Of a stretch of 64,000 bases of DNA, positions 1 through 64,000 are shown in pieces. Position numbers and translations under genes: made by a program. Each line of letters begins with the position of its first letter. Positions within the stretch are counted from its first letter, which is position 1. The notes below the pieces were generated by a model, which was not told where the DNA came from, did not search any database, and saw only the letters and a program-made list of their open reading frames with translations. This stretch comes from Alicyclobacillus acidiphilus NBRC 100859. Lineage in GTDB: Bacteria > Bacillota > Bacilli > Alicyclobacillales > Alicyclobacillaceae. The DNA lies in assembly GCF_001544355.1 (NCBI RefSeq), contig NZ_BCQI01000010.1, positions 1 to 64,000 on the forward strand. Direction: 5' to 3'.

Positions 1-115
1 CCCGCCACCCGCCACTCGCCACCCGCCACTCGCCACCCGCCACTCGCCACCCGCCACTCGCCACTCGCCACTCGCCACCCGCCACTCGCCACTCGCCACT
101 CGCCACTCGCCACTC
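1..115. repeat. 7-bp tandem repeat (GCCACYC)n
   Basis: Sixteen head-to-tail copies of a heptamer, GCCACTC or GCCACCC, run from position 4 to 115. The two variants alternate at first and then give way to a run of GCCACTC. Positions 1-3 look like the end of another unit, so the array probably continues to the left of the window. It is a 7-mer with no spacers, so it is not a CRISPR array. No gene reads convincingly through it. Confidence 0.95.
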
Positions 116-186
116 GCAAAATCGGATGGGACCAGTGTCTTGTACCTCCGATGCTACATAGAGTGTGGCATCGGGGGTGGTGTGGG

Positions 187-573
187 ATGTGGCCGAAGAT
201 CGCATTGGTGGCAGCTTTGCTGGTGTACATCGGCCTGATGGTGGCCGGGAGATGGGGTGTGGTGCCTCATCGATTGCGCCGGCGTAAACCGGCCGATGTG
301 TACGTGTTGGTTACGGCAAACGGAGATCGTGAGATCGAATGGGTCCTGCGGGGCCTCGAGCGGATATCGGAGGAATTGGGGAAGACGGTCGAGGTGGCCG
401 TGATCGACATCCATTCCGAAGACCTGACGTTGGCCATCGTACGGCGCTTTCAAAGCGACCATTTGACCGTCCGCCTCGTTCCTGTGGAAACTCGTCAAGA
501 AGCTGCCAGGGTGGCGCGGCATATGCTGCGCGAACGGCGTGGGCGACGTGCGACGATGCTGCGGATTAGTTAG
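187..573 (+). CDS. small single-pass membrane protein of unknown function
   Basis: A protein of about 128 residues that I do not recognise. From the ATG at 187 it has a hydrophobic segment (about residues 4-20), a basic stretch (RLRRRK), and then a soluble part of about 90 residues with alternating strand and helix character. This suggests a signal-anchored protein with its C-terminal domain on the cytoplasmic side. I chose 187 rather than the ATG at 151 because a GGGGGTGG-like ribosome binding site precedes 187 and the shorter form starts with a clean membrane anchor. Its stop overlaps by 4 bases the stop of the convergent regulator gene on the other strand. Confidence 0.6.
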   Translation: MWPKIALVAALLVYIGLMVAGRWGVVPHRLRRRKPADVYVLVTANGDREIEWVLRGLERISEELGKTVEVAVIDIHSEDLTLAIVRRFQSDHLTVRLVPVETRQEAARVARHMLRERRGRRATMLRIS

Positions 574-1844
574 AGAAGGATGGGGAGCTGCATGCGCCGA
601 TCCGGGATGAGTTCATCCATTTTGCGCGCGTACGCCACTGTCCGTTCGATGTCGTCCTGTTCTCCGTACAACAGCACAAGCAGGGCGCAGGCCTGCCGCT
701 TGTATTCGATATTGCCGTCTTCGGGAAACGTCGCTTCGAATCGCTCCAAGCGTCGGATGGCGTCGATCACGCTGCCGGCCTTCGCTTCCATCTGTGCGGT
801 CAGAAGTTCGAGGCGATGGCCGATGTCGCGCCGCGCCGCTGTCATTGGTTGATGCGTGAGATTCGCGAGAACGGATGTGACTTGGTTCATCCACGATTTG
901 GCCCGGTCGATCTCGTCCGCCTGCAAGAGTGATTCGATTTGATTGCACGCTGACGTGAGGTACGTTTCGGGATACAGCGCCGTCATGGCAAACGCGGTTT
1001 CTTGCGCCGACTGCAGCGAGTCGATCGCGTTCGCTTCGGAGCGCGCGCGGACCGTCAATACCTGCTCGAACAATTGGGCGAACGTCGTCAATGTGGCAGC
1101 GCGTGTGCAGAGTTCCTTTGACAAGTTGGGATCGACCGTCACGAGCGACATGGCCTGGGCGAACAGGTCTTCGGCAGCGCCGCGAAGGGTGGACATGTCC
1201 TGAATCCATTCTTCCGCCTCATCGAACTGATCCAATTTCAGCAGGACGTCGAGCATCCATCTGGCCAAATCCAATTTTGGCACGGTGCGCTCGTCTCTCA
1301 GGGTTCGGCCGTACTCGACGGCACGTTTCCACTCGTAGATGGCTCCTGTCACGTTCCCCTGTTCAAACTCCACGTATCCAGATTCTCGGCAAACGACAAA
1401 CAGCAGTTGTGTATCCTGGAAGCGGTACGCGTATTCGCGAAGGTGCTCGAGATAGTTTGTCGCTTCGGGATACTGTTTGAGCGCTCGACACACTTGCGCT
1501 TGGATGAGGCAGTATTGTTCGTGGTTCGCGCCGTGATCGAGAGGGCTGGCCATGTCGCGAAGCAGGTCGCTCGCTTCCTGGGGGCGCCCCATGGCCAGCG
1601 CATGGCTTGCGAGGGCCAATTGCGCGGAGACGAGCGCTTGTTGGTCCATTTCTTGGAGAAAATATTCCACGGGCGTTCCGAGTCGTTTCGAGAATTCCAT
1701 CAGCAGGGTATGTGAGGGCTTCACTCGGTTCGACTCAATCTGGCTGACCATGCTCGGCGTGACGAGATCGCCGCCGAGATCGGCCTGGGTCATGCCGCGT
1801 TTCAAGCGGACTTCACGAATTCTATCGCCTATTGTCACGACCAC
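570..1844 (-). CDS. XRE-type HTH regulator with TPR-like C-terminal domain (RRNPP/NprR-like)
   Basis: Residues about 5-60 form an XRE/Cro helix-turn-helix with the typical TQADLGG...SMVSQIE pattern. The remaining roughly 360 residues are helical with TPR-like periodicity. HTH plus TPRs and a length of 424 residues is the layout of the RRNPP group (NprR is also about 420 residues), which in Bacilli often responds to a secreted peptide. I see no small exported-peptide gene just downstream, so peptide control is only an inference. The gene is convergent with the small membrane protein and divergent from the phoP-type operon, with about 155 bp between them. Confidence 0.8.
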   Translation of the reverse strand: MVVTIGDRIREVRLKRGMTQADLGGDLVTPSMVSQIESNRVKPSHTLLMEFSKRLGTPVEYFLQEMDQQALVSAQLALASHALAMGRPQEASDLLRDMASPLDHGANHEQYCLIQAQVCRALKQYPEATNYLEHLREYAYRFQDTQLLFVVCRESGYVEFEQGNVTGAIYEWKRAVEYGRTLRDERTVPKLDLARWMLDVLLKLDQFDEAEEWIQDMSTLRGAAEDLFAQAMSLVTVDPNLSKELCTRAATLTTFAQLFEQVLTVRARSEANAIDSLQSAQETAFAMTALYPETYLTSACNQIESLLQADEIDRAKSWMNQVTSVLANLTHQPMTAARRDIGHRLELLTAQMEAKAGSVIDAIRRLERFEATFPEDGNIEYKRQACALLVLLYGEQDDIERTVAYARKMDELIPDRRMQLPILL

Positions 1845-2000
1845 ACCTGCTTCACCTAATATTTCTATTAAGTTTCACATATTGCCAGTGATTTGACAAG
1901 AAGCGATAGGTCTTTCCAAAACAGCAGTAGATGGCTTGCCCTGGAACCGCTACAATACGCGTAGAACGAGTTTTTAGCGAGTTCATTCGGAGGGAAAACA

Positions 2001-2723
2001 GTGGCGACCGTACTGATAGTTGACGACGAGGAATCAATTCGAACGCTGGTTGAGTACAACTTCAGCCGAGCTGGCTTCGAGGTGGAGACGGTTGGAGACG
2101 GGAAAACAGCCTACGAATTCATTCGCTCAGGCACGCCTTCCTTCGATTTGGTTGTGCTGGATTTGATGCTTCCTGGTATGGACGGAATGGAAGTCTGCCG
2201 TCGCCTTCGCCAGGAGGGCGTGGATACGCCGATTATCCTGCTGACCGCCCGGGATGAAGAGGTGGATCTGGTGCTTGGCCTCGAATTGGGCGCCGACGAC
2301 TACGTCACGAAGCCGTTCAGTCCGAGAGAGCTGGTTGCCCGGGCCCGCGCGGTGCTCAGACGCAGCGAAAGTCCTGAATCTGACACGAAGTTGGCTCCGT
2401 CGGCGAGCAAGGTCTTGAAGGCGGGAAACATCGTTCTCGACGTTTCGCGGCACGAAGTCCGCATCGGCGGTCAGTTGATGGAATTTACGCCGAAAGAATT
2501 CGATTTGCTTCAGTACTTTATGGAAAACCCCGAGCATGTGCTGTCGAGAGATCAGCTGCTGGATCGCGTCTGGGGATACAGTTCCGCGACCGACACCCGT
2601 ATCGTCGACGTGCACGTGTCGCACCTGCGTGAGAAAATTGAGCAGGATTCGAAGAATCCATCCTATATTCGGACCGTGCGCGGCATTGGCTACAAATTTT
2701 CGGAGGGTGCTCCTGCCACATGA
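2001..2723 (+). CDS. phoP: OmpR/PhoB-family response regulator, PhoP-like
   Basis: DNA-binding response regulator of 240 residues. The receiver domain (1-120) has the acidic pocket (D8, D9), the phospho-acceptor D54 in VVLDLMLPGMDG and the conserved lysine in VTKPF (K104). The C-terminal winged helix (about 140-235) carries the PKEFDLL and VRGIGYKF signatures. It starts with GTG after a GGAGGGA ribosome binding site. Its stop overlaps the kinase start (ATGA), which shows translational coupling. PhoP is assigned from similarity and the PhoR-like partner; other OmpR-class pairs such as WalR/ResD are less likely but possible. No clear PhoP boxes were seen upstream. Confidence 0.85.
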   Translation: MATVLIVDDEESIRTLVEYNFSRAGFEVETVGDGKTAYEFIRSGTPSFDLVVLDLMLPGMDGMEVCRRLRQEGVDTPIILLTARDEEVDLVLGLELGADDYVTKPFSPRELVARARAVLRRSESPESDTKLAPSASKVLKAGNIVLDVSRHEVRIGGQLMEFTPKEFDLLQYFMENPEHVLSRDQLLDRVWGYSSATDTRIVDVHVSHLREKIEQDSKNPSYIRTVRGIGYKFSEGAPAT

Positions 2724-4024
2724 ACAATTTCCTGATTGGGTTGTTCCTCGGGATCGTCATGGTCGGGATCATCATGTTTTTGTACATTCGATCCGTCAAC
2801 CAGGCGCGCCGCTATCTGGACGATTCGATGGATGCCATCGCACAGGGGCGCTACGAGACCCGCATGTACGAGTACCGCAATCGCGGCGGCGATACGAAGC
2901 TCTTTCAGTCGTTCAACCGCATGGCTGATCACCTTGAAATCACCATCGAAGAAATGTCACAGGAGCGCGACGTCCTCCGCCACATCTTGCAAAACATGAC
3001 GACTGGCGTAATCTACCTTCGCAGCGATGGGCATGTTCAGATGGTCAACCGAGCCGCTGAACGTTTGTTTCGTCGGCCCGTCGAACAGTGGCAGGATCGA
3101 GACCATTGGACTGTCTTGCGCAACTACAACCTGAGCGCCGCTATCGATCACGCGCTTCTCTTCGGCACCCCTTGGTCGGACCAACTGACCATTCGGGAGG
3201 GGCTCGCGGTGAGCGTTCGCCTCGTCCCCATTTCTTCCGGTCCTCGCATTAACCCGAAATCGGACAGCGCCCACGACGTGCTCATGCTTGTCAACGACAT
3301 TTCGGAATGGCGGCGTTTGGAGCGGATGCGAAGCGAGTTTGTGGCGAATGTCTCACACGAGTTGAAGACGCCAATCGCCGCGATTCGCGGATTCGCGGAG
3401 ACCTTGCTCGAGAGCGACATGGGCGAACCCGCGCGGACGAAATTCCTCAACACCATCTACGATGAAGCCTTGCGCATGGGCAATCTCGTCTCTGATTTGC
3501 TCGAGTTGTCGAAGCTGGAAGCAACAGACAGCCGCATCGATCCTGTCGCGGTAGACTTGGCGACGATCGCGGATCGCGCAGTGGATCGCCTCAAACGCGT
3601 CGCGCAAGAGCGGAACATTCGCTTGATTACGCCGCAGGATGCCGGCTCGATCGCGGTTTGGGCAGAGCCCGACATGCTGCTCCAAGTGTTTCTCAATCTC
3701 CTCTCGAACGCCATCCACTACTCGCACGACGGCAGTGAAGTCAGGGTGACGTGGGATGTGTTGGTCGATCGCGTCAAGGTTCACGTGCAGGACGACGGTA
3801 TCGGCATTCCGTCCGAATCGCTGGATCGAGTGTTTGAACGTTTTTATCGCGTCCACAAAGATCGCAGCCGCGCGTCAGGTGGTACGGGGCTTGGTCTCGC
3901 CATCGTCAAACACATCGTCACGTCTCTCGGCGGTGAAGTCGGTGTCGACAGCACGGAAGGCGAGGGCAGCGACTTTTGGTTCACCCTGTCCAGGCTGAAC
4001 AGTCCGGAAACGGAGTTGTCGTGA
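2720..4024 (+). CDS. phoR: PhoR-like sensor histidine kinase without an extracellular domain
   Basis: A 434-residue kinase. It has one N-terminal membrane segment (about 4-23), a HAMP-like linker (24-75), a PAS domain (about 85-195), a dimerisation/phosphotransfer helix with the H box SHELKTP (H213) and an ATPase domain with N, G1 (DDGIGIP) and G2 (GTGLGLAI) boxes. Typical Bacillus PhoR is about 580 residues, with two membrane segments around an extracellular PDC-like domain. Here the protein goes straight from the single anchor into HAMP and PAS, so any signal is probably sensed in the membrane, through a partner or in the cytoplasm. It overlaps the regulator gene by 4 bases. Confidence 0.85.
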   Translation: MNNFLIGLFLGIVMVGIIMFLYIRSVNQARRYLDDSMDAIAQGRYETRMYEYRNRGGDTKLFQSFNRMADHLEITIEEMSQERDVLRHILQNMTTGVIYLRSDGHVQMVNRAAERLFRRPVEQWQDRDHWTVLRNYNLSAAIDHALLFGTPWSDQLTIREGLAVSVRLVPISSGPRINPKSDSAHDVLMLVNDISEWRRLERMRSEFVANVSHELKTPIAAIRGFAETLLESDMGEPARTKFLNTIYDEALRMGNLVSDLLELSKLEATDSRIDPVAVDLATIADRAVDRLKRVAQERNIRLITPQDAGSIAVWAEPDMLLQVFLNLLSNAIHYSHDGSEVRVTWDVLVDRVKVHVQDDGIGIPSESLDRVFERFYRVHKDRSRASGGTGLGLAIVKHIVTSLGGEVGVDSTEGEGSDFWFTLSRLNSPETELS

Positions 4025-4035
4025 GGAGGCGAGTC

Positions 4036-4815
4036 ATGCGGCGAGGTGTGACGCTGCCATTCGCGGTGCGCAGAGGTTGGCAGGAGGCGTTGAATTGGAT
4101 ATTTCCAAATGACGAGGACATCTGTCGAATCTGCACTCGGCCAATCCATTCCCGCAGCGGTTCAGTCCAGGCTGTCAAGTCCAGCGATTCCCCGGCGTTT
4201 CTGCCGCAGCTCTCCGATGCGCTTTGCCCGTTTTGCCTGCAGGAACTCCAGCTTTGCGCTTCGGCTGGCAGGTCGGAGCACATCCAATTGCGGCTGCCAG
4301 GGGGCCGCACTGTGCCCGTGGCGAGCTGCATCCAATACGACGCGTTCATCCGCACGCTGTTCCGATCCTTCAAGTACGACGGCCTGATGGAACTCGCGCC
4401 GTTTTTCGGCCATCTGCTCGTCCGTCGGCTCCATGGCGATTCGCTTCCGCACACGGATTGTATTGTCCCGGTTCCCACGACGCTCGAGAGAACACGCAAG
4501 CGCGGCTACGATCACGTTCAACTCTTGGCCGCACACCTTTCTTCCCAAACCCGGCAGCCGATCCGCAGGGCGCTCGTTCGCTTGACGGATGAACGTGGAT
4601 TTACGCAGTCCCAGAGCGCGAAAAACGCTGTCGAACGGAGGCGGGGACTCGAACGCGTGTACACGTTGAATCGACAAGTTCCGATCCGCGGATGTCGAAT
4701 TTTACTCATCGACGACATCGCAACCACAGGGGCGACGCTTGCGGCTTGCTCGGAAAAACTTTATCTGGCTGGCGCACAAAATGTTTGTGCGTTGGTCGTC
4801 GCTCGCGTACGATAG
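4036..4815 (+). CDS. comFC: ComF-family phosphoribosyltransferase-like protein
   Basis: About 259 residues. The N-terminal part has two Cys pairs (CRIC and CPFC) that fit a zinc site. The C-terminal half is a type I phosphoribosyltransferase fold with the PRPP-binding motif LLIDDIATTGAT and the ComFC hallmarks VPVPTT...RGYDHV and RGFTQSQ. ComFC acts in natural DNA uptake in Bacillus. I place the start at the ATG at 4036 because AGGAGG lies at 4024-4029; the longer frame back to 3976 would overlap the kinase gene. The helicase partner comFA is not in this window, but the next gene, yvyF, matches the standard comF-flagellar order. Confidence 0.85.
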   Translation: MRRGVTLPFAVRRGWQEALNWIFPNDEDICRICTRPIHSRSGSVQAVKSSDSPAFLPQLSDALCPFCLQELQLCASAGRSEHIQLRLPGGRTVPVASCIQYDAFIRTLFRSFKYDGLMELAPFFGHLLVRRLHGDSLPHTDCIVPVPTTLERTRKRGYDHVQLLAAHLSSQTRQPIRRALVRLTDERGFTQSQSAKNAVERRRGLERVYTLNRQVPIRGCRILLIDDIATTGATLAACSEKLYLAGAQNVCALVVARVR

Positions 4816-4892
4816 AATTCAGAAGTAGAGTTTGAGAATGCGGGATAAACTTGGTGAACTGCGACGGCTACCGAAATGGGGAGGTGTTTCTA

Positions 4893-5285
4893 GTGACGAT
4901 AGCCAATTGTAAACGGTGTGGTCGGCTGTTTCACAAATCAGGTAAAGACGTGTGTCCGGAGTGCCTTCGCGAAGAGGACCAACTCCTTTCGGAGATTCGA
5001 CAATTTCTGCGGAAATATCCCGATTCGACCATTTTCGATGTGGCCGATGGGACCCAGGTCGAGTACCACGTCATTGTCGATTTCATCCGAGATGGCCGGT
5101 TAATTCTTAGAGATAATCCAAACATGAGCTATCCGTGTGAGCGATGCGGCGCGCCCACCATGTCAGGGCGTTTGTGTGTGACCTGCAGTCGTGAGCTTGC
5201 CAACGGCTTCAAAGAAGCGAGCGAGTCGCTCAGACAGAGAGAGACAAGAAATCGACCCGGCGGCGGATTTCTCAGCCGGAGCTAG
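4893..5285 (+). CDS. yvyF: YvyF/TIGR03826 flagellar-operon protein
   Basis: Small protein of about 130 residues with an N-terminal zinc-ribbon-like pair (CKRCG...CPEC) and a C-terminal pair (CERCG...CVTC) separated by a MerR-like helical segment. This is the pattern of YvyF, which sits between comFC and flgM in Bacilli. Its exact role in flagellar regulation is not established here. The start is the GTG at 4893, preceded by GGGGAGG at 4878-4884; this gives an N-terminus beginning just before the first Cys pair, as in the family. Confidence 0.8.
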   Translation: MTIANCKRCGRLFHKSGKDVCPECLREEDQLLSEIRQFLRKYPDSTIFDVADGTQVEYHVIVDFIRDGRLILRDNPNMSYPCERCGAPTMSGRLCVTCSRELANGFKEASESLRQRETRNRPGGGFLSRS

Positions 5286-5325
5286 ATAAACCCTCATCAG
5301 GGGTTCGGGAATATGGGTTGTCGGG

Positions 5326-6072
5326 GTGGGTGCATCCTTGAGTACTCAGCGCTATGGCGCATACCAATCGTGGGAAGAACAGCGTCGCCAAGACCGGATC
5401 GAGACGCACTTGCCGCTCGTGTACAGCTTAGCTTCTTCGCTGGCGCCGCGGGCCGGACAGGCCATGCTGGATGTGTCCGACTTGATCCAAACAGGTGTGC
5501 TTGGCTTGTACAGAGCGGCGGAGACGTTCGATGAGGGTCGCGGTGTGCCATTCGGGGCATACGCGAAACCGTATGTCAGGGGTGCGATGCTCGACGAGAT
5601 CGCGAAGAATCGCAGCCAATCGCGCTCCGTGAGGGACAAGTACCGCAAAATTCGCGCTGCCGAAGACGCCCTCATGCAGCGGTGGATGCGGGAACCTTCG
5701 GAACAGGAACTGGCGGACGAGATCGGCATCGACATGAAGACCCTGGCAGAGTGGCAGAGAGAAATCGATTTGCGCGAGGCGCCGTCCATCGACGAAGCAG
5801 CCGTGTCGGAGGTGGCCGCCACAGTGGAGAGCGCGGAAGCCGAGCAACCGGAGCTGTCTTTTTTGCAGAGGGAGTCGAAGGCGGATCTGGTCGCGGCCTT
5901 GGGCAAACTCGACGAACGGGAACAACAGATTCTCTACTTGTACTATCAAGAAGAACTGACGCTCAAAGAGATTGGGTTTGTGCTCGATCTCAGCGAATCA
6001 CAAGTGTCTCGTCTGCACAAACGCGCCCTGGGGCATTTGAAGCAGCATATGGAGATGGTCTCGACATCGTAA
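5326..6072 (+). CDS. sigD: flagellar RNA polymerase sigma factor SigD/FliA (sigma-28)
   Basis: About 248 residues with the group 3 sigma domains: region 2 (LIQTGVLGLYRAAETFD...FGAYAKPYVRGAMLDEI), region 3 (about 110-160) and region 4 (LDEREQQILYLYYQEELTLKEIG...SQVSRLHKRAL). The RGAMLDE element is typical of FliA/SigD. It directs transcription of late flagellar genes. It lies directly upstream of its likely antagonist flgM, whereas Bacillus sigD lies at the end of the distant fla/che operon. Start is GTG 5326; TTG 5338, with GGGGTGGG at a better distance, is a real alternative. Confidence 0.85.
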   Translation: MGASLSTQRYGAYQSWEEQRRQDRIETHLPLVYSLASSLAPRAGQAMLDVSDLIQTGVLGLYRAAETFDEGRGVPFGAYAKPYVRGAMLDEIAKNRSQSRSVRDKYRKIRAAEDALMQRWMREPSEQELADEIGIDMKTLAEWQREIDLREAPSIDEAAVSEVAATVESAEAEQPELSFLQRESKADLVAALGKLDEREQQILYLYYQEELTLKEIGFVLDLSESQVSRLHKRALGHLKQHMEMVSTS

Positions 6073-6112
6073 TGTCGACACAAGTTGTCGATGCAAGTTT
6101 TTTGTCGACATT
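6071..6112. repeat. 10-bp inverted repeat AATGTCGACA/TGTCGACATT upstream of flgM
   Basis: A perfect 10-bp inverted repeat: AATGTCGACA at 6071-6080 and TGTCGACATT at 6103-6112. Each arm contains the self-complementary octamer TGTCGACA. A third TGTCGA lies between them at 6086-6091. The right arm falls inside the spacer of the SigD-type promoter that ends at 6119. It is AT-balanced and lacks a T tract, so it looks more like a protein-binding site than a terminator. TGTCGA resembles the Spo0A box (TGTCGAA), which is a possible but unproven reading. Confidence 0.7.
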
Positions 6113-6119
6113 CCGATAT
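6094..6119 (+). promoter_or_regulatory. SigD-type promoter of flgM
   Basis: CAAG at 6094-6097, 14 bases, then TCCGATAT at 6112-6119, close to the sigma-D consensus (TAAA, about 15 bases, GCCGATAT). The same layout, CAAGTTT at the -35 and CCGATAT at the -10 with identical spacing, lies upstream of the flagellin gene. The flgM start codon is about 35 bases downstream. Confidence 0.7.
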
Positions 6120-6154
6120 ACCATGTAGAGACTCCACGCAAGGTGGTGTGATGG

Positions 6155-6391
6155 ATGAATGTATCTGACTCGGTGAACACGCGTTCAACATACGTGTATC
6201 GGCAGCAGGTCAATGCAAACAAACCCGATGGCAAACAGCCTTCGACGAACGGCACGTCGAGCGCGGATTCGTCGCAGTCCACTCGGTTGCAGGCGTTGAA
6301 AGCGCAGATGCAGTCCGGACAGCCGATCGATTTGAATCGTTTGGCGGACAGCATGCTCCGCAAGAGCACCGCAATCGATGTGCAGGCGTAA
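6155..6391 (+). CDS. flgM: anti-sigma-28 factor FlgM
   Basis: 78 residues. The N-terminal 45 residues are polar and low in complexity, as expected for the unfolded half of FlgM. The C-terminal part, RLQALKAQMQSGQPID...LADSMLRKS, matches the FlgM sigma-binding helices. FlgM holds SigD inactive until the hook-basal body is complete and is then exported. Start is ATG 6155 after AAGGTGGTG. It has its own SigD-type promoter, which gives feedback on SigD, and it is followed closely by flgN and flgK. Confidence 0.85.
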   Translation: MNVSDSVNTRSTYVYRQQVNANKPDGKQPSTNGTSSADSSQSTRLQALKAQMQSGQPIDLNRLADSMLRKSTAIDVQA

Positions 6392-6421
6392 TACCCGGAA
6401 TGGACAACGGAGGCGTTTTGA

Positions 6422-6907
6422 GTGAGCGAAGAAGCGATTCGCCTTCTTAACCTACTACAAGAGACATTGCGGTACGAGCAATCCATCGTCGAGTTGCTGA
6501 AGCGGCACAGAGGACTTCTCGTCGAAGCCAAGGACTTTGCGACACAGCCGATACTCGAGGAAATCTCGGCATTGTGCGCCAAGGTCGTCGACAGCGAGAC
6601 GAGGCGCCAAGGCGTGATGAACAACCTGGTTGCCGAACTGGGGCTGTCCTCCGCCGATCTGACGATTCGCGAATTGATTCGGCATCCGTCGCTCTCGCCC
6701 ATCCGCGAGGAACTGGACAGCGTCAGTCGAGCGCTGCGCGCCGCGATGGCTGAGATCGTACGGCTTCGAGACGACATTCATGCCTTGGCATCGCAGGCCA
6801 AGACATACTCGGATCTGGTGATGTCGGCTTTGCGCGACGTTTCGTCGAAAACCTCGTATGGTTCTTCGATGGCGCAAGGAAGCAGATTTATCAGCGTTCG
6901 GACATAA
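6422..6907 (+). CDS. flgN: flagellar export chaperone FlgN
   Basis: 161 residues, almost wholly alpha-helical, with the LLNLLQETLRYEQSIVELLKRHRGLLVE type of N-terminus found in FlgN proteins. FlgN binds the C-terminal ends of the hook-filament junction proteins FlgK and FlgL and delivers them to the flagellar export gate; both substrates are encoded next. It starts with GTG about 30 bases after flgM and ends 15 bases before flgK. Confidence 0.8.
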   Translation: MSEEAIRLLNLLQETLRYEQSIVELLKRHRGLLVEAKDFATQPILEEISALCAKVVDSETRRQGVMNNLVAELGLSSADLTIRELIRHPSLSPIREELDSVSRALRAAMAEIVRLRDDIHALASQAKTYSDLVMSALRDVSSKTSYGSSMAQGSRFISVRT

Positions 6908-6922
6908 GAAAGAGGGAATCAC

Positions 6923-8785
6923 ATGTTAGGCACGTTCCTCGGACTTCAAACCGCCTTGCGTGGATTGGAAACAGCCCAAGCTGGCGTCGACACCGTGTCC
7001 CAAAATATAGACAATGCAAACACGCCTGGTTACTCGCGGGAAACGGTCGACGTGAGCGATATGCCTTCGCTGTTGATCTCTAGCAGCGGCACCGCGATGG
7101 TTGGTCAAGGATCGCAAGTCACACAAATCCAACGAATTCAAAATCAATTCCTAAACGCGCAATATCAAAGCCAAAACGCCCAATTGAGCCAGGCGACGGT
7201 CGAACAGAGCACATTAAACGAAGTGTCCGGAATTATCGACGAACCGTCCGACACGGGGATTTCCAACGCGCTTGAGCAATTTTATCAAGCTTGGGACACG
7301 CTGAGCGGCGATGCGTCCGATCTCAGTTCTCGCACCTCCGTCGTCGACGCGGCGCAGACGTTGACGCAAGTCGTCAATCAAACGGCGAATCAATTGAGTG
7401 CGCTCTCTTCCAATGTTTCGTCGTCGCTGTCCGATTCAGTGACTCAAGCCAACAGCTTGCTTAGCCAAATCGCAAGTGTCAGCAACCAAATTGCGGCCAT
7501 CCAGCAGACTGGCGGTCAACCAAACAGTCTGCTGGACCAGCGCGACGAATTGCTCAACCAGCTTTCTCAATATGTGAGCTTCCAAACGCAAACCACGACA
7601 AAAACGGTCGGCGACGTTTCGTACGATCAATTCTCGTTGACCTTGACGGGGATGTCCGATCCCGTCATCGACGGGACTCAAACGGATTTCAGCCAGTCGA
7701 CGCCGCCTGGGAATCTCGAAGGGAACCTCGCGATTTCGAGCACAGGCCAACTGGAGGTTGTCCCAACGGCCCAGTCCACGTTGAGTGGGACGTCGGTTCT
7801 TTCTGGTCAGAGCGGCGAGATTCAAGGCTATCAAAATTCGTTGGCGGATATCCAAAGCTACCAGAATGAGTTGGATGTTCTGGCGCAGAGCTTGGCCGGG
7901 CCGGGGACCTCAACGCTTACAAGCGATTGGACGATTCCGGGCGATGCGGCAGATAGTCCGCCATACAACACGATGCTGGTCGGTTCATCTGGCGAGACCC
8001 TGAGTGACTACGTGCAGTCGTTGACACCGAACGCGGATGGTAGTTACACGATTCCTTCTGGGACGACCATCACAACGACACTGGGAGCCATGTCGGTGAC
8101 TTTGGACGGTGCGATGGATATCACCTCAAGCACCCCGTCGGCGTTGGATAACCTCCAAATCGTGCTGCCGGATGGTACAAAGACCACAATCGGCGGTTAT
8201 GGACAATCGCAACTGCCGGAAGGCACTACCATCGAAGGTGTCGGCCTCAACCAGCTCTTGCAACTCGGCTATTCCGAGAACGGCCCAGGCAAGGCCTTGT
8301 TCACAACGCCTGTCACCGCCAATGGCCAACCTATCACCGCGTCCAACATCACTGTTCAGTTGGAAGCGTCCGATCTCGCCGCAGGGACGACGGTTGCTGA
8401 TCCAAGCGCGGATCCGCCTGTCGCGGTTTCTGGCGACGGTTCGCTTGCGACGTTGATCGCGAATATGACGAGCACAACCATGTCTTTCCCGAGTCCATCG
8501 GCGCCTGGCGTGCCGACTTCGTCCACCCAATTGACCGGCACCTTGAGCGACTATCTCACCTCGGTGGTAGGGCAACTGGGTCTTCAGGGACAACAGGCTA
8601 ACAACGCTGTGTCAACGCAGACCAGTTTGGTCCAGCAACTGACCAATGAGCAACAAAGTGTGTCAGGCGTGTCGACCGACGAGGAAATGACGAACATGAT
8701 CAGCTATCAGCAGGCCTACAACGCTTCTGCGGAAGTCATTTCGACCATCAACGACATGCTGACCCAACTGATGCAGAACGTCTAA
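6923..8785 (+). CDS. flgK: flagellar hook-associated protein FlgK (HAP1)
   Basis: 620 residues. The N-terminus LQTALRGLETAQAGVDTVSQNIDNANTPGYSRETV is the flagellar rod/hook motif of HAP1, and the C-terminus (SVSGVSTDEEMTNMISYQQAYNASAEVISTINDML) is the matching D0 helix. The middle section is rich in Ser, Thr and Gln and is the surface-exposed variable region. FlgK forms the first ring of the hook-filament junction. It is in operon with flgN before it and flgL after it. Confidence 0.95.
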   Translation: MLGTFLGLQTALRGLETAQAGVDTVSQNIDNANTPGYSRETVDVSDMPSLLISSSGTAMVGQGSQVTQIQRIQNQFLNAQYQSQNAQLSQATVEQSTLNEVSGIIDEPSDTGISNALEQFYQAWDTLSGDASDLSSRTSVVDAAQTLTQVVNQTANQLSALSSNVSSSLSDSVTQANSLLSQIASVSNQIAAIQQTGGQPNSLLDQRDELLNQLSQYVSFQTQTTTKTVGDVSYDQFSLTLTGMSDPVIDGTQTDFSQSTPPGNLEGNLAISSTGQLEVVPTAQSTLSGTSVLSGQSGEIQGYQNSLADIQSYQNELDVLAQSLAGPGTSTLTSDWTIPGDAADSPPYNTMLVGSSGETLSDYVQSLTPNADGSYTIPSGTTITTTLGAMSVTLDGAMDITSSTPSALDNLQIVLPDGTKTTIGGYGQSQLPEGTTIEGVGLNQLLQLGYSENGPGKALFTTPVTANGQPITASNITVQLEASDLAAGTTVADPSADPPVAVSGDGSLATLIANMTSTTMSFPSPSAPGVPTSSTQLTGTLSDYLTSVVGQLGLQGQQANNAVSTQTSLVQQLTNEQQSVSGVSTDEEMTNMISYQQAYNASAEVISTINDMLTQLMQNV

Positions 8786-8816
8786 ATGCTGACTTTCATG
8801 GAGAGTGGGGATTTCG

Positions 8817-9782
8817 ATGCGCGTAACGCCGGGGATGCTGAGCAGTCAAATCTTGTTTGACATACAGAACAACTATCAACAGTTGAGCACGCTTGAAAAT
8901 GAGTCGGCGACGGGCCACAAAATCAACACCCCATCCGACGATCCGATTGGTGTCCAACAGGTGATGCAGTTGACGAATGAGACGTCGTTTGATACCCAGT
9001 ACGGACAGAACGCGACAAACGCCCAGGCTCAGCTCAATTTCGTCAGCAGTACCATGACCGAAGCGCAAAACGTGCTTAGCAACGCTCGCGATCTCGCGCT
9101 TGAGGGCGCCAACTCCACGGAAACTCCGAGTGACATGCAGGCCATCGCCGCACAGGTTGGGCAGCTCTACAACCAGTTGGTTACCATCGGGAATTCGCAG
9201 TACAACGGACAATATATTTTCAACGGCCAGGACACCGATACCCCTCCATACCCGCCTCAGGCGGCCAACGTGACGCCAGATCAAGCTACGGGTGAGCTTG
9301 ATCCATCCACGAAGACAACGAATTCAGGCAAGGTGTATGTGAATCTAGGGAATGGAGTCACGATCCCTGTCAGCGCGTCCGGCAACGATTTCTTCAAGGC
9401 TGCACCGTCTGGCTCGTCTTCCTCCTCGGGGGCGTCGTCCGATTCATCGCAGAACGCGTTTTCGTTGCTGAGCCAACTTTATACGGCGTTGAACAACGGA
9501 GACACCTCCCAAGTAGGCAGTTTGGTTTCCAGCATTGACTCCGTTCTCGACAACATGAATCAGCAACAGGCCAACGTTGGATCATTGATTGATAGGGCTC
9601 AGATGATGCAGACGAGAATGTCGAATTTGTCGACCAGCGTGACGCAGCAGTTGTCCAATGTTCAAGACGCCGATATGGCGACGGTGCTGACACAGTTGAA
9701 CTCAGCGATGACAGTGGAACAAGCGAGTGTCGAAGTCGGCGCCCAGGCCCTGCCCATGTCATTGGTGAACTTTCTCAAATAA
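8817..9782 (+). CDS. flgL: flagellar hook-associated protein FlgL (HAP3)
   Basis: About 321 residues. The N-terminus MRVTPGMLSSQILFDIQNNYQQL and the flagellin-like terminal helices identify FlgL, the second junction ring between hook and filament. I start it at ATG 8817 because family members begin MRVT and GGAGAGTGGGG lies just upstream; a GTG at 8805 would add four residues. A serine-rich low-complexity linker (SGSSSSSGASSDSS) lies around residues 200-213. The Bacillus genes that usually follow flgL (yviE, fliW, csrA) are absent. Confidence 0.93.
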   Translation: MRVTPGMLSSQILFDIQNNYQQLSTLENESATGHKINTPSDDPIGVQQVMQLTNETSFDTQYGQNATNAQAQLNFVSSTMTEAQNVLSNARDLALEGANSTETPSDMQAIAAQVGQLYNQLVTIGNSQYNGQYIFNGQDTDTPPYPPQAANVTPDQATGELDPSTKTTNSGKVYVNLGNGVTIPVSASGNDFFKAAPSGSSSSSGASSDSSQNAFSLLSQLYTALNNGDTSQVGSLVSSIDSVLDNMNQQQANVGSLIDRAQMMQTRMSNLSTSVTQQLSNVQDADMATVLTQLNSAMTVEQASVEVGAQALPMSLVNFLK

Positions 9783-9807
9783 TCTCGCAATACGCCGTCG
9801 AACCGTG

Positions 9808-9833
9808 CAAGTTTCCCTCAAATCTACCGATAT
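9808..9833 (+). promoter_or_regulatory. SigD-type promoter of the flagellin gene
   Basis: CAAG at 9808-9811, 14 bases, then ACCGATAT at 9826-9833. It matches the flgM promoter in spacing and in the shared CAAGTTT and CCGATAT blocks. The flagellin ATG is 60 bases downstream, preceded by AAAGGAGAG. Confidence 0.75.
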
Positions 9834-9892
9834 ATTGGGTGAACAGCCACTTAAGGTAGCTGAGATATGAAACTTGCAAAGGAGAGATCATA

Positions 9893-11629
9893 ATGTCAGG
9901 GTTGATCATTGGACACAACCTTGGGGCAATGAGCGCGTTGTCTGCATTGAATGCGAATTCGAATGCATTGAACAGCGCGTTGCAACAATTGTCCACAGGC
10001 AAGAAGATCAATAGTGCTGCTGATGACGCGTCAGGGTACGCTATCTCGCAGAAAATGCAGGCTCAAATCAGCGGTTTGAACCAGGCGTCTCAAAACGCGC
10101 AGGACGGTATCTCTATGATTCAGACCGCTTCCGGCGCCCTGGATCAAACCACGAGCATTCTCCAGCAAATGCGTCAATTGGCCGTTCAAGCGTCGAACAG
10201 CACAACGACTCAATCGGATCGCCAGGACCTCCAGACAGAATTTAACCAGCTGGCGGACCAAATCAACAATATTGCCAACACGACACAGTACAACACGAAA
10301 AACCTCCTTGATGGTTCTTTAAGCGGCCAAGACGCTTCCGGAACAACAAACGCTACGGTGTTCAGTTCAGCACTTGGAGCTCCAACCTCTGCGTCTATCC
10401 CCGGAGCAACGTTGGCTACGGGGGCATTTTCGGCTCTGGCGAGTGGTACGAATACGATTTCCGTAGATGGTGCCAACATTAGTTTTAACGTCAACGCATC
10501 TGATTATCAGGCGTTTGATAACGGCACGACTGTGAACGTCGATGGTGTGGCCAATCAGCTTCAGAAGGATATCAATAGTGGGATTGATCAGTACAACCAG
10601 GCTAATGGCACGTCGATTTCGCACGTTTCGGTGACGAACAACGGCGGTAAGATTGAGATTACCTCTGGAACGACGGGTGACACCTCAACGCTTTCGTTCA
10701 CGGCTGATACAGCTGGCAACGATATGTGGAACGCTATCAAGGGTACCACTGGAGGGACAACACCAACTGATTACTCTAGCACAGGCTCCGAAGGTGTTCT
10801 GAATGTGGTTGGCGCAGCAGAGCTGAACACGTTGACAACGAGCAGTCAGCTTACCGCAACGATTGACGGGCATGCGATTAACGTGAAGCTTACGGCGACA
10901 GGTGCGGGTGGATATACATCGGGTACGACAGATATGAGTACCGTGGCTACCCATCTGCAGACAGATTTGAACAATGCGATCGATAGTTACAATCAGAATG
11001 TCCCGTCCGCAGAGCAAGTCGCTCATGTTAGTGTTGCGGTTAAGGATGGAGAACTTGAAGTAACCAGTGGCACCTCGGGACAGTCAGGTTCCGTATCGTT
11101 CGATGATAGCAGTGCCTCGCAGTTACTAGGATTGGCAAACCAGAGCAGCAGCGGTCAAAGCGGAGGATTGACCTTCCAAATCGGTGCTAATTCAGGTCAG
11201 ACCATGACGCTGAACATTGGTAACATGAGTGCTCAGGCCCTTGGTATCACCGGAACTGCTGGTGCGACAGGGTACAGTGCCACGAATAACGTGAACAACG
11301 GCATTGACAACGACAACACCCAGGCGGCATTGGACATCACTTCGACCTCTAATGCAGATTCCGCCATCAACACGATTGATACTGCCATCCAAACGGTTAC
11401 GACTGAACAAGCGAATCTCGGCGCAGTTCAGAACCGTTTGACAAGCACGATTAGCAACCTGTCGTCCACATCGCAAAACCTCACCACCGCCGATTCTGGT
11501 ATCACCGATACCGATATGGCGTCTGAAATGGCAGCGTACACGCAGGACAGTGTGCTTCAACAGGCTGCGGTTTCGATGTTGGCTCAGGCGAACCAACAGC
11601 CTCAATTGGTCCTCAAGCTGTTGAGCTGA
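9893..11629 (+). CDS. hag: flagellin
   Basis: 578 residues. The N-terminal D0/D1 region (NLGAMSALSALNANSNALNSALQQLSTGKKINSAADDASGYAIS) and the C-terminal D1/D0 helices (about 490-578, ending QANQQPQLVLKLLS) are classic flagellin. Between them, about 300 residues form an enlarged Thr/Ser/Gly-rich domain with two related blocks. Each block runs from an ATIDG or ISVDG-like strand to IDSYNQ/IDQYNQ and then VSVT and EITSGT, so it looks like an internal duplication. Bacillus Hag is about 300 residues, so this filament would carry a large outer domain. It has its own SigD-type promoter. Confidence 0.95.
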   Translation: MSGLIIGHNLGAMSALSALNANSNALNSALQQLSTGKKINSAADDASGYAISQKMQAQISGLNQASQNAQDGISMIQTASGALDQTTSILQQMRQLAVQASNSTTTQSDRQDLQTEFNQLADQINNIANTTQYNTKNLLDGSLSGQDASGTTNATVFSSALGAPTSASIPGATLATGAFSALASGTNTISVDGANISFNVNASDYQAFDNGTTVNVDGVANQLQKDINSGIDQYNQANGTSISHVSVTNNGGKIEITSGTTGDTSTLSFTADTAGNDMWNAIKGTTGGTTPTDYSSTGSEGVLNVVGAAELNTLTTSSQLTATIDGHAINVKLTATGAGGYTSGTTDMSTVATHLQTDLNNAIDSYNQNVPSAEQVAHVSVAVKDGELEVTSGTSGQSGSVSFDDSSASQLLGLANQSSSGQSGGLTFQIGANSGQTMTLNIGNMSAQALGITGTAGATGYSATNNVNNGIDNDNTQAALDITSTSNADSAINTIDTAIQTVTTEQANLGAVQNRLTSTISNLSSTSQNLTTADSGITDTDMASEMAAYTQDSVLQQAAVSMLAQANQQPQLVLKLLS

Positions 11630-11764
11630 TTGGCGGATTTTTGGCTACGAGTCGGGCGCCTCTGGCGTCCGGCTATGGCCGGTTGGAAGTGGGTAAGGGA
11701 AGTTTGGCCCGAGCGGATTGAAGCCGATTCGGATTGAGAGCGGATTTGAAAGGTGGCGTTTCCG

Positions 11765-14578
11765 ATGACCTATATTGGGGATTTGACGAGCGGTACGAGT
11801 TCGTCGAGCACAGGGACTTCTAGTTCAACCGGTGTAACTGGCGGCATCTCCGGGCTCGCGTCTGGCATCGACACGGACAGTATTATCCAAGGTCTGATGG
11901 AAGCGGCCGACGAACCGCTGATTCAACTTTTGCAACAACGACAAATTACTGAGTGGAAGCAGGAAAGCTATCAACGTGTAAACAATACGCTCGCGGATCT
12001 ACAGAGTAATTTGTCGTCGTTACAATTGCAGTCCACCTTTCTCCAAACGACCACCACTTCCAGTAACAGTTCGATGGTGTCTGCGACGTCGAATTCTCTG
12101 TCTCCAGCCGGTACCTACAGCGTTAGCACGTATCAGTTGGCGTCAGGCGCGACGGTTTCGTCGTCGTCCACACTTTCAACGGATAGCAACTATGGCAACG
12201 AGACGTTGGCGCAGATCGATCCCAGTCTGGCGAGTTCAACGAACGCGAGCTTCACACTGAATGGACAGACGTTCACATTCAATCCTCAGACTGACACCAT
12301 TAACACGGTTCTCCAGGCCATCAATTCCAATCCGTCTGCGGGCGTGACGGGGTTTTATGATACGAACGCGGGTAAAGTCGTCTTGCAGACGACCTCGACG
12401 GGCACCGGGGCAAAGATCAGCGTTTCGAACGACACGAGTGGGATCTTTTCGACGGTTTTCGGTTTGACGCAAACGAATCCTTCGGGTCAGCCGATGGTCA
12501 TCAATGCAAACTATACGACCGTTTCTGGAGTGGACATGCCTGCACAAGCTGGCACGGTCGATATCAATGGGACGAAATTCTCTTTTAATACGAGCGAGTC
12601 GTACGAGCAGATTGCGAGCATCATTACCGCGCAATCTGCCCAAACAGGCGTTTCAGCTACGTACGACGCGACAAATCATCAGTTGGATCTGGTCGGTGCT
12701 ACGACGGCAGGCCAGACGCTGGATTTTTCCAACATGCCTGCGGCAGGCGATACGTTGAACATCGATGGCGTCACGTTCGCCTTTGCCGATGGATCCAGTT
12801 CATCGAGTTCGGCCGATTACACCATTGACCTCACGCAAAATACGACGCCGTCGGCGATTGCATCCGCCATCGCGGCGGACGTCAACAACGATTCGACGTT
12901 GAGCACCGAGCTCTCAGCGACCGTTGTGAATTCGAACCAACTGGTTCTGACCGCGCTGACGAGCGGGAGCCAGGGGAATTTCACGACGAGCTACACACCG
13001 AGCAGCCCGTCCATCACAGTTGGCCCAGAAACGCCGGGTACGGCGGACACTTCGAGTGCCTCTGGAACGCCATCGACGCAGACCGTGACTTTCACGAGCG
13101 TCCCTGCCGCCGGTGACGAGTTGACAGTCGCCGGGCAGACGATAGAGTTCTACGACAGCGCCAATGGGCCAGCGCCTACAGGAACGGGAATCACGGCAAT
13201 CGACGTGAATGGTCAGACGACGAGTGGAATTGCCTCGGAGGTCGCGAACGTTCTTTCGGGTAGTGTAACAGGAAAGGCAAGCTCGAACGTCTTGACCATT
13301 ACCGCGACAACGGACGGACCGCAATCGTTGGGTACGACCTATGTGTCCGCCAATGCGCCGTCTGGTATTGGCGCTACGAATGTGCAGGACAGTGAACTGT
13401 TTTCAGGGATTGTTGTGACGGACCCGACAGCCAATGTAAGCAACGGGATGGCTGCGGCGACAAACACGGCGCTAGGGACCATCGCGTCGACGGGACTTCC
13501 TGCCAGCGTGCAGACGGCGAACGACGCGTACTATTCCGTCAATGGTTATGCAACCTCGAGTCAGAGCAATCAGGCCGTATACAACGGCATTACGTTCAAT
13601 TTGACCGGCGTTACCGGAGCGAACGCTCCTGTGAGTGTGACGGTCGCGACGAATACAAACGCGATTGTGACGGCGATCACGAATTTCGTTCAACAGTACA
13701 ATGAGACCTTGCAGTATATGCAGGGGCAGTACAATACACAGAGAAATTATGACTATCAGCCTTTGACCGCCGCGCAAGCAGCGCAGATGACGGACACGCA
13801 AGTGACGGAGTGGAACGAGAAGGCGCAGGCGGGGATGCTGGAGAATGATCCTCTGCTGGGCAATGTGATGAACACGCTGAAGAACATCACGGTGTCGACC
13901 GTTTCGAATCAGCCGACCGTGAACATCAATGGGCAGCCCACACAGCTCAACTCGCTTGCGTCGATTGGCATTTCGCCGATCGACATCATGAATGGCGTGA
14001 GCAGCGGGGCGACGGCGCCCGGTGTCACGACGAGCGGGTACAATACCTACGGTCTCTTGCAAATCAACACGGCTCAGTTGCAGGCTGCCGTCGAAGCCGA
14101 TCCGACAGCCGTCATGAATCTCTTCACAGCCTCGGGGACCGGCACCAGTTCGAGCACAAGTACGAGTTCGAGCACGGGGATCGCGAAGCAACTGTATTCA
14201 GCAGTAACGAGCAGCATTACGCAGATCCAGCAGCAGGCTGGAACGGGGGACACGTACGATCCGACGAGTCCAGCCAATTTAGCGGCTGCGTCGTCATCTT
14301 CCTCGTCTTCTTCGTCGAGTTCGAGTTTGCTCGACTACACGCTGATTGACCCAACTGCGGATCTGTCTCAGTTGTTCAGCTTGGATTCGATGAACACCAG
14401 TTTTCTCGGTACGCAGATTTCGACCTTGGATTCTCAGGCGTTGACGATGAATACACAACTTCAAGCGTTGCAGCAGCAGTACCAAACTGAGTACGCGAAT
14501 ATGGAAACAGCGATTGAAAACGTGGATTCGCAGTCGTCGTACATCGTTGCGATGATGGGTGGTTCGACGTCGAGTTAA
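11765..14578 (+). CDS. fliD: flagellar cap protein FliD (HAP2), unusually long
   Basis: About 937 residues; typical FliD is roughly 450-650. The N-terminal part (GGISGLASGIDTDSIIQGLMEA...QQRQITEWKQESYQRVN) and the C-terminal helices (LSQLFSLDSMNTSFLGTQISTLDSQALTMNTQLQ) are conserved. The middle holds several flagellin_IN-like modules, two of which share PAAGD(T/E)L...G.T..F, plus serine-rich runs near residues 815 and 845-865. FliD caps the filament tip and folds flagellin subunits there. ATG 11765 follows AAAGGTGG at good spacing; GTG 11753 is an alternative. Confidence 0.93.
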   Translation: MTYIGDLTSGTSSSSTGTSSSTGVTGGISGLASGIDTDSIIQGLMEAADEPLIQLLQQRQITEWKQESYQRVNNTLADLQSNLSSLQLQSTFLQTTTTSSNSSMVSATSNSLSPAGTYSVSTYQLASGATVSSSSTLSTDSNYGNETLAQIDPSLASSTNASFTLNGQTFTFNPQTDTINTVLQAINSNPSAGVTGFYDTNAGKVVLQTTSTGTGAKISVSNDTSGIFSTVFGLTQTNPSGQPMVINANYTTVSGVDMPAQAGTVDINGTKFSFNTSESYEQIASIITAQSAQTGVSATYDATNHQLDLVGATTAGQTLDFSNMPAAGDTLNIDGVTFAFADGSSSSSSADYTIDLTQNTTPSAIASAIAADVNNDSTLSTELSATVVNSNQLVLTALTSGSQGNFTTSYTPSSPSITVGPETPGTADTSSASGTPSTQTVTFTSVPAAGDELTVAGQTIEFYDSANGPAPTGTGITAIDVNGQTTSGIASEVANVLSGSVTGKASSNVLTITATTDGPQSLGTTYVSANAPSGIGATNVQDSELFSGIVVTDPTANVSNGMAAATNTALGTIASTGLPASVQTANDAYYSVNGYATSSQSNQAVYNGITFNLTGVTGANAPVSVTVATNTNAIVTAITNFVQQYNETLQYMQGQYNTQRNYDYQPLTAAQAAQMTDTQVTEWNEKAQAGMLENDPLLGNVMNTLKNITVSTVSNQPTVNINGQPTQLNSLASIGISPIDIMNGVSSGATAPGVTTSGYNTYGLLQINTAQLQAAVEADPTAVMNLFTASGTGTSSSTSTSSSTGIAKQLYSAVTSSITQIQQQAGTGDTYDPTSPANLAAASSSSSSSSSSSSLLDYTLIDPTADLSQLFSLDSMNTSFLGTQISTLDSQALTMNTQLQALQQQYQTEYANMETAIENVDSQSSYIVAMMGGSTSS

Positions 14579-14604
14579 GCAAGCTATGGGAGGTCTAGGT
14601 TGAC

Positions 14605-14961
14605 GTGGATGACCTGGCAGCGACGATTGGCGATCTCATTTCTGTCGGCGAGGAGATTCTTGGCAATCTAACACGACCTGGCCCATTGAATCTGGATGTC
14701 CATGGACTTTTGGAACGTAGAAATGAGGCGTTTGAAAAATTTAGGCAGGTTCTTGAGGCATTCGACGCCCCATCTCATGTGGCGGAGACGGAAAGAGAGT
14801 TGCTTGAGCGCATCGTGGAGCAGAATGAACGAATCGCGGATGCTCTCCGGGGGCGGCAAAGGGATCTTCGAGAGCAAGTGCAAAAGGTGATGGTTGCCCA
14901 AAAACTTGCGCGGATGTCTGTGGCGAAGCCTTCGGGTCATATGATTGATATCGAATCTTAA
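14605..14961 (+). CDS. fliT: FliT-like small helical flagellar protein
   Basis: 118 residues, helical and charged, with a long amphipathic stretch around residues 45-105. Size, position between fliD and fliS and predicted fold fit FliT, the chaperone that binds the FliD C-terminus, but the sequence itself is not diagnostic. In Bacillus the order is fliD-fliS-fliT; here this gene precedes fliS. Starts with GTG after GGGAGG. Confidence 0.55.
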   Translation: MDDLAATIGDLISVGEEILGNLTRPGPLNLDVHGLLERRNEAFEKFRQVLEAFDAPSHVAETERELLERIVEQNERIADALRGRQRDLREQVQKVMVAQKLARMSVAKPSGHMIDIES

Positions 14962-14977
14962 GAGAAGGTGAACCTCC

Positions 14978-15358
14978 ATGAGTGGTTTGCAACGCGCGAC
15001 TACAGCGTACAAGTCGTCATCCGTACAAACGAGTGGGCCGAGATTGGTTGTCATGCTGTACGATGGCTGGTTGTCCGCGCTCGATATTGCAAAGGACGCC
15101 ATCGATCAAGGAGATCTCGTTCTCGCACACAGACAACTCGTCAAAGCGCAAAACATCGTCTGTGAACTCAACAACACGCTGGATATGCAGTATGATATTT
15201 CTCAACAGCTTCGGAAGTTGTACGATTTCTTTCTGAGGCAATTGATACAAGCGAACGTCGAAAAGAACGCCCAACTGATTGCCGAGCAAATCCCCATCGT
15301 GAAAGGTTTACGGGATACCTGGGAAGAGGCAGCCAAACAATTGGGTCAAACAACGTAA
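14978..15358 (+). CDS. fliS: flagellar export chaperone FliS
   Basis: 126 residues with the FliS hallmarks: an N-terminal AYKSSSVQT segment, PRLVVMLYDGWLSALDIAKDAI and the AQNIVCELNNTLDMQ helix. FliS binds the C-terminal helices of flagellin, keeps it unfolded in the cytoplasm and passes it to the export apparatus. Encoded 16 bases after the fliT-like gene. Confidence 0.93.
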   Translation: MSGLQRATTAYKSSSVQTSGPRLVVMLYDGWLSALDIAKDAIDQGDLVLAHRQLVKAQNIVCELNNTLDMQYDISQQLRKLYDFFLRQLIQANVEKNAQLIAEQIPIVKGLRDTWEEAAKQLGQTT

Positions 15359-15450
15359 TCAGGAGTCGATGCGTGCCAACCGCCACCACCACTTTGTCCA
15401 TACGTTCATGATGCGGCCGTCACGTGTTCGTGCGTGGGAGGTTTTTATTC

Positions 15451-15834
15451 ATGAATTCTATCGTAAATAGTCCGTCATTCCTGTCCTATTCGGGAGAGAC
15501 GGCGTCCAGTGCAGCCAATTCAAGCGCTGCGTCTGCCACCGAAGTGAGTCTAGCAAATGCCGCGTTTTCCACATCGACAGGCGATGCGAGACAGGTGTCG
15601 GCGAGTCACTCGGAGACGTCCGCGATTCGGCAGGCCGTCGAACAGTGGACGCAGCAGGCGTCACAGCCCGGCATGGCTGTTCAAATTGCCGCCGATGAAC
15701 CGCCAAACGAGATTTGGCTAAACCTCGTCGATCAATCCACGGGGAAAATTGTCATGAAGTTCCCGCCCGAAGCGCTTCGCCTGTTGGAGAGTCACAATCA
15801 AGCGCGGGGGTTGGCCACGGACGTTCACGCTTAA
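15451..15834 (+). CDS. flaG: FlaG-family flagellar protein
   Basis: About 127 residues. The first 70 are Ser/Ala-rich and probably disordered. The C-terminal 45 residues (EIWLNLVDQSTGKIVMKFPPEALRLLE...GLATDVHA) match FlaG, including the VDxxTGxxVxxxPPE core and the D.xA end. FlaG is associated with filament length control in several bacteria. ATG 15451 follows GGGAGG at 15436-15441. It is the last gene of the flagellar run. Confidence 0.8.
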   Translation: MNSIVNSPSFLSYSGETASSAANSSAASATEVSLANAAFSTSTGDARQVSASHSETSAIRQAVEQWTQQASQPGMAVQIAADEPPNEIWLNLVDQSTGKIVMKFPPEALRLLESHNQARGLATDVHA

Positions 15835-15934
15835 TTTTTTGCCCTTGATAAAACCTGTCTGTAAATTCAAAATTCAATTTCCCTTCCAGGTGTATAGGCG
15901 TATAATAGATACACCACGAAGGAGGAGTTGTCAT

Positions 15935-16489
15935 ATGAAAATTCAGGTTCATGGCGACAACATTTCTGTCACTTCGGCGCTCCAGGATTATGTGGACAAG
16001 AAAATTGGCCGGCTCACCCGTTACTTTGAAGGTGAGGCGGACAAGGACATTCATGTTCGAATGGCCGTTGAGGGTACCAATCACCGCATCGAGATGACGG
16101 TCCATGTGCATGGGATGATTTTCCGGGCGGAAGAGACGTCGTCCAACATGTACGCTTCGATTGATTTGGTGACGGACAAGATTGAGGAGCAGGTGCATCG
16201 ATACAAAGAAAAAATCAATCGTCGTTTTCGCGACGACGGTTTGCGAACGAGAATCCGACAGACCGCCAGGCACGAACGGATTTTCAACGATATGTACGAA
16301 GGGGACGAACCTCGCTTGGTTCGGGTTAAGCGCTTTCCGATGAAGCCCATGGCTCCGGAAGAAGCGATTATGCAAATGGATCTTCTCGGACACGACTTTT
16401 TTGTCTTTACCAACGCGGATACCGAGGAAGTCAACGTCGTGTACCGACGGAAGAATGGCGACTACGGCTTGATTGAGCCGCAAATCTAG
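15935..16489 (+). CDS. hpf: long-form ribosome hibernation promoting factor
   Basis: 184 residues. Residues 1-100 are the HPF/YfiA domain (MKIQVHGDNISVTSALQDYVDKKI...IHVRMAVEG), which occupies the decoding-site region of the 30S subunit. The C-terminal domain (about 125-184; VRVKRFPMKPMAPEEAIMQMDLLGHDFFVF) is the dimerisation tail that links two 70S ribosomes into a 100S particle. ATG 15935 follows GGAGGAG; a TATAAT lies at 15901-15906 without a good -35. Standard Bacilli position between the flagellar genes and secA. Confidence 0.95.
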   Translation: MKIQVHGDNISVTSALQDYVDKKIGRLTRYFEGEADKDIHVRMAVEGTNHRIEMTVHVHGMIFRAEETSSNMYASIDLVTDKIEEQVHRYKEKINRRFRDDGLRTRIRQTARHERIFNDMYEGDEPRLVRVKRFPMKPMAPEEAIMQMDLLGHDFFVFTNADTEEVNVVYRRKNGDYGLIEPQI

Positions 16490-16537
16490 TGTAAATAAGT
16501 AGGTATAGCAAATCACGGCTGACCAAAATGGGTCCGT

Positions 16538-16582
16538 GGGCGAACTTGGAGCTACTGTGCCGAGTTCGCCCGCGTTGTTTTT
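16538..16582 (+). terminator. terminator after hpf
   Basis: Stem of 12 bp, GGGCGAACTTGG at 16538-16549 paired with CCGAGTTCGCCC at 16560-16571 (one G-T pair), followed within a few bases by GTTGTTTTTG. It closes the flagellar/hpf transcription unit ahead of the secA promoter. Confidence 0.8.
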
Positions 16583-16635
16583 GCCCAAACGAGGCCGTTT
16601 TCCGGCTGTGCGGCGAGTTGCCTGATTTCTACAGG

Positions 16636-16665
16636 TTGTTATATGTGTAACAGCTACGGTACAAT
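16636..16665 (+). promoter_or_regulatory. SigA-type promoter of secA
   Basis: TTGTTA at 16636-16641, an 18-base spacer, and TACAAT at 16660-16665. Transcription would begin about 40 bases before the secA start codon. Confidence 0.6.
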
Positions 16666-16712
16666 CCTATATTAGAGCATCAAGTGAATTTCTATGGGGG
16701 TGTAACCGTTCG

Positions 16713-19103
16713 GTGGGACTCCTCAAACAAGTCTTTAACGCGAACGAACGTGATATTGCGCGGTTGCGTCGCAAAGTCGACAGAATCAACGCGCTCGAGT
16801 CTCAATATGAATCTATGTCGGATGACGAACTGAAATCGATGACTCCGGCGTTCCGGGAACGGCTGGCCAACGGCGAGAAGCTGGACAACCTGTTGCCGGA
16901 AGCGTTTGCTGTCATGCGCGAAGCCGCCAAACGCGTCTTCGGCCAGCGCCACTACGACGTCCAGTTGATGGGTGGTATCGTCCTGCACGAAGGACGGGTC
17001 GCCGAGATGAAGACTGGTGAGGGTAAAACCTTGGTGGCGACTTTGCCGTCGTATCTGAATGGCCTGACAGGAGAAGGCGTGCACGTTGTGACCGTCAACG
17101 ACTATCTGGCGAAGCGCGACGCAGACTTTACAGGCCAAGTGCATCGCTTTATGGGTTTGACTGTCGGCTATAACGGCCACGATATGACGCAAGCGCAGAA
17201 GCGTGAAGCGTACGCGGCCGATATTACGTACGGTACGAACAACGAGTTCGGTTTTGACTATCTGCGTGACAATATGGTGATGTCAGCCAGCGACATGGTG
17301 CAGCGCAAGTTGCATTTCGCCATTGTCGACGAAGTCGACTCGATTCTCATCGACGAAGCGCGTACGCCGCTTATCATCTCCGGTCCGGCCGAAAAATCGG
17401 CGGATTTGTATTTTCGGACGGACTTGTTCGTGCGCCGATTGCGTCAGGGAGAAGATTACGAGATCGACGAAAAGATGCGGACCGCCAACCTGACCGACCA
17501 AGGTGTCGCCAAGGCGGAAGCCTACTTCCGCGTCAACAATTTGTTCGATCCCGACAATGTCACCATCATGCACCACATCACGCAGGCCTTGAAGGCGCAC
17601 GGGTTGATGCATCGAGATCAGGACTATGTCGTGATCGACGACGAAATTTGCATCGTCGACGAATTTACGGGCCGTCTCATGGAAGGTCGCCGCTACAGCG
17701 AAGGCTTGCACCAGGCGATTGAGGCCAAAGAGGGCGTCCGGGTGCAGAACGAATCGAAGACGTTGGCGACCATCACCTTGCAGAATTACTTCCGCATGTA
17801 TGAAAAGCTGTCAGGCATGACGGGTACGGCGAAGACGGAAGAGAAAGAATTCATCGAGATCTACGGCATGGATGTCGTCTGTATCCCAACGAACCGACCG
17901 CTGGCGCGTAAAGATTTGGGCGACGTCATCTACAAGACCGAGCGTGCCAAATTCAACGCGGTGGTCTCCGATGTCGCGCAGCGTCACGCGCTCGGCCAGC
18001 CTGTGTTGGTCGGCACGACCGACATCGACAAATCTGAAATCGTCTCGGATCTCCTCCGGCAGCGTGGCATTCCGCATCAGGTGCTCAACGCCAAGCACCA
18101 TGCGCGCGAGGCCGAGATCGTGGCAATGGCTGGACAGAAGGGCATGGTCACCATCGCGACGAACATGGCCGGACGCGGTACGGACATCCTGCTCGGTGAA
18201 GGTGTTCCAGAACTTGGGGGCCTGCACATTATCGGCACGGAGCGGCACGAAAGCCGCCGCATCGATAATCAGTTGCGCGGTCGTGCCGGACGCCAGGGCG
18301 ATCCGGGTTCGTCACAGTTCTTCCTGTCTCTCGAGGACGAACTGCTGCGATTGTTCGGATCGGACAATATCAAGCGGTTGATGGATCGCCTCGGGCTCGA
18401 AGAGGATCAACCGATTGAGCACCCGATGCTGACTGGAGCGATGGAGCGGGCGCAGAAGAAGGTCGAGGGCAACAACTACGACCTTCGCAAACACGTGTTG
18501 CGCTACGACGACGTGTTGAACAAACAGCGTGAGGTCATCTATCGCCAGCGCCGCGAAATTCTCGAGCGCGACAATCTCAAGGAGATTGTCGAAGGAATGA
18601 CCAAAGATCTCATCGATCACATGCTTGAGGTCTACTGTTCTGAGGAACAGATTCCGGAGGACTGGGATATTCCGACGCTCATCGGCTACGCGGAACACCA
18701 TTTCCTGAATCCAGGTCAGGTGCAGGAAGCGGATCTGCGGAAGCTCGAACGTGAAGAACTGCGCGAGAAGTTGACCGCGTTGGCGAAGGAGAACTACGAA
18801 GCTCGCGAAGCGGAACTTGGCGAGTTTATGCGTGAACTGGAGCGCATCGTGCTGTTGCGCGCCGTGGATTCGAAGTGGATGGACCATATCGACGCGATGG
18901 ACCAGTTCCGTCAAGGTGTCCATCTGAGATCGTACGGCCAGACCGATCCGCTGGTAATTTACCAGAAGGAAGGTTTCGAGATGTTCGAAGCCATGATCCA
19001 CTCGATTGAAGAAGAGGTCGTCCTATATGTGTACAAAGCGACGCTTCAAGCGGTGCCGCAGCCGATTCCGGTACATGACACGGTGCCGCTGCAGGGCGGT
19101 TGA
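16713..19103 (+). CDS. secA: preprotein translocase ATPase SecA, lacking the C-terminal SEC-C zinc tail
   Basis: 796 residues. Walker A is in [14 protein letters not shown], the DEAD-type box in [16 protein letters not shown] and motif VI in [15 protein letters not shown], followed by the helical scaffold and wing domains. SecA drives exported proteins through SecYEG. The Bacillus protein has about 840 residues and ends with a linker and a CxCxSGxxxxxCH metal site that binds SecB or ribosomes; this one stops at [11 protein letters not shown], before such a tail, and no SEC-C motif is seen in the next 200 bases. GTG start. A hairpin (GCGAGTC ttg GACTCGC, 19108-19124) follows directly. Confidence 0.96.
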
Positions 19104-19190
19104 TGAGGCGAGTCTTGGACTCGCTTGGCATCTCGGTTCTTGAGCGACGACGTTCGAGAGCCACGACTTTCGAGTGTGAATCGGTGGGGT

Positions 19191-19212
19191 GGGCGCGGAA
19201 TTGACCGCGCCC
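19191..19212. terminator. GC-rich hairpin between secA and prfB
   Basis: Perfect 8-bp stem GGGCGCGG (19191-19198) and CCGCGCCC (19205-19212) with a 6-base loop. No T tract follows, so it could be a weak or factor-aided terminator or just an mRNA 3' structure. Confidence 0.45.
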
Positions 19213-19325
19213 GTCGTGCGTACATGCAGGTTGTGAGCTTGGCAATCACGATTTCCGAATCAATTTGATACAATAAGCAGCGGTGTGGGAATTGTCGTGA
19301 GAAGACAGAATGGGAGTGACTTGGT

Positions 19326-20472
19326 TTGGCTGAGACATTCGGTGAACTTCGCCAAGAATTGAAGACTATGGCTACACGGTTAGCGGACTTCGGGAGGTCT
19401 CTTTGACGTCCCAAACAAGGAAAACCGAATTGCGACGTTAGAATCGTTGATGACGGCGCCGGATTTTTGGGATGATCAAACGAAAGCGCAAAAGATCATC
19501 GGCGAGTTGAATGGCCTGAAGGCCGTCGTTGACAAGATGCGGGAAATGACGGCTCTGCATGCGGATACGGAGGTTGCCCTGCAGCTCGCGCAAGAGGAGA
19601 ACGATCAGGACTTGTTCGCGGAAGCGAACGAGATGGCCGCGAAATTGCGTGAAGAAATCGATTCATTCGAGCTGGAGCTGATGCTGTCCGGCGAATACGA
19701 CGCCAACAACGCGATTCTCGAACTGCACCCAGGTGCAGGCGGAACAGAATCGCAGGACTGGGCGTCCATTTTGCTGCGCATGTATACCCGTTGGGCTGAA
19801 GACCATGGGTACAAAGTGGAAGTGTTGGACTACCAGCCCGGCGACGAAGCGGGGATCAAGAGCGTCACGCTCATGATCAAAGGCCACAACGCCTACGGGT
19901 ATTTGAAGGCGGAAAAGGGCGTCCATCGCCTCGTGCGCATTTCGCCGTTCGATTCTTCCGGCCGGCGGCACACGTCGTTTGCGTCCGTGGATGTGATCCC
20001 AGAGATTACCGAAGAAGATACCACCATCGAAGTCAGGCCGGAAGACCTGCGGATCGACACGTATCGATCCACCGGCGCCGGTGGACAGCACGTCAACACG
20101 ACGGACTCTGCCGTTCGCATCACGCACTTGCCGACAGGAATCGTCGTGAGCTGCCAAAGCGAGCGATCTCAGATTCAGAACCGCGCGGTCGCGATGGACT
20201 TGCTGAAAGCCCGTCTCGCCGCGAAGCGGCGTGAGGAACGCGAGGCGGAACTGGCGGAATTGCGCGGGGAACAGAAGGATATTGCGTGGGGCAGTCAAAT
20301 TCGCTCCTACGTGTTCCACCCGTATTCCATGGTGAAAGATCATCGGACCAATGAAGAGATCGGCAATGTCCATGCGGTCGTGGACGGTTTGCTCGATCCA
20401 TTTATCAACGCGTATCTGCGCTGGCAACTGGCTCGTGAACAAGCTCGAGAGGCTGCGCAGTCAGACGCGTAA
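19326..20472 (+). CDS. prfB: peptide chain release factor 2 (programmed +1 frameshift)
   Basis: RF2, which ends translation at UGA and UAA. The first 26 codons, from TTG 19326, read [26 protein letters not shown] and hit an in-frame UGA at 19404-19406 in the slippery CTT-TGA-C. A GGGAGG Shine-Dalgarno-like element sits just upstream (19392-19397). After a +1 shift the frame continues [15 protein letters not shown] and runs to 20472, with the catalytic GGQ motif (TGAGGQHVN) and a conserved C-terminus. The shift autoregulates RF2: little RF2 means slow UGA termination and more shifting. Confidence 0.95.
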
Positions 20473-20625
20473 AGGCGTGATCGGCAGCAGGGAGACTTCG
20501 CCAGGGAATCCCTGCGTCTATCCATATATTACCTCTCGCCAACTGTATGATGAGGCTTCCTTGTTGTACAATGAGACGGGAGTATATAAGTGGTGTTTGA
20601 ACCGATTGCGAATGGGATGGTTCGC

Positions 20626-22227
20626 ATGGGAGCGTTCAAACAACCTACACGAGAGATTGGGGAAGTGGTTGGAGTGGAGAATCAGACACACGCTCGGCAA
20701 TTGCCGCCAAATGTCTTTGTGCTGTTCGGTGCGACTGGTGACCTTGCGCACCGCAAGTTGTTTCCCGCACTGTACCAGTTGGAAAAGAAAAACCTGCTTC
20801 CAGATGGCGTAAGCATCGTGGGAACGGCGCGCCGTGACTATACGACGGAAACGTTCCGCGACGAAGTGCACAAGGCGCTCCTGTCCTTCATCAAGGAAGG
20901 CGTGGAGGAGGATGTGTGGAGCCGGTTTTCGCAGCGCGTCCATTACATTCCGGGCAATGTGGACAAAGAAGAAGATTTTCGCCGTTTGTACGACTTCGTG
21001 CTAGATATCGAAAAGCAAAAGGACCATGGTGGGAACCGTCTGTTCTATCTGTCGATGGCGCCTCGTTTCTTTGGCGAGACGGCATTGTTCTTGAAAAAAG
21101 TGGGTCTGGCGGACACCAAGGGGTGGCGTCGACTCATTATCGAAAAGCCGTTCGGTCACGACTACAAGTCGGCTGCCGAGCTCAATGAGCAGTTGGCGTC
21201 GGCGTTTGCCGAAGAGGAAATCTACCGGATCGATCACTATCTCGGCAAGGAAATGGTGCAAAACATTGAGGTCATCCGTTTTGCCAATTCGATGTTCGAG
21301 CCGCTGTGGGACAATCGATCCATCGCTTCTGTCCAAATCACGTCGAGTGAAACGGTTGGGGTCGAAGACCGCGCTTCGTACTATGAGACGTCTGGCGCAC
21401 TTCGCGATATGGTCCAGAACCACATGCTGCAGATGGTCATGATGACCGCGATGGAACCGCCAAGCCGCCTACATACCGAAGCTATCCGCGACGAAAAGGT
21501 GAAGGTGCTTCGTTCGTTGCGCATGTACAAGGAAAACGAGGTCGCCGACTACGTCGTACGCGGTCAATACAGCGCTGGCGAGATGAATGGCAAGCCTGTG
21601 CCGGGCTACCTCGAAGAACCAGGTGTTGCGCCTGATTCCAAGACCGAGACGTTCATCGCGGCGAAGCTGTTCATCGACAACTTCCGCTGGGCAGGTGTGC
21701 CGTTCTACATCCGTACCGGTAAGCGGATGCCCGTGAAATCGACCGAGATCGTGATCCAGTTTAGAAACATGCCGAAACACCTGTACTTCAACCAGGACGG
21801 AAATCTTGGCCCGAACCTGTTGGTCATTCGCATCAACCCGGTTGAAGGCATGTATATGCAGATGAATGTCAAACGGCCCGGCACCGACAACGTCGTCGTG
21901 CCGATCGCGATGGAATTCAGCCAATCGGCAGACAAGTCTCCGGAAGCGTACGAGCGCCTGCTGCACGACGCGATGTTGGGCGATTCGACCTACTTCACGC
22001 GTTGGGACGAAGTGTCTCTTGCATGGAAATTTGTCGATCCCATCGCGAACGCGTTCCAGAACAACTCGGTGCCCTTGCACACATATCCGGCAGGCCAGTG
22101 GGGACCGCAAGCGGCGCACGATCTCGTCAAAGAGCAGCCAGGGCTGTGGTGGCCGTTGTACGGTTCGGAATCACCGACATCGAATCTGGAGCATGCCAAG
22201 GGCCAGCCTATCGAGGTGAAACGATAA
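20626..22227 (+). CDS. zwf: glucose-6-phosphate 1-dehydrogenase
   Basis: About 533 residues. The NADP-binding motif [17 protein letters not shown] is near the N-terminus; the active-site signature RIDHYLGKE and the substrate-binding RLIIEKPFG are present. It oxidises glucose 6-phosphate to 6-phosphogluconolactone, the first step of the oxidative pentose phosphate pathway, giving NADPH. The start is uncertain: GTG 20590, ATG 20626 (after GGGATGG) and GTG 20674 are all in frame, and homologues usually start 10-15 residues before FGATGD, which favours the later ones. The stop codon is immediately followed by the next gene's ATG. Confidence 0.93.
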
Positions 22228-22866
22228 ATGGCGAAGATGTACGACATCAGCATGCTGATTCATCCAGACATGCAAGTGTACAAAAACAAGGACGAAAAGC
22301 GTCCTTCGTTTGAGACGACATCGGATTTTCAAACAGGCAGCGCGCATGAGACGAAGATCCACATGGATGCGCACACAGGCACCCACATCGACGCCGAGCT
22401 GCACATGGTGCCGAATGGTCGGACGATTGAGGCGGTCGGATTGGAGAAACTGGTCCGGACCTGCCGCGTGATCGATCTGACCGGTGTCACCGGCGGCATC
22501 ACGAAGGCGGATCTCGAGCCGCACCAACCGAAAGCGGGCGAATTCCTGCTGTTCAAGACACGCAATTCGTTCGAGGAAGAATTCAACTTCGAATTCGTCT
22601 ATTTGGCTGCCGATGGCGCAAACTATTTGGCTGACATCGGAATTGCGGGCGTCGGCGTCGACGGGCTTGGCGTCGAACGGGCGCAGCCCGATCACGAAAC
22701 GCACGTCGCGTTGCTCACGAAGGACATTGTCATCATCGAGGGACTTCGCCTGAAGGATGTTTCACCAGGCGAGTACTTCATGGTCGCACTGCCGCTGAAG
22801 ATGACAGGCATCGATGCCGCTCCAGCGCGCGTGGTGCTGTTTGAGGGCGTTGGCAGCCTTGGCTGA
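22228..22866 (+). CDS. cyclase-family metal-dependent hydrolase (kynurenine formamidase-like)
   Basis: 212 residues of the cyclase/arylformamidase fold. The metal-binding signature HxGTHxD appears as DAHTGTHIDAELHM (about residues 49-62), and further conserved positions include ADGANYLADIGIAGVGVDGLGVE. Relatives hydrolyse N-formylkynurenine or similar amides or lactones; the substrate cannot be read from sequence. It begins on the base after the zwf stop, so it is probably translated from the zwf mRNA. No tryptophan-degradation genes are nearby, which argues against a clear kynurenine role. Confidence 0.8.
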   Translation: MAKMYDISMLIHPDMQVYKNKDEKRPSFETTSDFQTGSAHETKIHMDAHTGTHIDAELHMVPNGRTIEAVGLEKLVRTCRVIDLTGVTGGITKADLEPHQPKAGEFLLFKTRNSFEEEFNFEFVYLAADGANYLADIGIAGVGVDGLGVERAQPDHETHVALLTKDIVIIEGLRLKDVSPGEYFMVALPLKMTGIDAAPARVVLFEGVGSLG

Positions 22867-23590
22867 CGCGATTCAACCGCCGTTTGTGGTGGCGGTGATT
22901 GAAGACGACGAACAATTGGCGAGCGCTTTGGCTCGCCAATTGGCGCGTTACGAGTTTGAGCCGGTTTTGCTGGATTGCCGCCAAGATCTGGTGGCCGCTG
23001 TGGGTGAAACGTCACCGCACGCGATTCTGCTGGATATCAATTTGCCCAAATACGACGGATTCTATTGGTGCCGCCGTATCCGCGAGACGAGCGTGGCGCC
23101 CATCATCTTTGTGTCGGCACGAAACGCTGGGATGGATCAGGTCTTTGCCCTCGACAACGGCGGCGACGACTATGTCGTCAAACCGTTCGACATGGATGTG
23201 CTGGTCGCGAAACTCCGCGCGCAGATACGAAGAGCGTACGGAGAGTACGCGATGCAGCCCGAGTCGGTCGCGACCCGAAACCGCACTTCGGACGTCTTGG
23301 TCTGGGGCGAAGTTCAACTGAACCTTCGCCGCATGCAGGTTGGTGTTGAGGGGCAATGGACAAGCCTGACCAAAACAGAGTTGGAACTTCTGCGCATGCT
23401 GATGGAAGCCAAAGGCGGCGTGGTTTCGCGGGAAGATTTGCTCAACGCAATTTGGGACGATACGGACTTTGTCGACGACAACACGCTCACCGTCAACGTC
23501 GCGCGCGTGCGCAGGCGGCTCGCGGTACTTGGCGTCGAGGATTTGATCCATACGGTTCGCGGTGCAGGTTATCAATTGGCTTCGCGCTAG
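22859..23590 (+). CDS. BceR-type response regulator
   Basis: About 243 residues. The receiver domain has acidic residues in VIEDDE, phospho-acceptor D59 (ILLDINLPKYDG) and VVKPF; the C-terminal OmpR winged helix ends with IHTVRGAGYQL. With the adjacent short kinase and ABC transporter it forms a Bce-type antimicrobial-peptide sensing and detoxification module, in which the transporter is the sensor and the regulator switches on its own genes. I start it at TTG 22859, overlapping the previous gene's end; the frame is open back to 22814. Confidence 0.85.
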   Translation: MADAIQPPFVVAVIEDDEQLASALARQLARYEFEPVLLDCRQDLVAAVGETSPHAILLDINLPKYDGFYWCRRIRETSVAPIIFVSARNAGMDQVFALDNGGDDYVVKPFDMDVLVAKLRAQIRRAYGEYAMQPESVATRNRTSDVLVWGEVQLNLRRMQVGVEGQWTSLTKTELELLRMLMEAKGGVVSREDLLNAIWDDTDFVDDNTLTVNVARVRRRLAVLGVEDLIHTVRGAGYQLASR

Positions 23591-23673
23591 ACATATCAGG
23601 CATAGGCCGCCGGTTATCCATCCAGTCGCTCACGTCATTCACCAGCGGCGCTGACGAGGGAGATGGCACGCGT

Positions 23674-24825
23674 ATGCCCACACTTCGACTCTATCTTCGC
23701 GACATCTGGATACCGTACAGCCTGACCGTGATCGGCGCGCTGTTCGGAATCGGTGTGGTCTGGCTGGCCGCCATCGGTGCCAGTGGCCGCGCCCATCCTA
23801 TCGACCTTTGGGATATTCTCTACGGACTCTTTCTCTCCATTCTTGCCTCGAGTTTCGGTTTCACCATGCATTACGTGCGGCGCCGCCGGTTTCTGTGCGC
23901 TGTGCTCACACAATTGGAATCGCTGCAGGCCATCGACGAGGTCGAAAGGTTGAAACGAGTCGCGATCTCGCCGGAACACAGCCGGATGATCGAACTGTTG
24001 GACTTATACACAGTCAAGTTCCGGGAAGATTTGCAGCGGATCGAAGCGAAACGGCTGTTCTATGAGCATTTCACCACGCGTTTTGCCCATCAGATGAAGA
24101 CGCCTTTGACGGTGCTTCGCTTGCTTGAGCAGGAGCTGGCGGCAGAAATGGAGCGCGTAGAATCCACCGACTTGCGCCAGATGGTCGATCCGGTGTTCAC
24201 AGGCATGAACACGGAGTTGGCGAAAATCGAGACGACGCTCGACACCATGCTCTACACTGCGCGCCTGCAGTCGTTCTCGTTCGATGCGCACATGTCCAGG
24301 TTTCCTCTGGAGCCGTTCCTGCGCAAACTGGTGAACGAACACAAGACCTCGTGGATTGCCCGCAAAATCTACCCGCGCATCGAGATGGCAGGAAACAGCG
24401 ACATCCATGTGACGTCCGATCCGAAATGGCTGCACTTCGTCTGCGATCAAATTGTCCGAAACGCCTTGCAATACGGATATCGCGTCGACGAAGCTGGCAG
24501 GGCGACCGGGGAATCGGCCGCCTTTGTCATTTCTGTTCGCCATGTGAACGAAGCGACGCACATCGAGTTTCAGGACGAAGGGATTGGCATGAGCCGTCGC
24601 GATCTGCTTCGCATGTTTGAACCGTTCTACACTGGAGAAAACGGGAGATCCCACTCGCGATCCACCGGCATGGGCCTGTATCTGGTGTCTGAAGTGGCCC
24701 AGCGCTTGGGCTTGAAGGTCAGTGCCAAATCCGAGCTTCACAAAGGAACGACCGTGACTGTCACCATTCCCTCCGCTTCGTTTCTCGAGCCGTATCGCCG
24801 TTCGTCGAACGTGACAAAAATGTAA
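23674..24825 (+). CDS. BceS-type intramembrane-sensing histidine kinase
   Basis: About 383 residues. Two membrane helices (about 16-36 and 46-66) are joined by only about 10 residues outside the membrane, the hallmark of intramembrane-sensing kinases. The phosphorylated His is H139 in FAHQMKTPL; the ATPase domain has DEGIGM and STGMGLYL. Such kinases are controlled by the partner ABC transporter. The open frame extends upstream inside the regulator gene, but that part has no domain and 23674 is the first sensible ATG, after GAGGGA. Confidence 0.85.
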   Translation: MPTLRLYLRDIWIPYSLTVIGALFGIGVVWLAAIGASGRAHPIDLWDILYGLFLSILASSFGFTMHYVRRRRFLCAVLTQLESLQAIDEVERLKRVAISPEHSRMIELLDLYTVKFREDLQRIEAKRLFYEHFTTRFAHQMKTPLTVLRLLEQELAAEMERVESTDLRQMVDPVFTGMNTELAKIETTLDTMLYTARLQSFSFDAHMSRFPLEPFLRKLVNEHKTSWIARKIYPRIEMAGNSDIHVTSDPKWLHFVCDQIVRNALQYGYRVDEAGRATGESAAFVISVRHVNEATHIEFQDEGIGMSRRDLLRMFEPFYTGENGRSHSRSTGMGLYLVSEVAQRLGLKVSAKSELHKGTTVTVTIPSASFLEPYRRSSNVTKM

Positions 24826-24947
24826 GGATGCCTCCGTTCATTGTAAGGTTCGGACAGGGCGCCACCGGCCATTGGCGCGCGACAATGAGCGCAAGACGAG
24901 CTTCGTTTCGCGTCTTCGCGCGAATGGAGAGAGGAGTGGCACACGGT

Positions 24948-25724
24948 ATGGCGGTACTTACGGCAAATGGATTAGTCAAAATATACGGCAGTGAGCCAGG
25001 CGCGCTGGTTCACGCGTTGAACGGGATCGATCTCGCCATTGAACTTGGCGAATTTGTCGCCATCATGGGACCGTCCGGCAGCGGCAAGACGACGCTGCTC
25101 AACATCTTGGCCGGATTGGACAAACCGTCCGGCGGGCAGTTGGTCATTGACGGCGAACCTGTGCAGGCGCTCTCTGGCGACGCCCTGGCGTTGTTTCGGC
25201 GCCGCAAGCTAGGCTTCGTCTTCCAGGATTTCAACTTGCTCGACACACTCACACTCGCCGAAAACGTAGCCTTGCCGCTGGCGTTGGACAGGCGCCCTGC
25301 GCGCGAGGTGCGCAAACTGGTGGAGGGCGTCATGGCGCGCTTCGGACTGGAGGAGAGCCAAGGCCGCTATCCGTATGAAGTGTCGGGCGGCCAACAGCAG
25401 CGGACTGCCGTGGCCCGCGCCATTGTGCATCAGCCCGCGTTGGTCCTGGCGGACGAACCGACAGGCAACCTCGACTCCGCCTCGGCGCGCACTTTGCTCG
25501 AAACGTTCGCGACGCTGCACGCGGAAGGCAGTACGACCATCCTCATGGTCACGCATGATCCCATCGCGGCGAGCTACAGCGATCGGATCGTCTTCATCCA
25601 AGACGGGAAAGTCTACAGCAGGCTGGAGCGCGAAGGCACGCGGGAAGCGTTCTTTCAGGAGATTTTGCACACGCTGTCGATCCTGGAGGTGAGCGGCGTT
25701 GACATTCGGCCAACTCGTCCGTAA
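24948..25724 (+). CDS. BceA-type ABC transporter ATP-binding protein
   Basis: About 258 residues, MacB/LolD class. Walker A GPSGSGKT (41-48), the Q-loop region FVFQDFNLLDTLT, signature VSGGQQQR, Walker B LVLADEPTGNLD and the switch His (MVTHD) are all present. It powers the large permease encoded next, with which it overlaps by 26 bases. ATG 24948 is preceded by GAGAGGAG; GTG 24936 is an alternative. Confidence 0.9.
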   Translation: MAVLTANGLVKIYGSEPGALVHALNGIDLAIELGEFVAIMGPSGSGKTTLLNILAGLDKPSGGQLVIDGEPVQALSGDALALFRRRKLGFVFQDFNLLDTLTLAENVALPLALDRRPAREVRKLVEGVMARFGLEESQGRYPYEVSGGQQQRTAVARAIVHQPALVLADEPTGNLDSASARTLLETFATLHAEGSTTILMVTHDPIAASYSDRIVFIQDGKVYSRLEREGTREAFFQEILHTLSILEVSGVDIRPTRP

Positions 25725-27654
25725 GAACGTCATTCGGCAAAAGCGCCTCTACCTCGGCTATGTCGCTTCGTGCAGCGTGTCGGTGATGACCTTGTTCCTG
25801 TTCATGAACGTCGCGTACAATCCCGCCGTCGTTCACGGCTTCATGCCAAGTGCCGCGCGTGTCATTATGCTCGCCAGCGGCTGGATTGTCGGCTTGTTTT
25901 CCGTGTTCTTCATTTTTTACTTCCATGCCGCGATGCTCCGACTGCGTGGGCAGGAGTTTGGCGTCCTACAGGTGCTTGGCACCACGCCCAAACAGCTCGG
26001 GCGCATGGTGATGCTGGAGAGCGTTCTGGCGGACGGCGTTGCGCTCGGGTGCGGGCTCCTGCTGGGCCTTCTGTTCACCAAGCTGTTTCTGCTGATTCTC
26101 GGCGATTTGATGGCGCTTCCGAGTGAAATCCCGTTCGCTGCGCCAGCGAGATCGTGGCTGCTTACTTGCGTGGTCTTCATCCTGATCTTCGCGTTCGAAG
26201 CGTACTTGATGGCGTCGCGGATACGAAGGCGCGGGCCCAAAGAATTGATTGTCGGCAAGCGATCCCGCCAGAAGCCGCCGCGTCCTTCCATCCTGTTGTC
26301 GCTGCTCGGCATCCTGCTGCTCGCCCTCGGCTACTATTTGGCCATTGCGCGCAGCATACAGACGCTCGCCAGCCTGATTGGCCTGCTCGTCATCATCGCG
26401 TTGGTGATTGCGGGAACGTATCTCGTCTACACGCAGGGACTGGTGTGGCTGCTCATGTACTTGCGCCGCCGCGTGCAAAGCGGCGTCAGCGTTCTGATTG
26501 TCAGCCGCCTCGCGCATCGCATGAAAGATCACGCCAGGGCGCTCACCGTGATCTCCACGCTGTCCGCCGTCGTGATGACGGCATCGGCATCGCAGTTGGG
26601 GCTCCTGTCCGTTCTCAAGCAGGGCGAGGCCATACGCGAACCGTTTGCGGTCATGACCTGGACGAACAGCGCTCATCCCCTTGCCCTGGCACCAAGGCAA
26701 ATCACGCAAAAGCTCCAAGCCGCCGGCGCTGGTGTCACCATGCAGTTGACAGGCACCGCACTGGAGGGCAGTCTGCAACAGCCCAGTGCCGCGAAAGGCA
26801 CGCGTTCGGTGACGGTTGTCTCGGCATCCACCTTTGAGGATTTTGTCGACGCGATCCGATCCCATGGCGCGGACAGAGGCGCCTCGTATCCGAATGTCCC
26901 TCATCTCAAGCCAGGGCATGCATTGTATGTGGCGAGCTTTCCCCTGATGACGCCGACCCAGTTTCACTCCACGCCCACAACATTGCGCGTCGGGACTGCC
27001 GACGAGGAGCCCCTCGTGGTCGACGGGCAGATCAATGAACGAACGTTCAATTTCGGCACCACTGCGGTCAGCGACTACGTGTTGATTGTCTCCGATCCTG
27101 ATTTTCACCAACTCGCCGCCAAAGCGCCGAAGGATTCGGTATGGGCGGTGCACGGCTGGATGGCCAGCGACAGGGCTCGCGCGTCGTCCGCCTTCGGCAC
27201 GCAACTGCCGAGTTCCCAGGTATCGGTCGTCGAACCGACGGACGTCAGCACGCTGCGCCTGTTCTCGACGATGATCTTTGCAGGGATGTTTATCTCCCTG
27301 ATGATGCTGCTCGCCTGCGGCAACACGATCTACTTCCGACTCTTGAACAATCAGGCGGAGGATAGAGTCCAGTTTCGCGCGCTGCGCCGGACCGGCATCA
27401 CGCACAGGGAACTCGGCCGCGTTCTGACCGTCGAGTTCAGCGTCCTGTTCTTCTTGCCCTTTCTGCTCGCCGTGTTGCATACGATCGCGGCCGTGATCGA
27501 CTACCGTCACGTGTTGATGGTCCCCGGCCGGCTGTGGCCGATGTGTCTCGCCGTCATGCTGGTCTATTTCGGGTTCATGATTATCTACTTCGTGATCGCC
27601 CGCTTCACGTATCCCCGGCAACTGCGAATCGACCAACCGAATCGCACCCGATAG
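25699..27654 (+). CDS. BceB-type ABC transporter permease with large extracellular domain
   Basis: 651 residues. About ten membrane helices are arranged as one, then three, then two around residue 200-290, a soluble extracellular domain of roughly 200 residues (about 305-520), and a final FtsX-like block of three or four helices. This is the topology of BceB/VraG permeases, which bind lipid II-cycle antibiotics such as bacitracin or lantibiotics and signal to the kinase. It starts with TTG after CTGGAGGTG inside the end of the ATPase gene. No antibiotic biosynthesis gene is nearby, so the role is probably resistance. Confidence 0.88.
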   Translation: MTFGQLVRKNVIRQKRLYLGYVASCSVSVMTLFLFMNVAYNPAVVHGFMPSAARVIMLASGWIVGLFSVFFIFYFHAAMLRLRGQEFGVLQVLGTTPKQLGRMVMLESVLADGVALGCGLLLGLLFTKLFLLILGDLMALPSEIPFAAPARSWLLTCVVFILIFAFEAYLMASRIRRRGPKELIVGKRSRQKPPRPSILLSLLGILLLALGYYLAIARSIQTLASLIGLLVIIALVIAGTYLVYTQGLVWLLMYLRRRVQSGVSVLIVSRLAHRMKDHARALTVISTLSAVVMTASASQLGLLSVLKQGEAIREPFAVMTWTNSAHPLALAPRQITQKLQAAGAGVTMQLTGTALEGSLQQPSAAKGTRSVTVVSASTFEDFVDAIRSHGADRGASYPNVPHLKPGHALYVASFPLMTPTQFHSTPTTLRVGTADEEPLVVDGQINERTFNFGTTAVSDYVLIVSDPDFHQLAAKAPKDSVWAVHGWMASDRARASSAFGTQLPSSQVSVVEPTDVSTLRLFSTMIFAGMFISLMMLLACGNTIYFRLLNNQAEDRVQFRALRRTGITHRELGRVLTVEFSVLFFLPFLLAVLHTIAAVIDYRHVLMVPGRLWPMCLAVMLVYFGFMIIYFVIARFTYPRQLRIDQPNRTR

Positions 27655-28064
27655 CCGATCCGGGTTCGGCCGGGCGGCGGGACAGCGGGACGGTGCCAGC
27701 CAGTTGGCGAGGTCTCGCTGTCCGCCCGGATGTTGGCGGACACGTGTCAACTCACGTAAAAATCTTACCGAACATGAATGGCTAACTCGTTTAAATATTT
27801 AACCCACTCCCTAATCCTTTCGAAGGATGAGTGGGAGGGGTGAATGGCCGAAGAATAGAGGGGAGGAGTGAAGCGGCTTCCCTGTTGTCCTGCCCGTGGG
27901 GCTTTTGGGTAACCGTTTGACCACCTTCCCTTTGCTTCAATCCATGGAGCGGGTTCGGGCACCACAGGGCAATACCCTTTCGGTAAGATGTTAGCCGAGC
28001 GATCACGGGGCATTGTCGTCTGGGAACCAGTATGGTACACTATAAGTCGCTTCGTTTACCATGC
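27655..28064. other. 410-bp gene-free region with a stem-loop
   Basis: No convincing ORF on either strand. A 13-bp stem-loop lies at 27803-27835: CCCACTC pairs with GAGTGGG and, inside, ATCCTT with AAGGAT, with a 4-base bulge on the left side. It could end the transporter transcript, though no T tract follows it. The right end holds the promoter of the tRNA gene. Confidence 0.6.
28013..28041 (+). promoter_or_regulatory. promoter of the CAU tRNA gene
   Basis: TTGTCG at 28013-28018, a 17-base spacer, and TACACT at 28036-28041, about 24 bases before the tRNA 5' end. Confidence 0.6.
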
Positions 28065-28141
<77 letters not shown>

Positions 28142-28161
28142 ACCAACACAGCTTCGGTTCG

Positions 28162-28191
28162 AAAATCCCTTGAGAGATCGGGGGATTTTTT
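28162..28191 (+). terminator. terminator after the CAU tRNA
   Basis: 8-bp stem AAAATCCC (28162-28169) and GGGATTTT with a 12-base loop, ending in a T run. It lies 20 bases after the tRNA CCA end. Confidence 0.85.
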
Positions 28192-28372
28192 AATTCCAAC
28201 CGGGGAATGTGATAAGGAAGTTACAATTAAGACCGCAGAGGCTGTGATGCCTTTCGAGGACCCACTCGAAAGCGAGTCCCGATTGTTTTGCGATGCTTCG
28301 TAGGGTCTTCGGGTCAAGATCGTCTTCCGGATGGGGTACAGTTACCTTGCCCGATTTGGAATTTGTGTACAT
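28190..28372 (-). pseudogene. HicA-like toxin remnant (N-terminal half missing)
   Basis: The 60-codon frame reads MYTNSKSGKVTVPHPEDDLD, then PKTLRSIAKQSGL. This matches the C-terminal half of HicA mRNA-interferase toxins (xGxVTVPHPxxDLxxGTLxxILKQAGL). The N-terminal half, including the conserved RGSHH catalytic-His segment, is missing, and a stop codon lies in frame just upstream of the ATG. The last 27 residues do not resemble HicA, and no HicB antitoxin gene is visible. I read it as a decayed toxin next to a tRNA gene. Confidence 0.5.
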
Positions 28373-28423
28373 CGCACTTATTATAAAATAGGGTTACTTT
28401 GGGTGCTCAGGAGACGACAAATC

Positions 28424-29209
28424 ATGAACGATGTCACCACGCTGTTTCGAACCAGAATCGGTGTCCCAACAACTGAACGCGTGGCTTTTGAGAACTTGGA
28501 TATGATGCTTGAAAAGACCGCTAGATCGATCCCATTTGAAAATTTGCGTGTCATACAAAACGCGACAACGAATATTACACCTGGCAATTTGGTCGATAAG
28601 ATCCTTCATCGACACGAGGGCGGCTTGTGTTATGAATTAAATACTCTCTTTTATCTGGTCTTAGTTGAAAATGGATTGGATGCGAACCTCGTCCGTGGCA
28701 TTGTCTATGACCACGCCGCTCAACAGTGGAGTAAATCTGGGAAAACGCACGTAACGATCATCGTAACGCACGATGGTCAACGATATCTGGTTGATACTGG
28801 ATTTGGCGGTAACCTGCCGCTGAAACCTGTGCCGTTGCGTGGGGATATTGTTAAATCGAACAATGGGGAATTCAGGGTAGAAAAGGCGAACAGCGAGTAT
28901 GGCAATTATGTTTTGTCCATGAAGTTAAAACATAAGGATGACGATTGGAAACTTGGCTATGCTTTCGATTCCGAAAAAGTCATGAAGGATTTTTCAGAGC
29001 TTGATGAAATACAAAAAGTGATATTGGAGCATCCGGCCTCACCTTTTAACAAGAGACGGTTGGTGACCAGACTTACAGAACGAGGAAACATCGTTCTAAC
29101 GGATACTTCGTTTACGGAGAGAGTCGATGGAGACGTGCGAAAAATCGAGATCGACAACATAATGTTTGAGGAACTTCTTAGGGACAAATTTGGCATGGAG
29201 AGTCACTGA
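28424..29209 (+). CDS. arylamine N-acetyltransferase
   Basis: 261 residues. The cysteine-protease-like triad of NAT enzymes is present: C69 in RHEGGLCYELN, H109 in KTHVTIIV and D124 in VDTGFGG. The enzyme moves acetyl from acetyl-CoA to aromatic amines or hydrazines. ATG 28424 follows AGGAG; the open frame extends to 28331 without family similarity. Base composition is clearly more AT-rich than its neighbours, and the gene sits between two tRNA genes beside a toxin remnant, which suggests horizontal acquisition. Confidence 0.9.
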   Translation: MNDVTTLFRTRIGVPTTERVAFENLDMMLEKTARSIPFENLRVIQNATTNITPGNLVDKILHRHEGGLCYELNTLFYLVLVENGLDANLVRGIVYDHAAQQWSKSGKTHVTIIVTHDGQRYLVDTGFGGNLPLKPVPLRGDIVKSNNGEFRVEKANSEYGNYVLSMKLKHKDDDWKLGYAFDSEKVMKDFSELDEIQKVILEHPASPFNKRRLVTRLTERGNIVLTDTSFTERVDGDVRKIEIDNIMFEELLRDKFGMESH

Positions 29210-29234
29210 GCCAGAATTCATTTCGCTATGAAAG

Positions 29235-30299
29235 CTAAGACGTGGTCTCCGCTGCTTTAAGGTATGCTAAGATTTCCTGCATTTCACTTCGGAAATAGAC
29301 TTCCTCATCGGGGCTCATGTTCGCCTTCGCCAGCGTCAGATAATGCAGCGCCTCGTCTCTTTGGCCTAGGCCGGCGTGTTCGCGCCCGATGTAAAACAGC
29401 GTTCTTGCATCGTTCGGATGATCGTTCAGGTCTCGAAATAACAGTTCCAGGTTACGTTCACACTTCGCTTTCGTGTCTATAGTGGCGGGATCGTATCCGA
29501 AGTGGTTGAACCGAATGCGAACCAAGGGGCGGCGCACATCGGGCGAAGCCGAGTCTTCGACAGACGTTGGAATTTCGTGGATGCGGCGCGTCCAGACAGT
29601 TCTGCCGTCGTTTCGAAACATCCTGGCTGGACCGTTGGGTGTGACACGCCCGCTTACGTAGTTGAGTTGAATGCACAACACGATGGGATTCCACGGACAG
29701 TCGGCGTACAGGCCGGCAACTTCTCTTACGGCAGGCACATCCGGTGTTACAAGAAACTCGTCGGAATCGACCGCGAGCACCCAGTCGCACGAGGAGAGAG
29801 ATAGAGCGAAGTTCCTGGCTTTTGAAAAGTCCTCAACCCAGTCGAAATGGTGAACTTGAATCCCGAAGGATTGTACGATCTCGATGGTGTTATCTGTCGA
29901 TCCGGTGTCAACCACGACGATTTCATCCACTGCGTTTTGCAACGCGCTGAGGCAATTGTAAATTGTCGATTCGCTGTTTTTGGTGAGGATGTTTGCGCTG
30001 ACCGTCGACTTTGGAACTTGCAAGAGTTTCTTTACCCGCTCATCGTCTCTGCCTGGAGGCAGTTCCGCCGCTTGATGACAAGCTTTTTCGAGGTCTGCTG
30101 AAAGCGGATCGAACAACCAGGCGCGTTCGAAGCAAAGCCGGGCAGTTTGTGCACGTTGAAGACCAACTAAAGCGGTACCCAAGAACGCCCATGCTTGTCC
30201 ATCCAGGCGATTATGGGAGATGCGCTCGATACAAGCGTATCTCACGCCATCAAATTGTCGCTTTAGAATCATAGTTTGGATGTCTTCGTTGGATTTCAT
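29235..30299 (-). CDS. family 2 glycosyltransferase with TPR segments
   Basis: About 354 residues. The N-terminal 80 residues are TPR-like (AWAFLGTALVGLQRAQTARLCFERA). A GT-A domain follows from about 100, with SANILTKNSESTI, VVVDTGSTDNT and the metal-binding DSD at 178-180; a second TPR-like part ends the protein (TLFYIGREHAGLGQRDEALHYL). This layout is common in Firmicute SunS/beta-glycosyltransferase relatives of unknown acceptor. I start at 30299 because GGAGG precedes that ATG; the longer frame to 30455 would run through tRNA-Gly. Convergent with the N-acetyltransferase gene. Confidence 0.85.
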   Translation of the reverse strand: MKSNEDIQTMILKRQFDGVRYACIERISHNRLDGQAWAFLGTALVGLQRAQTARLCFERAWLFDPLSADLEKACHQAAELPPGRDDERVKKLLQVPKSTVSANILTKNSESTIYNCLSALQNAVDEIVVVDTGSTDNTIEIVQSFGIQVHHFDWVEDFSKARNFALSLSSCDWVLAVDSDEFLVTPDVPAVREVAGLYADCPWNPIVLCIQLNYVSGRVTPNGPARMFRNDGRTVWTRRIHEIPTSVEDSASPDVRRPLVRIRFNHFGYDPATIDTKAKCERNLELLFRDLNDHPNDARTLFYIGREHAGLGQRDEALHYLTLAKANMSPDEEVYFRSEMQEILAYLKAAETTS

Positions 30300-30370
30300 C
30301 GGCAACCTCCGACAGCTTGGTCTCTCAATGGTACCAACTTGCAAGGCGCAAAACCAGTTCGATCCGCTGG

Positions 30371-30399
30371 TTGACATTTGTTTATCTGCCGTGTATAGT
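30371..30399 (+). promoter_or_regulatory. strong SigA promoter of tRNA-Gly
   Basis: TTGACA at 30371-30376, a 17-base spacer and TATAGT at 30394-30399; the tRNA starts 20 bases later. This is the best consensus promoter in the window. Confidence 0.85.
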
Positions 30400-30418
30400 G
30401 AATGAGCATCAATTTTGT

Positions 30419-30492
30419 GCGGGTGTAGTTCAATGGTAGAACTCCAGCCTTCCAAGCTGGTAGCGTGGGTTCGATTCCCATCACCCGCTCCA
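30419..30492 (+). tRNA. tRNA-Gly (UCC)
   Basis: 74 nt with encoded CCA. The acceptor is GCGGGTG/CACCCGC, the anticodon loop is CTTCCAA with TCC at 30451-30453, and the T arm is GGTTCGATTCC. It reads GGA codons. Confidence 0.96.
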
Positions 30493-30501
30493 AATGCATT
30501 T

Positions 30502-30527
30502 GAAGGGATCCCAGATGGGGTCCCTTC
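30502..30527. terminator. hairpin after tRNA-Gly
   Basis: 11-base arms GAAGGGATCCC (30502-30512) and GGGGTCCCTTC (30517-30527), pairing over almost their full length with a 4-base loop, 10 bases after the tRNA. No T run follows, so it is a probable but not classic terminator. Confidence 0.6.
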
Positions 30528-30530
30528 ACT

Positions 30531-30560
30531 GGTTTACAGAGGTTTACAGTGGTTTACAGA
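30531..30560. repeat. three tandem 10-bp repeats GGTTTACAGW
   Basis: GGTTTACAGA, GGTTTACAGT and GGTTTACAGA follow each other without spacers, right after the tRNA-Gly hairpin and just before the hairpin-array region. Confidence 0.9.
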
Positions 30561-30573
30561 GGAATCGCTCCGT

Positions 30574-30875
30574 TTCGGGTGCAGCGGCGGCGAATAAGCG
30601 GCTCGGGGCGGCTTAAGTGTGTCGAATCGTCGCAGTTGCGACAAATAAGCGGTCCAGCACCGCTTAATGGGCTGGAGCCAGACCATTGCGGGGGCACCTG
30701 GGGCAAATAAGCAGCTTTGGGCCGCTTATTTGCTTTCGATCCCGCCGCTTCGCCGAAATAAGCGGCCTTGGGCCGCCTAATTGCCCGCGCCCCCTTGCCA
30801 GCCTCCGCGCCCCCTGCCAGCCTCCGCGGCTCTGCCCGCGATCCCCTGGCCGCCTGCCGCGATCGCGCCGCTGCA
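30574..30875. repeat. hairpin-array repeat, copy 1 (TAAGCGG/CCGCTTA)
   Basis: A non-coding, GC-rich unit of about 300 bp that recurs at 30925-31208. It holds four stem-loops built on the same words: TAAGC/GCTTA (30595-30615), TAAGCGGT/ACCGCTTA (30646-30666, perfect 8 bp, 5-base loop), CAAATAAGC/GCTTATTTG (30704-30732, perfect 9 bp) and TAAGCGGCC/GGCCGCCTA (30759-30779, one mismatch). A further perfect stem GTCGCA/TGCGAC lies at 30629-30642. The tail is low-complexity CCGCGCCCCC-type sequence and carries a 21-bp insertion relative to copy 2. Confidence 0.9.
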
Positions 30876-30924
30876 CGATTCCGGGCGAAGGAGGCGGCGG
30901 CCATCGTGATCGCGCCGCTGCACG

Positions 30925-31208
30925 ATTCCGGGTGCAGCGGCGGCGAATAAGCGGCCCGGGGCGGCTTAAGTGTGTCGAATCGTCGCAGTTGCGACAAATA
31001 AGCGGTCCAGCACCGCTTAATGGGTTGAAGCCAGGCCATTGCGGGGGCACCTGGGGCAAATAAGCAGCTTTGGGCCGCTTATTTGCTTTCGATCCCGCCG
31101 CTTCGCCGAAATAAGCGGCCTTGGGCCACCTAATTGCCCGCGCCCCCTTGCCAGCCTCCGCGGCTCTGCCCGCGCCCCCTGGCCGCCTGCCGCGATCGCG
31201 CCGCTGCA
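30925..31208. repeat. hairpin-array repeat, copy 2
   Basis: Direct repeat of 30574-30875 at an offset of 353 bp (332 bp after the 21-bp difference near the end), with only a few base changes by eye. The same four TAAGCGG-based stem-loops are kept. Between the copies, 30876-30924 holds GC-rich sequence that repeats CGCGCCGCTGCACGATTCCGGG. Apparent long ORFs through both copies translate to repetitive Arg/Pro/Ala-rich peptides and are very unlikely to be genes. Confidence 0.9.
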
Positions 31209-31322
31209 AGTCTCTTTTCATACCTTCAACGCCCCCGTCCCGCCCGCCGCTTGTCACGCAAAGGCACTCGCCTTCGTCAAATGATTGTGAATTCATAATC
31301 TTTGGAAAAGGGGTCTTGCGGA

Positions 31323-32111
31323 ATGGTAAAGCGCATGGTTGGGATGTTGAAGACTGGAGAGGGCCGATGGAAATCTCGATCCATCGTGGCTGCCGGAACC
31401 GCGGTGCTGTCCTTGGGCATGTTCGCGGGCACGGCATGGGCGATGGGGGAGCCGGAGAGCACCAGCAGCGGGATGGAGGTATTGGAGCCGAATACCGTAA
31501 CGGTCGAAGGTGTCGCGTCAGAAGCCATCACGAATCCGGTGACGGATATCAGCTATTCGATGACGATCACGGATACTTCGGTAAAAGCGGAGATGAAGGA
31601 TGTGACCACACTGGAGCAGCACGTGAAAACGGCGCTCAAGCAGGACGGTATTACGGGTGACGATATCCTGTTTTCGCCTCCGACGTTTTCTGCCGAAAAT
31701 GGGGCGCAGATCGTGCTGCAGTTGAACGTGATCGTCCCGAAGAACGGCGAAGTGTCGAACGTGGTAGAAAGCTTGGGAGGTTATAATCCAAACTTCGTAC
31801 AGAATAATTACATGAGTGAACAGGCGGTACCGCTTAATCCCGCGACGCTGTGGCCGGCGCTCTATCAGGCGGCCTTGGACAACGCGCGGACCCAGGCGAT
31901 CACGTTGGCGAGCCAAGCAGATGAGCAGCTCGGGTCCGTGATCGCCCTCTCCACCGTATCTCCAAATGGCGTGGCGCCTCAGCTGTCGGGGCCGTACCCG
32001 TCAAGTCCGGCCGTCGCAGGGATGCAGCTTGTGTACACGAACGGGACCCAGGCTGGCCAGGTCATGGCGCAACTCTACGTGACGTACGCGCTCGTTGCGC
32101 GCAATTCGTAA
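31323..32111 (+). CDS. exported SIMPL-domain (DUF541) protein
   Basis: About 262 residues. A Sec signal peptide (basic start, hydrophobic core VAAGTAVLSLGMFAGTAWA) with likely cleavage after residue 41 is followed by a SIMPL domain: TVTVEGVASEAITNPVTDISYSM near the start, an ALDNARTQAITLASQADEQLG helix and a final QLYVTYAL strand. SIMPL proteins are periplasmic or surface proteins of poorly known function. ATG 31323 is preceded by AAAAGGGG. It faces the carboxylesterase gene convergently across about 110 bp with no obvious terminator. Confidence 0.75.
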   Translation: MVKRMVGMLKTGEGRWKSRSIVAAGTAVLSLGMFAGTAWAMGEPESTSSGMEVLEPNTVTVEGVASEAITNPVTDISYSMTITDTSVKAEMKDVTTLEQHVKTALKQDGITGDDILFSPPTFSAENGAQIVLQLNVIVPKNGEVSNVVESLGGYNPNFVQNNYMSEQAVPLNPATLWPALYQAALDNARTQAITLASQADEQLGSVIALSTVSPNGVAPQLSGPYPSSPAVAGMQLVYTNGTQAGQVMAQLYVTYALVARNS

Positions 32112-32220
32112 TTTTGCGCGGCCAGGAGCGGCCAGGAAGGCTGGGCTTCGATCTCGTGCCAAGGCGGCCTCCTGAATGCTTCAGTCTCTGTCCGACACTG
32201 CAGGCGGCCCGATCGGGACT

Positions 32221-33729
32221 TTACCTGTGCTGGAGCACTCGCTCCCAGACTTCGCGTTCTTTACCATATGGATCGTTCTCAAGACGCGTCTGCGTATCGA
32301 ATACCATGGTTGGGCGCTCCGTCATATTGTAGCGGGGCCACTCGGGGATGGCTGCGTGATTCGGATTTCCGCGATGTGCGAACGCAATCCAGGACTGGTG
32401 CATTTCGTTCGCCAAGCGCGCCCGATCCGGCGACGATCCGGTCAATTGCTCAATGGCTGGGTCGCTGATTGTGTTGAAGACAAACGGCAGTTCCATCGCA
32501 TGCGCGGCTTTATAAATCCCGCCGGCCGCCGTGCTTTGCCAGTCAAAGCGATACACCCACATGGGATGTCGCTCGGCTTGGTAGGCGGCCAGGATTTGAA
32601 TCGGCAGCGCGAAGACGGCGTATGAGCCCAGTTGTGTGAGCCGATCCACGAGCGCCAAGCCGCTCGCTCCTTCGACGTAGAACGCCCGAAGTTCTGGTGC
32701 GATGGGGCCCCACAGATGTTCGAACGCTTGGATGAGGGCGTGATCGTCCGGCATATTGCGCCATCGATCATCGTTGGCGGTCCACAGGGTCAACTCGTTC
32801 AGATTGCAGCCAATTAGGGTAGGTACCGAATGGATCGATCCGCTCGTCAAGCTCTCCAGCAAGGTCTGTTTGATGGACACGCCGTCGACCATCGGGCGCC
32901 AGCGCATCATCGGGCTCTGGCTGATCGATTGGGAGGCTTGGACAAGCGCCTCGGCAGGCGCGTCGAGCAACGCTTGTATGTTTCCGTCTTCGAGTCCGAG
33001 ATTGTGCAAGATTTCCCGCGTTCTGGCGGCAGCCGTCGCCGCGTCGCAAGCCTGCAGGCCGCCTAATGGCAGGCCGCTTTCCAAAATGGCTTGCTGAAAC
33101 AGGCCGCGGGCCTGCGGCATGGTCATCAGCGTCCCGATGCTCATCGCTCCCGCGGACTCGCCGAACACGGTGACGCGATTGGGATCGCCGCCAAACGCCT
33201 CGATGTTGTCGCGCACCCACGCGAGCGCCGCAACTTGGTCAAGGATGCCGCAGTTTCCGGATTGCTGGTAGTTGGGTCCGACGTGATCGGCCAAGTAGAG
33301 AAACCCGAACGGACCGAGACGATAGTTGATGGTGACAAGCACGACATCGTTGGCGGCGAACGAGGTGCCGTCGTAGATTCGTTGCTGGCCGCTTCCGGAG
33401 TGGTAGGCGCCGCCATGAATCCATACCATGACAGGGCGGCGTCCGCCGTCCGGCTTCGGCGACCAGATGTTCAAGTAGAGGCAGTCTTCGCTCAACGTCA
33501 GGGATTCTGTTTCGTAGAAGGTGTTGGGCGGTTGCGGGCAAACTCCGCGAAACTGCGTGGTGTCGCGGATGTCATCCCAAGGCTCGGGTGGTTCTGGAGG
33601 CTGAAATCGCAATGGGCCGATGGGCGGCTTTGCGTACGGAATTCCGCGCCACACAAAAATCGAGCCTTGCTGCACACCTTGCACTTTGCCATACCGCGTT
33701 TCGACGACAGGTGATATGGTCGTGGCCAT
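32221..33729 (-). CDS. type B carboxylesterase (p-nitrobenzyl esterase-like)
   Basis: 502 residues, alpha/beta hydrolase. The oxyanion motif HGG is at 105-107, the nucleophile S192 is in VFGESAGAMS, the probable acid is in CNLNELTLW and the probable catalytic His is in KAAHAMELPF. No signal peptide, so it acts in the cytoplasm on esters of unknown identity. The EDCLYLNIWSP signature is typical of the type B class. It lies 30 bases downstream of the membrane protein gene, so the two may be co-transcribed. Confidence 0.92.
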   Translation of the reverse strand: MATTISPVVETRYGKVQGVQQGSIFVWRGIPYAKPPIGPLRFQPPEPPEPWDDIRDTTQFRGVCPQPPNTFYETESLTLSEDCLYLNIWSPKPDGGRRPVMVWIHGGAYHSGSGQQRIYDGTSFAANDVVLVTINYRLGPFGFLYLADHVGPNYQQSGNCGILDQVAALAWVRDNIEAFGGDPNRVTVFGESAGAMSIGTLMTMPQARGLFQQAILESGLPLGGLQACDAATAAARTREILHNLGLEDGNIQALLDAPAEALVQASQSISQSPMMRWRPMVDGVSIKQTLLESLTSGSIHSVPTLIGCNLNELTLWTANDDRWRNMPDDHALIQAFEHLWGPIAPELRAFYVEGASGLALVDRLTQLGSYAVFALPIQILAAYQAERHPMWVYRFDWQSTAAGGIYKAAHAMELPFVFNTISDPAIEQLTGSSPDRARLANEMHQSWIAFAHRGNPNHAAIPEWPRYNMTERPTMVFDTQTRLENDPYGKEREVWERVLQHR

Positions 33730-33759
33730 CGCGATGCTCCTTTCGAATGTCGAACCAGT

Positions 33760-34923
33760 CTATGATGCTGCAGGGACGCGGCGATCGCGCTTGCCCCGAC
33801 GCAGCCATCCTTGAAGCTGTTCATACGGCGTTTGTCCGGTTGCCGGGAGCCACGCCAACGAGATGACGAGCAACAGAAGGGGAGCGCCCGAGTTCAAGTC
33901 TGTGCCTGCTCCGCCGATTACACCAAAATCTTGGCACAACCACCAAACGATCGCGAGCACAATCGCCGTGGACATGTGAAGCGCTCTCGTCTGCTTGAGC
34001 AAAAACCAACCTGCGAACAGGAGGATTGGGACGAGGACAAAGAGCGCGTTCCACCAAATTTCGTGGTGTGACACGGCGTTTGCCAAGAAATACAGCGGCT
34101 TTGACATCCACGTGGGTTGATGCATCTCAGCCATCGGCAGCAAAGCGTCCCGCAAGCTGGACGGACTCCAGTAGCCAAAACTCGGAAGGGCTTGGGCAAT
34201 GCCGTCCCAGAGCCACTGTGCGGCGAACAACCAGGCAATGCAGAGGGATGCTGCGCCGCTTTCCCAGAAGCGTGCGGGCCGCAACAGGATCGCCGCAATG
34301 AATATGTAGAAGAGCACGGAGCCGGGACCGCCGGTCAGCCATGTCTCACCTGTGAAAATTTGCCCGAAGCCTTCGCCGAAGACCCAGACGATCAATCCCC
34401 AAACGATGGACGCGCGCAATGCCAATCGGCCCAGGAGTTTGGACGGGCCACACAGGATGCCTAAACCGATGAACAGTTGAATCCAGACGGTGATGGAATC
34501 CATCCCCAACGGTCGAGACTTGAACAACAGTACGCTGACTTCGAGAAAATTGTTGTATAAGATCGACGGCTGCCCCTGCAGGACAGGCTGAATCACGTTT
34601 TGCAGCATGCCCGTTCCAAGTGCGGGCTGGGCCTGCAGCAATCCGTCCAGCATCCACATACCGCCGATCCCGATGGTGAGCACACGCCGTCCGACGACAG
34701 CTTTTCGTGAATTCGGGCCGTTATCCGCGTCAATTTTCCAGGCTGTCGACGACGGCGTGAGTTGCAGTCCAATTTCAGCGATCACCTCGTGCCCGTGTCG
34801 TTTCCAAAATATCCAGAGCGCAACAGCGGCTGCGCAGAGTACGAGGATGATCAAAAACTCAATCAACAACAGATGATAGAATGTCGCGACCGTATGGGAA
34901 GGCGGCAGCATCGGCATGCCCAT
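33760..34923 (-). CDS. polytopic membrane protein of unknown function
   Basis: About 387 residues with roughly ten hydrophobic helices. A soluble loop of about 35 residues follows the first helix (WKRHGHEVIAEIGLQL...GPNSRKAVVG). Recognisable stretches include MWMLDGLLQAQPALGTGML and PGSVLFYIFIAAILL, but I cannot assign a family with confidence. I chose the ATG at 34923 because AAAGGAG precedes it; the frame is open to 34968. It is divergent from ppaC and upstream of the carboxylesterase gene on the same strand. Confidence 0.8.
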   Translation of the reverse strand: MGMPMLPPSHTVATFYHLLLIEFLIILVLCAAAVALWIFWKRHGHEVIAEIGLQLTPSSTAWKIDADNGPNSRKAVVGRRVLTIGIGGMWMLDGLLQAQPALGTGMLQNVIQPVLQGQPSILYNNFLEVSVLLFKSRPLGMDSITVWIQLFIGLGILCGPSKLLGRLALRASIVWGLIVWVFGEGFGQIFTGETWLTGGPGSVLFYIFIAAILLRPARFWESGAASLCIAWLFAAQWLWDGIAQALPSFGYWSPSSLRDALLPMAEMHQPTWMSKPLYFLANAVSHHEIWWNALFVLVPILLFAGWFLLKQTRALHMSTAIVLAIVWWLCQDFGVIGGAGTDLNSGAPLLLLVISLAWLPATGQTPYEQLQGWLRRGKRDRRVPAAS

Positions 34924-35104
34924 GATTGCCCGCTCCTTTGCGGCGATAGTCTGTGCAAATTGTACCACACAGCGCGACGCAAAGCCGTTCGCATTCGATA
35001 TCCGAGTATTGTATTATGGAGTTGTCGGAATAAGTTGTGTCGTTTGGCAATGAACCTGCTATACTGTGTGTAGTTTGCAATACATAAAAGAGGAGTAAAC
35101 ACAA

Positions 35105-36034
35105 ATGGGAAAAACACTCGTGTTTGGCCACAAGAATCCGGATACCGACGCTATCACTTCGGCGATTGTCTACGCGAACTTGAAGAATCAGCTCGGCGGT
35201 TCCGTGGAAGCCGTCCGTCTCGGCAGCATCAATCCGGAGACGCAATTTGTGCTGGATCACTTTGGCGTAGCCGCTCCGCGCCTCGTTGAAACCGTGGCGA
35301 ACGAAGCTGACCAAGTGATTTTGGTCGATCACAACGAGCGTCAACAGAGCGCTTCGGATATCGATCAAGTCGAAGTGACGGAAGTGATTGACCACCACCG
35401 GATCGCCAACTTCGAGACGGCGAACCCGCTCTACTATCGCGCGGAGCCGGTTGGCTGCACCGCGACCATTCTCAACAAGTTGTACAAGGAACATCAAGTT
35501 GAGGTCAGCAAGGAGATAGCCGGGCTCATGCTGTCGGCTATCGTATCGGACACGCTGCTGCTCAAATCGCCGACCTGCACGCAGCAGGATGTTGACGCCG
35601 CACACGAACTGGCCGCCAAAGCGGGGGTCAACATCGACGAATATGGGCTGCAAATGCTGAAGGCAGGCGCGGACTTGAGTCAGAAGACCGTGGCCGAGCT
35701 CATTTCGCTTGACGCGAAAGAGTTCCAAATGGGAAGCCACAAGGTTGAGATTGCGCAGGTGAACGCCGTCGACGTCAACGACGTGTTGTCTCGTCAGGCT
35801 GAAGTCGAAGCCGCGCTGAATCGAGTGATCGCCGAGAAGGGCCTCGATTTGTTCTTCTTCGTGGTCACCGACATCTTGAACAACGACTCGGTCGGCATTG
35901 CGCTCGGCAAAGCCGCTCACGCTGTGGAAACGGCTTACGGTGTGACTTTGAGCGACAATCGCGCTGTTTTGAAGGGCGTTGTTTCGCGGAAAAAGCAGAT
36001 CGTTCCGGTTTTGACGGAGACGTTATCCAAGTAA
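35105..36034 (+). CDS. ppaC: manganese-dependent inorganic pyrophosphatase
   Basis: 309 residues, DHH-family class II pyrophosphatase. Metal-site motifs are [11 protein letters not shown] (residues 5-15) and DHHRI, and the C-terminal DHHA2 domain ends with [12 protein letters not shown]. It hydrolyses pyrophosphate to two phosphates and so pulls biosynthetic reactions forward. ATG 35105 follows AGAGGAG; a TATACT -10-like box lies at 35051-35056. A terminator follows the stop codon. Confidence 0.95.
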
Positions 36035-36084
36035 CAGCGTCGCTATTACGCTGCTGCGGATGAAATCCTGGGCTGGGAGTTTGG

Positions 36085-36120
36085 AAGGGCGGCCATTCTG
36101 CAACGGAATGGCGCCCTTTT
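36085..36120 (+). terminator. terminator after ppaC
   Basis: Long stem AAGGGCGGCCATTC/GAATGGCGCCCTT with one mismatch and a short loop, ending in CCCTTTT. Confidence 0.85.
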
Positions 36121-36153
36121 GCGCTTATCGCGATGCTGGTGGAAGGGGTGCCT

Positions 36154-37176
36154 ATGGAGAGAGATAGATACTCTCGGCAAATCTTGTTTCGGCCGATTGG
36201 GCGTGAGGGCCAATCGAAGTTGGCGCAATCCAGAGTGGCCATTGTCGGGATGGGCGCTCTTGGTACCGTTTCGGCGTCTCATTTGGTGCGCGCCGGCGTT
36301 GGGTATGTTCGATTGATAGACCGAGACGTCGTGGAAGAATCCAATTTGCAGCGCCAGTCTCTGTACCTGGAAGCTGACGCCTTGCAGCACAGGCCGAAGG
36401 CGGAAGCGGCTGCGCAAATTCTGCGTGAAGCAAATTCGGAGGTCGTGATTGAGCCGATTGTGGACGACCTGCATGCGACGAACGCGGAATGGCTTCTCTC
36501 CGATGTCGACGTCATTGTCGACGGCACCGACAATTTTCAGGTTCGTTACTTGATGAACGACATCTCCGTGAAACACGGCATCCCTTGGTCCTACGGAGGC
36601 GCCGTGTCGTCGCACGGTGTTACGGCGTTCTTTCGGCCTGAACAGACGCCCTGCTTCGTTTGTCTATTTGGTTCCGACGCGTCGATGCCTGGGCACGACA
36701 CCTGTGACACGGTGGGCGTGATTAGCCCCGTGGTGTCTATGATAGCGTCTTTGCAAACCGCAGATGTGCTCAAATACCTGACCGGAAACGAAGCAAGAAT
36801 TGCGAATCGTGCCACGCATTTGGACGTTTGGGCGAATGACTACTATCATACCGAGCTGGGACAGCCGCGAGAGGATTGCCCATGCTGCAAGCACCACCAG
36901 TATCGCGCGCTCGACGCGAAATCTGGCGCGATGGCGGTATCGTTGTGCGGACGTGCAACCGTACAGGTCCGTCCGGACCACCCAGTCGCGATTGACATGG
37001 AGGCGTTCGCTCGAAGGCTTGCTGCATTCGGCAAGGTCAACTTCAATGGGCACATCCTGCGCTGCGAGCTCGACGGAGCGACGTTGACCCTCTTTCAAGA
37101 TGGACGAGCACTCGTGCACGGTACAAGTGAGCCGGCAGTGGCGCGCATGTTGTACGCACGGTATGTCGGGATGTGA
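36154..37176 (+). CDS. ThiF/MoeB-family adenylyltransferase (E1-like)
   Basis: About 340 residues. The nucleotide-binding loop GMGALG (32-37), DRDVVEESNLQRQ, DGTDNFQVRYLMND and a CxxC/CxxC pair (CFVC at 167-170 and CPCC) for structural zinc are present, with the conserved C184 in DTCDTVGVISP. Such enzymes adenylate the C-terminal Gly of ThiS or MoaD-like proteins for thiamine or molybdopterin sulfur transfer. The C-terminal 80 residues replace the rhodanese domain of MoeZ-type proteins. No thi or moa genes lie nearby, so the partner is unknown. The start follows GGAAGGGG. Confidence 0.88.
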   Translation: MERDRYSRQILFRPIGREGQSKLAQSRVAIVGMGALGTVSASHLVRAGVGYVRLIDRDVVEESNLQRQSLYLEADALQHRPKAEAAAQILREANSEVVIEPIVDDLHATNAEWLLSDVDVIVDGTDNFQVRYLMNDISVKHGIPWSYGGAVSSHGVTAFFRPEQTPCFVCLFGSDASMPGHDTCDTVGVISPVVSMIASLQTADVLKYLTGNEARIANRATHLDVWANDYYHTELGQPREDCPCCKHHQYRALDAKSGAMAVSLCGRATVQVRPDHPVAIDMEAFARRLAAFGKVNFNGHILRCELDGATLTLFQDGRALVHGTSEPAVARMLYARYVGM

Positions 37177-37217
37177 CCGAATTCAACTGAACTCAACCGC
37201 ATCCAGCCGGACCCGGC

Positions 37218-38222
37218 CTAAATTGGCAAGGTCAATTGGGTCGGACGGATTCTTTCCAACTGTTTCGCCTGCGCGTCGTTCGGCAAATGACCGGAATCCA
37301 TACGGCTCTTGGACCGCAATTCGCCGTCGCTCGGTCGATGCGGCTTCGGATCAAATCCGTATCGATGCAGGTGTGGTTGAGCGCGGCGCATCACCATGTC
37401 GACGTATTGCCTGGGGGCGTAGGCGGTCTGATACAATTGGGTGTATCGCGCAACCAGTTCCGGGAAGTCGCGTCGAATTGCAGCCATGAACCACGGCTTA
37501 ATCTCGGGAGCCAATCGCAGCACGGAGAGCATCACCGATTGCGCGCCGTGTTCTTGCGCCTGTCGCAGGACCTCTTCCAGATGCTCCGACGCATCTGTAA
37601 TAAACGGCAGAATCGGCGCCACAAAGACGGTTGCCGACAGTCCGTCGTCGCGCAAGGCGGATACCAGACGAAGTCGGCTCATCGGCGAAGGTGTAGCTGG
37701 CTCGAAGGCGCGCCAAACAGCTTTGTCCAGCGTGTGAATGCTAATGTTGATGGAGTGAAGATTCATGTCTCGCAAAATATCGAGATCGCGCAAGATCAAG
37801 GGCGATCTCGTCGTGATGGAAACCGGAATGTGGTATTCTCGCAACACTTCGAGACACCCACGCGTGACACGCAGCTTGGCTTCGACCGATTGGTAAGGGT
37901 CTGTGGCCGTTCCAATGGCAATCCACCCAATCTCGTCGATGAGCGACTGCAGATCTCCCCGATGGTGTTTCAATCGCCTGTCGAGCTGCCTCCGCAGGAC
38001 TTCCGCAGCGTCCTGTTTGACGAAAATTTGACTCCGAAACGAGTCATCCGCCGCCAGCCCCATAAATTGATGCGTAGACCGCGCATAACAGAAACTGCAC
38101 CCGTGTGTACACCCTCGATATGGATTCAGTGACCAATTGAACGGCATGTGCTTCGACGCAACCCGATTCAACATCTGCTTTGCTTCCAACGGCACAAACC
38201 TTGGCGGCACGCGCATGTCCAT
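37218..38222 (-). CDS. Spl-like radical SAM protein (Rv2578c/PA0069 type)
   Basis: 334 residues. The radical-SAM cysteines are C38, C42 and C45 in NPYRGCTHGCSFCYAR. Further blocks (IGTATDPYQSVEAKLRVTR, ITTRSPLILRDLDIL, ISIHTLDKAVWRAFEPATP) are typical of the Spl-related Rv2578c group, which is not the spore photoproduct lyase itself: it shares the SplB fold but its substrate is unknown. No clear partner gene. Divergent from nadC over about 200 bp. Confidence 0.88.
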   Translation of the reverse strand: MDMRVPPRFVPLEAKQMLNRVASKHMPFNWSLNPYRGCTHGCSFCYARSTHQFMGLAADDSFRSQIFVKQDAAEVLRRQLDRRLKHHRGDLQSLIDEIGWIAIGTATDPYQSVEAKLRVTRGCLEVLREYHIPVSITTRSPLILRDLDILRDMNLHSINISIHTLDKAVWRAFEPATPSPMSRLRLVSALRDDGLSATVFVAPILPFITDASEHLEEVLRQAQEHGAQSVMLSVLRLAPEIKPWFMAAIRRDFPELVARYTQLYQTAYAPRQYVDMVMRRAQPHLHRYGFDPKPHRPSDGELRSKSRMDSGHLPNDAQAKQLERIRPTQLTLPI

Positions 38223-38427
38223 CGTCCTTTCACAGGAATCCTCATCCCCAAGATGCGAACGTATGTTCTGATTGTAGCCTTACTGCGGAACGAATGCAAT
38301 GCTCTCCGACACACACCCTTTTCGGACACATGATTAGACAGTGCAAATCAAAAATGTGTATGCTACTGTATATACATCTGGAAGATGAAGAATAAGAAGA
38401 TTGGTTTGTCATGGCACGTGAACCGAG

Positions 38428-39279
38428 GTGGTTACCCTGTTCATCGATACACATACGAAGGCACTGATTCAACTCGCTCTGACCGAAGATCTTGGCCGGG
38501 GAGATTGTACGACCGAATCCATCATCGACGGCTCGGCAATCGCCAAAGCGATCGTATTGATCAAGGAATCGAGCCGGATCGCGGGCTTGCCCATCGTGCA
38601 ACGCGTCTTTGAGGACGTGGATCCAGGTCTCGACGTGACGATGCTTGCGAACGACGGCGACGAGGTGGAGGGACGGGCCGCTGTCTGTGTCGTCACAGGC
38701 AAGGCCCAATCGATTTTGAGCGCGGAACGGACGGCGCTCAATTTTCTCGCAAGACTCACCGGGATCGCGACCAGGACGAGAGAAGCCGTTCGATTGCTCG
38801 ACGGCACCGGTGCGGCACTGTTGGATACGCGCAAAACGACGCCGGGATGGCGCAGTATCGAAAAATATGCGGTGAAGGTTGGCGGGGGGCGCAACCATCG
38901 CTATGGTCTGGACGACATGGTGCTCATCAAGGACAACCACATCGCGATGGCGGGCGACATTCGGGAAGCTGTTCGGCGCGCGCGCCAACACGCGGCGCTG
39001 TCGCAGAAGATTGAGGTTGAGGTAGATACTTTGGAGCAGCTGGAAATCGCGCTGGAAAGCGGAGCCGATATGATTCTGCTCGACAACATGGACACCGAGA
39101 CATTGCGGGAGGCCGTCCGGATCGCCGCTGGACGCGTGCCGCTCGAAGCCTCAGGCAACATGACCCTCGGTCGTCTGCGCGAGGTTGCGGAGACTGGGGT
39201 CAATTACATTTCCATGGGCGCTTTGACACATTCGGCGACAAGTGTCGATGTCGGTTTGGATTTGGAACCGGTGCGCTGA
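38428..39279 (+). CDS. nadC: nicotinate-nucleotide pyrophosphorylase (carboxylating)
   Basis: About 283 residues, QPRTase. Signatures include EDLGRGDCTTESII, ERTALNFLARLTGIATRTREAV, DTRKTTPGWRSIEKYAVKVGGGRNHR and LEASGNMTLGRLREVAETGVNYISMGALTHS. It turns quinolinate and PRPP into nicotinate mononucleotide. First gene of nadC-nadB-nadA, all co-directional. The GTG start at 38428 is the frame's first start, but its ribosome binding site is poorly placed, so the true start may be a few codons off. A NiaR-type operator could not be identified. Confidence 0.93.
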   Translation: MVTLFIDTHTKALIQLALTEDLGRGDCTTESIIDGSAIAKAIVLIKESSRIAGLPIVQRVFEDVDPGLDVTMLANDGDEVEGRAAVCVVTGKAQSILSAERTALNFLARLTGIATRTREAVRLLDGTGAALLDTRKTTPGWRSIEKYAVKVGGGRNHRYGLDDMVLIKDNHIAMAGDIREAVRRARQHAALSQKIEVEVDTLEQLEIALESGADMILLDNMDTETLREAVRIAAGRVPLEASGNMTLGRLREVAETGVNYISMGALTHSATSVDVGLDLEPVR

Positions 39280-39314
39280 GCCGCCGACCTTCCCATACGA
39301 GAGGAGCTTGCCAC

Positions 39315-40853
39315 ATGAAGACGGAGTACGTCGATTACGTGGTTATCGGCCTAGGCTTGGCTGGATCGACAGTCGCATATGGCCTTTGTCGCCACGGGGA
39401 CGTAGCGGTGCTCGCCAAAGGCGGCGCGGCGTCGACCAATTCCTACTGGGCGCAGGGTGGCATTGCCGCTCGCGTCGATCCGCTCGATCCTCCGCTCGCA
39501 CACGAGGCAGACACACTTGCGGCCGGTGCTGGTTTGTGCCATCCCGCCGCTGTGCGGTTGCTGACGTCGCGATCGGCCGCGGCCATCTCGTGGCTGCTGG
39601 AGCTTGGGGTCGCGTTCGATCGCGACGCTGCAGGCAACCTCAGCACCGGTCTGGAGGGTGGGCACAGCCATCGCCGGATCGTCCACGCAGGAGGCGACGC
39701 GACGGGGCGCAGGGTGATGGAACGGCTGTCGGCCCGGCTGTCGGAGGTCGGCAATTTGGCCGTGTATCCGAATGTCGCGGTGACCTCCTTGGTGCAAGAT
39801 GTCCATGGCCGCGTCGTCGGGGCGCTCGGGGCGCAGATGGTTGAAGGCCTGCCGAATCGCGCTTCGCCATCGCGATCTCTGTGGCTGGCCCGCAAAGGCG
39901 TCGTTCTGGCGACAGGGGGTATCGGCGGACTCTACCCGTATACGTCCAATCCAGAGGGCGCGACCGGAGACGGTTTGGCTTTGGCGTATTGCGCCGGCGC
40001 CGAGTTGCGGAACTTGGAATTTGTGCAGTTTCACCCAACCATTCTGAACGTTCCCGCGTCAAAGCCGCTGTTGATTTCGGAAGCGGTCCGAGGGGCGGGG
40101 GCGCGGCTTGTCGATTCAAATTACAAACCTATCATGCAGCAGCCCGCTGGCGATCTGCAGACACGCGACATCGTCGCCCGCGCCATCTTCCGCCACCAGC
40201 GCCTGCACGGCCCGGTTTTTCTCGACATGACGGGCATCCCCAACGTTCGCGAGAAATTCCCGACGATTGCGTCAGGCCTCGCTGACATTGGTTTTGATCC
40301 GATCACGTCGCCAATTCCCGTCACACCCGCCGCACATTTCCTCATGGGCGGCGTCCACACGGACCTGCGCGGCCGCACCAGCGTTCCTGGGTTGTACGCG
40401 GTGGGGGAAGTCGCCCACACGGGCGTACATGGCGCCAATCGGCTGGCGAGCAACTCGCTCTTGGAGTGTATCGTGATGGCGTTCGAGGCGGTCGCCGATC
40501 TCGCCGCAGCGCCCGGTGTGTCCCGCCTGGAACTGCCGGACGACATCTGTGACGTTTTGTCGCCCGAGCGCGATTGCGACGTGCTGGCTCGAGTGCAGGA
40601 TCTGTTGTGGCGGCATGTCGGGATCGAACGCGAGGGCAGCGGGTTGCAGGCTGCCTTGGGCGCATTGGATCAACTTCGCGACACCTACCCGCAGTCGGGC
40701 GAAGTGTTGGTGGCTCGATGGATGGCGAAATGTGCGCTGGAGCGCGAAGAGAGTCGCGGAGCCCATTTCCGTGTCGATTTTCCACAGGAGTCAGCGGCTT
40801 GGCTCAGGGATACACGGGTGTCAAGTCAAAAGCTTGCGTACACGTCCGCGTGA
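39315..40853 (+). CDS. nadB: L-aspartate oxidase
   Basis: 512 residues, FAD-dependent. The dinucleotide-binding motif is GLGLAGSTVAYGL near the N-terminus; SYWAQGGIAARV, GGHSHRRIVHAGGDATGR, FVQFHPT and HTGVHGANRLASNSLLE are all signatures of the fumarate reductase/aspartate oxidase group. It makes iminoaspartate for quinolinate synthesis by the next enzyme, NadA. Start at ATG 39315 after GAGAGGAG. Confidence 0.95.
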   Translation: MKTEYVDYVVIGLGLAGSTVAYGLCRHGDVAVLAKGGAASTNSYWAQGGIAARVDPLDPPLAHEADTLAAGAGLCHPAAVRLLTSRSAAAISWLLELGVAFDRDAAGNLSTGLEGGHSHRRIVHAGGDATGRRVMERLSARLSEVGNLAVYPNVAVTSLVQDVHGRVVGALGAQMVEGLPNRASPSRSLWLARKGVVLATGGIGGLYPYTSNPEGATGDGLALAYCAGAELRNLEFVQFHPTILNVPASKPLLISEAVRGAGARLVDSNYKPIMQQPAGDLQTRDIVARAIFRHQRLHGPVFLDMTGIPNVREKFPTIASGLADIGFDPITSPIPVTPAAHFLMGGVHTDLRGRTSVPGLYAVGEVAHTGVHGANRLASNSLLECIVMAFEAVADLAAAPGVSRLELPDDICDVLSPERDCDVLARVQDLLWRHVGIEREGSGLQAALGALDQLRDTYPQSGEVLVARWMAKCALEREESRGAHFRVDFPQESAAWLRDTRVSSQKLAYTSA

Positions 40854-40914
40854 AGCGGAATCGATTTCGGGTTGCGCGCCGAGGTGCGCGATTGAACCAC
40901 ATGCAGAGGGAGAG

Positions 40915-41880
40915 ATGAAGATGTCCATCGCGGCACAGGATACTGCGATCGTCGAAGAGATTATGAGGTGGAAGCGGGATCGAAACGCGTTGATTTTGGC
41001 CCACAACTACGAACGGCCGGAAGTTCAGGACATTGCCGACATCCTCGGCGATTCGTTGGCTTTGGCGCGGGCCGCCGTCGATACGGACGCCGATGTCATC
41101 GTGCTGTGCGGCGTTCACTTCATGGCGGAAACGGCTGCCATTCTCAATCCCAGGAAGACCGTGCTGTTGCCGGACAGCGAAGCGGGCTGTTCGTTGGCGG
41201 ACTCCATCACGGTGGATCAACTGCGCGCGTGGAAAGCGGAGCATCCGGGCGCGATCGTCGTCTCCTACGTCAATACGTCGGCAGAGGTCAAAGCGGAAAG
41301 CGACTACTGCTGCACGTCGGCGAACGCTGTTCAAATTGTGCAATCCATCCCTGAAGATCAAGAGATTCTATTTTGTCCGGACATGTTTCTAGGCTCCTAC
41401 GTCAAGCGGATGACAGGCCGAGAAAATCTGCACATTTGGATGGGAGAGTGCCACGTCCACGCCGGTATTGCGCCGACGGACGTCGACGATGTGATGAAGA
41501 CCTATCCGAATGCGCAGCTGTTGGTCCATCCTGAGTGCGGTTGTTCGACCTCCAGCATGTATTTGCTTGCCGAAGGGCTGCTGCCGAAGGACAACACACA
41601 TGTGCTGTCGACCAGCGGCATGTTGAAGCATGCCAAGGAAAGTCCCGCGAAAGAGTTTGTCGTGGCGACGGAGGTTGGCATCATTCATCAAATGGAGCGC
41701 CAGAACCCAGAGAAACGTTTTATACCTGCCAACCGCAAGGCCGTCTGTCCGTTCATGAAGATGATCACACTTCCGAAAGTGCTGGATGCGCTCGTCAACC
41801 TCAAGACGGTCATCACAGTCCCTGAAGACACTGCGATGAAAGCGAGGCAGGCGTTGGATCGAATGGTTGCGATTGGATAG
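40915..41880 (+). CDS. nadA: quinolinate synthase
   Basis: About 321 residues. The [4Fe-4S] cysteines fit C in VLCGVHFMAE, C in HPECGCS and C in KAVCPFMKM; ILAHNYERPEVQDIADILGDSLALA, PDSEAGCSLAD and VSYVNTSAEVKAESDYCCTS are diagnostic. It condenses iminoaspartate with dihydroxyacetone phosphate to quinolinate. ATG 40915 (with a second ATG two codons on) follows GAGGGAGAG; the frame is open far upstream inside nadB but that part is spurious. Last gene of the NAD operon. Confidence 0.95.
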   Translation: MKMSIAAQDTAIVEEIMRWKRDRNALILAHNYERPEVQDIADILGDSLALARAAVDTDADVIVLCGVHFMAETAAILNPRKTVLLPDSEAGCSLADSITVDQLRAWKAEHPGAIVVSYVNTSAEVKAESDYCCTSANAVQIVQSIPEDQEILFCPDMFLGSYVKRMTGRENLHIWMGECHVHAGIAPTDVDDVMKTYPNAQLLVHPECGCSTSSMYLLAEGLLPKDNTHVLSTSGMLKHAKESPAKEFVVATEVGIIHQMERQNPEKRFIPANRKAVCPFMKMITLPKVLDALVNLKTVITVPEDTAMKARQALDRMVAIG

Positions 41881-42004
41881 CGAATATTTTGACATGTATC
41901 CGGTTTCTCTTTTGGTATACAATAGACCGTGGTATCGTTACTAGTGCGTGTGAACTGCGGGATAATCCAATGGCGGGCTACGGCTTGCAGAAAGAGGAAC
42001 TCGT

Positions 42005-43612
42005 ATGCATGAATGGATTCATATCGATCAACTAGGGTATCGGCCTGGTGATCGTAAATATTGCTTTGTGACCAATCAAGGCGGTTCCTTTGAGGTGGCG
42101 ACGCTGACGGGACAAGTCGTCTTCACAGGAGAACTCGATCACGCCACGAACGACACCCCTTCCGGCGAGTTGGTGTTCCGAGGCGACTTCAGTGCGCTTC
42201 GCGAAGACGGCACCTACGTGGTTCGTGTGCCGGGTCTCGGCCAGTCAGCGTCTTTCTCCATTTCCAGATCTGTCTTTCACGATTTGCATCTGGCACTTCA
42301 AAAGTGTTTCTACTACCAGCGCTGCGGCATGGATCTAGAGCCGGAGTTCGCCGGGCCATGGGCGCACAAAGCTTGTCATCTGAATCACGGCTTGGTTCAT
42401 GGCGAACCAGCGCGATCACTCCCTTCGCACGGCGGGTGGCACGATGCAGGAGACTACGGTAAATACGTCGTCCCTGGAGCGAAAGCGATTGCGGACCTGC
42501 TGCTCGCTTACGAATTCTACCCGAACGCCTTTCAGACGCCTCTTCACATTCCTGAGTCGGGAAACGGCATTCCCGATGTGCTCAACGAAGTGCGATATGA
42601 ACTCGAATGGATGCTGCGGATGCAGGACCCTGTCAACGGCGGCGTCTTTCACAAGTTGACGACACATCGTTTCCCGGGTCTGGCGGTCATGCCGGAGGAA
42701 GACGATGCGCCTCTCGTCTTTTCGCCCATTTCCTATACCGCGACAGGCACCTTTGTGGCATCGATGGCGATGGCGGCACGCGTCTATGAACCTGTCGATC
42801 ACGACTTTGCCGCGACTTGCCTTGCCGCCGCGAACCGAGCCTGGACGTGGCTCTGCAGCCATCCGGAAACGCAGTTTCACAACCCGCCGGACGTCTTCAC
42901 CGGGGAGTACGGCGACAGACAGTGTTGGGACGAGTTGTACTGGGCGAGCGCCGAAATGTTTCGAACCACTGGCGACAACCCATACCAAGAGGTGTTTCTC
43001 AACCTTTTAGCGGAGAAAGGATTGCCGCCAGCTTCCTTGGGCTGGGCCAATGTCGCGGGCTATGGAACCATCGCGTATCTGATGACGACCGCCGAGGCGG
43101 TGGATCGGAATACGCAAGCTCGGCTGCGGGCGCGCTGGTTGTCGGAAGCGGAGGACCTGGCCGAGCGGTCCCGAACGGACGGCTACCAGGTTACGCTGAC
43201 CGTGGAAGACTACATTTGGGGCAGCACCATGGTGCTCTGCAATCAGGCGATGCAGTTGTTGATTGCCTATCGGCTTGACTCCAACCCGGCATTTGTTGAT
43301 GTCGCAGCCCAATCTCTACACTATCTTGCAGGCTGTAATCCGTTGAATCAGTGCTATGTGACGGGATTTGGAACGAAACCGCTGATGCATCCCCACCATC
43401 GTCCGTCGATAGGAGATGGGGTGGAACAGCCTGTGCCCGGGATGGTGTCGGGTGGGCCCAACAAGGGGTTGCAGGATGCCATCGCGAAAGCGGAGTTGGG
43501 CGGACGACCGCCTGCGAAATGTTTCTTGGACCACCAAGACAGCTATTCGACGAATGAGATCGCAATCTATTGGAATTCGCCAGCCGTATTTGTCGCTTCA
43601 CATTTCATTTAA
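42005..43612 (+). CDS. intracellular glycoside hydrolase family 9 glucanase (Cel9A-like)
   Basis: 535 residues. An N-terminal Ig-like domain (about 1-90) is followed by the GH9 (alpha/alpha)6 barrel. Catalytic Asp residues fit D147 and D150 in WHDAGDYGKYV, the general acid fits E518 in STNEIAIYWNSP, and the family signature CNPLNQCYVTGFGT...HHRPS is present. Cys/His residues (C107, C124, H125, H142) could form the zinc site known in Alicyclobacillus Cel9A. There is no signal peptide and no carbohydrate-binding module, so it probably cuts imported cello- or mixed-linkage oligosaccharides. ATG follows AGAGGAA. Confidence 0.93.
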   Translation: MHEWIHIDQLGYRPGDRKYCFVTNQGGSFEVATLTGQVVFTGELDHATNDTPSGELVFRGDFSALREDGTYVVRVPGLGQSASFSISRSVFHDLHLALQKCFYYQRCGMDLEPEFAGPWAHKACHLNHGLVHGEPARSLPSHGGWHDAGDYGKYVVPGAKAIADLLLAYEFYPNAFQTPLHIPESGNGIPDVLNEVRYELEWMLRMQDPVNGGVFHKLTTHRFPGLAVMPEEDDAPLVFSPISYTATGTFVASMAMAARVYEPVDHDFAATCLAAANRAWTWLCSHPETQFHNPPDVFTGEYGDRQCWDELYWASAEMFRTTGDNPYQEVFLNLLAEKGLPPASLGWANVAGYGTIAYLMTTAEAVDRNTQARLRARWLSEAEDLAERSRTDGYQVTLTVEDYIWGSTMVLCNQAMQLLIAYRLDSNPAFVDVAAQSLHYLAGCNPLNQCYVTGFGTKPLMHPHHRPSIGDGVEQPVPGMVSGGPNKGLQDAIAKAELGGRPPAKCFLDHQDSYSTNEIAIYWNSPAVFVASHFI

Positions 43613-43816
43613 TAATTGGCCGACCAACAAACTAAAATGGTTGTGTCGGCCGTGTACGTTCCTGATTATGACATTTTTATAGTCTTTTAATATTATTTCT
43701 GGTCTTTCTAAGTTTTCACAAGCAAACCATGACAATAAGTGTACTTAAAACATCAAGGAATGTGAAATTAGACAATTGATTTACCTTGATGTCAATTTTA
43801 TCTTTGATTTAAAGTT

Positions 43817-43830
43817 TGGAAACGCTCTCA
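43817..43830. promoter_or_regulatory. cre-like site 1 (CcpA/LacI-family operator)
   Basis: TGGAAACGCTCTCA matches the consensus TGWAANCGNTNWCA at all but one fixed position. It sits about where transcription would start from the candidate promoter at 43786-43814. Confidence 0.6.
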
Positions 43831-43962
43831 TGAAGTCTGCCTACAGCTGAACGATCTTGCATCTCAAGTAAACCTCCATGGGAAGCGGGAACGCGATAGC
43901 TGTAAGGGGGGTGGTGCAGACGTGGTCGCGCGCGAGCGACAACGTAAAAGGGAATGAATTTA

Positions 43963-43976
43963 TGAAAGCGGTTTCC
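43963..43976. promoter_or_regulatory. cre-like site 2 (CcpA/LacI-family operator)
   Basis: TGAAAGCGGTTTCC matches TGWAANCGNTNWCA at all but the last base. It lies 14 bases before the solute-binding protein start, a position that could block transcription or elongation. Confidence 0.55.
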
Positions 43977-43990
43977 TACGGGGGTCGTGT

Positions 43991-46102
43991 ATGCGTTTTT
44001 TGTCCCTTAGCAGACAGGAAAAATTACGAGGGGTGAGCGTGTTGGCTAAGTTTTCATTCAAGGCGCCTCTGGCAGTCATGGTTGCCAGCGGCACGACCGT
44101 CGCCGGTTTGGCGGTAGGTTTTAGCCCAGTTGCTTCCGCAGCGGCAGGGAATGGTGAAGTCACGATCACGGCACCATCCACGCCGGGCATTTCGTCGCTG
44201 GATCCATCCGCATGGGCGGCTCAAATCCTGGTGGACCAAGGCACGATTTTGGAAGGTCTCTATGGTTACAACCAAAAGAACCAAGTGGTTCCGAAGATTG
44301 CGTCAGGTTATAAGGTTTCCAAGGACGGTCTGACTTGGACGATTTACCTCCGTCACAACGCAAAATGGTCGAACGGCGATCCGGTCACAGCCAACGACTT
44401 CTATTACGCGTTCATGCGCCAATTGGATCCGAAAAACTCGCAAGCGCAGCTTTGGGCAGGCGTGTTGAACTATGTGAAGAACGGTTATGCCTACCACTCC
44501 GGCGGCGTGCCGGCGAGCGAAGTCGGTCTCAAAGTCGTCAATCCGTACGAATTGCAGATTACGACCACCACACCGCACTCCATTCTCGGCGAATTAGCGG
44601 TCTCCTCGGCAATGCCGCTCGACCAGAAAGCGATTGAAGCGAACCCGAACTGGGCAATGGGGCAAGGATGGGTCAGCGACGCGCCTTTCACTGTGAAGTC
44701 GTTCACACCAAACGGCACGCTCACGTTGGTCCGCAACACCAAGTACGTCGGAGCTCCGGGTGAAGTAAACGAAGGCAACGCCCAAGTCATCAACATTGTT
44801 CCGGGCACGACGGTCGCTGTCGAAGACTATATGGCAGGAAAAATTGACGCGGCTCTCGTCGGTTCATCTTCCGATTTGCAGTATATCAAGACACATAATC
44901 TCGACAAAAATCTTCATGAACAACCGGATAACTCGATGACCTACCTCGAATGGGACAACTCGGCTGTCTCGTCGCCGTATGACAAGGTGCAAGTGCGACA
45001 AGCCATCGCAGAGGCGTTGGAGCGCAAGCCGATTGTGCAATCCGTTCTCAGTGGTATGGGCGGCGTGACGACCAAGTTCTCGTATCCTGGTTGGGTGACT
45101 TGGAACGATACAAAGGGTCTTCCCGAAAACCTTGCAGATGCGAAGAAACTTCTGGCACAGGCCGGTTATCCAAACGGTAAGGGCTTGCCGCCGCTCTATC
45201 TCTATGCCGTGGTTCCCGCAGTGACGCCGCAGGCGATTCCGACCGCGGAAGCTGTGTCTGAAGAGTTGAAGGAGAACTTGGGAATTCAGTCCAAAATCAT
45301 CCAGTTGAATCAATCTGACGACAACTGGCTGACGTATGAAGGACCGAAGGCGGGCATCCAGCCGGGCTACAATATCGGCGTCAGTTCCGCAAACTGGAAC
45401 GAGCCCGCCGAGATCGACTTGGGTGGTTCGCAAGGTGTCTACTTCCCAGGCGACTATGGATTTACGCCAAAGCAAATTCAACAGGTCCTGTCCTGGTATA
45501 ACAATGCATATGATCCGGCATCGGTCAAGAAGTACGGCGATCCCACGAAGTCGAGCGAAGGCGTGAACTGGAGCGACTGGACCGCACTCCAAAAGGCGGA
45601 ACAGAGCGACGTCGCGTACATTCTCAAGTGGGAAAAGACGATTCCGAAAAAATGGTATGACATTCTCAATCCGCCAGGAGCCAAGAGCTATCAACAACAG
45701 TGGAATTCCATTGTTCAACAGTGGAAGACGGCGAAGACGGCTGCTGCGAAACATGCGGCATACGTGCTGGCGTGGGAATTCGTCGCACCTGAGTCTGCAA
45801 CCTCTACGCGCGGCGGCATCAATACCGGCGCACTGGATGTTCAAGTCTGGTGGGACAAGAACGAAAGCAAACAGGTTGAGAACTGGAGAATGTGGCAAGC
45901 GTACATGGCGAACTCGCAGACCGACGCGCAGGCCGCTCCTTACGCTGGCGAGTTGTTGACCCAGTTGGATGAACAAGGATACGCGGTTCCGTTGTTCTAC
46001 AACGAAACGTATTACCTGGAACGCTCCAACGTGACGGGTGTTCAGCCGAACCCATGGGCATGGGGCAACTTCTATCAATTCCAGTACCTGTCTGTGAAGT
46101 AA
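43991..46102 (+). CDS. ABC importer solute-binding protein, Opp/Dpp family (SBP_bac_5)
   Basis: 703 residues. An N-terminal export signal (hydrophobic PLAVMVASGTTVAGLAVGF, likely cut near VASA) carries no lipobox Cys, which is unusual for a Gram-positive binding protein. The mature part is family 5: GYKVSKDGLTWTIYLRHNAKWSNGDPVTANDFYYAF, VRQAIAEALERKPI and more. At 703 residues it is longer than OppA (about 545), with added segments around 440-600. Such proteins bind peptides or, in some lineages, cello-oligosaccharides. ATG 43991 follows GGGGGT; GTG 44039 or TTG 44042 after GAGGGG is an alternative start. Confidence 0.88.
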   Translation: MRFLSLSRQEKLRGVSVLAKFSFKAPLAVMVASGTTVAGLAVGFSPVASAAAGNGEVTITAPSTPGISSLDPSAWAAQILVDQGTILEGLYGYNQKNQVVPKIASGYKVSKDGLTWTIYLRHNAKWSNGDPVTANDFYYAFMRQLDPKNSQAQLWAGVLNYVKNGYAYHSGGVPASEVGLKVVNPYELQITTTTPHSILGELAVSSAMPLDQKAIEANPNWAMGQGWVSDAPFTVKSFTPNGTLTLVRNTKYVGAPGEVNEGNAQVINIVPGTTVAVEDYMAGKIDAALVGSSSDLQYIKTHNLDKNLHEQPDNSMTYLEWDNSAVSSPYDKVQVRQAIAEALERKPIVQSVLSGMGGVTTKFSYPGWVTWNDTKGLPENLADAKKLLAQAGYPNGKGLPPLYLYAVVPAVTPQAIPTAEAVSEELKENLGIQSKIIQLNQSDDNWLTYEGPKAGIQPGYNIGVSSANWNEPAEIDLGGSQGVYFPGDYGFTPKQIQQVLSWYNNAYDPASVKKYGDPTKSSEGVNWSDWTALQKAEQSDVAYILKWEKTIPKKWYDILNPPGAKSYQQQWNSIVQQWKTAKTAAAKHAAYVLAWEFVAPESATSTRGGINTGALDVQVWWDKNESKQVENWRMWQAYMANSQTDAQAAPYAGELLTQLDEQGYAVPLFYNETYYLERSNVTGVQPNPWAWGNFYQFQYLSVK

Positions 46103-46139
46103 GTCGTCCATCTCATCAACGACTGAATTTCAAACGTGT

Positions 46140-46166
46140 GTGGGCACCCAGCTCTTGGGTGCCCAC
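46140..46166. terminator. stem-loop between binding-protein and permease genes
   Basis: Perfect 11-bp stem GTGGGCACCCA (46140-46150) and TGGGTGCCCAC (46156-46166) with a 5-base loop and no T tract. Such intercistronic structures often protect the binding-protein mRNA or lessen downstream expression. Confidence 0.7.
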
Positions 46167-46187
46167 GTGGCAAAGGAGGATGGAGCC

Positions 46188-47153
46188 TTGTTTATGTTGC
46201 GTTTCTTCGCCAAGCGCTTCGTTGCCATCGTATTCACTTTGGCGGCGGTCATCGCGATTTCGTACATCATGATGTACGAGTCTCCAGGCGGCTTTATGAG
46301 CACCTCTCAGGTCGCTTCGGCCTTAGCGCCGATTGCTGCGCAGAACCCCGTGCTCTACCAGAAAGTCATGGAGGAATTCCAGCAGCGCTATGGCCTGAAC
46401 CTTCCGCTGTGGCGGCAATGCCTTCAGTATGTTTGGCACGAGCTGACGTTTAACTTCGGCAACTCCATGCAAAACCCGACGCAGACCATCACGTCTCAGT
46501 TAAAGACGGCGTTGCCAATCAGCGTCATATTGGCATTTTCATCTACTGCGCTGTCGGTGGTTATCGGCATTCCGATGGGCGTGATCGCCGCCTTGAAACG
46601 GAATACGTGGATTGATTACACGGTCACGACGCTCTCGATGGTCGGGCAAGCCATTCCGTCCTTCGTGCTTGCTGTTATCTTCGTCCTCATTTTCGGTGTC
46701 CTTTGGCAGAATATTCTTCCGGTAACTGGTTGGGGCACATTCTCTGACGCGGTGCTTCCTGTGATTTCTCTTGCGGCCGCTCCGATTGGCGTCGTCGCCC
46801 GTTACATGCGCGGCAGCTTGATTGAAACGATGCGCCAAGATTTTATCCGGACTGCGAAGAGCAAAGGCGTGAAGTATTGGCCGCTCGTTTTGAAACACGG
46901 TGTCCGAAACTCGATGACCGCCCTCATTACCGTCGTTGGACCGCAGTTCGCGTTCACCGTCGTCGGCACAGTCCTGGTCGAAAATATCTTTGCGATTCCT
47001 GGGCTTGGCAAGGTTATCGGCAACGCGTTCCCGAACTTTGACTTTCCAATGGCAATCACGTCTGTATTTATTCTCGGCGCCATTATGATGATTACCAACT
47101 TGATCGTCGATTTGTTCTACGCCTGGATCGATCCGCGGGTGAAGTTACAATAA
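46188..47153 (+). CDS. ABC importer permease, OppB/DppB type
   Basis: About 321 residues with six membrane helices. The extracytoplasmic loop after helix 1 ends in QRYGLNLPLWRQCLQYVWHELTFNFGNSM, typical of OppB/DppB. The coupling-helix EAA-like region (YMRGSLIETMRQDFIRTAKSKGVKYWPLVLKHGVRNSM) contacts the ATPase. I start at TTG 46188, 8 bases after AAAGGAGG; ATG 46194 is also possible. Confidence 0.92.
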   Translation: MFMLRFFAKRFVAIVFTLAAVIAISYIMMYESPGGFMSTSQVASALAPIAAQNPVLYQKVMEEFQQRYGLNLPLWRQCLQYVWHELTFNFGNSMQNPTQTITSQLKTALPISVILAFSSTALSVVIGIPMGVIAALKRNTWIDYTVTTLSMVGQAIPSFVLAVIFVLIFGVLWQNILPVTGWGTFSDAVLPVISLAAAPIGVVARYMRGSLIETMRQDFIRTAKSKGVKYWPLVLKHGVRNSMTALITVVGPQFAFTVVGTVLVENIFAIPGLGKVIGNAFPNFDFPMAITSVFILGAIMMITNLIVDLFYAWIDPRVKLQ

Positions 47154-47193
47154 CATGTCCAGTTGTTTCAGGAGATAAGGAGGGGGAGTCCCT

Positions 47194-48081
47194 TTGGCCA
47201 TCGCGGTATCACAAACACGGCCGGTCGCCGTAAAGAAAAACAGGTCCCAATTCTATCAGTCATGGAAAAGATTTCGAAAGAACTACTTTGCCGTCGGTGG
47301 ATTGGTTTGGGTCGCTATCTTTTTTATCATTGGCATCATCGGTCCTTGGATTGCGCCGTACAGTTACACGGACGCCGATTTTCTGGCAATGCACGCTCCT
47401 CCGTCGGCACATCACATCTTCGGCACCGACCAAGTTGGATATGACCAATTCACGCAGATTCTTTACAGCGTTCGTTACGCGTTGGAAATCGCGCTTGGGG
47501 CGACCTGCGTGAGCTTCATCATCGGAATTGTCCTCGGGCTCTGGGCAGGTTTGGCCGGAGGCATCGCCGACATGTTGATCATGCGCGGCGTGGATTTCAT
47601 GTTCGCTTTGCCGTCGTTCTTCTTCGCCTTGATTCTATCGGTCTTACTTGGCAAGGGTCTGTTTCCGATGATTCTCGCGATTGGCGTTCCTGGTTGGGCG
47701 GGGTACGCGCGATTGATCCGGTCCTTGGTGCTTAGCATGCGAAACGGCGAGATGGTCGAAGCGGCTCGGGCATTGGGCGCTTCGCAAACGCATATTGCGG
47801 CTCGCTATATGTTCCCGAACGTCGTCGGAAGCATGGTCGTGTCCTTGGCTTTCGGCATTCCGGCCGATTTAACCGCACAGGCCGGACTGTCCATCGTCGG
47901 AATGGGCTTGAATCCGCCGATGCCGTCCTTCGGCAACATGTTGGCCAACGCGAGTTCGAATATCCTTGGCTTCCCTTGGCTGTTGTACTTCCCTGCTAGC
48001 ATCTTTGCAATAACCCTGCTCGCTTTCTTGTTCGTTGCGGACGGATTGCAGGAAGCATTCAATCCAAGGGGAGGCATGTAA
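47194..48081 (+). CDS. ABC importer permease, OppC/DppC type
   Basis: 295 residues. A short cytoplasmic start, then membrane helix 1 and the family features GPWIAPYSYTDADF and APPSAHHIFGTDQVGYDQFTQILYSVRYALEIAL, and an EAA-like loop (LVLSMRNGEMVEAARALGASQTHIAARYMFPNV). It pairs with the preceding permease to form the channel. TTG start after AAGGAGGGGGAG. The next gene begins 5 bases after the stop. Confidence 0.92.
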   Translation: MAIAVSQTRPVAVKKNRSQFYQSWKRFRKNYFAVGGLVWVAIFFIIGIIGPWIAPYSYTDADFLAMHAPPSAHHIFGTDQVGYDQFTQILYSVRYALEIALGATCVSFIIGIVLGLWAGLAGGIADMLIMRGVDFMFALPSFFFALILSVLLGKGLFPMILAIGVPGWAGYARLIRSLVLSMRNGEMVEAARALGASQTHIAARYMFPNVVGSMVVSLAFGIPADLTAQAGLSIVGMGLNPPMPSFGNMLANASSNILGFPWLLYFPASIFAITLLAFLFVADGLQEAFNPRGGM

Positions 48082-48085
48082 AACC

Positions 48086-49072
48086 ATGGCGGAACCTATT
48101 TTGTCTATTGAAGATCTTCGTGTCGAGTTTGATCGGAGCGAAGATAAGGTATACGCGGTCAACGGCGTGAGTTTTCAAATTGATCCGGGCCAGGCCCTTG
48201 GTATTGTCGGGGAAAGCGGGTCCGGGAAATCCGTCACGTTGATGTCCGCGTTAGGACTGATTCGCGAGAACGGAAAGGTCAAGTCAGGTGTAGTTCAATT
48301 TGAAGGTAAAAATTTGTTGAAGATGTCTTCGAGACAACTGGAAGACATTCGCGGTCGTGAAATCGGAGTCATTTTTCAGGATCCGATGACCAGTTTGAAT
48401 CCGGTTATGTCGATCGGCGATCAAATCATGGAAACGATGTTGACGCACCATTATGCAGGTCATCGCGAGGCGTTTGACCGAACCATACAATTGTTGCACG
48501 AAATGGGGATTCCGGATCCGAAAGCGCGATTCAAGAACTATCCTCACGAGTTTTCCGGCGGAATGCGGCAGAGAATCATGATTGCAATCGCACTTGCGTG
48601 TGAACCGCAATTGTTGATTGCGGACGAGCCGACGACCGCCCTTGACGTGACAGTCCAAATGCAAATACTGGCATTGCTGCAGTCCCAACGAGAACGGAAA
48701 AACATGAGCGTCGCAATCATCACGCACGATTTTGGTGTTGCGACGAACTTTTGCGATAAAATCGTCGTCCTATATGCGGGACAGGTCATGGAAATGGCCG
48801 ATACAAGCGCATTTATTCAGAATCCGGCTCACCCGTACACCCTTGGCCTGAAGAACTCCATCATCGAAGTTGGCCAGCGTGGTCGTAAACTGGAGCCCAT
48901 CCCCGGTATGGCGCCGACGCTGACGGAACCTCCGACGAGCTGTTCGTTCGCCGACCGATGCCCGTTCGTGACGGACCGCTGCCGGGAGGAACTGCCAAAG
49001 CTGAGATCTGTCGAGTCCAATCACCTGGTGGCTTGTCACCGCGCGGAGGAGGTCCTTGCTCGTGCCAACTAA
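48086..49072 (+). CDS. ABC importer ATPase, OppD/DppD type
   Basis: About 328 residues. Walker A GESGSGKS, signature FSGGMRQRIMIAIALA, Walker B LLIADEPTTALDV and the switch His in IITHDFGV. The C-terminal oligopeptide-ABC extension with Cys residues (CSFADRCPFVTDRCREELPKL) may hold an iron-sulfur cluster, as shown for some DppD proteins. ATG 48086. Confidence 0.94.
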   Translation: MAEPILSIEDLRVEFDRSEDKVYAVNGVSFQIDPGQALGIVGESGSGKSVTLMSALGLIRENGKVKSGVVQFEGKNLLKMSSRQLEDIRGREIGVIFQDPMTSLNPVMSIGDQIMETMLTHHYAGHREAFDRTIQLLHEMGIPDPKARFKNYPHEFSGGMRQRIMIAIALACEPQLLIADEPTTALDVTVQMQILALLQSQRERKNMSVAIITHDFGVATNFCDKIVVLYAGQVMEMADTSAFIQNPAHPYTLGLKNSIIEVGQRGRKLEPIPGMAPTLTEPPTSCSFADRCPFVTDRCREELPKLRSVESNHLVACHRAEEVLARAN

Positions 49073-50018
49073 TCCACTCGTAAAGGTCGAAAATGTATCG
49101 AAGCGGTTCCGAGTTCGAGGCAGAGAATTGCACGCGGTTTCCAATGTTTCGTTTGAAATTGAGGCCGGCAAGACATTTGGCCTCGTCGGTGAGAGCGGAT
49201 CGGGGAAATCCACGTTGGGGAGACTGGTTCTGCGGCTGCTCGACGCGAACGAGGGACGCATCACGTTTAACGGCAAGGACATTACGAATCTGCCGAATCG
49301 CCAGTTGCGGCCGCTTCGCCAGGAGATGCAGATCATTTTCCAGGATCCGCAAGCGAGCATGAGCCCGCGCATGACCATTGGCCGGGCGATTGAAGACGCG
49401 ATGGAAATCCACAAGATTGGCACGAAACAGTCTCGTCGTAAGCGCGTGGACGAGTTGTTGGAGCGGGTAGGTCTGCCTTCCTTCGTCAAATACGCGTTTC
49501 CACACGAACTGTCAGGCGGACAGTTGCAGCGTATTGGGATTGCCCGGGCGTTGTCGTTGAATCCGAAGCTGATTGTGTGTGACGAACCTGTCTCGGCCCT
49601 GGACGTGTCCATTCAGGTGCAGGTCATTCATCTTCTGCAAGAGTTGCAGCGAGATTTGAACCTCACGTATATCTTCATCGCGCACAACCTGGCGGTTGTC
49701 GAATATTTGAGCGACGAGATCGCCGTCTTGTACCTGGGTGAAGTGGTTGAACAAGCGCCTGCGGAGAAGCTTTTCAAGAATCCGTCTCACCCATACACAC
49801 AAGTCCTGCTGCAGTCGATTTTGAAGATACCGGAGGACCCTTCCTCGCGACAGAAGATGACACATATCCAGGGAGAAATTCCATCGCCGTTCAATCCGCC
49901 GTCGGGCTGCACCTTCCACCCGAGGTGTCCTTTCGCAACCGACGTCTGTCGGACACAGAAGCCTGTGGCGAAACACGTTGACGACGATCACAAAGCGACC
50001 TGTCACCTGATCGGTTGA
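49062..50018 (+). CDS. ABC importer ATPase, OppF/DppF type
   Basis: About 318 residues. Walker A GESGSGKS, signature LSGGQLQRIGIARAL, Walker B LIVCDEPVSALDVS and IFIAHNLAVV. The C-terminal extension has CTFHPRCPFATDVCRTQKP. It overlaps oppD by 11 bases; GTG 49062 lies 9 bases after GGAGGAGG. Last gene of the importer operon, followed by a terminator. Together the five genes make a complete importer. Confidence 0.94.
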   Translation: MPTNPLVKVENVSKRFRVRGRELHAVSNVSFEIEAGKTFGLVGESGSGKSTLGRLVLRLLDANEGRITFNGKDITNLPNRQLRPLRQEMQIIFQDPQASMSPRMTIGRAIEDAMEIHKIGTKQSRRKRVDELLERVGLPSFVKYAFPHELSGGQLQRIGIARALSLNPKLIVCDEPVSALDVSIQVQVIHLLQELQRDLNLTYIFIAHNLAVVEYLSDEIAVLYLGEVVEQAPAEKLFKNPSHPYTQVLLQSILKIPEDPSSRQKMTHIQGEIPSPFNPPSGCTFHPRCPFATDVCRTQKPVAKHVDDDHKATCHLIG

Positions 50019-50053
50019 TGGAGAGAACCCGACGCGCGTTCAATCATGTGCCC

Positions 50054-50083
50054 AAAAAGGCTGCCCTGCGGGGCAGCCTTTTT
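50054..50083 (+). terminator. terminator after the importer operon
   Basis: AAAAAGGCTGCCC (50054-50066) pairs with GGGCAGCCTTTTT across a 4-base loop (TGCG). With A and T runs on both sides it can work in both directions and so also serve the convergent HAD gene. Confidence 0.92.
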
Positions 50084-50120
50084 CAGAGAGCCTCAGTCGT
50101 TTGCGGTGCATGGCGCAGAT

Positions 50121-50777
50121 TTACGCGTATTGTGCAAGGAGTTCGGCAAAATCGATGTCTTCGAGCGAGTCGACTTTCCAATGGACATGTCCAAAGTGAA
50201 GTGGTTTCGTAACTGGATTGGGCACAACGAGACAATAGACGCCTGCTCTCAGCGCAGCTTCGGAACCGTTCGGCGAATCTTCCACCGCAATCGCCTCGTT
50301 CGGAAGAACGCCGAGACATTGCAGAGCTTGCTCGTACAAGGCAGGATCCGGTTTGACGTGCTCGACGTCGTCGGCTGTCTTGATGCAGTCGAAGTAATCG
50401 CGAATGTCGAGGCCGTCCAAGAAGGGATCGATCCACGCGCGTCTCGAACTCGTCGCCAGTCCGATTCTCAGATGGTGTTCTTTCGCGTACTGCAGCCACT
50501 TGATGACGCCGGGACGCACAGCTTCCCGATCCATCAGCTGGCGATGCCGGGCGTGGACCGAAGCGCGAAAATCGTCGAGATCGATGGGGAGATGCAAGTC
50601 AGTTACCAGGTACTCGTATGGATTGAACGCGTGCAGGCTGGTGCCGATGCACTCTGAATACTGTTCGAGCGGAAGCTCGACGCCGTGTTCGCGGTAAGCC
50701 TCTTTGAACGCCATATACCACGCGGTTTCCGTATCGATGATGGTACCGTCAAAGTCGAAGATGATCGCCTTAATCAT
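50121..50777 (-). CDS. HAD-superfamily phosphatase (beta-phosphoglucomutase/YhcW-like)
   Basis: 218 residues. The nucleophile D8 and acid/base D10 lie in IIFDFDGTIIDTE; motif II is LATSSRR, the motif III Lys is in VKPDPALYEQAL and motif IV is VEDSPNG. A helical cap (about 15-80) places it with subclass I sugar-phosphate phosphatases and phosphoglucomutases. The DGTIIDTE start and cap make phosphatase activity on small phosphate esters likely; the substrate is not known. Starts after GAGGAG on the minus strand. Confidence 0.88.
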   Translation of the reverse strand: MIKAIIFDFDGTIIDTETAWYMAFKEAYREHGVELPLEQYSECIGTSLHAFNPYEYLVTDLHLPIDLDDFRASVHARHRQLMDREAVRPGVIKWLQYAKEHHLRIGLATSSRRAWIDPFLDGLDIRDYFDCIKTADDVEHVKPDPALYEQALQCLGVLPNEAIAVEDSPNGSEAALRAGVYCLVVPNPVTKPLHFGHVHWKVDSLEDIDFAELLAQYA

Positions 50778-50902
50778 GGGGCGCTCCTCTCGTTTTCTTG
50801 TTTAACCTAACACACGACTGGAAAACGGGTCAAACGAATAGTCGCTTTTCGATGCGTGTCAACGAACAACCCTAGATGTTATGCTTCAAAGGTCCGCGAA
50901 TT

Positions 50903-50930
50903 GTTTCAACCTACATCATAGGTGCGAAAC
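50903..50930. repeat. imperfect inverted repeat upstream of the aldo-keto reductase gene
   Basis: GTTTC-AA-CCTA, a 5-base centre, then TAGG-TGC-GAAAC, about 40 bases before the start codon. Two interrupted arms that pair exactly (GTTTC/GAAAC and CCTA/TAGG) suggest a repressor or activator site rather than a terminator. Confidence 0.45.
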
Positions 50931-50968
50931 GTCAGATTACATAGCAGGTTGATGGGAGGAAACGAAAG

Positions 50969-51943
50969 ATGAAGTATCGCAATGTCGGCCGCAGTGGATT
51001 GCGGGTCAGCGAGGTTGGCCTTGGGAGTTGGTTGACGTACGGAACTGCCACAGAACGCGACACCGCAATCGAATGCATCGATACAGCGTATCGCTTGGGT
51101 GTCAATTTCTTTGATACCGCGAACGCCTACAACCGCGGCGAAGCGGAAAAGCTTGTCGGTGAAGCCCTGCGGAAATATCCACGATCGTCTTATGTGCTCG
51201 CGACGAAAGTGTATTTTCCGATGGGGGATGGGCCGAATGATCGGGGACTATCGAGAAAACACATCATGGAACAGTGCGATGCGAGTTTGAAGCGCCTCGG
51301 CGTCGACTACATCGACTTGTACCAGTGCCATCGTTTCGATGCTTCCACGTCGTTGGAGGAGACCTTGTTTGCGCTCGACGATCTCGTCCGGCAGGGCAAG
51401 ATTCTGTACGCTGGCGTGAGCGAGTGGTCCGCTGCCCAAATTTCGCAGGCCAAGGCCATCGAAGACAAACGGAATTTGCGGCCGATCATCTCCAATCAAC
51501 CGATATACAACATGCTCGTCCGCTACATCGAGAAGGACGTGATTCCGACGTCCGAACAGTTTGGCGTTGGCCAGGTTGTGTTTTCACCGCTTGCGCAGGG
51601 GATCCTCACCGGCAAATATCAGCCAGGGAGCGCGATTCCAGAAGACAGCCGTGCGGCGAACGACAACACGAACCATTGGATTCGCAGCTATCTTCGCGAC
51701 GACGTTCTGACATCTGTGAAGAAGTTGGAACATATCGCGCGAGAACTCGACGCCAACTTGTCGCAGCTGGCGATTGCCTGGACGTTGCGCCAGTCGAATG
51801 TCGCATCGGCTATCATCGGCGCCAGTCGTGTGTCGCAGGTGGAAGAGAACGTCAAGGCTGTCGATCTCGAATTGACGCCGGATGTCCTGAGTGAAATCGA
51901 TACCGTACTTCAGGAGATCGATGGTTTCGTACCGATTTGGTAA
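50969..51943 (+). CDS. aldo-keto reductase (Kv-beta/YghZ-like)
   Basis: 324 residues, TIM barrel. The catalytic tetrad fits Asp and Tyr in FFDTANAYNRGEAE, Lys in LATKVYF and His in YQCHRFD. The NADPH-binding end is GASRVSQVEENVKAV. It reduces aldehydes or ketones; the group related to Kv-beta subunits and YghZ often handles methylglyoxal or other reactive carbonyls. Monocistronic, with an inverted repeat upstream. ATG follows GGGAGGAAA. Confidence 0.9.
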   Translation: MKYRNVGRSGLRVSEVGLGSWLTYGTATERDTAIECIDTAYRLGVNFFDTANAYNRGEAEKLVGEALRKYPRSSYVLATKVYFPMGDGPNDRGLSRKHIMEQCDASLKRLGVDYIDLYQCHRFDASTSLEETLFALDDLVRQGKILYAGVSEWSAAQISQAKAIEDKRNLRPIISNQPIYNMLVRYIEKDVIPTSEQFGVGQVVFSPLAQGILTGKYQPGSAIPEDSRAANDNTNHWIRSYLRDDVLTSVKKLEHIARELDANLSQLAIAWTLRQSNVASAIIGASRVSQVEENVKAVDLELTPDVLSEIDTVLQEIDGFVPIW

Positions 51944-52040
51944 GTGGATTCGGGACGGACAGGGGCCTTTCCGAACTGCGGGTGTTTCGCCGCTTGGTTT
52001 CCGTTACGTTAGATTTGTTGACACAATGGTTGTCTGTTCG

Positions 52041-52076
52041 GCACGTGGGTGTTATTTTAAGTGAACACCCACGTGC
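52041..52076. repeat. 13-bp perfect inverted repeat upstream of the EAL gene
   Basis: GCACGTGGGTGTT (52041-52053) and AACACCCACGTGC (52064-52076) with a 10-base AT-rich loop. No T tract follows on either side. It could be an mRNA hairpin in the leader or an operator; it ends 32 bases before the EAL gene start. Confidence 0.85.
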
Positions 52077-52108
52077 GGCGTGAATAGGGACTTCAAGGAG
52101 TTACATCG

Positions 52109-53326
52109 ATGACAGGCGTTTCACTGGTCAATCAAGGTGTTTTGCAGCCGTATTTTCAACCGATTCTGTCACTCGATCACTTTCGAGTGATTGGATATGA
52201 AGCGTTAGGGAGAAAGGTCACGCCGCTTGGAGAGGAGAGCCTTGGTCCCTACTTTGCGAATCCTGATATTCACGACGGGGACAAGCGAGTGGTCGATCGC
52301 GCGTTGCGAAGGCAGGCTCTGGCGAAGTTATCCTCGTTTGAAGGCGATTGTAAACTGTTTCTGAATGTCAAACCGAGTTGGATCTACGATTACCGGAATC
52401 GGCCGGATGAGATTCCGACACTGCGCTTTCTCGAGGAACTCGGCGTGGACGGTTCCCGCATTGTACTTGAACTCACGGAGGATCAGTTCGACGGGGAACT
52501 GTCGCTGCTTCACGAAGTATTGTCCGTATACCGAAGCAAGGGTTGCCAGATCGCTATCGACGACATGGGGATCGGATTCAGCAATTTTGACCGGGTCGCG
52601 TTTCTTGAACCGGAGTACATGAAAATTGACTTGCACTTCGTTCGCAACAGCCGTCACTTTGCCAGTTATCGAAGTCTTCTTCAGGCCTTTTCATCCGTCG
52701 CGGAGCACATCGGCTCTTCGCTTCTGCTGGAGGGCATCGAAACCGAGGACGATGTCGAGCTCGCGCTTGCCCATGGAGCGCGGTATTTGCAAGGATTTTA
52801 TTTCTCAAGGGCAAAGCCCGATTTCTTCGACGCGGGCGAGTTCGTCACCTCTCTGTCCGCGTTGTCCAAACGGTATTATTCGGCGCAGTCTCAGGCGTTG
52901 AACGCAGCGTTCGACGTCGGCTTGGACATTGTCAACGTCGTGGCCCGCGTACGGGGACTCTTGCGGCTGCGCACTTCGACAGATCGGGACGATCTCGATG
53001 GCTTCGTGCGATGGTTGACGGCGCGAATGTCCAGCGTGTGTTGTCGCGCCTACATATGCGCCGCCGACGGAACGCAGCTGTCCTACAATTATGCGCGGAC
53101 GGACAGCGGCATGTGGGAAGTTTCGAAGTACCGAAAAGGGTGCAATTGGGCCTGGCGCCCTTACTTCCTGGAGAGTATTGCCGCCATGAACCGCAGTCAG
53201 CAAGGGATCTTGTCCAAGTTGTACAGAGACATCGATTCGCTGAAGGCCATCCGCACATTCTCCTGTCCGCTCCATGACGACCACTATCTGTTTGTCGATC
53301 TCGACGTGGATCAACTCGCCCGGTGA
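52109..53326 (+). CDS. ykuI: YkuI-like EAL-domain protein with PAS-like C-terminal domain
   Basis: 405 residues. The EAL domain (about 10-250) has YEALGR (E31), FLNVKPSW, LELTEDQ, AIDDMGIGFSNF, MKIDLHF and LLEGIETEDD, then QGFYFS. The C-terminal domain (about 270-400) matches the YkuI_C PAS-like fold: CCRAYICAADGTQLSYN, NWAWRPYFLESIAAMN and IRTFSCPLHDDHYLFVDL. YkuI binds cyclic di-GMP in Bacillus. From memory, the B. subtilis protein lacks some catalytic residues that appear intact here, so this one may be an active phosphodiesterase. It overlaps the convergent permease gene by 16 bases. Confidence 0.88.
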   Translation: MTGVSLVNQGVLQPYFQPILSLDHFRVIGYEALGRKVTPLGEESLGPYFANPDIHDGDKRVVDRALRRQALAKLSSFEGDCKLFLNVKPSWIYDYRNRPDEIPTLRFLEELGVDGSRIVLELTEDQFDGELSLLHEVLSVYRSKGCQIAIDDMGIGFSNFDRVAFLEPEYMKIDLHFVRNSRHFASYRSLLQAFSSVAEHIGSSLLLEGIETEDDVELALAHGARYLQGFYFSRAKPDFFDAGEFVTSLSALSKRYYSAQSQALNAAFDVGLDIVNVVARVRGLLRLRTSTDRDDLDGFVRWLTARMSSVCCRAYICAADGTQLSYNYARTDSGMWEVSKYRKGCNWAWRPYFLESIAAMNRSQQGILSKLYRDIDSLKAIRTFSCPLHDDHYLFVDLDVDQLAR

Positions 53327-54714
53327 GCGTCGCTGTAGACGTGTTCACGCTTTGCGAACGCGGCGTACAAAATGAATGCCACAATGAAACTCACGTAATA
53401 CGACAGGTCGCCGATCTGCGGCCAATGTTTCGCGAAATAGCCCACGTACATGGTTTGATTGAAAAATGGGATGGAACACGCGAAGCCAATCAAGAATGCC
53501 CACAACCCAGCTCGCACTGGACGCGCATGCGTGTAAAAGTCGTCAAGATCTTGCCGTTTGCGGCGAATGATGAGAAAGTCGCAAACCACGACCGCCAGCC
53601 AAGGGCTGATCCAGTAGGCCAGCACGAACAGGAAGTTGCTGTAATTGTTGTAATAGCCGGATTGGCCGCCAATGAGCGACAGGAGACCGCCGATCACGCC
53701 GACCAGCAGCGCCGCGATCCATCGCTTCGGCGCGATCGCACGGACGAGGCCGATGTCGATGGTCAACAGCGAGATCGAGCCAGAGTAGATGTTGATCACA
53801 TTGGCGGTGATTGTTCCAAGAATGATGGCCAACATCGTGACAATGCCGAACGGGTGCGGCAAGATGCTTGTCACGAGGTCGGTTGGCTTAGCGATGGACG
53901 TAAACGTGCTGAGACCGGTTCCCAACAACTCCAGCCAGACGGCGGGAATGACGTTGCCCCAGAACGCCGCGTGAAACGCCCGATACCCAGCGGTGTCTCG
54001 CGGAAAGTAGCGGCTGTAGTCCGAGGAGTATGTCATCCAGCCCATCATGTAGGATAAAGCGATGGAGATGGCGACGATGATGGATCCCGATGTTCCACTG
54101 AACGCCTGTGCCCTTGGGTTTTCGGGGATGTTGAACCGGATGTGCGGAAAGGCGTAGATACTGACCACAATGAAAATGACCATGAGGACAACCGCGGAAG
54201 CTCGCTCCACCCAGTGAATGAGATTGTGACCGTAAATCGATATGACGGCCTGAACCGCAATCATCACGATGAGGTTGGGTATGAATCCGATAGGCAGGAG
54301 CCATTCCAACGCGTAGACGCCAAGTACGGTATTGACAGCATACCAGCCAATTCCAGAGAGAAAGTTCAGCACGCCGGGAAGAAAGTTCCCTGCGTAACCG
54401 AACGATGCGCGCGATTGAATGAGCTGCGGAATCCCCCATCGGTATCCGAACGTCGTCAAAAACCCGATCGCCAACGCACCGACGACGGTGCCGATGATCA
54501 ACGAGATGCTGGCCTGCCAAAACGACAGCCCGAACACGCCTACCCCGAGCACGCCAGTGGTGAGTGTTGCGAACTCAAGATTAGCGCTAAACCACAGGGT
54601 GAAGATGCTGTGTGGTCTGCCGTGGCGATCCGATTCTGGAATTGGCTCAATGCCGTGGGGCTCCACGTGCAATACTTCCGCCCCGTACGATTCCGACTGT
54701 TTCGCGTATGACAT
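53311..54714 (-). CDS. NCS1-family nucleobase/hydantoin-type permease
   Basis: 467 residues with about twelve membrane helices. The N-terminal stretch GIEPIPESDRHGRPHSIFTLWFSANLEF is the NCS1 signature; further matches are SRASFGYAGNFLPGVLNFLSGIGWYAVNT and SYMMGWMTYSSDYSRYFPRDT. NCS1 carriers bring in cytosine, purines, allantoin or hydantoins as nitrogen sources. It diverges from the ammonium transporter gene, with a TnrA-type box between them, which fits a nitrogen-scavenging role. The exact substrate is not readable. Confidence 0.9.
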   Translation of the reverse strand: MSYAKQSESYGAEVLHVEPHGIEPIPESDRHGRPHSIFTLWFSANLEFATLTTGVLGVGVFGLSFWQASISLIIGTVVGALAIGFLTTFGYRWGIPQLIQSRASFGYAGNFLPGVLNFLSGIGWYAVNTVLGVYALEWLLPIGFIPNLIVMIAVQAVISIYGHNLIHWVERASAVVLMVIFIVVSIYAFPHIRFNIPENPRAQAFSGTSGSIIVAISIALSYMMGWMTYSSDYSRYFPRDTAGYRAFHAAFWGNVIPAVWLELLGTGLSTFTSIAKPTDLVTSILPHPFGIVTMLAIILGTITANVINIYSGSISLLTIDIGLVRAIAPKRWIAALLVGVIGGLLSLIGGQSGYYNNYSNFLFVLAYWISPWLAVVVCDFLIIRRKRQDLDDFYTHARPVRAGLWAFLIGFACSIPFFNQTMYVGYFAKHWPQIGDLSYYVSFIVAFILYAAFAKREHVYSDAHRAS

Positions 54715-55027
54715 GGTTCAGCCTCCCCGCAAATACCCGCAAAAACTCACGCACATGGTGTTCCCTGGTGACGCCGGAATTATGAGGCCGGTTCTCGACG
54801 TTCACCCCTTCCGAAATCCAGTCTTAATCCGTTGGAAAACGTGTTTCATGCCTGTGTATGGCTAATCATGGATTTTCATGTCATGTATTGAGTGGAAATC
54901 AGAATAACCAGTTGAAATCAAGCTTTATTTCTATATATGTTAGATAACATAACACAAAGCGTTGACGGAATAGCATCGTGGAAGGTACGGTTATAAAAAA
55001 ATTCAGTTAGGGAGTGGAGGCAACGCG
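54715..55027. other. 313-bp divergent regulatory region between NCS1 permease and amt
   Basis: No gene. The middle (about 54890-54955) is AT-rich and holds the TnrA box. A TATAAA at 54992-54997 could be the amt -10 without a good -35, as expected for an activator-dependent promoter. The amt ribosome binding site (GTGGAGG) ends the region. Confidence 0.6.
54938..54954. promoter_or_regulatory. TnrA/GlnR-type box
   Basis: A 17-bp site that fits the consensus TGTNAN7TNACA at every fixed position: TGT-T-A-GATAACA-T-A-ACA. It lies 90 bases before the amt start and about 225 bases before the NCS1 start. Bacillus TnrA activates the ammonium transporter (nrgA/amtB) from such a box under nitrogen limitation. 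Confidence 0.8.
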
Positions 55028-56419
55028 ATGGCGACCTTGATGAAGTCGAAGTGGTACTGGTTCTTATCCATTTTTCTCGGCATCACACTCATCCCAAGCA
55101 CCACCTTCGCAGCTACGACGAGCCCTATCGATTCTGGAGACACAGCTTGGATTCTCGCATCTTCCGCACTCGTATTGCTCATGACGCCGGGACTTGCGTT
55201 CTTTTACGGCGGACTCGTTCGGACCAAAAATGTCATCACCACGATGCTTCAAGTGTTTGCAGTCATTTTGGTCGTCTCGATTCAGTGGGTGATCATTGGT
55301 TACTCGTTGGCGTTTGGGCCTGATTTCCACCATATCGTCGGCAACCTGAGCTGGTTCATGATGCGCGACGTAGGAGCCGCTCCCGACACGGACTACGCGG
55401 GAACCATTCCCAACATGGTGTTCGGTATCTTTCAGATGATGTTTGCCATCATTACACCGGCGTTGATTGTCGGCGGCCTCGCTGAACGTGTCCGATTCGC
55501 GGCGTTCACCGTGTTCATCGTTCTCTGGGCGACACTGATTTACGATCCGCTGGCCCACTGGGTATGGGGTGCGGGCGGTTGGTTGCATTCCATGGGCGTG
55601 TTGGATTTTGCAGGCGGTACGGTCGTCCATATTTCGTCCGGTGTCGCTGGCTTGGTTGCCGCCATCTACCTTGGCAAGCGCGCCGAACATGGAACCGGCG
55701 AAATCAAGGCGCACAACGTTCCGTTTGTTCTGTTGGGCACTGCGCTCTTGTGGTTTGGATGGTTTGGATTCAACGCAGGAAGCGCGCTGTCCGCAAACTT
55801 CCTGTCGGCCGAAGCCTTCCTTGCGACCAACACGGCGACGGCGGCCGCGGCCATTGGCTGGATGATCGTCGAGAAAATCCGCACGGGTCACGTGACGCTC
55901 GTCGGTGCCTGCGCTGGCGCAGTCGCTGGGTTGGTGGCGATCACGCCGGCCGCAGGGTTCGTTTCCGCAGGCTGGTCTATCGTGCTGGGTTTGCTTGGCG
56001 GCGCCATTTGTTACTTGGCCTCCACGTTCATGAAGGCGAAACTCGGTTACGACGACGCGCTGGACGCGTTTGGCGGGCACGGTATCGGCGGTACGTGGGG
56101 CGCCTTGGCAACTGGGTTGTTTGCATCGACGACGATTAACTCCGCAGGCGCGAACGGACTTGTCCACGGCAACGCCCACCAGGTTGTCCTGCAGATTCTT
56201 GGCATCGTCTCCACATGGATCTTCTCCGGTCTTGGCACGCTGATTCTGCTTTGGGTAGTCGACAAAGTGATGGGACTTCGCGTGACGAAAGAAGAGGAGA
56301 TTATGGGCCTCGACCAGATGCTGCACCATGAATCCGCATATCCAGAAACGTTGACGCCCAGTGAACTTCCGAAGTATTTCGGAGCACAATCGTCGCCAGG
56401 TGCGACTCGGGAACTGTAA
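55028..56419 (+). CDS. amt: ammonium transporter (Amt/NrgA)
   Basis: 463 residues. A cleavable-looking N-terminal hydrophobic segment (FLSIFLGITLIPSTTFA) precedes eleven membrane helices. Signatures include DTAWILASSALVLLMTPGLAFFYGGLVRTKN, the twin-His pore residue in DALDAFGGHGIGGTWGA and WFGFNAGSALSANF. It moves ammonium into the cell when nitrogen is scarce. No glnK/nrgB regulator gene follows, unlike Bacillus nrgAB. ATG after GTGGAGG. Confidence 0.95.
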   Translation: MATLMKSKWYWFLSIFLGITLIPSTTFAATTSPIDSGDTAWILASSALVLLMTPGLAFFYGGLVRTKNVITTMLQVFAVILVVSIQWVIIGYSLAFGPDFHHIVGNLSWFMMRDVGAAPDTDYAGTIPNMVFGIFQMMFAIITPALIVGGLAERVRFAAFTVFIVLWATLIYDPLAHWVWGAGGWLHSMGVLDFAGGTVVHISSGVAGLVAAIYLGKRAEHGTGEIKAHNVPFVLLGTALLWFGWFGFNAGSALSANFLSAEAFLATNTATAAAAIGWMIVEKIRTGHVTLVGACAGAVAGLVAITPAAGFVSAGWSIVLGLLGGAICYLASTFMKAKLGYDDALDAFGGHGIGGTWGALATGLFASTTINSAGANGLVHGNAHQVVLQILGIVSTWIFSGLGTLILLWVVDKVMGLRVTKEEEIMGLDQMLHHESAYPETLTPSELPKYFGAQSSPGATREL

Positions 56420-56515
56420 ACGGTAATCCGGCATCCCTTCGCCACGCTCGGCGATGACGAGGCATACGAGGCTGTCTGAAAGCGGCGAAAGCTGCCTGGA
56501 GGCAGCCTTGTCTGC

Positions 56516-57850
56516 TTAGTACAGAGACAGATACCGGTTGAGTTCCCATGGGTGGATCGCCTTCCGATAGGCTTGCCACTCGGCCAATTTCGCCTGCAGA
56601 TAGTGTGTGAACGCGTGCTCACCCAAGCACTCTCGAATGGTCTCGTCCTCCTCGAGCGCTTCGAGCGCCTCTTCCAAGTTGGCGGGCAGCCGAAAAATCT
56701 CGTGCGCGAACCTTTCTTCTTCCGACATCCCGGCAGGCGACTTGAAGAGCGGATCGGGCGGAGTCAATTGTTTTTGGAGGCCGTCGAGTCCCGCTTTCAA
56801 GATGACGCTGAACGACAGATAGGGATTGCAGCAGGCGTCGGGTGATCGAAGTTCCACCACCGTTTTGTGGTGTTCGTAGTCGGTGACGCGAACGAACGGC
56901 ATGCGATGATTGGTCGACCAGAAGATGTGCGCAGGTGCTTCAAATCCTGGAACCAGTCGCTTGTAACTGTTCACCAGTGGATTGGTGATCGCCGTGATGG
57001 CGGGGGCGTGTGTCAACAGGCCGGCGATGAACGATTTGCCGGTTTGGCTCAGTCCATGCGGCTGTGCGATGTCGCGGAAGGCGTCTTGCCCGTCTTGCTG
57101 CATGGTCATTTGCGTGTGCAAGCCAGATCCGTCCGCGTATTCAAACGGCTTTGGCATGAATGTGGCATGCAGGCCGTGGCGGCGGGCAATCGATTTGACA
57201 ACCATCTTTGCCGTCATGACTTGATCAGCGGCGGTCACGGCGTCGCTGAAGGACAGATCGATCTCTTGTTGGCCGGGTGCGGTTTCGTGGTGAGACGAGA
57301 GGACTTCAATGCCCATTTGCCGAAGCGTGACTACAACTTCCTGCCGACACGACTCGCCCGCGCCTTCGGGGGCGAGATCGAAATAGCCAATGTCGTCGCT
57401 CGGTCTGCTCGTAGGGTCGCCATGTTCATCGAGGCAGACCAAAAAGTACTCGAGTTCCACCGAGAATCTTGGCGTGTCGAAGCCCAAGCGATTGTACTCG
57501 ACCTGGGTACGCTTCAGGATGTGGCGTGGATCTCCAGCGAATGGGACGTTGTCGGGCAGATGGACGCTGCAGATGATTCGGGCGATGGCGAAATCGTTGA
57601 ATGTCCAAGGCAGAACGAGCCATGTGTCGTAGTCAGGCATCAGATACATGTCCGACTCTTCGATGCGTGCGAAGCCATGAATGGAAGAACCGTCTATCAT
57701 GATCTGCCCATCGAGCGCGGTTTCCAACTGCGTGACAGGGATTTCGACGTTTTTCAAAATCCCAAACAAGTCCGTGAATTGCAGTCGAACGTAACGCACC
57801 CTTTCGGTTGCCGCACTCAATAGAATGTCCGCCTTGGTCAGCCGGGGCAT
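56516..57850 (-). CDS. glnA: glutamine synthetase, divergent type I
   Basis: 444 residues, the usual size for the type I-alpha group. Core motifs hold: IDGSSIHGFARIEESDMYLMPD, NSYKRLVPGFEAP, and ELRSPDACCNPYLSFSVILKAGLDG. Other normally invariant stretches differ from the Bacillus housekeeping enzyme, for example PKPFEYADGSGLHTQMTM (usually GSGMHCNLS) and FWSTNHRMPFVRV (usually AWSAQNRSPL). It stands alone rather than behind glnR. It may be a second, specialised glutamine synthetase or a gamma-glutamyl ligase with another amine substrate. Convergent with amt. Confidence 0.85.
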   Translation of the reverse strand: MPRLTKADILLSAATERVRYVRLQFTDLFGILKNVEIPVTQLETALDGQIMIDGSSIHGFARIEESDMYLMPDYDTWLVLPWTFNDFAIARIICSVHLPDNVPFAGDPRHILKRTQVEYNRLGFDTPRFSVELEYFLVCLDEHGDPTSRPSDDIGYFDLAPEGAGESCRQEVVVTLRQMGIEVLSSHHETAPGQQEIDLSFSDAVTAADQVMTAKMVVKSIARRHGLHATFMPKPFEYADGSGLHTQMTMQQDGQDAFRDIAQPHGLSQTGKSFIAGLLTHAPAITAITNPLVNSYKRLVPGFEAPAHIFWSTNHRMPFVRVTDYEHHKTVVELRSPDACCNPYLSFSVILKAGLDGLQKQLTPPDPLFKSPAGMSEEERFAHEIFRLPANLEEALEALEEDETIRECLGEHAFTHYLQAKLAEWQAYRKAIHPWELNRYLSLY

Positions 57851-57957
57851 TTTCGTACCTCCTCAGCGAGGACTGCGCCGATATCTTTTGTCTATCATAT
57901 GACAAGCTCAGATGTTTGAACATGGGTTCTGGGAGGTTCTCGGGAAGGGAGCGGCAA

Positions 57958-58986
57958 ATGAACGAATGGATTTCGGAAGAATTCGCGGATCTCACTCCGG
58001 AGGATGTCTATGCGCGTTACTGGAGTTGGTCCCGCGACATGTTTGATATCGCGCACGTTGAACAAATGGACGAAGACGAAGTATTGCATTGGATGTCCAG
58101 GCTGCAGAACGCGCGTGAAGATTTGTTGACATGGGGATGGCGGTCGTTCGTGCCTGGGGAACTGCAATCGCGCCTGAGGTTCATTCGATTGGGTTCGGCC
58201 GCGCGCGGGGAAGATCTGCCGCGAAGCGATATGGACTATGCGCTCTGGGCTGCGGAGCCCGTTCAGGTCGCGGATATCGAAGACTCGTTGGTAGAGATGG
58301 TCCGCGGCATGGCCGCGCTGGGTTTTCCGCCGTGTCATGGCAACGTCATGGGAACCAACTGGCGTTGGCTGGGCACAACGGTGGATTGGCGGACCAGGAC
58401 GGGCGAGTACTTTTCCTTTCCCGACTGGAAGAACGCGCGCTATCTGTTCATGATGATCGATTCCAAACCGCTCGCGCAGCCGTGCGAGTCGTGGAGCGAG
58501 ATCGTCGACGACGTACGGCGCGGGATTCGATCTTCGCCCTTCCTATGCTGGCAAATGGCCCATCTAGGCATACACAAGACGGTGGGCATCGACGTCCTCG
58601 GACGTCCGAAGACGAAAGAACGCGATGGAGAACTTGTCTTTGAACTCAAGGACGGCCTCCTGAGTCCCATCATCCACTCGCTCCGCTTGCTCGCCCTCCG
58701 CGAAGCGTTGGACGTGCTGCCGAGTTTAGACAGGCTGGCGGGGCTCGCGTCCGCCAACGCGCTGTCCGAGGACTTTGCGGCATCGTTGAGATCGGCCTTG
58801 ATATTCGGTTGGAAGCTGCGCGCGATCCAGCATCTCCGGATATTGCGCGGCGCTGCGGACGAACAGGATGACGTGGTCAAATGGGACAGATTGTCCGGCG
58901 AGGATCGCGAACATTTGACCCGCCACCTGCGGACAGCCAAGCACTTGGAGCGTATGGTTCACCGGATGTTTCCCAAGCCGAGGTGA
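57958..58986 (+). CDS. DUF294-type nucleotidyltransferase-like protein
   Basis: About 342 residues. The polymerase-beta-type motif is RLGSAARGEDLPRSDMDYAL, with G79-S80 and the metal Asp residues D91 and D93. The C-terminal helical part fits the DUF294_C substrate-binding domain of GlnE-like and protein-PII uridylyltransferase relatives. The CBS and cyclic-nucleotide domains often fused to DUF294 are absent. It is followed after 14 bases by a DEDDh exonuclease, an arrangement also seen in other bacteria. ATG 57958 follows GAAGGGAG; the upstream open frame has no similarity. Confidence 0.8.
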   Translation: MNEWISEEFADLTPEDVYARYWSWSRDMFDIAHVEQMDEDEVLHWMSRLQNAREDLLTWGWRSFVPGELQSRLRFIRLGSAARGEDLPRSDMDYALWAAEPVQVADIEDSLVEMVRGMAALGFPPCHGNVMGTNWRWLGTTVDWRTRTGEYFSFPDWKNARYLFMMIDSKPLAQPCESWSEIVDDVRRGIRSSPFLCWQMAHLGIHKTVGIDVLGRPKTKERDGELVFELKDGLLSPIIHSLRLLALREALDVLPSLDRLAGLASANALSEDFAASLRSALIFGWKLRAIQHLRILRGAADEQDDVVKWDRLSGEDREHLTRHLRTAKHLERMVHRMFPKPR

Positions 58987-59000
58987 TAGCGAGGTGATAG

Positions 59001-59678
59001 ATGGTGAAGTGGTTTTGGACTTCGAATCGTGGGGATGGCCCGAATTCATCCGCTGTCGATCCATCGCCGATCGTGCGTATTTGGGACGCTCCGCTGGAGG
59101 AAGTCGACTACTTCATGATCGACATTGAAACGTCCGGTTTCTCAGCGGAAAGGGACACGATTCTATCGCTTGCCGCGGGCTGCACGACTGGCAAATCGGT
59201 CGAATTCACCAAGTTCATGTACGATGTGGTCCGCCACGATCACGTCGATCACGTTCCACAAGTCGTCTGGGATCTCACCGGATTGACGCCAGAACAGCTG
59301 CGAACGGGTTCCGAACTCGCCGAGGTGCTTCGAGAAGCCCTCACCTTGGCGGTGAACCGCGTATGGGTAGCTCACCACGCGCGTCACGAAGTCTCGTTTC
59401 TGCAGCGCTACACTCGCCAGATCTGGAAACTGAAACTGCGGCCGCTGGTGATTGACACGGCCACCGTCGCCCAAGCGCTCGGGAGGCTTTCACGCGTTCC
59501 GACGCTTGACGAAGTGTGCGCGTGGTTAGGCGTCGACGTTACGGACCGGCACCGTGCAGACGCAGACGTGCGAATGACAGCGCAGATTTGGCTCAAAGAG
59601 ATGGAGATGTGCCAAGCCATCGGATTGCGGACTGTGTCCGACGTGATCGACTGGACCAGCGCCAGGGCGTTCGGCTGA
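59001..59678 (+). CDS. DnaQ-like DEDDh 3'-5' exonuclease
   Basis: 225 residues. ExoI DIETSG (D41, E43), ExoII in WVAHHARHEVSFL and ExoIII HRADADV give the four acidic residues and the histidine of the DEDDh class. It resembles polymerase III epsilon-type proofreading exonucleases but is free-standing. It is probably co-transcribed with the DUF294 gene, so it may act with it on RNA or nucleotide ends; this is inference only. Confidence 0.85.
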   Translation: MVKWFWTSNRGDGPNSSAVDPSPIVRIWDAPLEEVDYFMIDIETSGFSAERDTILSLAAGCTTGKSVEFTKFMYDVVRHDHVDHVPQVVWDLTGLTPEQLRTGSELAEVLREALTLAVNRVWVAHHARHEVSFLQRYTRQIWKLKLRPLVIDTATVAQALGRLSRVPTLDEVCAWLGVDVTDRHRADADVRMTAQIWLKEMEMCQAIGLRTVSDVIDWTSARAFG

Positions 59679-59713
59679 AAGACGCCACGGGACACATGCG
59701 TGCCGTTTTGGCG

Positions 59714-60115
59714 TTATGCTTGCTCCACGATCGTGCCCCAATTTTGTGCTTTTTGCAGACTTGTCGCACATTCCGCGAATGCGTTCGCCGTTTCCCGTGC
59801 AGCGACCAAAGCTTCTTGGGTCTCCTTCGTTTCCGAGCGAAGCGCGGCTTCGCGTTCGGCCAACGCCAGCAGAACCTTTGCGGTTTTGGCATTCTCCTCA
59901 GACGCGATGAGCCGCTCCTTCTCTTTCAACAAGCGTTGGTACTCTTCGTCGCCGTCCTTGCATTTTGCGATCTCGGAGGACAGATTTCGTCCTTCCTCCT
60001 CCAGTCGCGCGACATGAAGGTGGATTTCCCCAACCCGCTTATCCTCGATCCCTCGAATCACGGCCACGCGGTGCATGAATGTCAAGCCATGCAGCTCGTT
60101 CGCGCAGACGCTCAT
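59714..60115 (-). CDS. small coiled-coil protein of unknown function
   Basis: About 133 residues from the ATG at 60115. From residue 30 on it is a charged, heptad-rich helix (EIHLHVARLEEEGRNLSSEIAKCKDGDEEYQRLLKEKERL) that should form a coiled coil. I do not recognise a family. The frame is open to 60229, inside the end of pepF, but the shorter form fits the intergenic space. The nearest AGGAGG lies about 28 bases upstream, so the start is uncertain. Same strand as, and just downstream of, pepF. Confidence 0.5.
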   Translation of the reverse strand: MSVCANELHGLTFMHRVAVIRGIEDKRVGEIHLHVARLEEEGRNLSSEIAKCKDGDEEYQRLLKEKERLIASEENAKTAKVLLALAEREAALRSETKETQEALVAARETANAFAECATSLQKAQNWGTIVEQA

Positions 60116-60164
60116 CGAGGCCGTCGTACAAGAGAGCGTACCTCCTTCCGGTTCGGAAGCACTC

Positions 60165-61859
60165 TTACAGGGCTTGATCGTCGACGCTGTCCAGCCAAGC
60201 GCGGATATCGCCGATGATCGATTTGACACAACCGTCCTCGAACGGTGAGATCAGATTTGCGGCTTTGACGAGTTCGACAAAGGATCGGCTGCCGCCCAGT
60301 TGGCAAAGGTGCAGGTAGTCGCTCCACGCCGCTTGCCGATCCTCATTCATCCGTTTCCAGAATTCCAAGGCGCAGATTTGAGCCAGGGCGTAGTCGATGT
60401 AGTAGAACGGATAATTGAAGATATGCAGCTGTTGATGCCAGAATCCACCGCGTTCCAGGTAGTCGTTCTCTTCGTAATTTCGGCTGGGCAGATACTTGCG
60501 CTCAATGTCCCGCCAAGCCGCTTTGCGTTCCGCAGGGGTCGCCTCTGGATGCTCGTAGACGAAGTGTTGGAATTCATCGACGGTCACGAGATATGGAATG
60601 GTCATGACGGATGTGCTCATGTGGTAGAACTTGAATTTCTCCGTATCCTCTTTGAAAAACAGGTGCATCCAGTCCCATGTGAAGAACTCCATGCTCATAG
60701 AATGGATTTCAGCAGCCTCGGAGGTTGGGAACAAGTACTCTGGGACGGGTTGGTTGCGCGACTCGTAGACTTGGAACGCGTGTCCGGCCTCGTGCGTCAA
60801 CACGGTGACATCGTGTGCGGTTCCGTTGAAGTTGGCGAAGATAAACGGCGATTTGTGATTCGGAATCACGGTGCAGTATCCGCCGACGCGTTTTCCGTCG
60901 CGGCTCAGCAGGTCGAGCAATTCGTTGTCCGACATGAACGAGAAAAACGTGTGTGTTTCAGGGGACAATTCTTCGTACATCTTGACGCCGTTCGCCATGA
61001 TCCATTCGGGATCGCCCTTTGGCGCCGGGTTGCCGGAGGTGAAGTGGAATCCGAGATCGTAATAATGCATCTTGTCGAGCCCAATCCGCGTCCGTTGTCT
61101 GCTTCTCAACTCTTCGGAGAGCGGGACGATGTACTCTTCGACTTGCTTGCGGAACACAGCCGCTTCGGCTTGACCGTAGTCGGTGCGGCCCATGCGATCA
61201 TAGCCCATCTGGACATAATTTTCGTATCCGAGTTTCTTCGCCATGCTGGTGCGGAGTTTTACCATGCGGTCGTACAAATCGTCGAATTCCTGTTCGTGTT
61301 CCGCGAAAAACGCGTACCGCGCCTCGTTTGCTTCCTTGCGGACGGTTCGATCCGGATCGTTCACATATTTGCCCAATTGCGACAGTGTGAGGACTTCGCC
61401 CCTGAATGGAATTTTCGCGGATGCGACAAGCGCGTTGTATTCGGTGACCAACCGGTTGTTTTGCTTCATCTCTTCGACGATCGCGTCCGAGAAAGAGCGG
61501 GAATAGACATCCGCCAAGCGAAAGACCTGCGAGCCGTAGGTCTGTTCGAGTTCGCTGCGGAATGGAGATTTCACAATCATTTCGCGCAGTTTGGTTTCGA
61601 GGGCCTGCATGTCCGGCGACACTTCATCAAAAAAATCCTGCTCCGCCTTGTAGAACTCGTCGCGGGTGTCAATCGAGTGGCGGATGGACGCGAGGCTTTC
61701 CATCGACATAAACTGAAAGCGCAAATCATTGATCTTTGCAAAGATGTCAATCTGTTGCTGTGCGTTGGACGCCGCTTCAAAATCGCGCAAAAGAGCTTGG
61801 AATTGCTGCGTGATGGCCGTCATGTCGGGACGTGTATACGTCATTTCTGAAAATTTCAT
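60165..61859 (-). CDS. pepF: M3-family oligoendopeptidase (PepF-like)
   Basis: 564 residues. The zinc site is HEAGH (356-360) in VTVLTHEAGHAFQVYESR, with the third ligand expected in EAAEIHSMSMEFFTW. The mostly helical N-terminal part encloses the active site and limits substrates to peptides of about 5-20 residues. Cytosolic, no signal peptide; it works in peptide turnover. Alicyclobacillus-type PepF proteins of about 560 residues form a short subgroup compared with the 600-residue lactococcal enzyme. ATG follows GGAGGT on the minus strand. Confidence 0.93.
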   Translation of the reverse strand: MKFSEMTYTRPDMTAITQQFQALLRDFEAASNAQQQIDIFAKINDLRFQFMSMESLASIRHSIDTRDEFYKAEQDFFDEVSPDMQALETKLREMIVKSPFRSELEQTYGSQVFRLADVYSRSFSDAIVEEMKQNNRLVTEYNALVASAKIPFRGEVLTLSQLGKYVNDPDRTVRKEANEARYAFFAEHEQEFDDLYDRMVKLRTSMAKKLGYENYVQMGYDRMGRTDYGQAEAAVFRKQVEEYIVPLSEELRSRQRTRIGLDKMHYYDLGFHFTSGNPAPKGDPEWIMANGVKMYEELSPETHTFFSFMSDNELLDLLSRDGKRVGGYCTVIPNHKSPFIFANFNGTAHDVTVLTHEAGHAFQVYESRNQPVPEYLFPTSEAAEIHSMSMEFFTWDWMHLFFKEDTEKFKFYHMSTSVMTIPYLVTVDEFQHFVYEHPEATPAERKAAWRDIERKYLPSRNYEENDYLERGGFWHQQLHIFNYPFYYIDYALAQICALEFWKRMNEDRQAAWSDYLHLCQLGGSRSFVELVKAANLISPFEDGCVKSIIGDIRAWLDSVDDQAL

Positions 61860-62019
61860 GAGATACCTCCAGAGGTGTATGGTATGTAGCGCGAAATCCT
61901 GTCAACGGAGCCCCGTTGGCCTATGTAAACGAATTATACCCCAAGTTGCATCAAAGTGGACCGCATTCGTGGTACACTGGCTCTACGATATGAGGACGGG
62001 AATCGGTGAGGAGATAGGT

Positions 62020-63963
62020 ATGAAAGCGTTGTCAACCCGGTCGATCAACTTCGCCCACAAAGCGATTTATTTATTGAATTGCACCATCCATACGAATTTT
62101 CGCGAAGTGTTGTCGCACGTGCCTGAGGACATGTTGATTTGCATCGACAACATGGTTCACCAGCGGTACGGATCGGTCTTGGAGAAGCGCGTGTGTGAGC
62201 GAATCACAGCGGAGAACCCCTGGACCTTTCGCCAGCTTATTGGCCAATTGAGAGCGGGGAAGCCGGTGCTTGTCGCCTTGGACACCAACCAAGCGACGTT
62301 TCAGGCGGTCTCGAGGCATGCGTTTGCGACGGGCATTCCCATCATTCCCATCTACGGGCATGAGCGGCCCATTCGAATCGCCGATCCGCTGCCGCTGACC
62401 GACGCGAGAACGACTTTGGACGAATTGCAGAGATTCCTCTTGATGAGCTACCTTGGCCGTCCGGACGATGGAGAAGTCAATCTATTTAACGAACTGTTGG
62501 ACGCCGCTAGGTATTACGGCGAGGATCGAGTCATCTGCAAGGACATATCGGGAGAAGTCACCTACAAGCAATTGCTGCTGAACACCTACGTGCTCAGCCA
62601 ACGTTTGAAGTCGCTGGCTTGCATCCGCAGCAGAGTTGGCGTCATGCTGCCCAATTCCATCGGCAACGCGGTCACCTTGTTCGCGTTGTTCCGAAACGGC
62701 TGCACGCCTGTCATGCTCAATTATTCAGCCGGCGTACAGACGATTCTCGACGCTTGCGAAACGGCGGATATCAAGACCATCCTCACTTCCAAGGAGTTTA
62801 TCAAGAAGGGCCAGCTCGATCACGTCGAGCAAGCGCTCACCGCAAGGTATCGAGTCATCTACCTGGAGGATGTCCGCAAGACGATTTCGTTGGCGCAAAA
62901 AGCGAGTGGCTATCTCGCGTTCCGCAGGCGCGCGCGCGTGCGTTCCACCAACAACGAGGTGATTCTGTTCACCTCAGGCAGTGAATACAAGCCGCGCGGC
63001 GTCGTCCTGTCGCACGACAATATCTTTGCGAATGTGCAGCAGACGCGATCCGTGATCGATTTTGGAACGTCGGATCGCATGCTGAACGCCATGCCGATGT
63101 TCCACTCGTTCGGGTTGACCGCTGGCGCCTTGCTGCCGCTGGTCGCGGGGATTCAGACCTACTTATATCCGTCGCCGTTGCACTACAAGCGGATACCGGA
63201 ACTGGTCGGGGAGCAGCAGTCGACCATCTTGTTTGGAACCTCTTCGTTCTTGGAGAAATATGGTCAGAATGCGTTGCCTGAGCATTTTGCGTCACTTCGT
63301 TACGCGGTGGTCGGCGCTGAACGGTTGAAGCCGGAGGTCGACTCGTTCTGGAGGAGCAAGTTCGGCATTCAGATCATGCAAGGCTACGGTGCGACGGAGA
63401 CCTCGCCCATCATGTGCCTCGATACGCCCATCAACCACAAGGATGGAACGGTAGGCCGGTTCTTGCCGGGCATGTCCCATCGCCTGATCCCGGTCGAGGG
63501 CATCACGCAAGGGGGGAGGCTGCAAGTGCAGGGCCCGAACGTGATGAAGGGGTACCTGCAATATGGTACAGGCTATGTCGCGCAAGAAGGCTGGTACGAC
63601 ACAGGAGACGTCGTCTGGGTTGACGAGGATGGATTCGTCACCATCATCGGCCGTTTGAAACGGTTCGCAAAGATATCGGGGGAAATGGTGTCGCTGAATT
63701 TGGTGGAGCAACTTGCGGCCAAAGCCTATGGCAGCACGGAGTTCGCGGCCATCAATCTGCCGGACAAGGCGCGCGGCGAGCGAATTGTGCTTGTGACGAC
63801 GCTCTCGGATATCGATCTCGGGCAAATACGGGAGTTGGTCGACTCGCTCGGTTACTCGAAGCTTCACGTTCCCAGCGAAGTTCGGCGAATCGACGAATTC
63901 CCGTTGCTCGGAAGCGGCAAGACCGACTACGTTGCGCTGAACGCGATGTACAGCAAGAACTGA
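62020..63963 (+). CDS. Aas-like acyl-activating enzyme with degenerate acyltransferase N-terminus
   Basis: About 647 residues. Residues 20-120 resemble the inner part of the PlsC/LPLAT domain of Aas (AENPWTFRQLIGQLRAGKPVLVALDTN), but the expected FPEGxxx motif reads ALDTNQA and no HxxxxD motif is seen. From about 155 an AMP-binding enzyme follows: LFTSGSEYKPRGVVLSH (P-loop, 318-327), GYGATETSP and the YDTGDVVWVDEDGF hinge. Aas joins acyl-ACP synthetase and lysophospholipid acyltransferase; here only the adenylating half looks active. ATG 62020 follows GTGAGGAG; earlier in-frame codons are spurious. Confidence 0.85.
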   Translation: MKALSTRSINFAHKAIYLLNCTIHTNFREVLSHVPEDMLICIDNMVHQRYGSVLEKRVCERITAENPWTFRQLIGQLRAGKPVLVALDTNQATFQAVSRHAFATGIPIIPIYGHERPIRIADPLPLTDARTTLDELQRFLLMSYLGRPDDGEVNLFNELLDAARYYGEDRVICKDISGEVTYKQLLLNTYVLSQRLKSLACIRSRVGVMLPNSIGNAVTLFALFRNGCTPVMLNYSAGVQTILDACETADIKTILTSKEFIKKGQLDHVEQALTARYRVIYLEDVRKTISLAQKASGYLAFRRRARVRSTNNEVILFTSGSEYKPRGVVLSHDNIFANVQQTRSVIDFGTSDRMLNAMPMFHSFGLTAGALLPLVAGIQTYLYPSPLHYKRIPELVGEQQSTILFGTSSFLEKYGQNALPEHFASLRYAVVGAERLKPEVDSFWRSKFGIQIMQGYGATETSPIMCLDTPINHKDGTVGRFLPGMSHRLIPVEGITQGGRLQVQGPNVMKGYLQYGTGYVAQEGWYDTGDVVWVDEDGFVTIIGRLKRFAKISGEMVSLNLVEQLAAKAYGSTEFAAINLPDKARGERIVLVTTLSDIDLGQIRELVDSLGYSKLHVPSEVRRIDEFPLLGSGKTDYVALNAMYSKN

Positions 63964-64000
63964 GGCCGATGCTGTCGGACTGGACCAGCCGCTTAGCGGC

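Follow-up and report, generated by a model that had tools for sequence, protein, structure and literature searches.

Introduction

The systems closest to the element reported here are the 52-nt tandem repeats of Bacilli. In the accessible text of Subirana and Messeguer (PMC8161180), these are described as constant in size, variable in sequence, species-specific, abundant in Bacillus and Paenibacillus, and of no known function. The authors propose proteins that polymerise on the DNA, or small RNAs, and their discussion states that B. coagulans transcribes related 52-nt repeats. The element is best read as belonging with this class: according to the same text, the 52-nt repeats are non-coding, occur in Bacilli with a period of 51–53 nt and often hold short words together with their reverse in one repeat, and the combination of constant spacing with unrelated, lineage-specific sequence is also true of the element. 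The two differ in that the 52-nt repeats run head to tail over at least four units of 51–53 nt, whereas the element is dispersed and has four dyads with centres 51, 62, and 51 bp apart; its middle spacing is longer (61–62 or 72 bp), it is near-symmetric as a whole, and its array is not open-ended.

Other interspersed repeats share parts of this picture. In the accessible part of PMC3116915, REP/BIME and REPIN sequences likewise appear as many intergenic palindromes with tandem clusters and lineage-specific sequence, but REPs and REPINs are palindromes of 20–40 bp, single or in inverted doublets, whereas the element has four dyads of ~27 bp at fixed spacing within 195–198 bp. The BOX elements of pneumococcus (125 modular interspersed copies in one genome, with predicted stem-loops, in the accessible text of PMC3049150) follow the plan boxA-boxB(n)-boxC with variable n. 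In the element, by contrast, dyad number and spacing are fixed and the sequence differs between genera. A further dispersed repeat of Bacilli, bcr1, is ~150 bp long and carries a stem-loop. PMC2267715 and PMC3733652 list it as a MITE of the B. cereus group, a single species group, and their accessible passages do not mention a four-dyad geometry for it. MITEs have terminal inverted repeats, a target-site duplication, and a parental transposase; in the element, both strands give matches to its own model, and flanking arrays hide its junctions. A literature search, which covered few subscription papers, returned no description of a four-dyad element.

Here, we analyze such an element in Alicyclobacillus acidiphilus NBRC 100859, starting from a 64,000-nucleotide stretch (the window; contig NZ_BCQI01000010.1, positions 1 to 64,000). 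Four dyads at 51/62/51 bp and an almost constant length are shown over 98 copies. We give roughly even chances to the reading that these are phased arrays of half-sites for a putative dimeric DNA-binding protein, carried on a dispersed, intergenic, non-coding element.

Results and discussion

Two copies in the window

The original prediction had described two near-identical units of about 300 bp. There are indeed two copies, 97% identical over a direct repeat of 237 bp (30573–30809 and 30926–31162), but their start-to-start distance is 353 bp and the unit is thus nearer 350 bp. Each contains the four expected stem-loops, as dyads with TAAGC/GCTTA-type arms (Table 1), and the perfect 8- and 9-bp stems are found in dyad 2 (8 bp) and in the outer stem of dyad 3 (at least 9 bp). 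The claim that the stems stay paired in both copies holds for the most part; dyads 1 and 4 have mismatches, and dyad 4 of copy 2 has one more broken pair than that of copy 1. The array lies, as had been noticed, in a gene-free stretch behind tRNA-Gly, the next gene being called from 31335. Its structure also exceeds chance, since folding is stronger than in dinucleotide shuffles (z −4.41 and −5.59, one per strand); any dyad array folds on both strands, and these values therefore do not decide between a hairpin and a double-stranded site. An Rfam scan of the locus gave only the tRNA above threshold and nothing over the element, with a sub-threshold P17 match (30886–30942) between the two cores, and a scan of eight related loci gave no match.

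Table 1. Element copies and neighbouring features, in window positions.
Feature	Position	Strand	Remarks
tRNA-Gly, neighbour outside the element	30419..30492	+	
Short tandem repeat, left of copy 1	30531..30562		10-bp unit x 3.2
Element core, copy 1	30590..30785	+	196 bp, four dyads
Dyad H1, copy 1	30592..30618		TA-N17-TA at 30595-30615
Dyad H2, copy 1	30643..30669		TA-N17-TA at 30646-30666; perfect 8-bp arms
Dyad H3, copy 1	30705..30731		TA-N17-TA at 30708-30728; outer arms CAAATAAGC/GCTTATTTG
Dyad H4, copy 1	30756..30782		TA-N17-TA at 30759-30779
C-rich short tandem repeat, right of copy 1	30785..30828		20-bp consensus x 2.2
GCGATCGC-containing box, right of copy 1	30857..30875	+	GCGATCGC itself 30859-30866
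Element core, copy 2	30943..31138	+	dyads 30948-30968, 30999-31019, 31061-31081, 31112-31132
GCGATCGC-containing box, right of copy 2	31190..31208		GCGATCGC itself 31192-31199

A dispersed family of constant length

A plain DNA search of the genome with the repeat gave 51 matches, and a covariance model built on 52 copies gave 150 (150 of 1347 candidates scored). Among the 150 matches listed are at least 122 distinct places, at least 114 of them of 185 nt or more and at least 8 shorter, several of the shorter ones at contig ends. It is because of these copies that the array is no accident; the dispersed family that had been suspected exists, and the contrary option that the unit is found only here, as just a local duplication, is excluded. 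Within the family, the window pair itself did arise from one member by local duplication: 9 of 11 side-by-side pairs in the genome are 92–99% identical (the other two 70–72%), so pairs of this kind derive mostly from local duplication, whereas mean identity between loci is 74% (first 52 copies).

Alignment A1 comprises 52 copies, with three partial places left out, and a second set comprises 46 of 48 further places (out are L218, cut by a contig end, and L227, of 165 nt). All 98 aligned copies measure 195–198 bp, and 68 of them 196 bp, with the ends set by the alignment or the model. By crude gene calls, none of 41 loci has a copy inside a gene, and the gaps that hold copies are convergent in 9 cases, tandem in 16, and divergent in 8, with 8 at a contig edge; a BIME-like placement between convergent genes was rejected, the same crude calls giving no such bias. 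A coding role was likewise rejected: stop-free copies among the 52 number 0, 5, and 0 in the forward and 0, 15, and 11 in the reverse frames, and so no reading frame is kept open. Outside the elements, no DNA was common to three or more of 80 loci at the blastn level; only three pairs share any, and an autonomous transposon partner was dismissed on this count. No neighbour gene is common to three or more loci. Membership of the REP/BIME class, one of the original suggestions, is not supported, given a unit of 196 bp with four dyads as against short REPs and a genome in which no Y1/RAYT-type transposase was found (PF01797, no match at E <= 0.001; the control matched 5 of 14 genomes).

Anatomy and symmetry

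In the A. acidiphilus genome, each dyad is a ~27-bp TA-N17-TA sequence with TAAGC and GCTTA in its arms, and the eight half-sites of an element mostly read AAATAAGCGKCC inward; the first linker carries a nearly invariant TGTCGAATC. The element's own model matches many of its copies on either strand, and the whole element is thus roughly palindromic. When each arm is compared with its mirror arm and with its dyad partner (sums over four), the respective scores are 3.34 and 3.45 for ten copies of the own genome, 2.54 and 2.20 for genome G040, 3.09 and 2.75 for G032, and 2.62 and 2.39 for G038. Every arm combination lies above shuffles (z 2–7, pooled over lineages), for which shared lineage alone would suffice.

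Hairpins or double-stranded sites

Taking a single copy from each of 79 loci, we find 87.1% of cells paired vs 85.8% after shuffling (88.5% vs 87.6% in A1 alone); some pairs are broken in at least one third of copies, and one stem pair is G.A in 27 of the 79 loci. Cells compensated on both sides number 50 vs 33.2 expected (sd 4.6), most clearly at the inner pairs of dyads 3 and 4. The search for compensatory changes that the original prediction had proposed thus yields, in the own-genome alignment, an excess over shuffles that is real but small. The near-independent variation of the arms within the genome argues against a conserved hairpin or RNA, while the compensated pairs would allow some pairing constraint or arm-to-arm conversion. 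We read the half-sites as probably recognized in double-stranded DNA with the two arms weakly coupled, and a nucleoid-protein or DNA-processing site, also among the first suggestions, would still be the best reading.

The least probable of the readings that we considered is that transcription of the intergenic regions yields a structured RNA or runs through a block of bidirectional terminators. The folding of both strands and the terminator-like A-rich and T-rich arm ends would suit it, as would the transcription of related 52-nt repeats in B. coagulans, as stated in the accessible text of PMC8161180. Yet the folding is about as strong on one strand as on the other, the gaps that hold copies are of all three orientations (9 convergent, 16 tandem, and 8 divergent among 41 loci, by crude gene calls), and independent hairpins need no strict linker lengths, whereas here length is strict and sequence free. 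With no Rfam family over the element and only weak compensation within the genome, the structured RNA first suggested is not supported.

Constraint, gain, and loss

L157 (genome G321) and L158 (G145) represent one orthologous locus in two species that share a genus. Over the alignment they are 86% identical, with 104 of 108 dyad positions identical vs 54 of 93 linker positions, and linker lengths are 24/45/24 in both. A third species, G418, has the linkers of G145 (93/93) and a 2-bp insertion inside dyad 4; the three together amount to one independent comparison. It is thereby shown for this orthologous locus that dyad sequence and linker length are kept while linker sequence drifts. A selfish or passive repeat without function, whose copies replication slippage and quasi-palindrome repair create and homogenise, would fit the 92–99% identity of the 9 tandem pairs, the flanking micro-arrays, and the sequence turnover between genera; we regard it as improbable, since orthologous dyads are kept while the linkers diverge at constant length (in that one comparison) and other families show this geometry again in unrelated sequence.

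The best-matching congener, G003, showed no apparent synteny at the window locus, and the clpP locus was therefore used to follow gain and loss. In the own genome, two copies occupy an 845-bp gap upstream of the clpP promoter. The corresponding gap measures 98–110 bp in six congeners with both edges aligned, and no element was found in the 330 bp upstream of clpP in 14 of 14 congeners. Elsewhere, one copy of G275 is absent from G440, whose flanks are 91–94% identical and whose gap has 74 bp of other DNA, so that no clean insertion footprint is seen.

Hairpins that are recognised by shape are known from integron attC sites. A mobile element that moves as single-stranded DNA, its dyads being hairpins known by shape, as proposed for REPINs, would let sequences drift while the arms stay roughly complementary. 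This is indeed how the arms behave in the lineages seen, sequences differing; the numerous copies, the empty clpP site of the 14 congeners, the copy of G275 missing in G440, and the 50 compensated pairs vs 33.2 in shuffles agree with it as well. We nevertheless consider it unlikely: within the own genome the arms vary nearly independently, the half-sites of G040, G032, and G038 match the mirror arm better than their own partner, no Y1 transposase was found in the own genome, only three pairs among 80 loci share outside DNA at the blastn level, and the 74 bp of other DNA in G440 leave no clean footprint.

Several four-dyad elements of G040 (L119, L118, L122, L123, L127, and L130) are nearly identical and follow, at a few hundred bp, a putative 5S rRNA that we recognized by eye, so that they travel with rrn operons. 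Transposition as their source was rejected, rrn homogenisation explaining the near-identity.

Geometry in relatives

Model R1 gave no match in 14 congeners. Of 41 genomes in the family, 10 had matches, the own included, and among these four-dyad elements were confirmed in G040, G032, G038, and G039. The spacings are 51/61–62/51 in G040, G038/G039, and G178 and 52/62/52 in G032, as obtained mostly with fixed-length models, one scan being confined to 50–52/60–63/50–52. The R1 matches of G018, G035, and G037 turned out to be other dyad arrays and those of G030 and G033 short matches, with no confirmed four-dyad element. A sequence-only model, R2, built from 39 elements (alignment A2), matched 23 of 398 genomes of the class, the own included, in 16 of 145 genera and ten families, on the best six candidates per genome.

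A free-spacing scan of 26 loci allowed 38–64 bp for the first spacing, 50–85 bp for the middle one, and a third within 2 bp of the first. In 17 loci, from families f5, f28, f30, f34, f41, f45, and f57, the score exceeded the highest of 26 shuffles (40.4). Their middle spacing is 61–62 bp in 14 cases, 72 bp in two that are mutual orthologues, and 65.5 bp in one (L253, where by eye it is 72 bp and the fourth dyad is not clear), and their outer spacings are 50–53 bp. The other nine loci failed, including L249 (62) and L251 (72). R2 matches in two congeners (L247 and L254, of G003 and G013) and in G360 (L257) were rejected after failing the four-dyad scan. L158, the second G145 locus, has 51/72/51 from centre 2875.5 on, found outside the model match. 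Across other genera and families, dyad and linker sequences thus differ and spacing is kept, and the steps between 51, 61–62, and 72 bp are each about one helical turn.

Dyads with TA-TA ends were also counted in 400-kb samples, taken at even steps in G275 and G398 and hand-picked away from known copies in G040. The G398 sample has 18 dyad pairs within 200 bp vs 1.6 in shuffles. Of these 18 distances, 15 fall in the geometry, at 50–51 (6), 62 (2), 112–113 (3), and 162–164 bp (4), that is, at the spacings of 51/62/51 and their sums; the remaining three involve doubtful dyads. About five unrelated dyad types contribute, with arms such as TTTAATTGCA, TAACGGACC, TAAGTGGA, TAGCTGCA, and TAGCTGGA. 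This recount speaks for the geometry. The G040 sample has 24 pairs vs 1.6, six of which belong to a single, new 51/63/51 array and a seventh of which lies at 51 bp; the remainder is mostly a second series at 41–42, 134–135, and 175–177 bp with GATC-containing dyads. That series is seen at L366 (2350–3800) and L350 (17650–17840) and is about one helical turn shorter than the 51–52 class. In G275, there is no excess (6 pairs vs 6.0 in shuffles). Exact-pattern scans gave 24 and 3 stretches with a single match each, judged to be chance.

A relaxed dyad scan of the samples gave mostly noise and pointed to tandem arrays. Frameless arrays with a period of 25–150 bp number 7 of 13 arrays in G275, all of 51–52 bp and each with a dyad above the shuffle mean; 2 of 12 in G398, with periods 38 and 51 and no dyad above shuffles; and 2 of 5 in G040, one of period 61 that lacks a dyad and one of period 41 that has one. 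The open-frame filter behind these counts is crude and excludes visible 51–52 bp dyad arrays of G398. We assign the frameless 51–52 bp arrays to the 52-nt class that Subirana and Messeguer described. Together with the failed congener loci, the arrays of G398 and G040 without dyads speak against generality of the geometry. Many unrelated tandem arrays with a period of 51–52 bp were seen at L307–L346, in the complete genomes G275 and G398.

Flanking tandem repeats

Short tandem repeats lie within 40 bp of the element on the left in 25 of 52 copies and on the right in 25 of 52, with a unit that differs by locus. They cover 29.0% of bases within 150 bp vs 0.28% beyond 600 bp for these 52 copies, and 18.3% vs 0.30% for 46 further ones, and are thus 60–100 times denser beside the element in the own genome. 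In relatives, the cover is 13.0% vs 3.0% (G040), 25.6% vs 3.5% (G032), and 4.4% vs 1.4% (other class loci), and flank repeats are nearly absent in G038/39 (1.1% vs 0.65%). On the strand shown, left flanks are G-rich and right flanks C-rich, with a GC skew of +0.30 and +0.31 on the left and −0.40 and −0.34 on the right in the two copy sets, so that on both sides the strand copied in the direction of the element is G-rich. The flank repeats suggest, but do not show, polymerase stalling at the element.

Proposed mechanism

In the reading as phased half-sites, each dyad, 21 bp from TA to TA or two helical turns, would stay double-stranded and be bound by a dimer of the same DNA-binding protein. 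Spacings of about 5, 6, and 5 turns (5, 7, and 5 in some relatives) would place four dimers on one face of the helix, where they may assemble into a single, nearly symmetric nucleoprotein complex, by which the DNA would be folded, bridged, or blocked. Such a complex could stall polymerases at the edges of the element, and slippage of the stalled 3' end could produce the locus-specific tandem repeats, whose G-rich strand has its 3' end directed at the element on both sides.

Several results count against phased dimers: the compensated pairs above shuffles and the own-genome dyad partners, which match slightly better than mirror arms; the G275 sample without excess and the different series of G040 (41–42, 134–135, and 175–177 bp); the lack of a dyad above shuffles in three of the four frameless arrays of G398 and G040; the 2-bp insertion in dyad 4 of G418 and the near-absence of flank repeats in G038/39; the R2 matches in only 23 of 398 class genomes and the better-than-shuffled folding of both strands; and the fixed-length or narrow-spacing models from which the geometry of relatives mostly comes. 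More tentatively, and with some doubt on our side, there may be a spacing code throughout the class Bacilli, in which unrelated palindromes at integer helical turns (~41, 51, 61, and 72 bp), in four-dyad elements or tandem arrays, would be read by one conserved architectural protein, or by a protein family whose specificity drifts; this would organise or insulate the chromosome and mark barriers to replication.

Repeats of constant size and variable sequence have been published from Bacilli without explanation (accessible text of PMC8161180), and the four-dyad element gives them an anatomy of half-sites, dyads, helical-turn spacing, and near two-fold order. It also offers a bounded test piece of 196 bp and one orthologous pair that keeps dyad sequence and linker length, which together with the anatomy make the question of the reading protein directly testable.

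Observations beside the element

By eye, many other copies also have the GCGATCGC box downstream of the element, at the corresponding position; over the whole window, GCGATCGC is not over-represented (4 found vs 4.8 expected). Locus L150 of G035 repeats a single dyad (GGATAAGCCGGTTTTCGCGGCTTATGTG) at a short period, with GCGATCGC between the units, and is possibly a relative of the element. The element also bears on assembly, several copies lying at contig ends of the own genome. At the very start of the contig, positions 3–117 of the window hold a (CGCCACT)x16 tandem repeat, which looks like the C-rich flank of another copy where the assembly broke.
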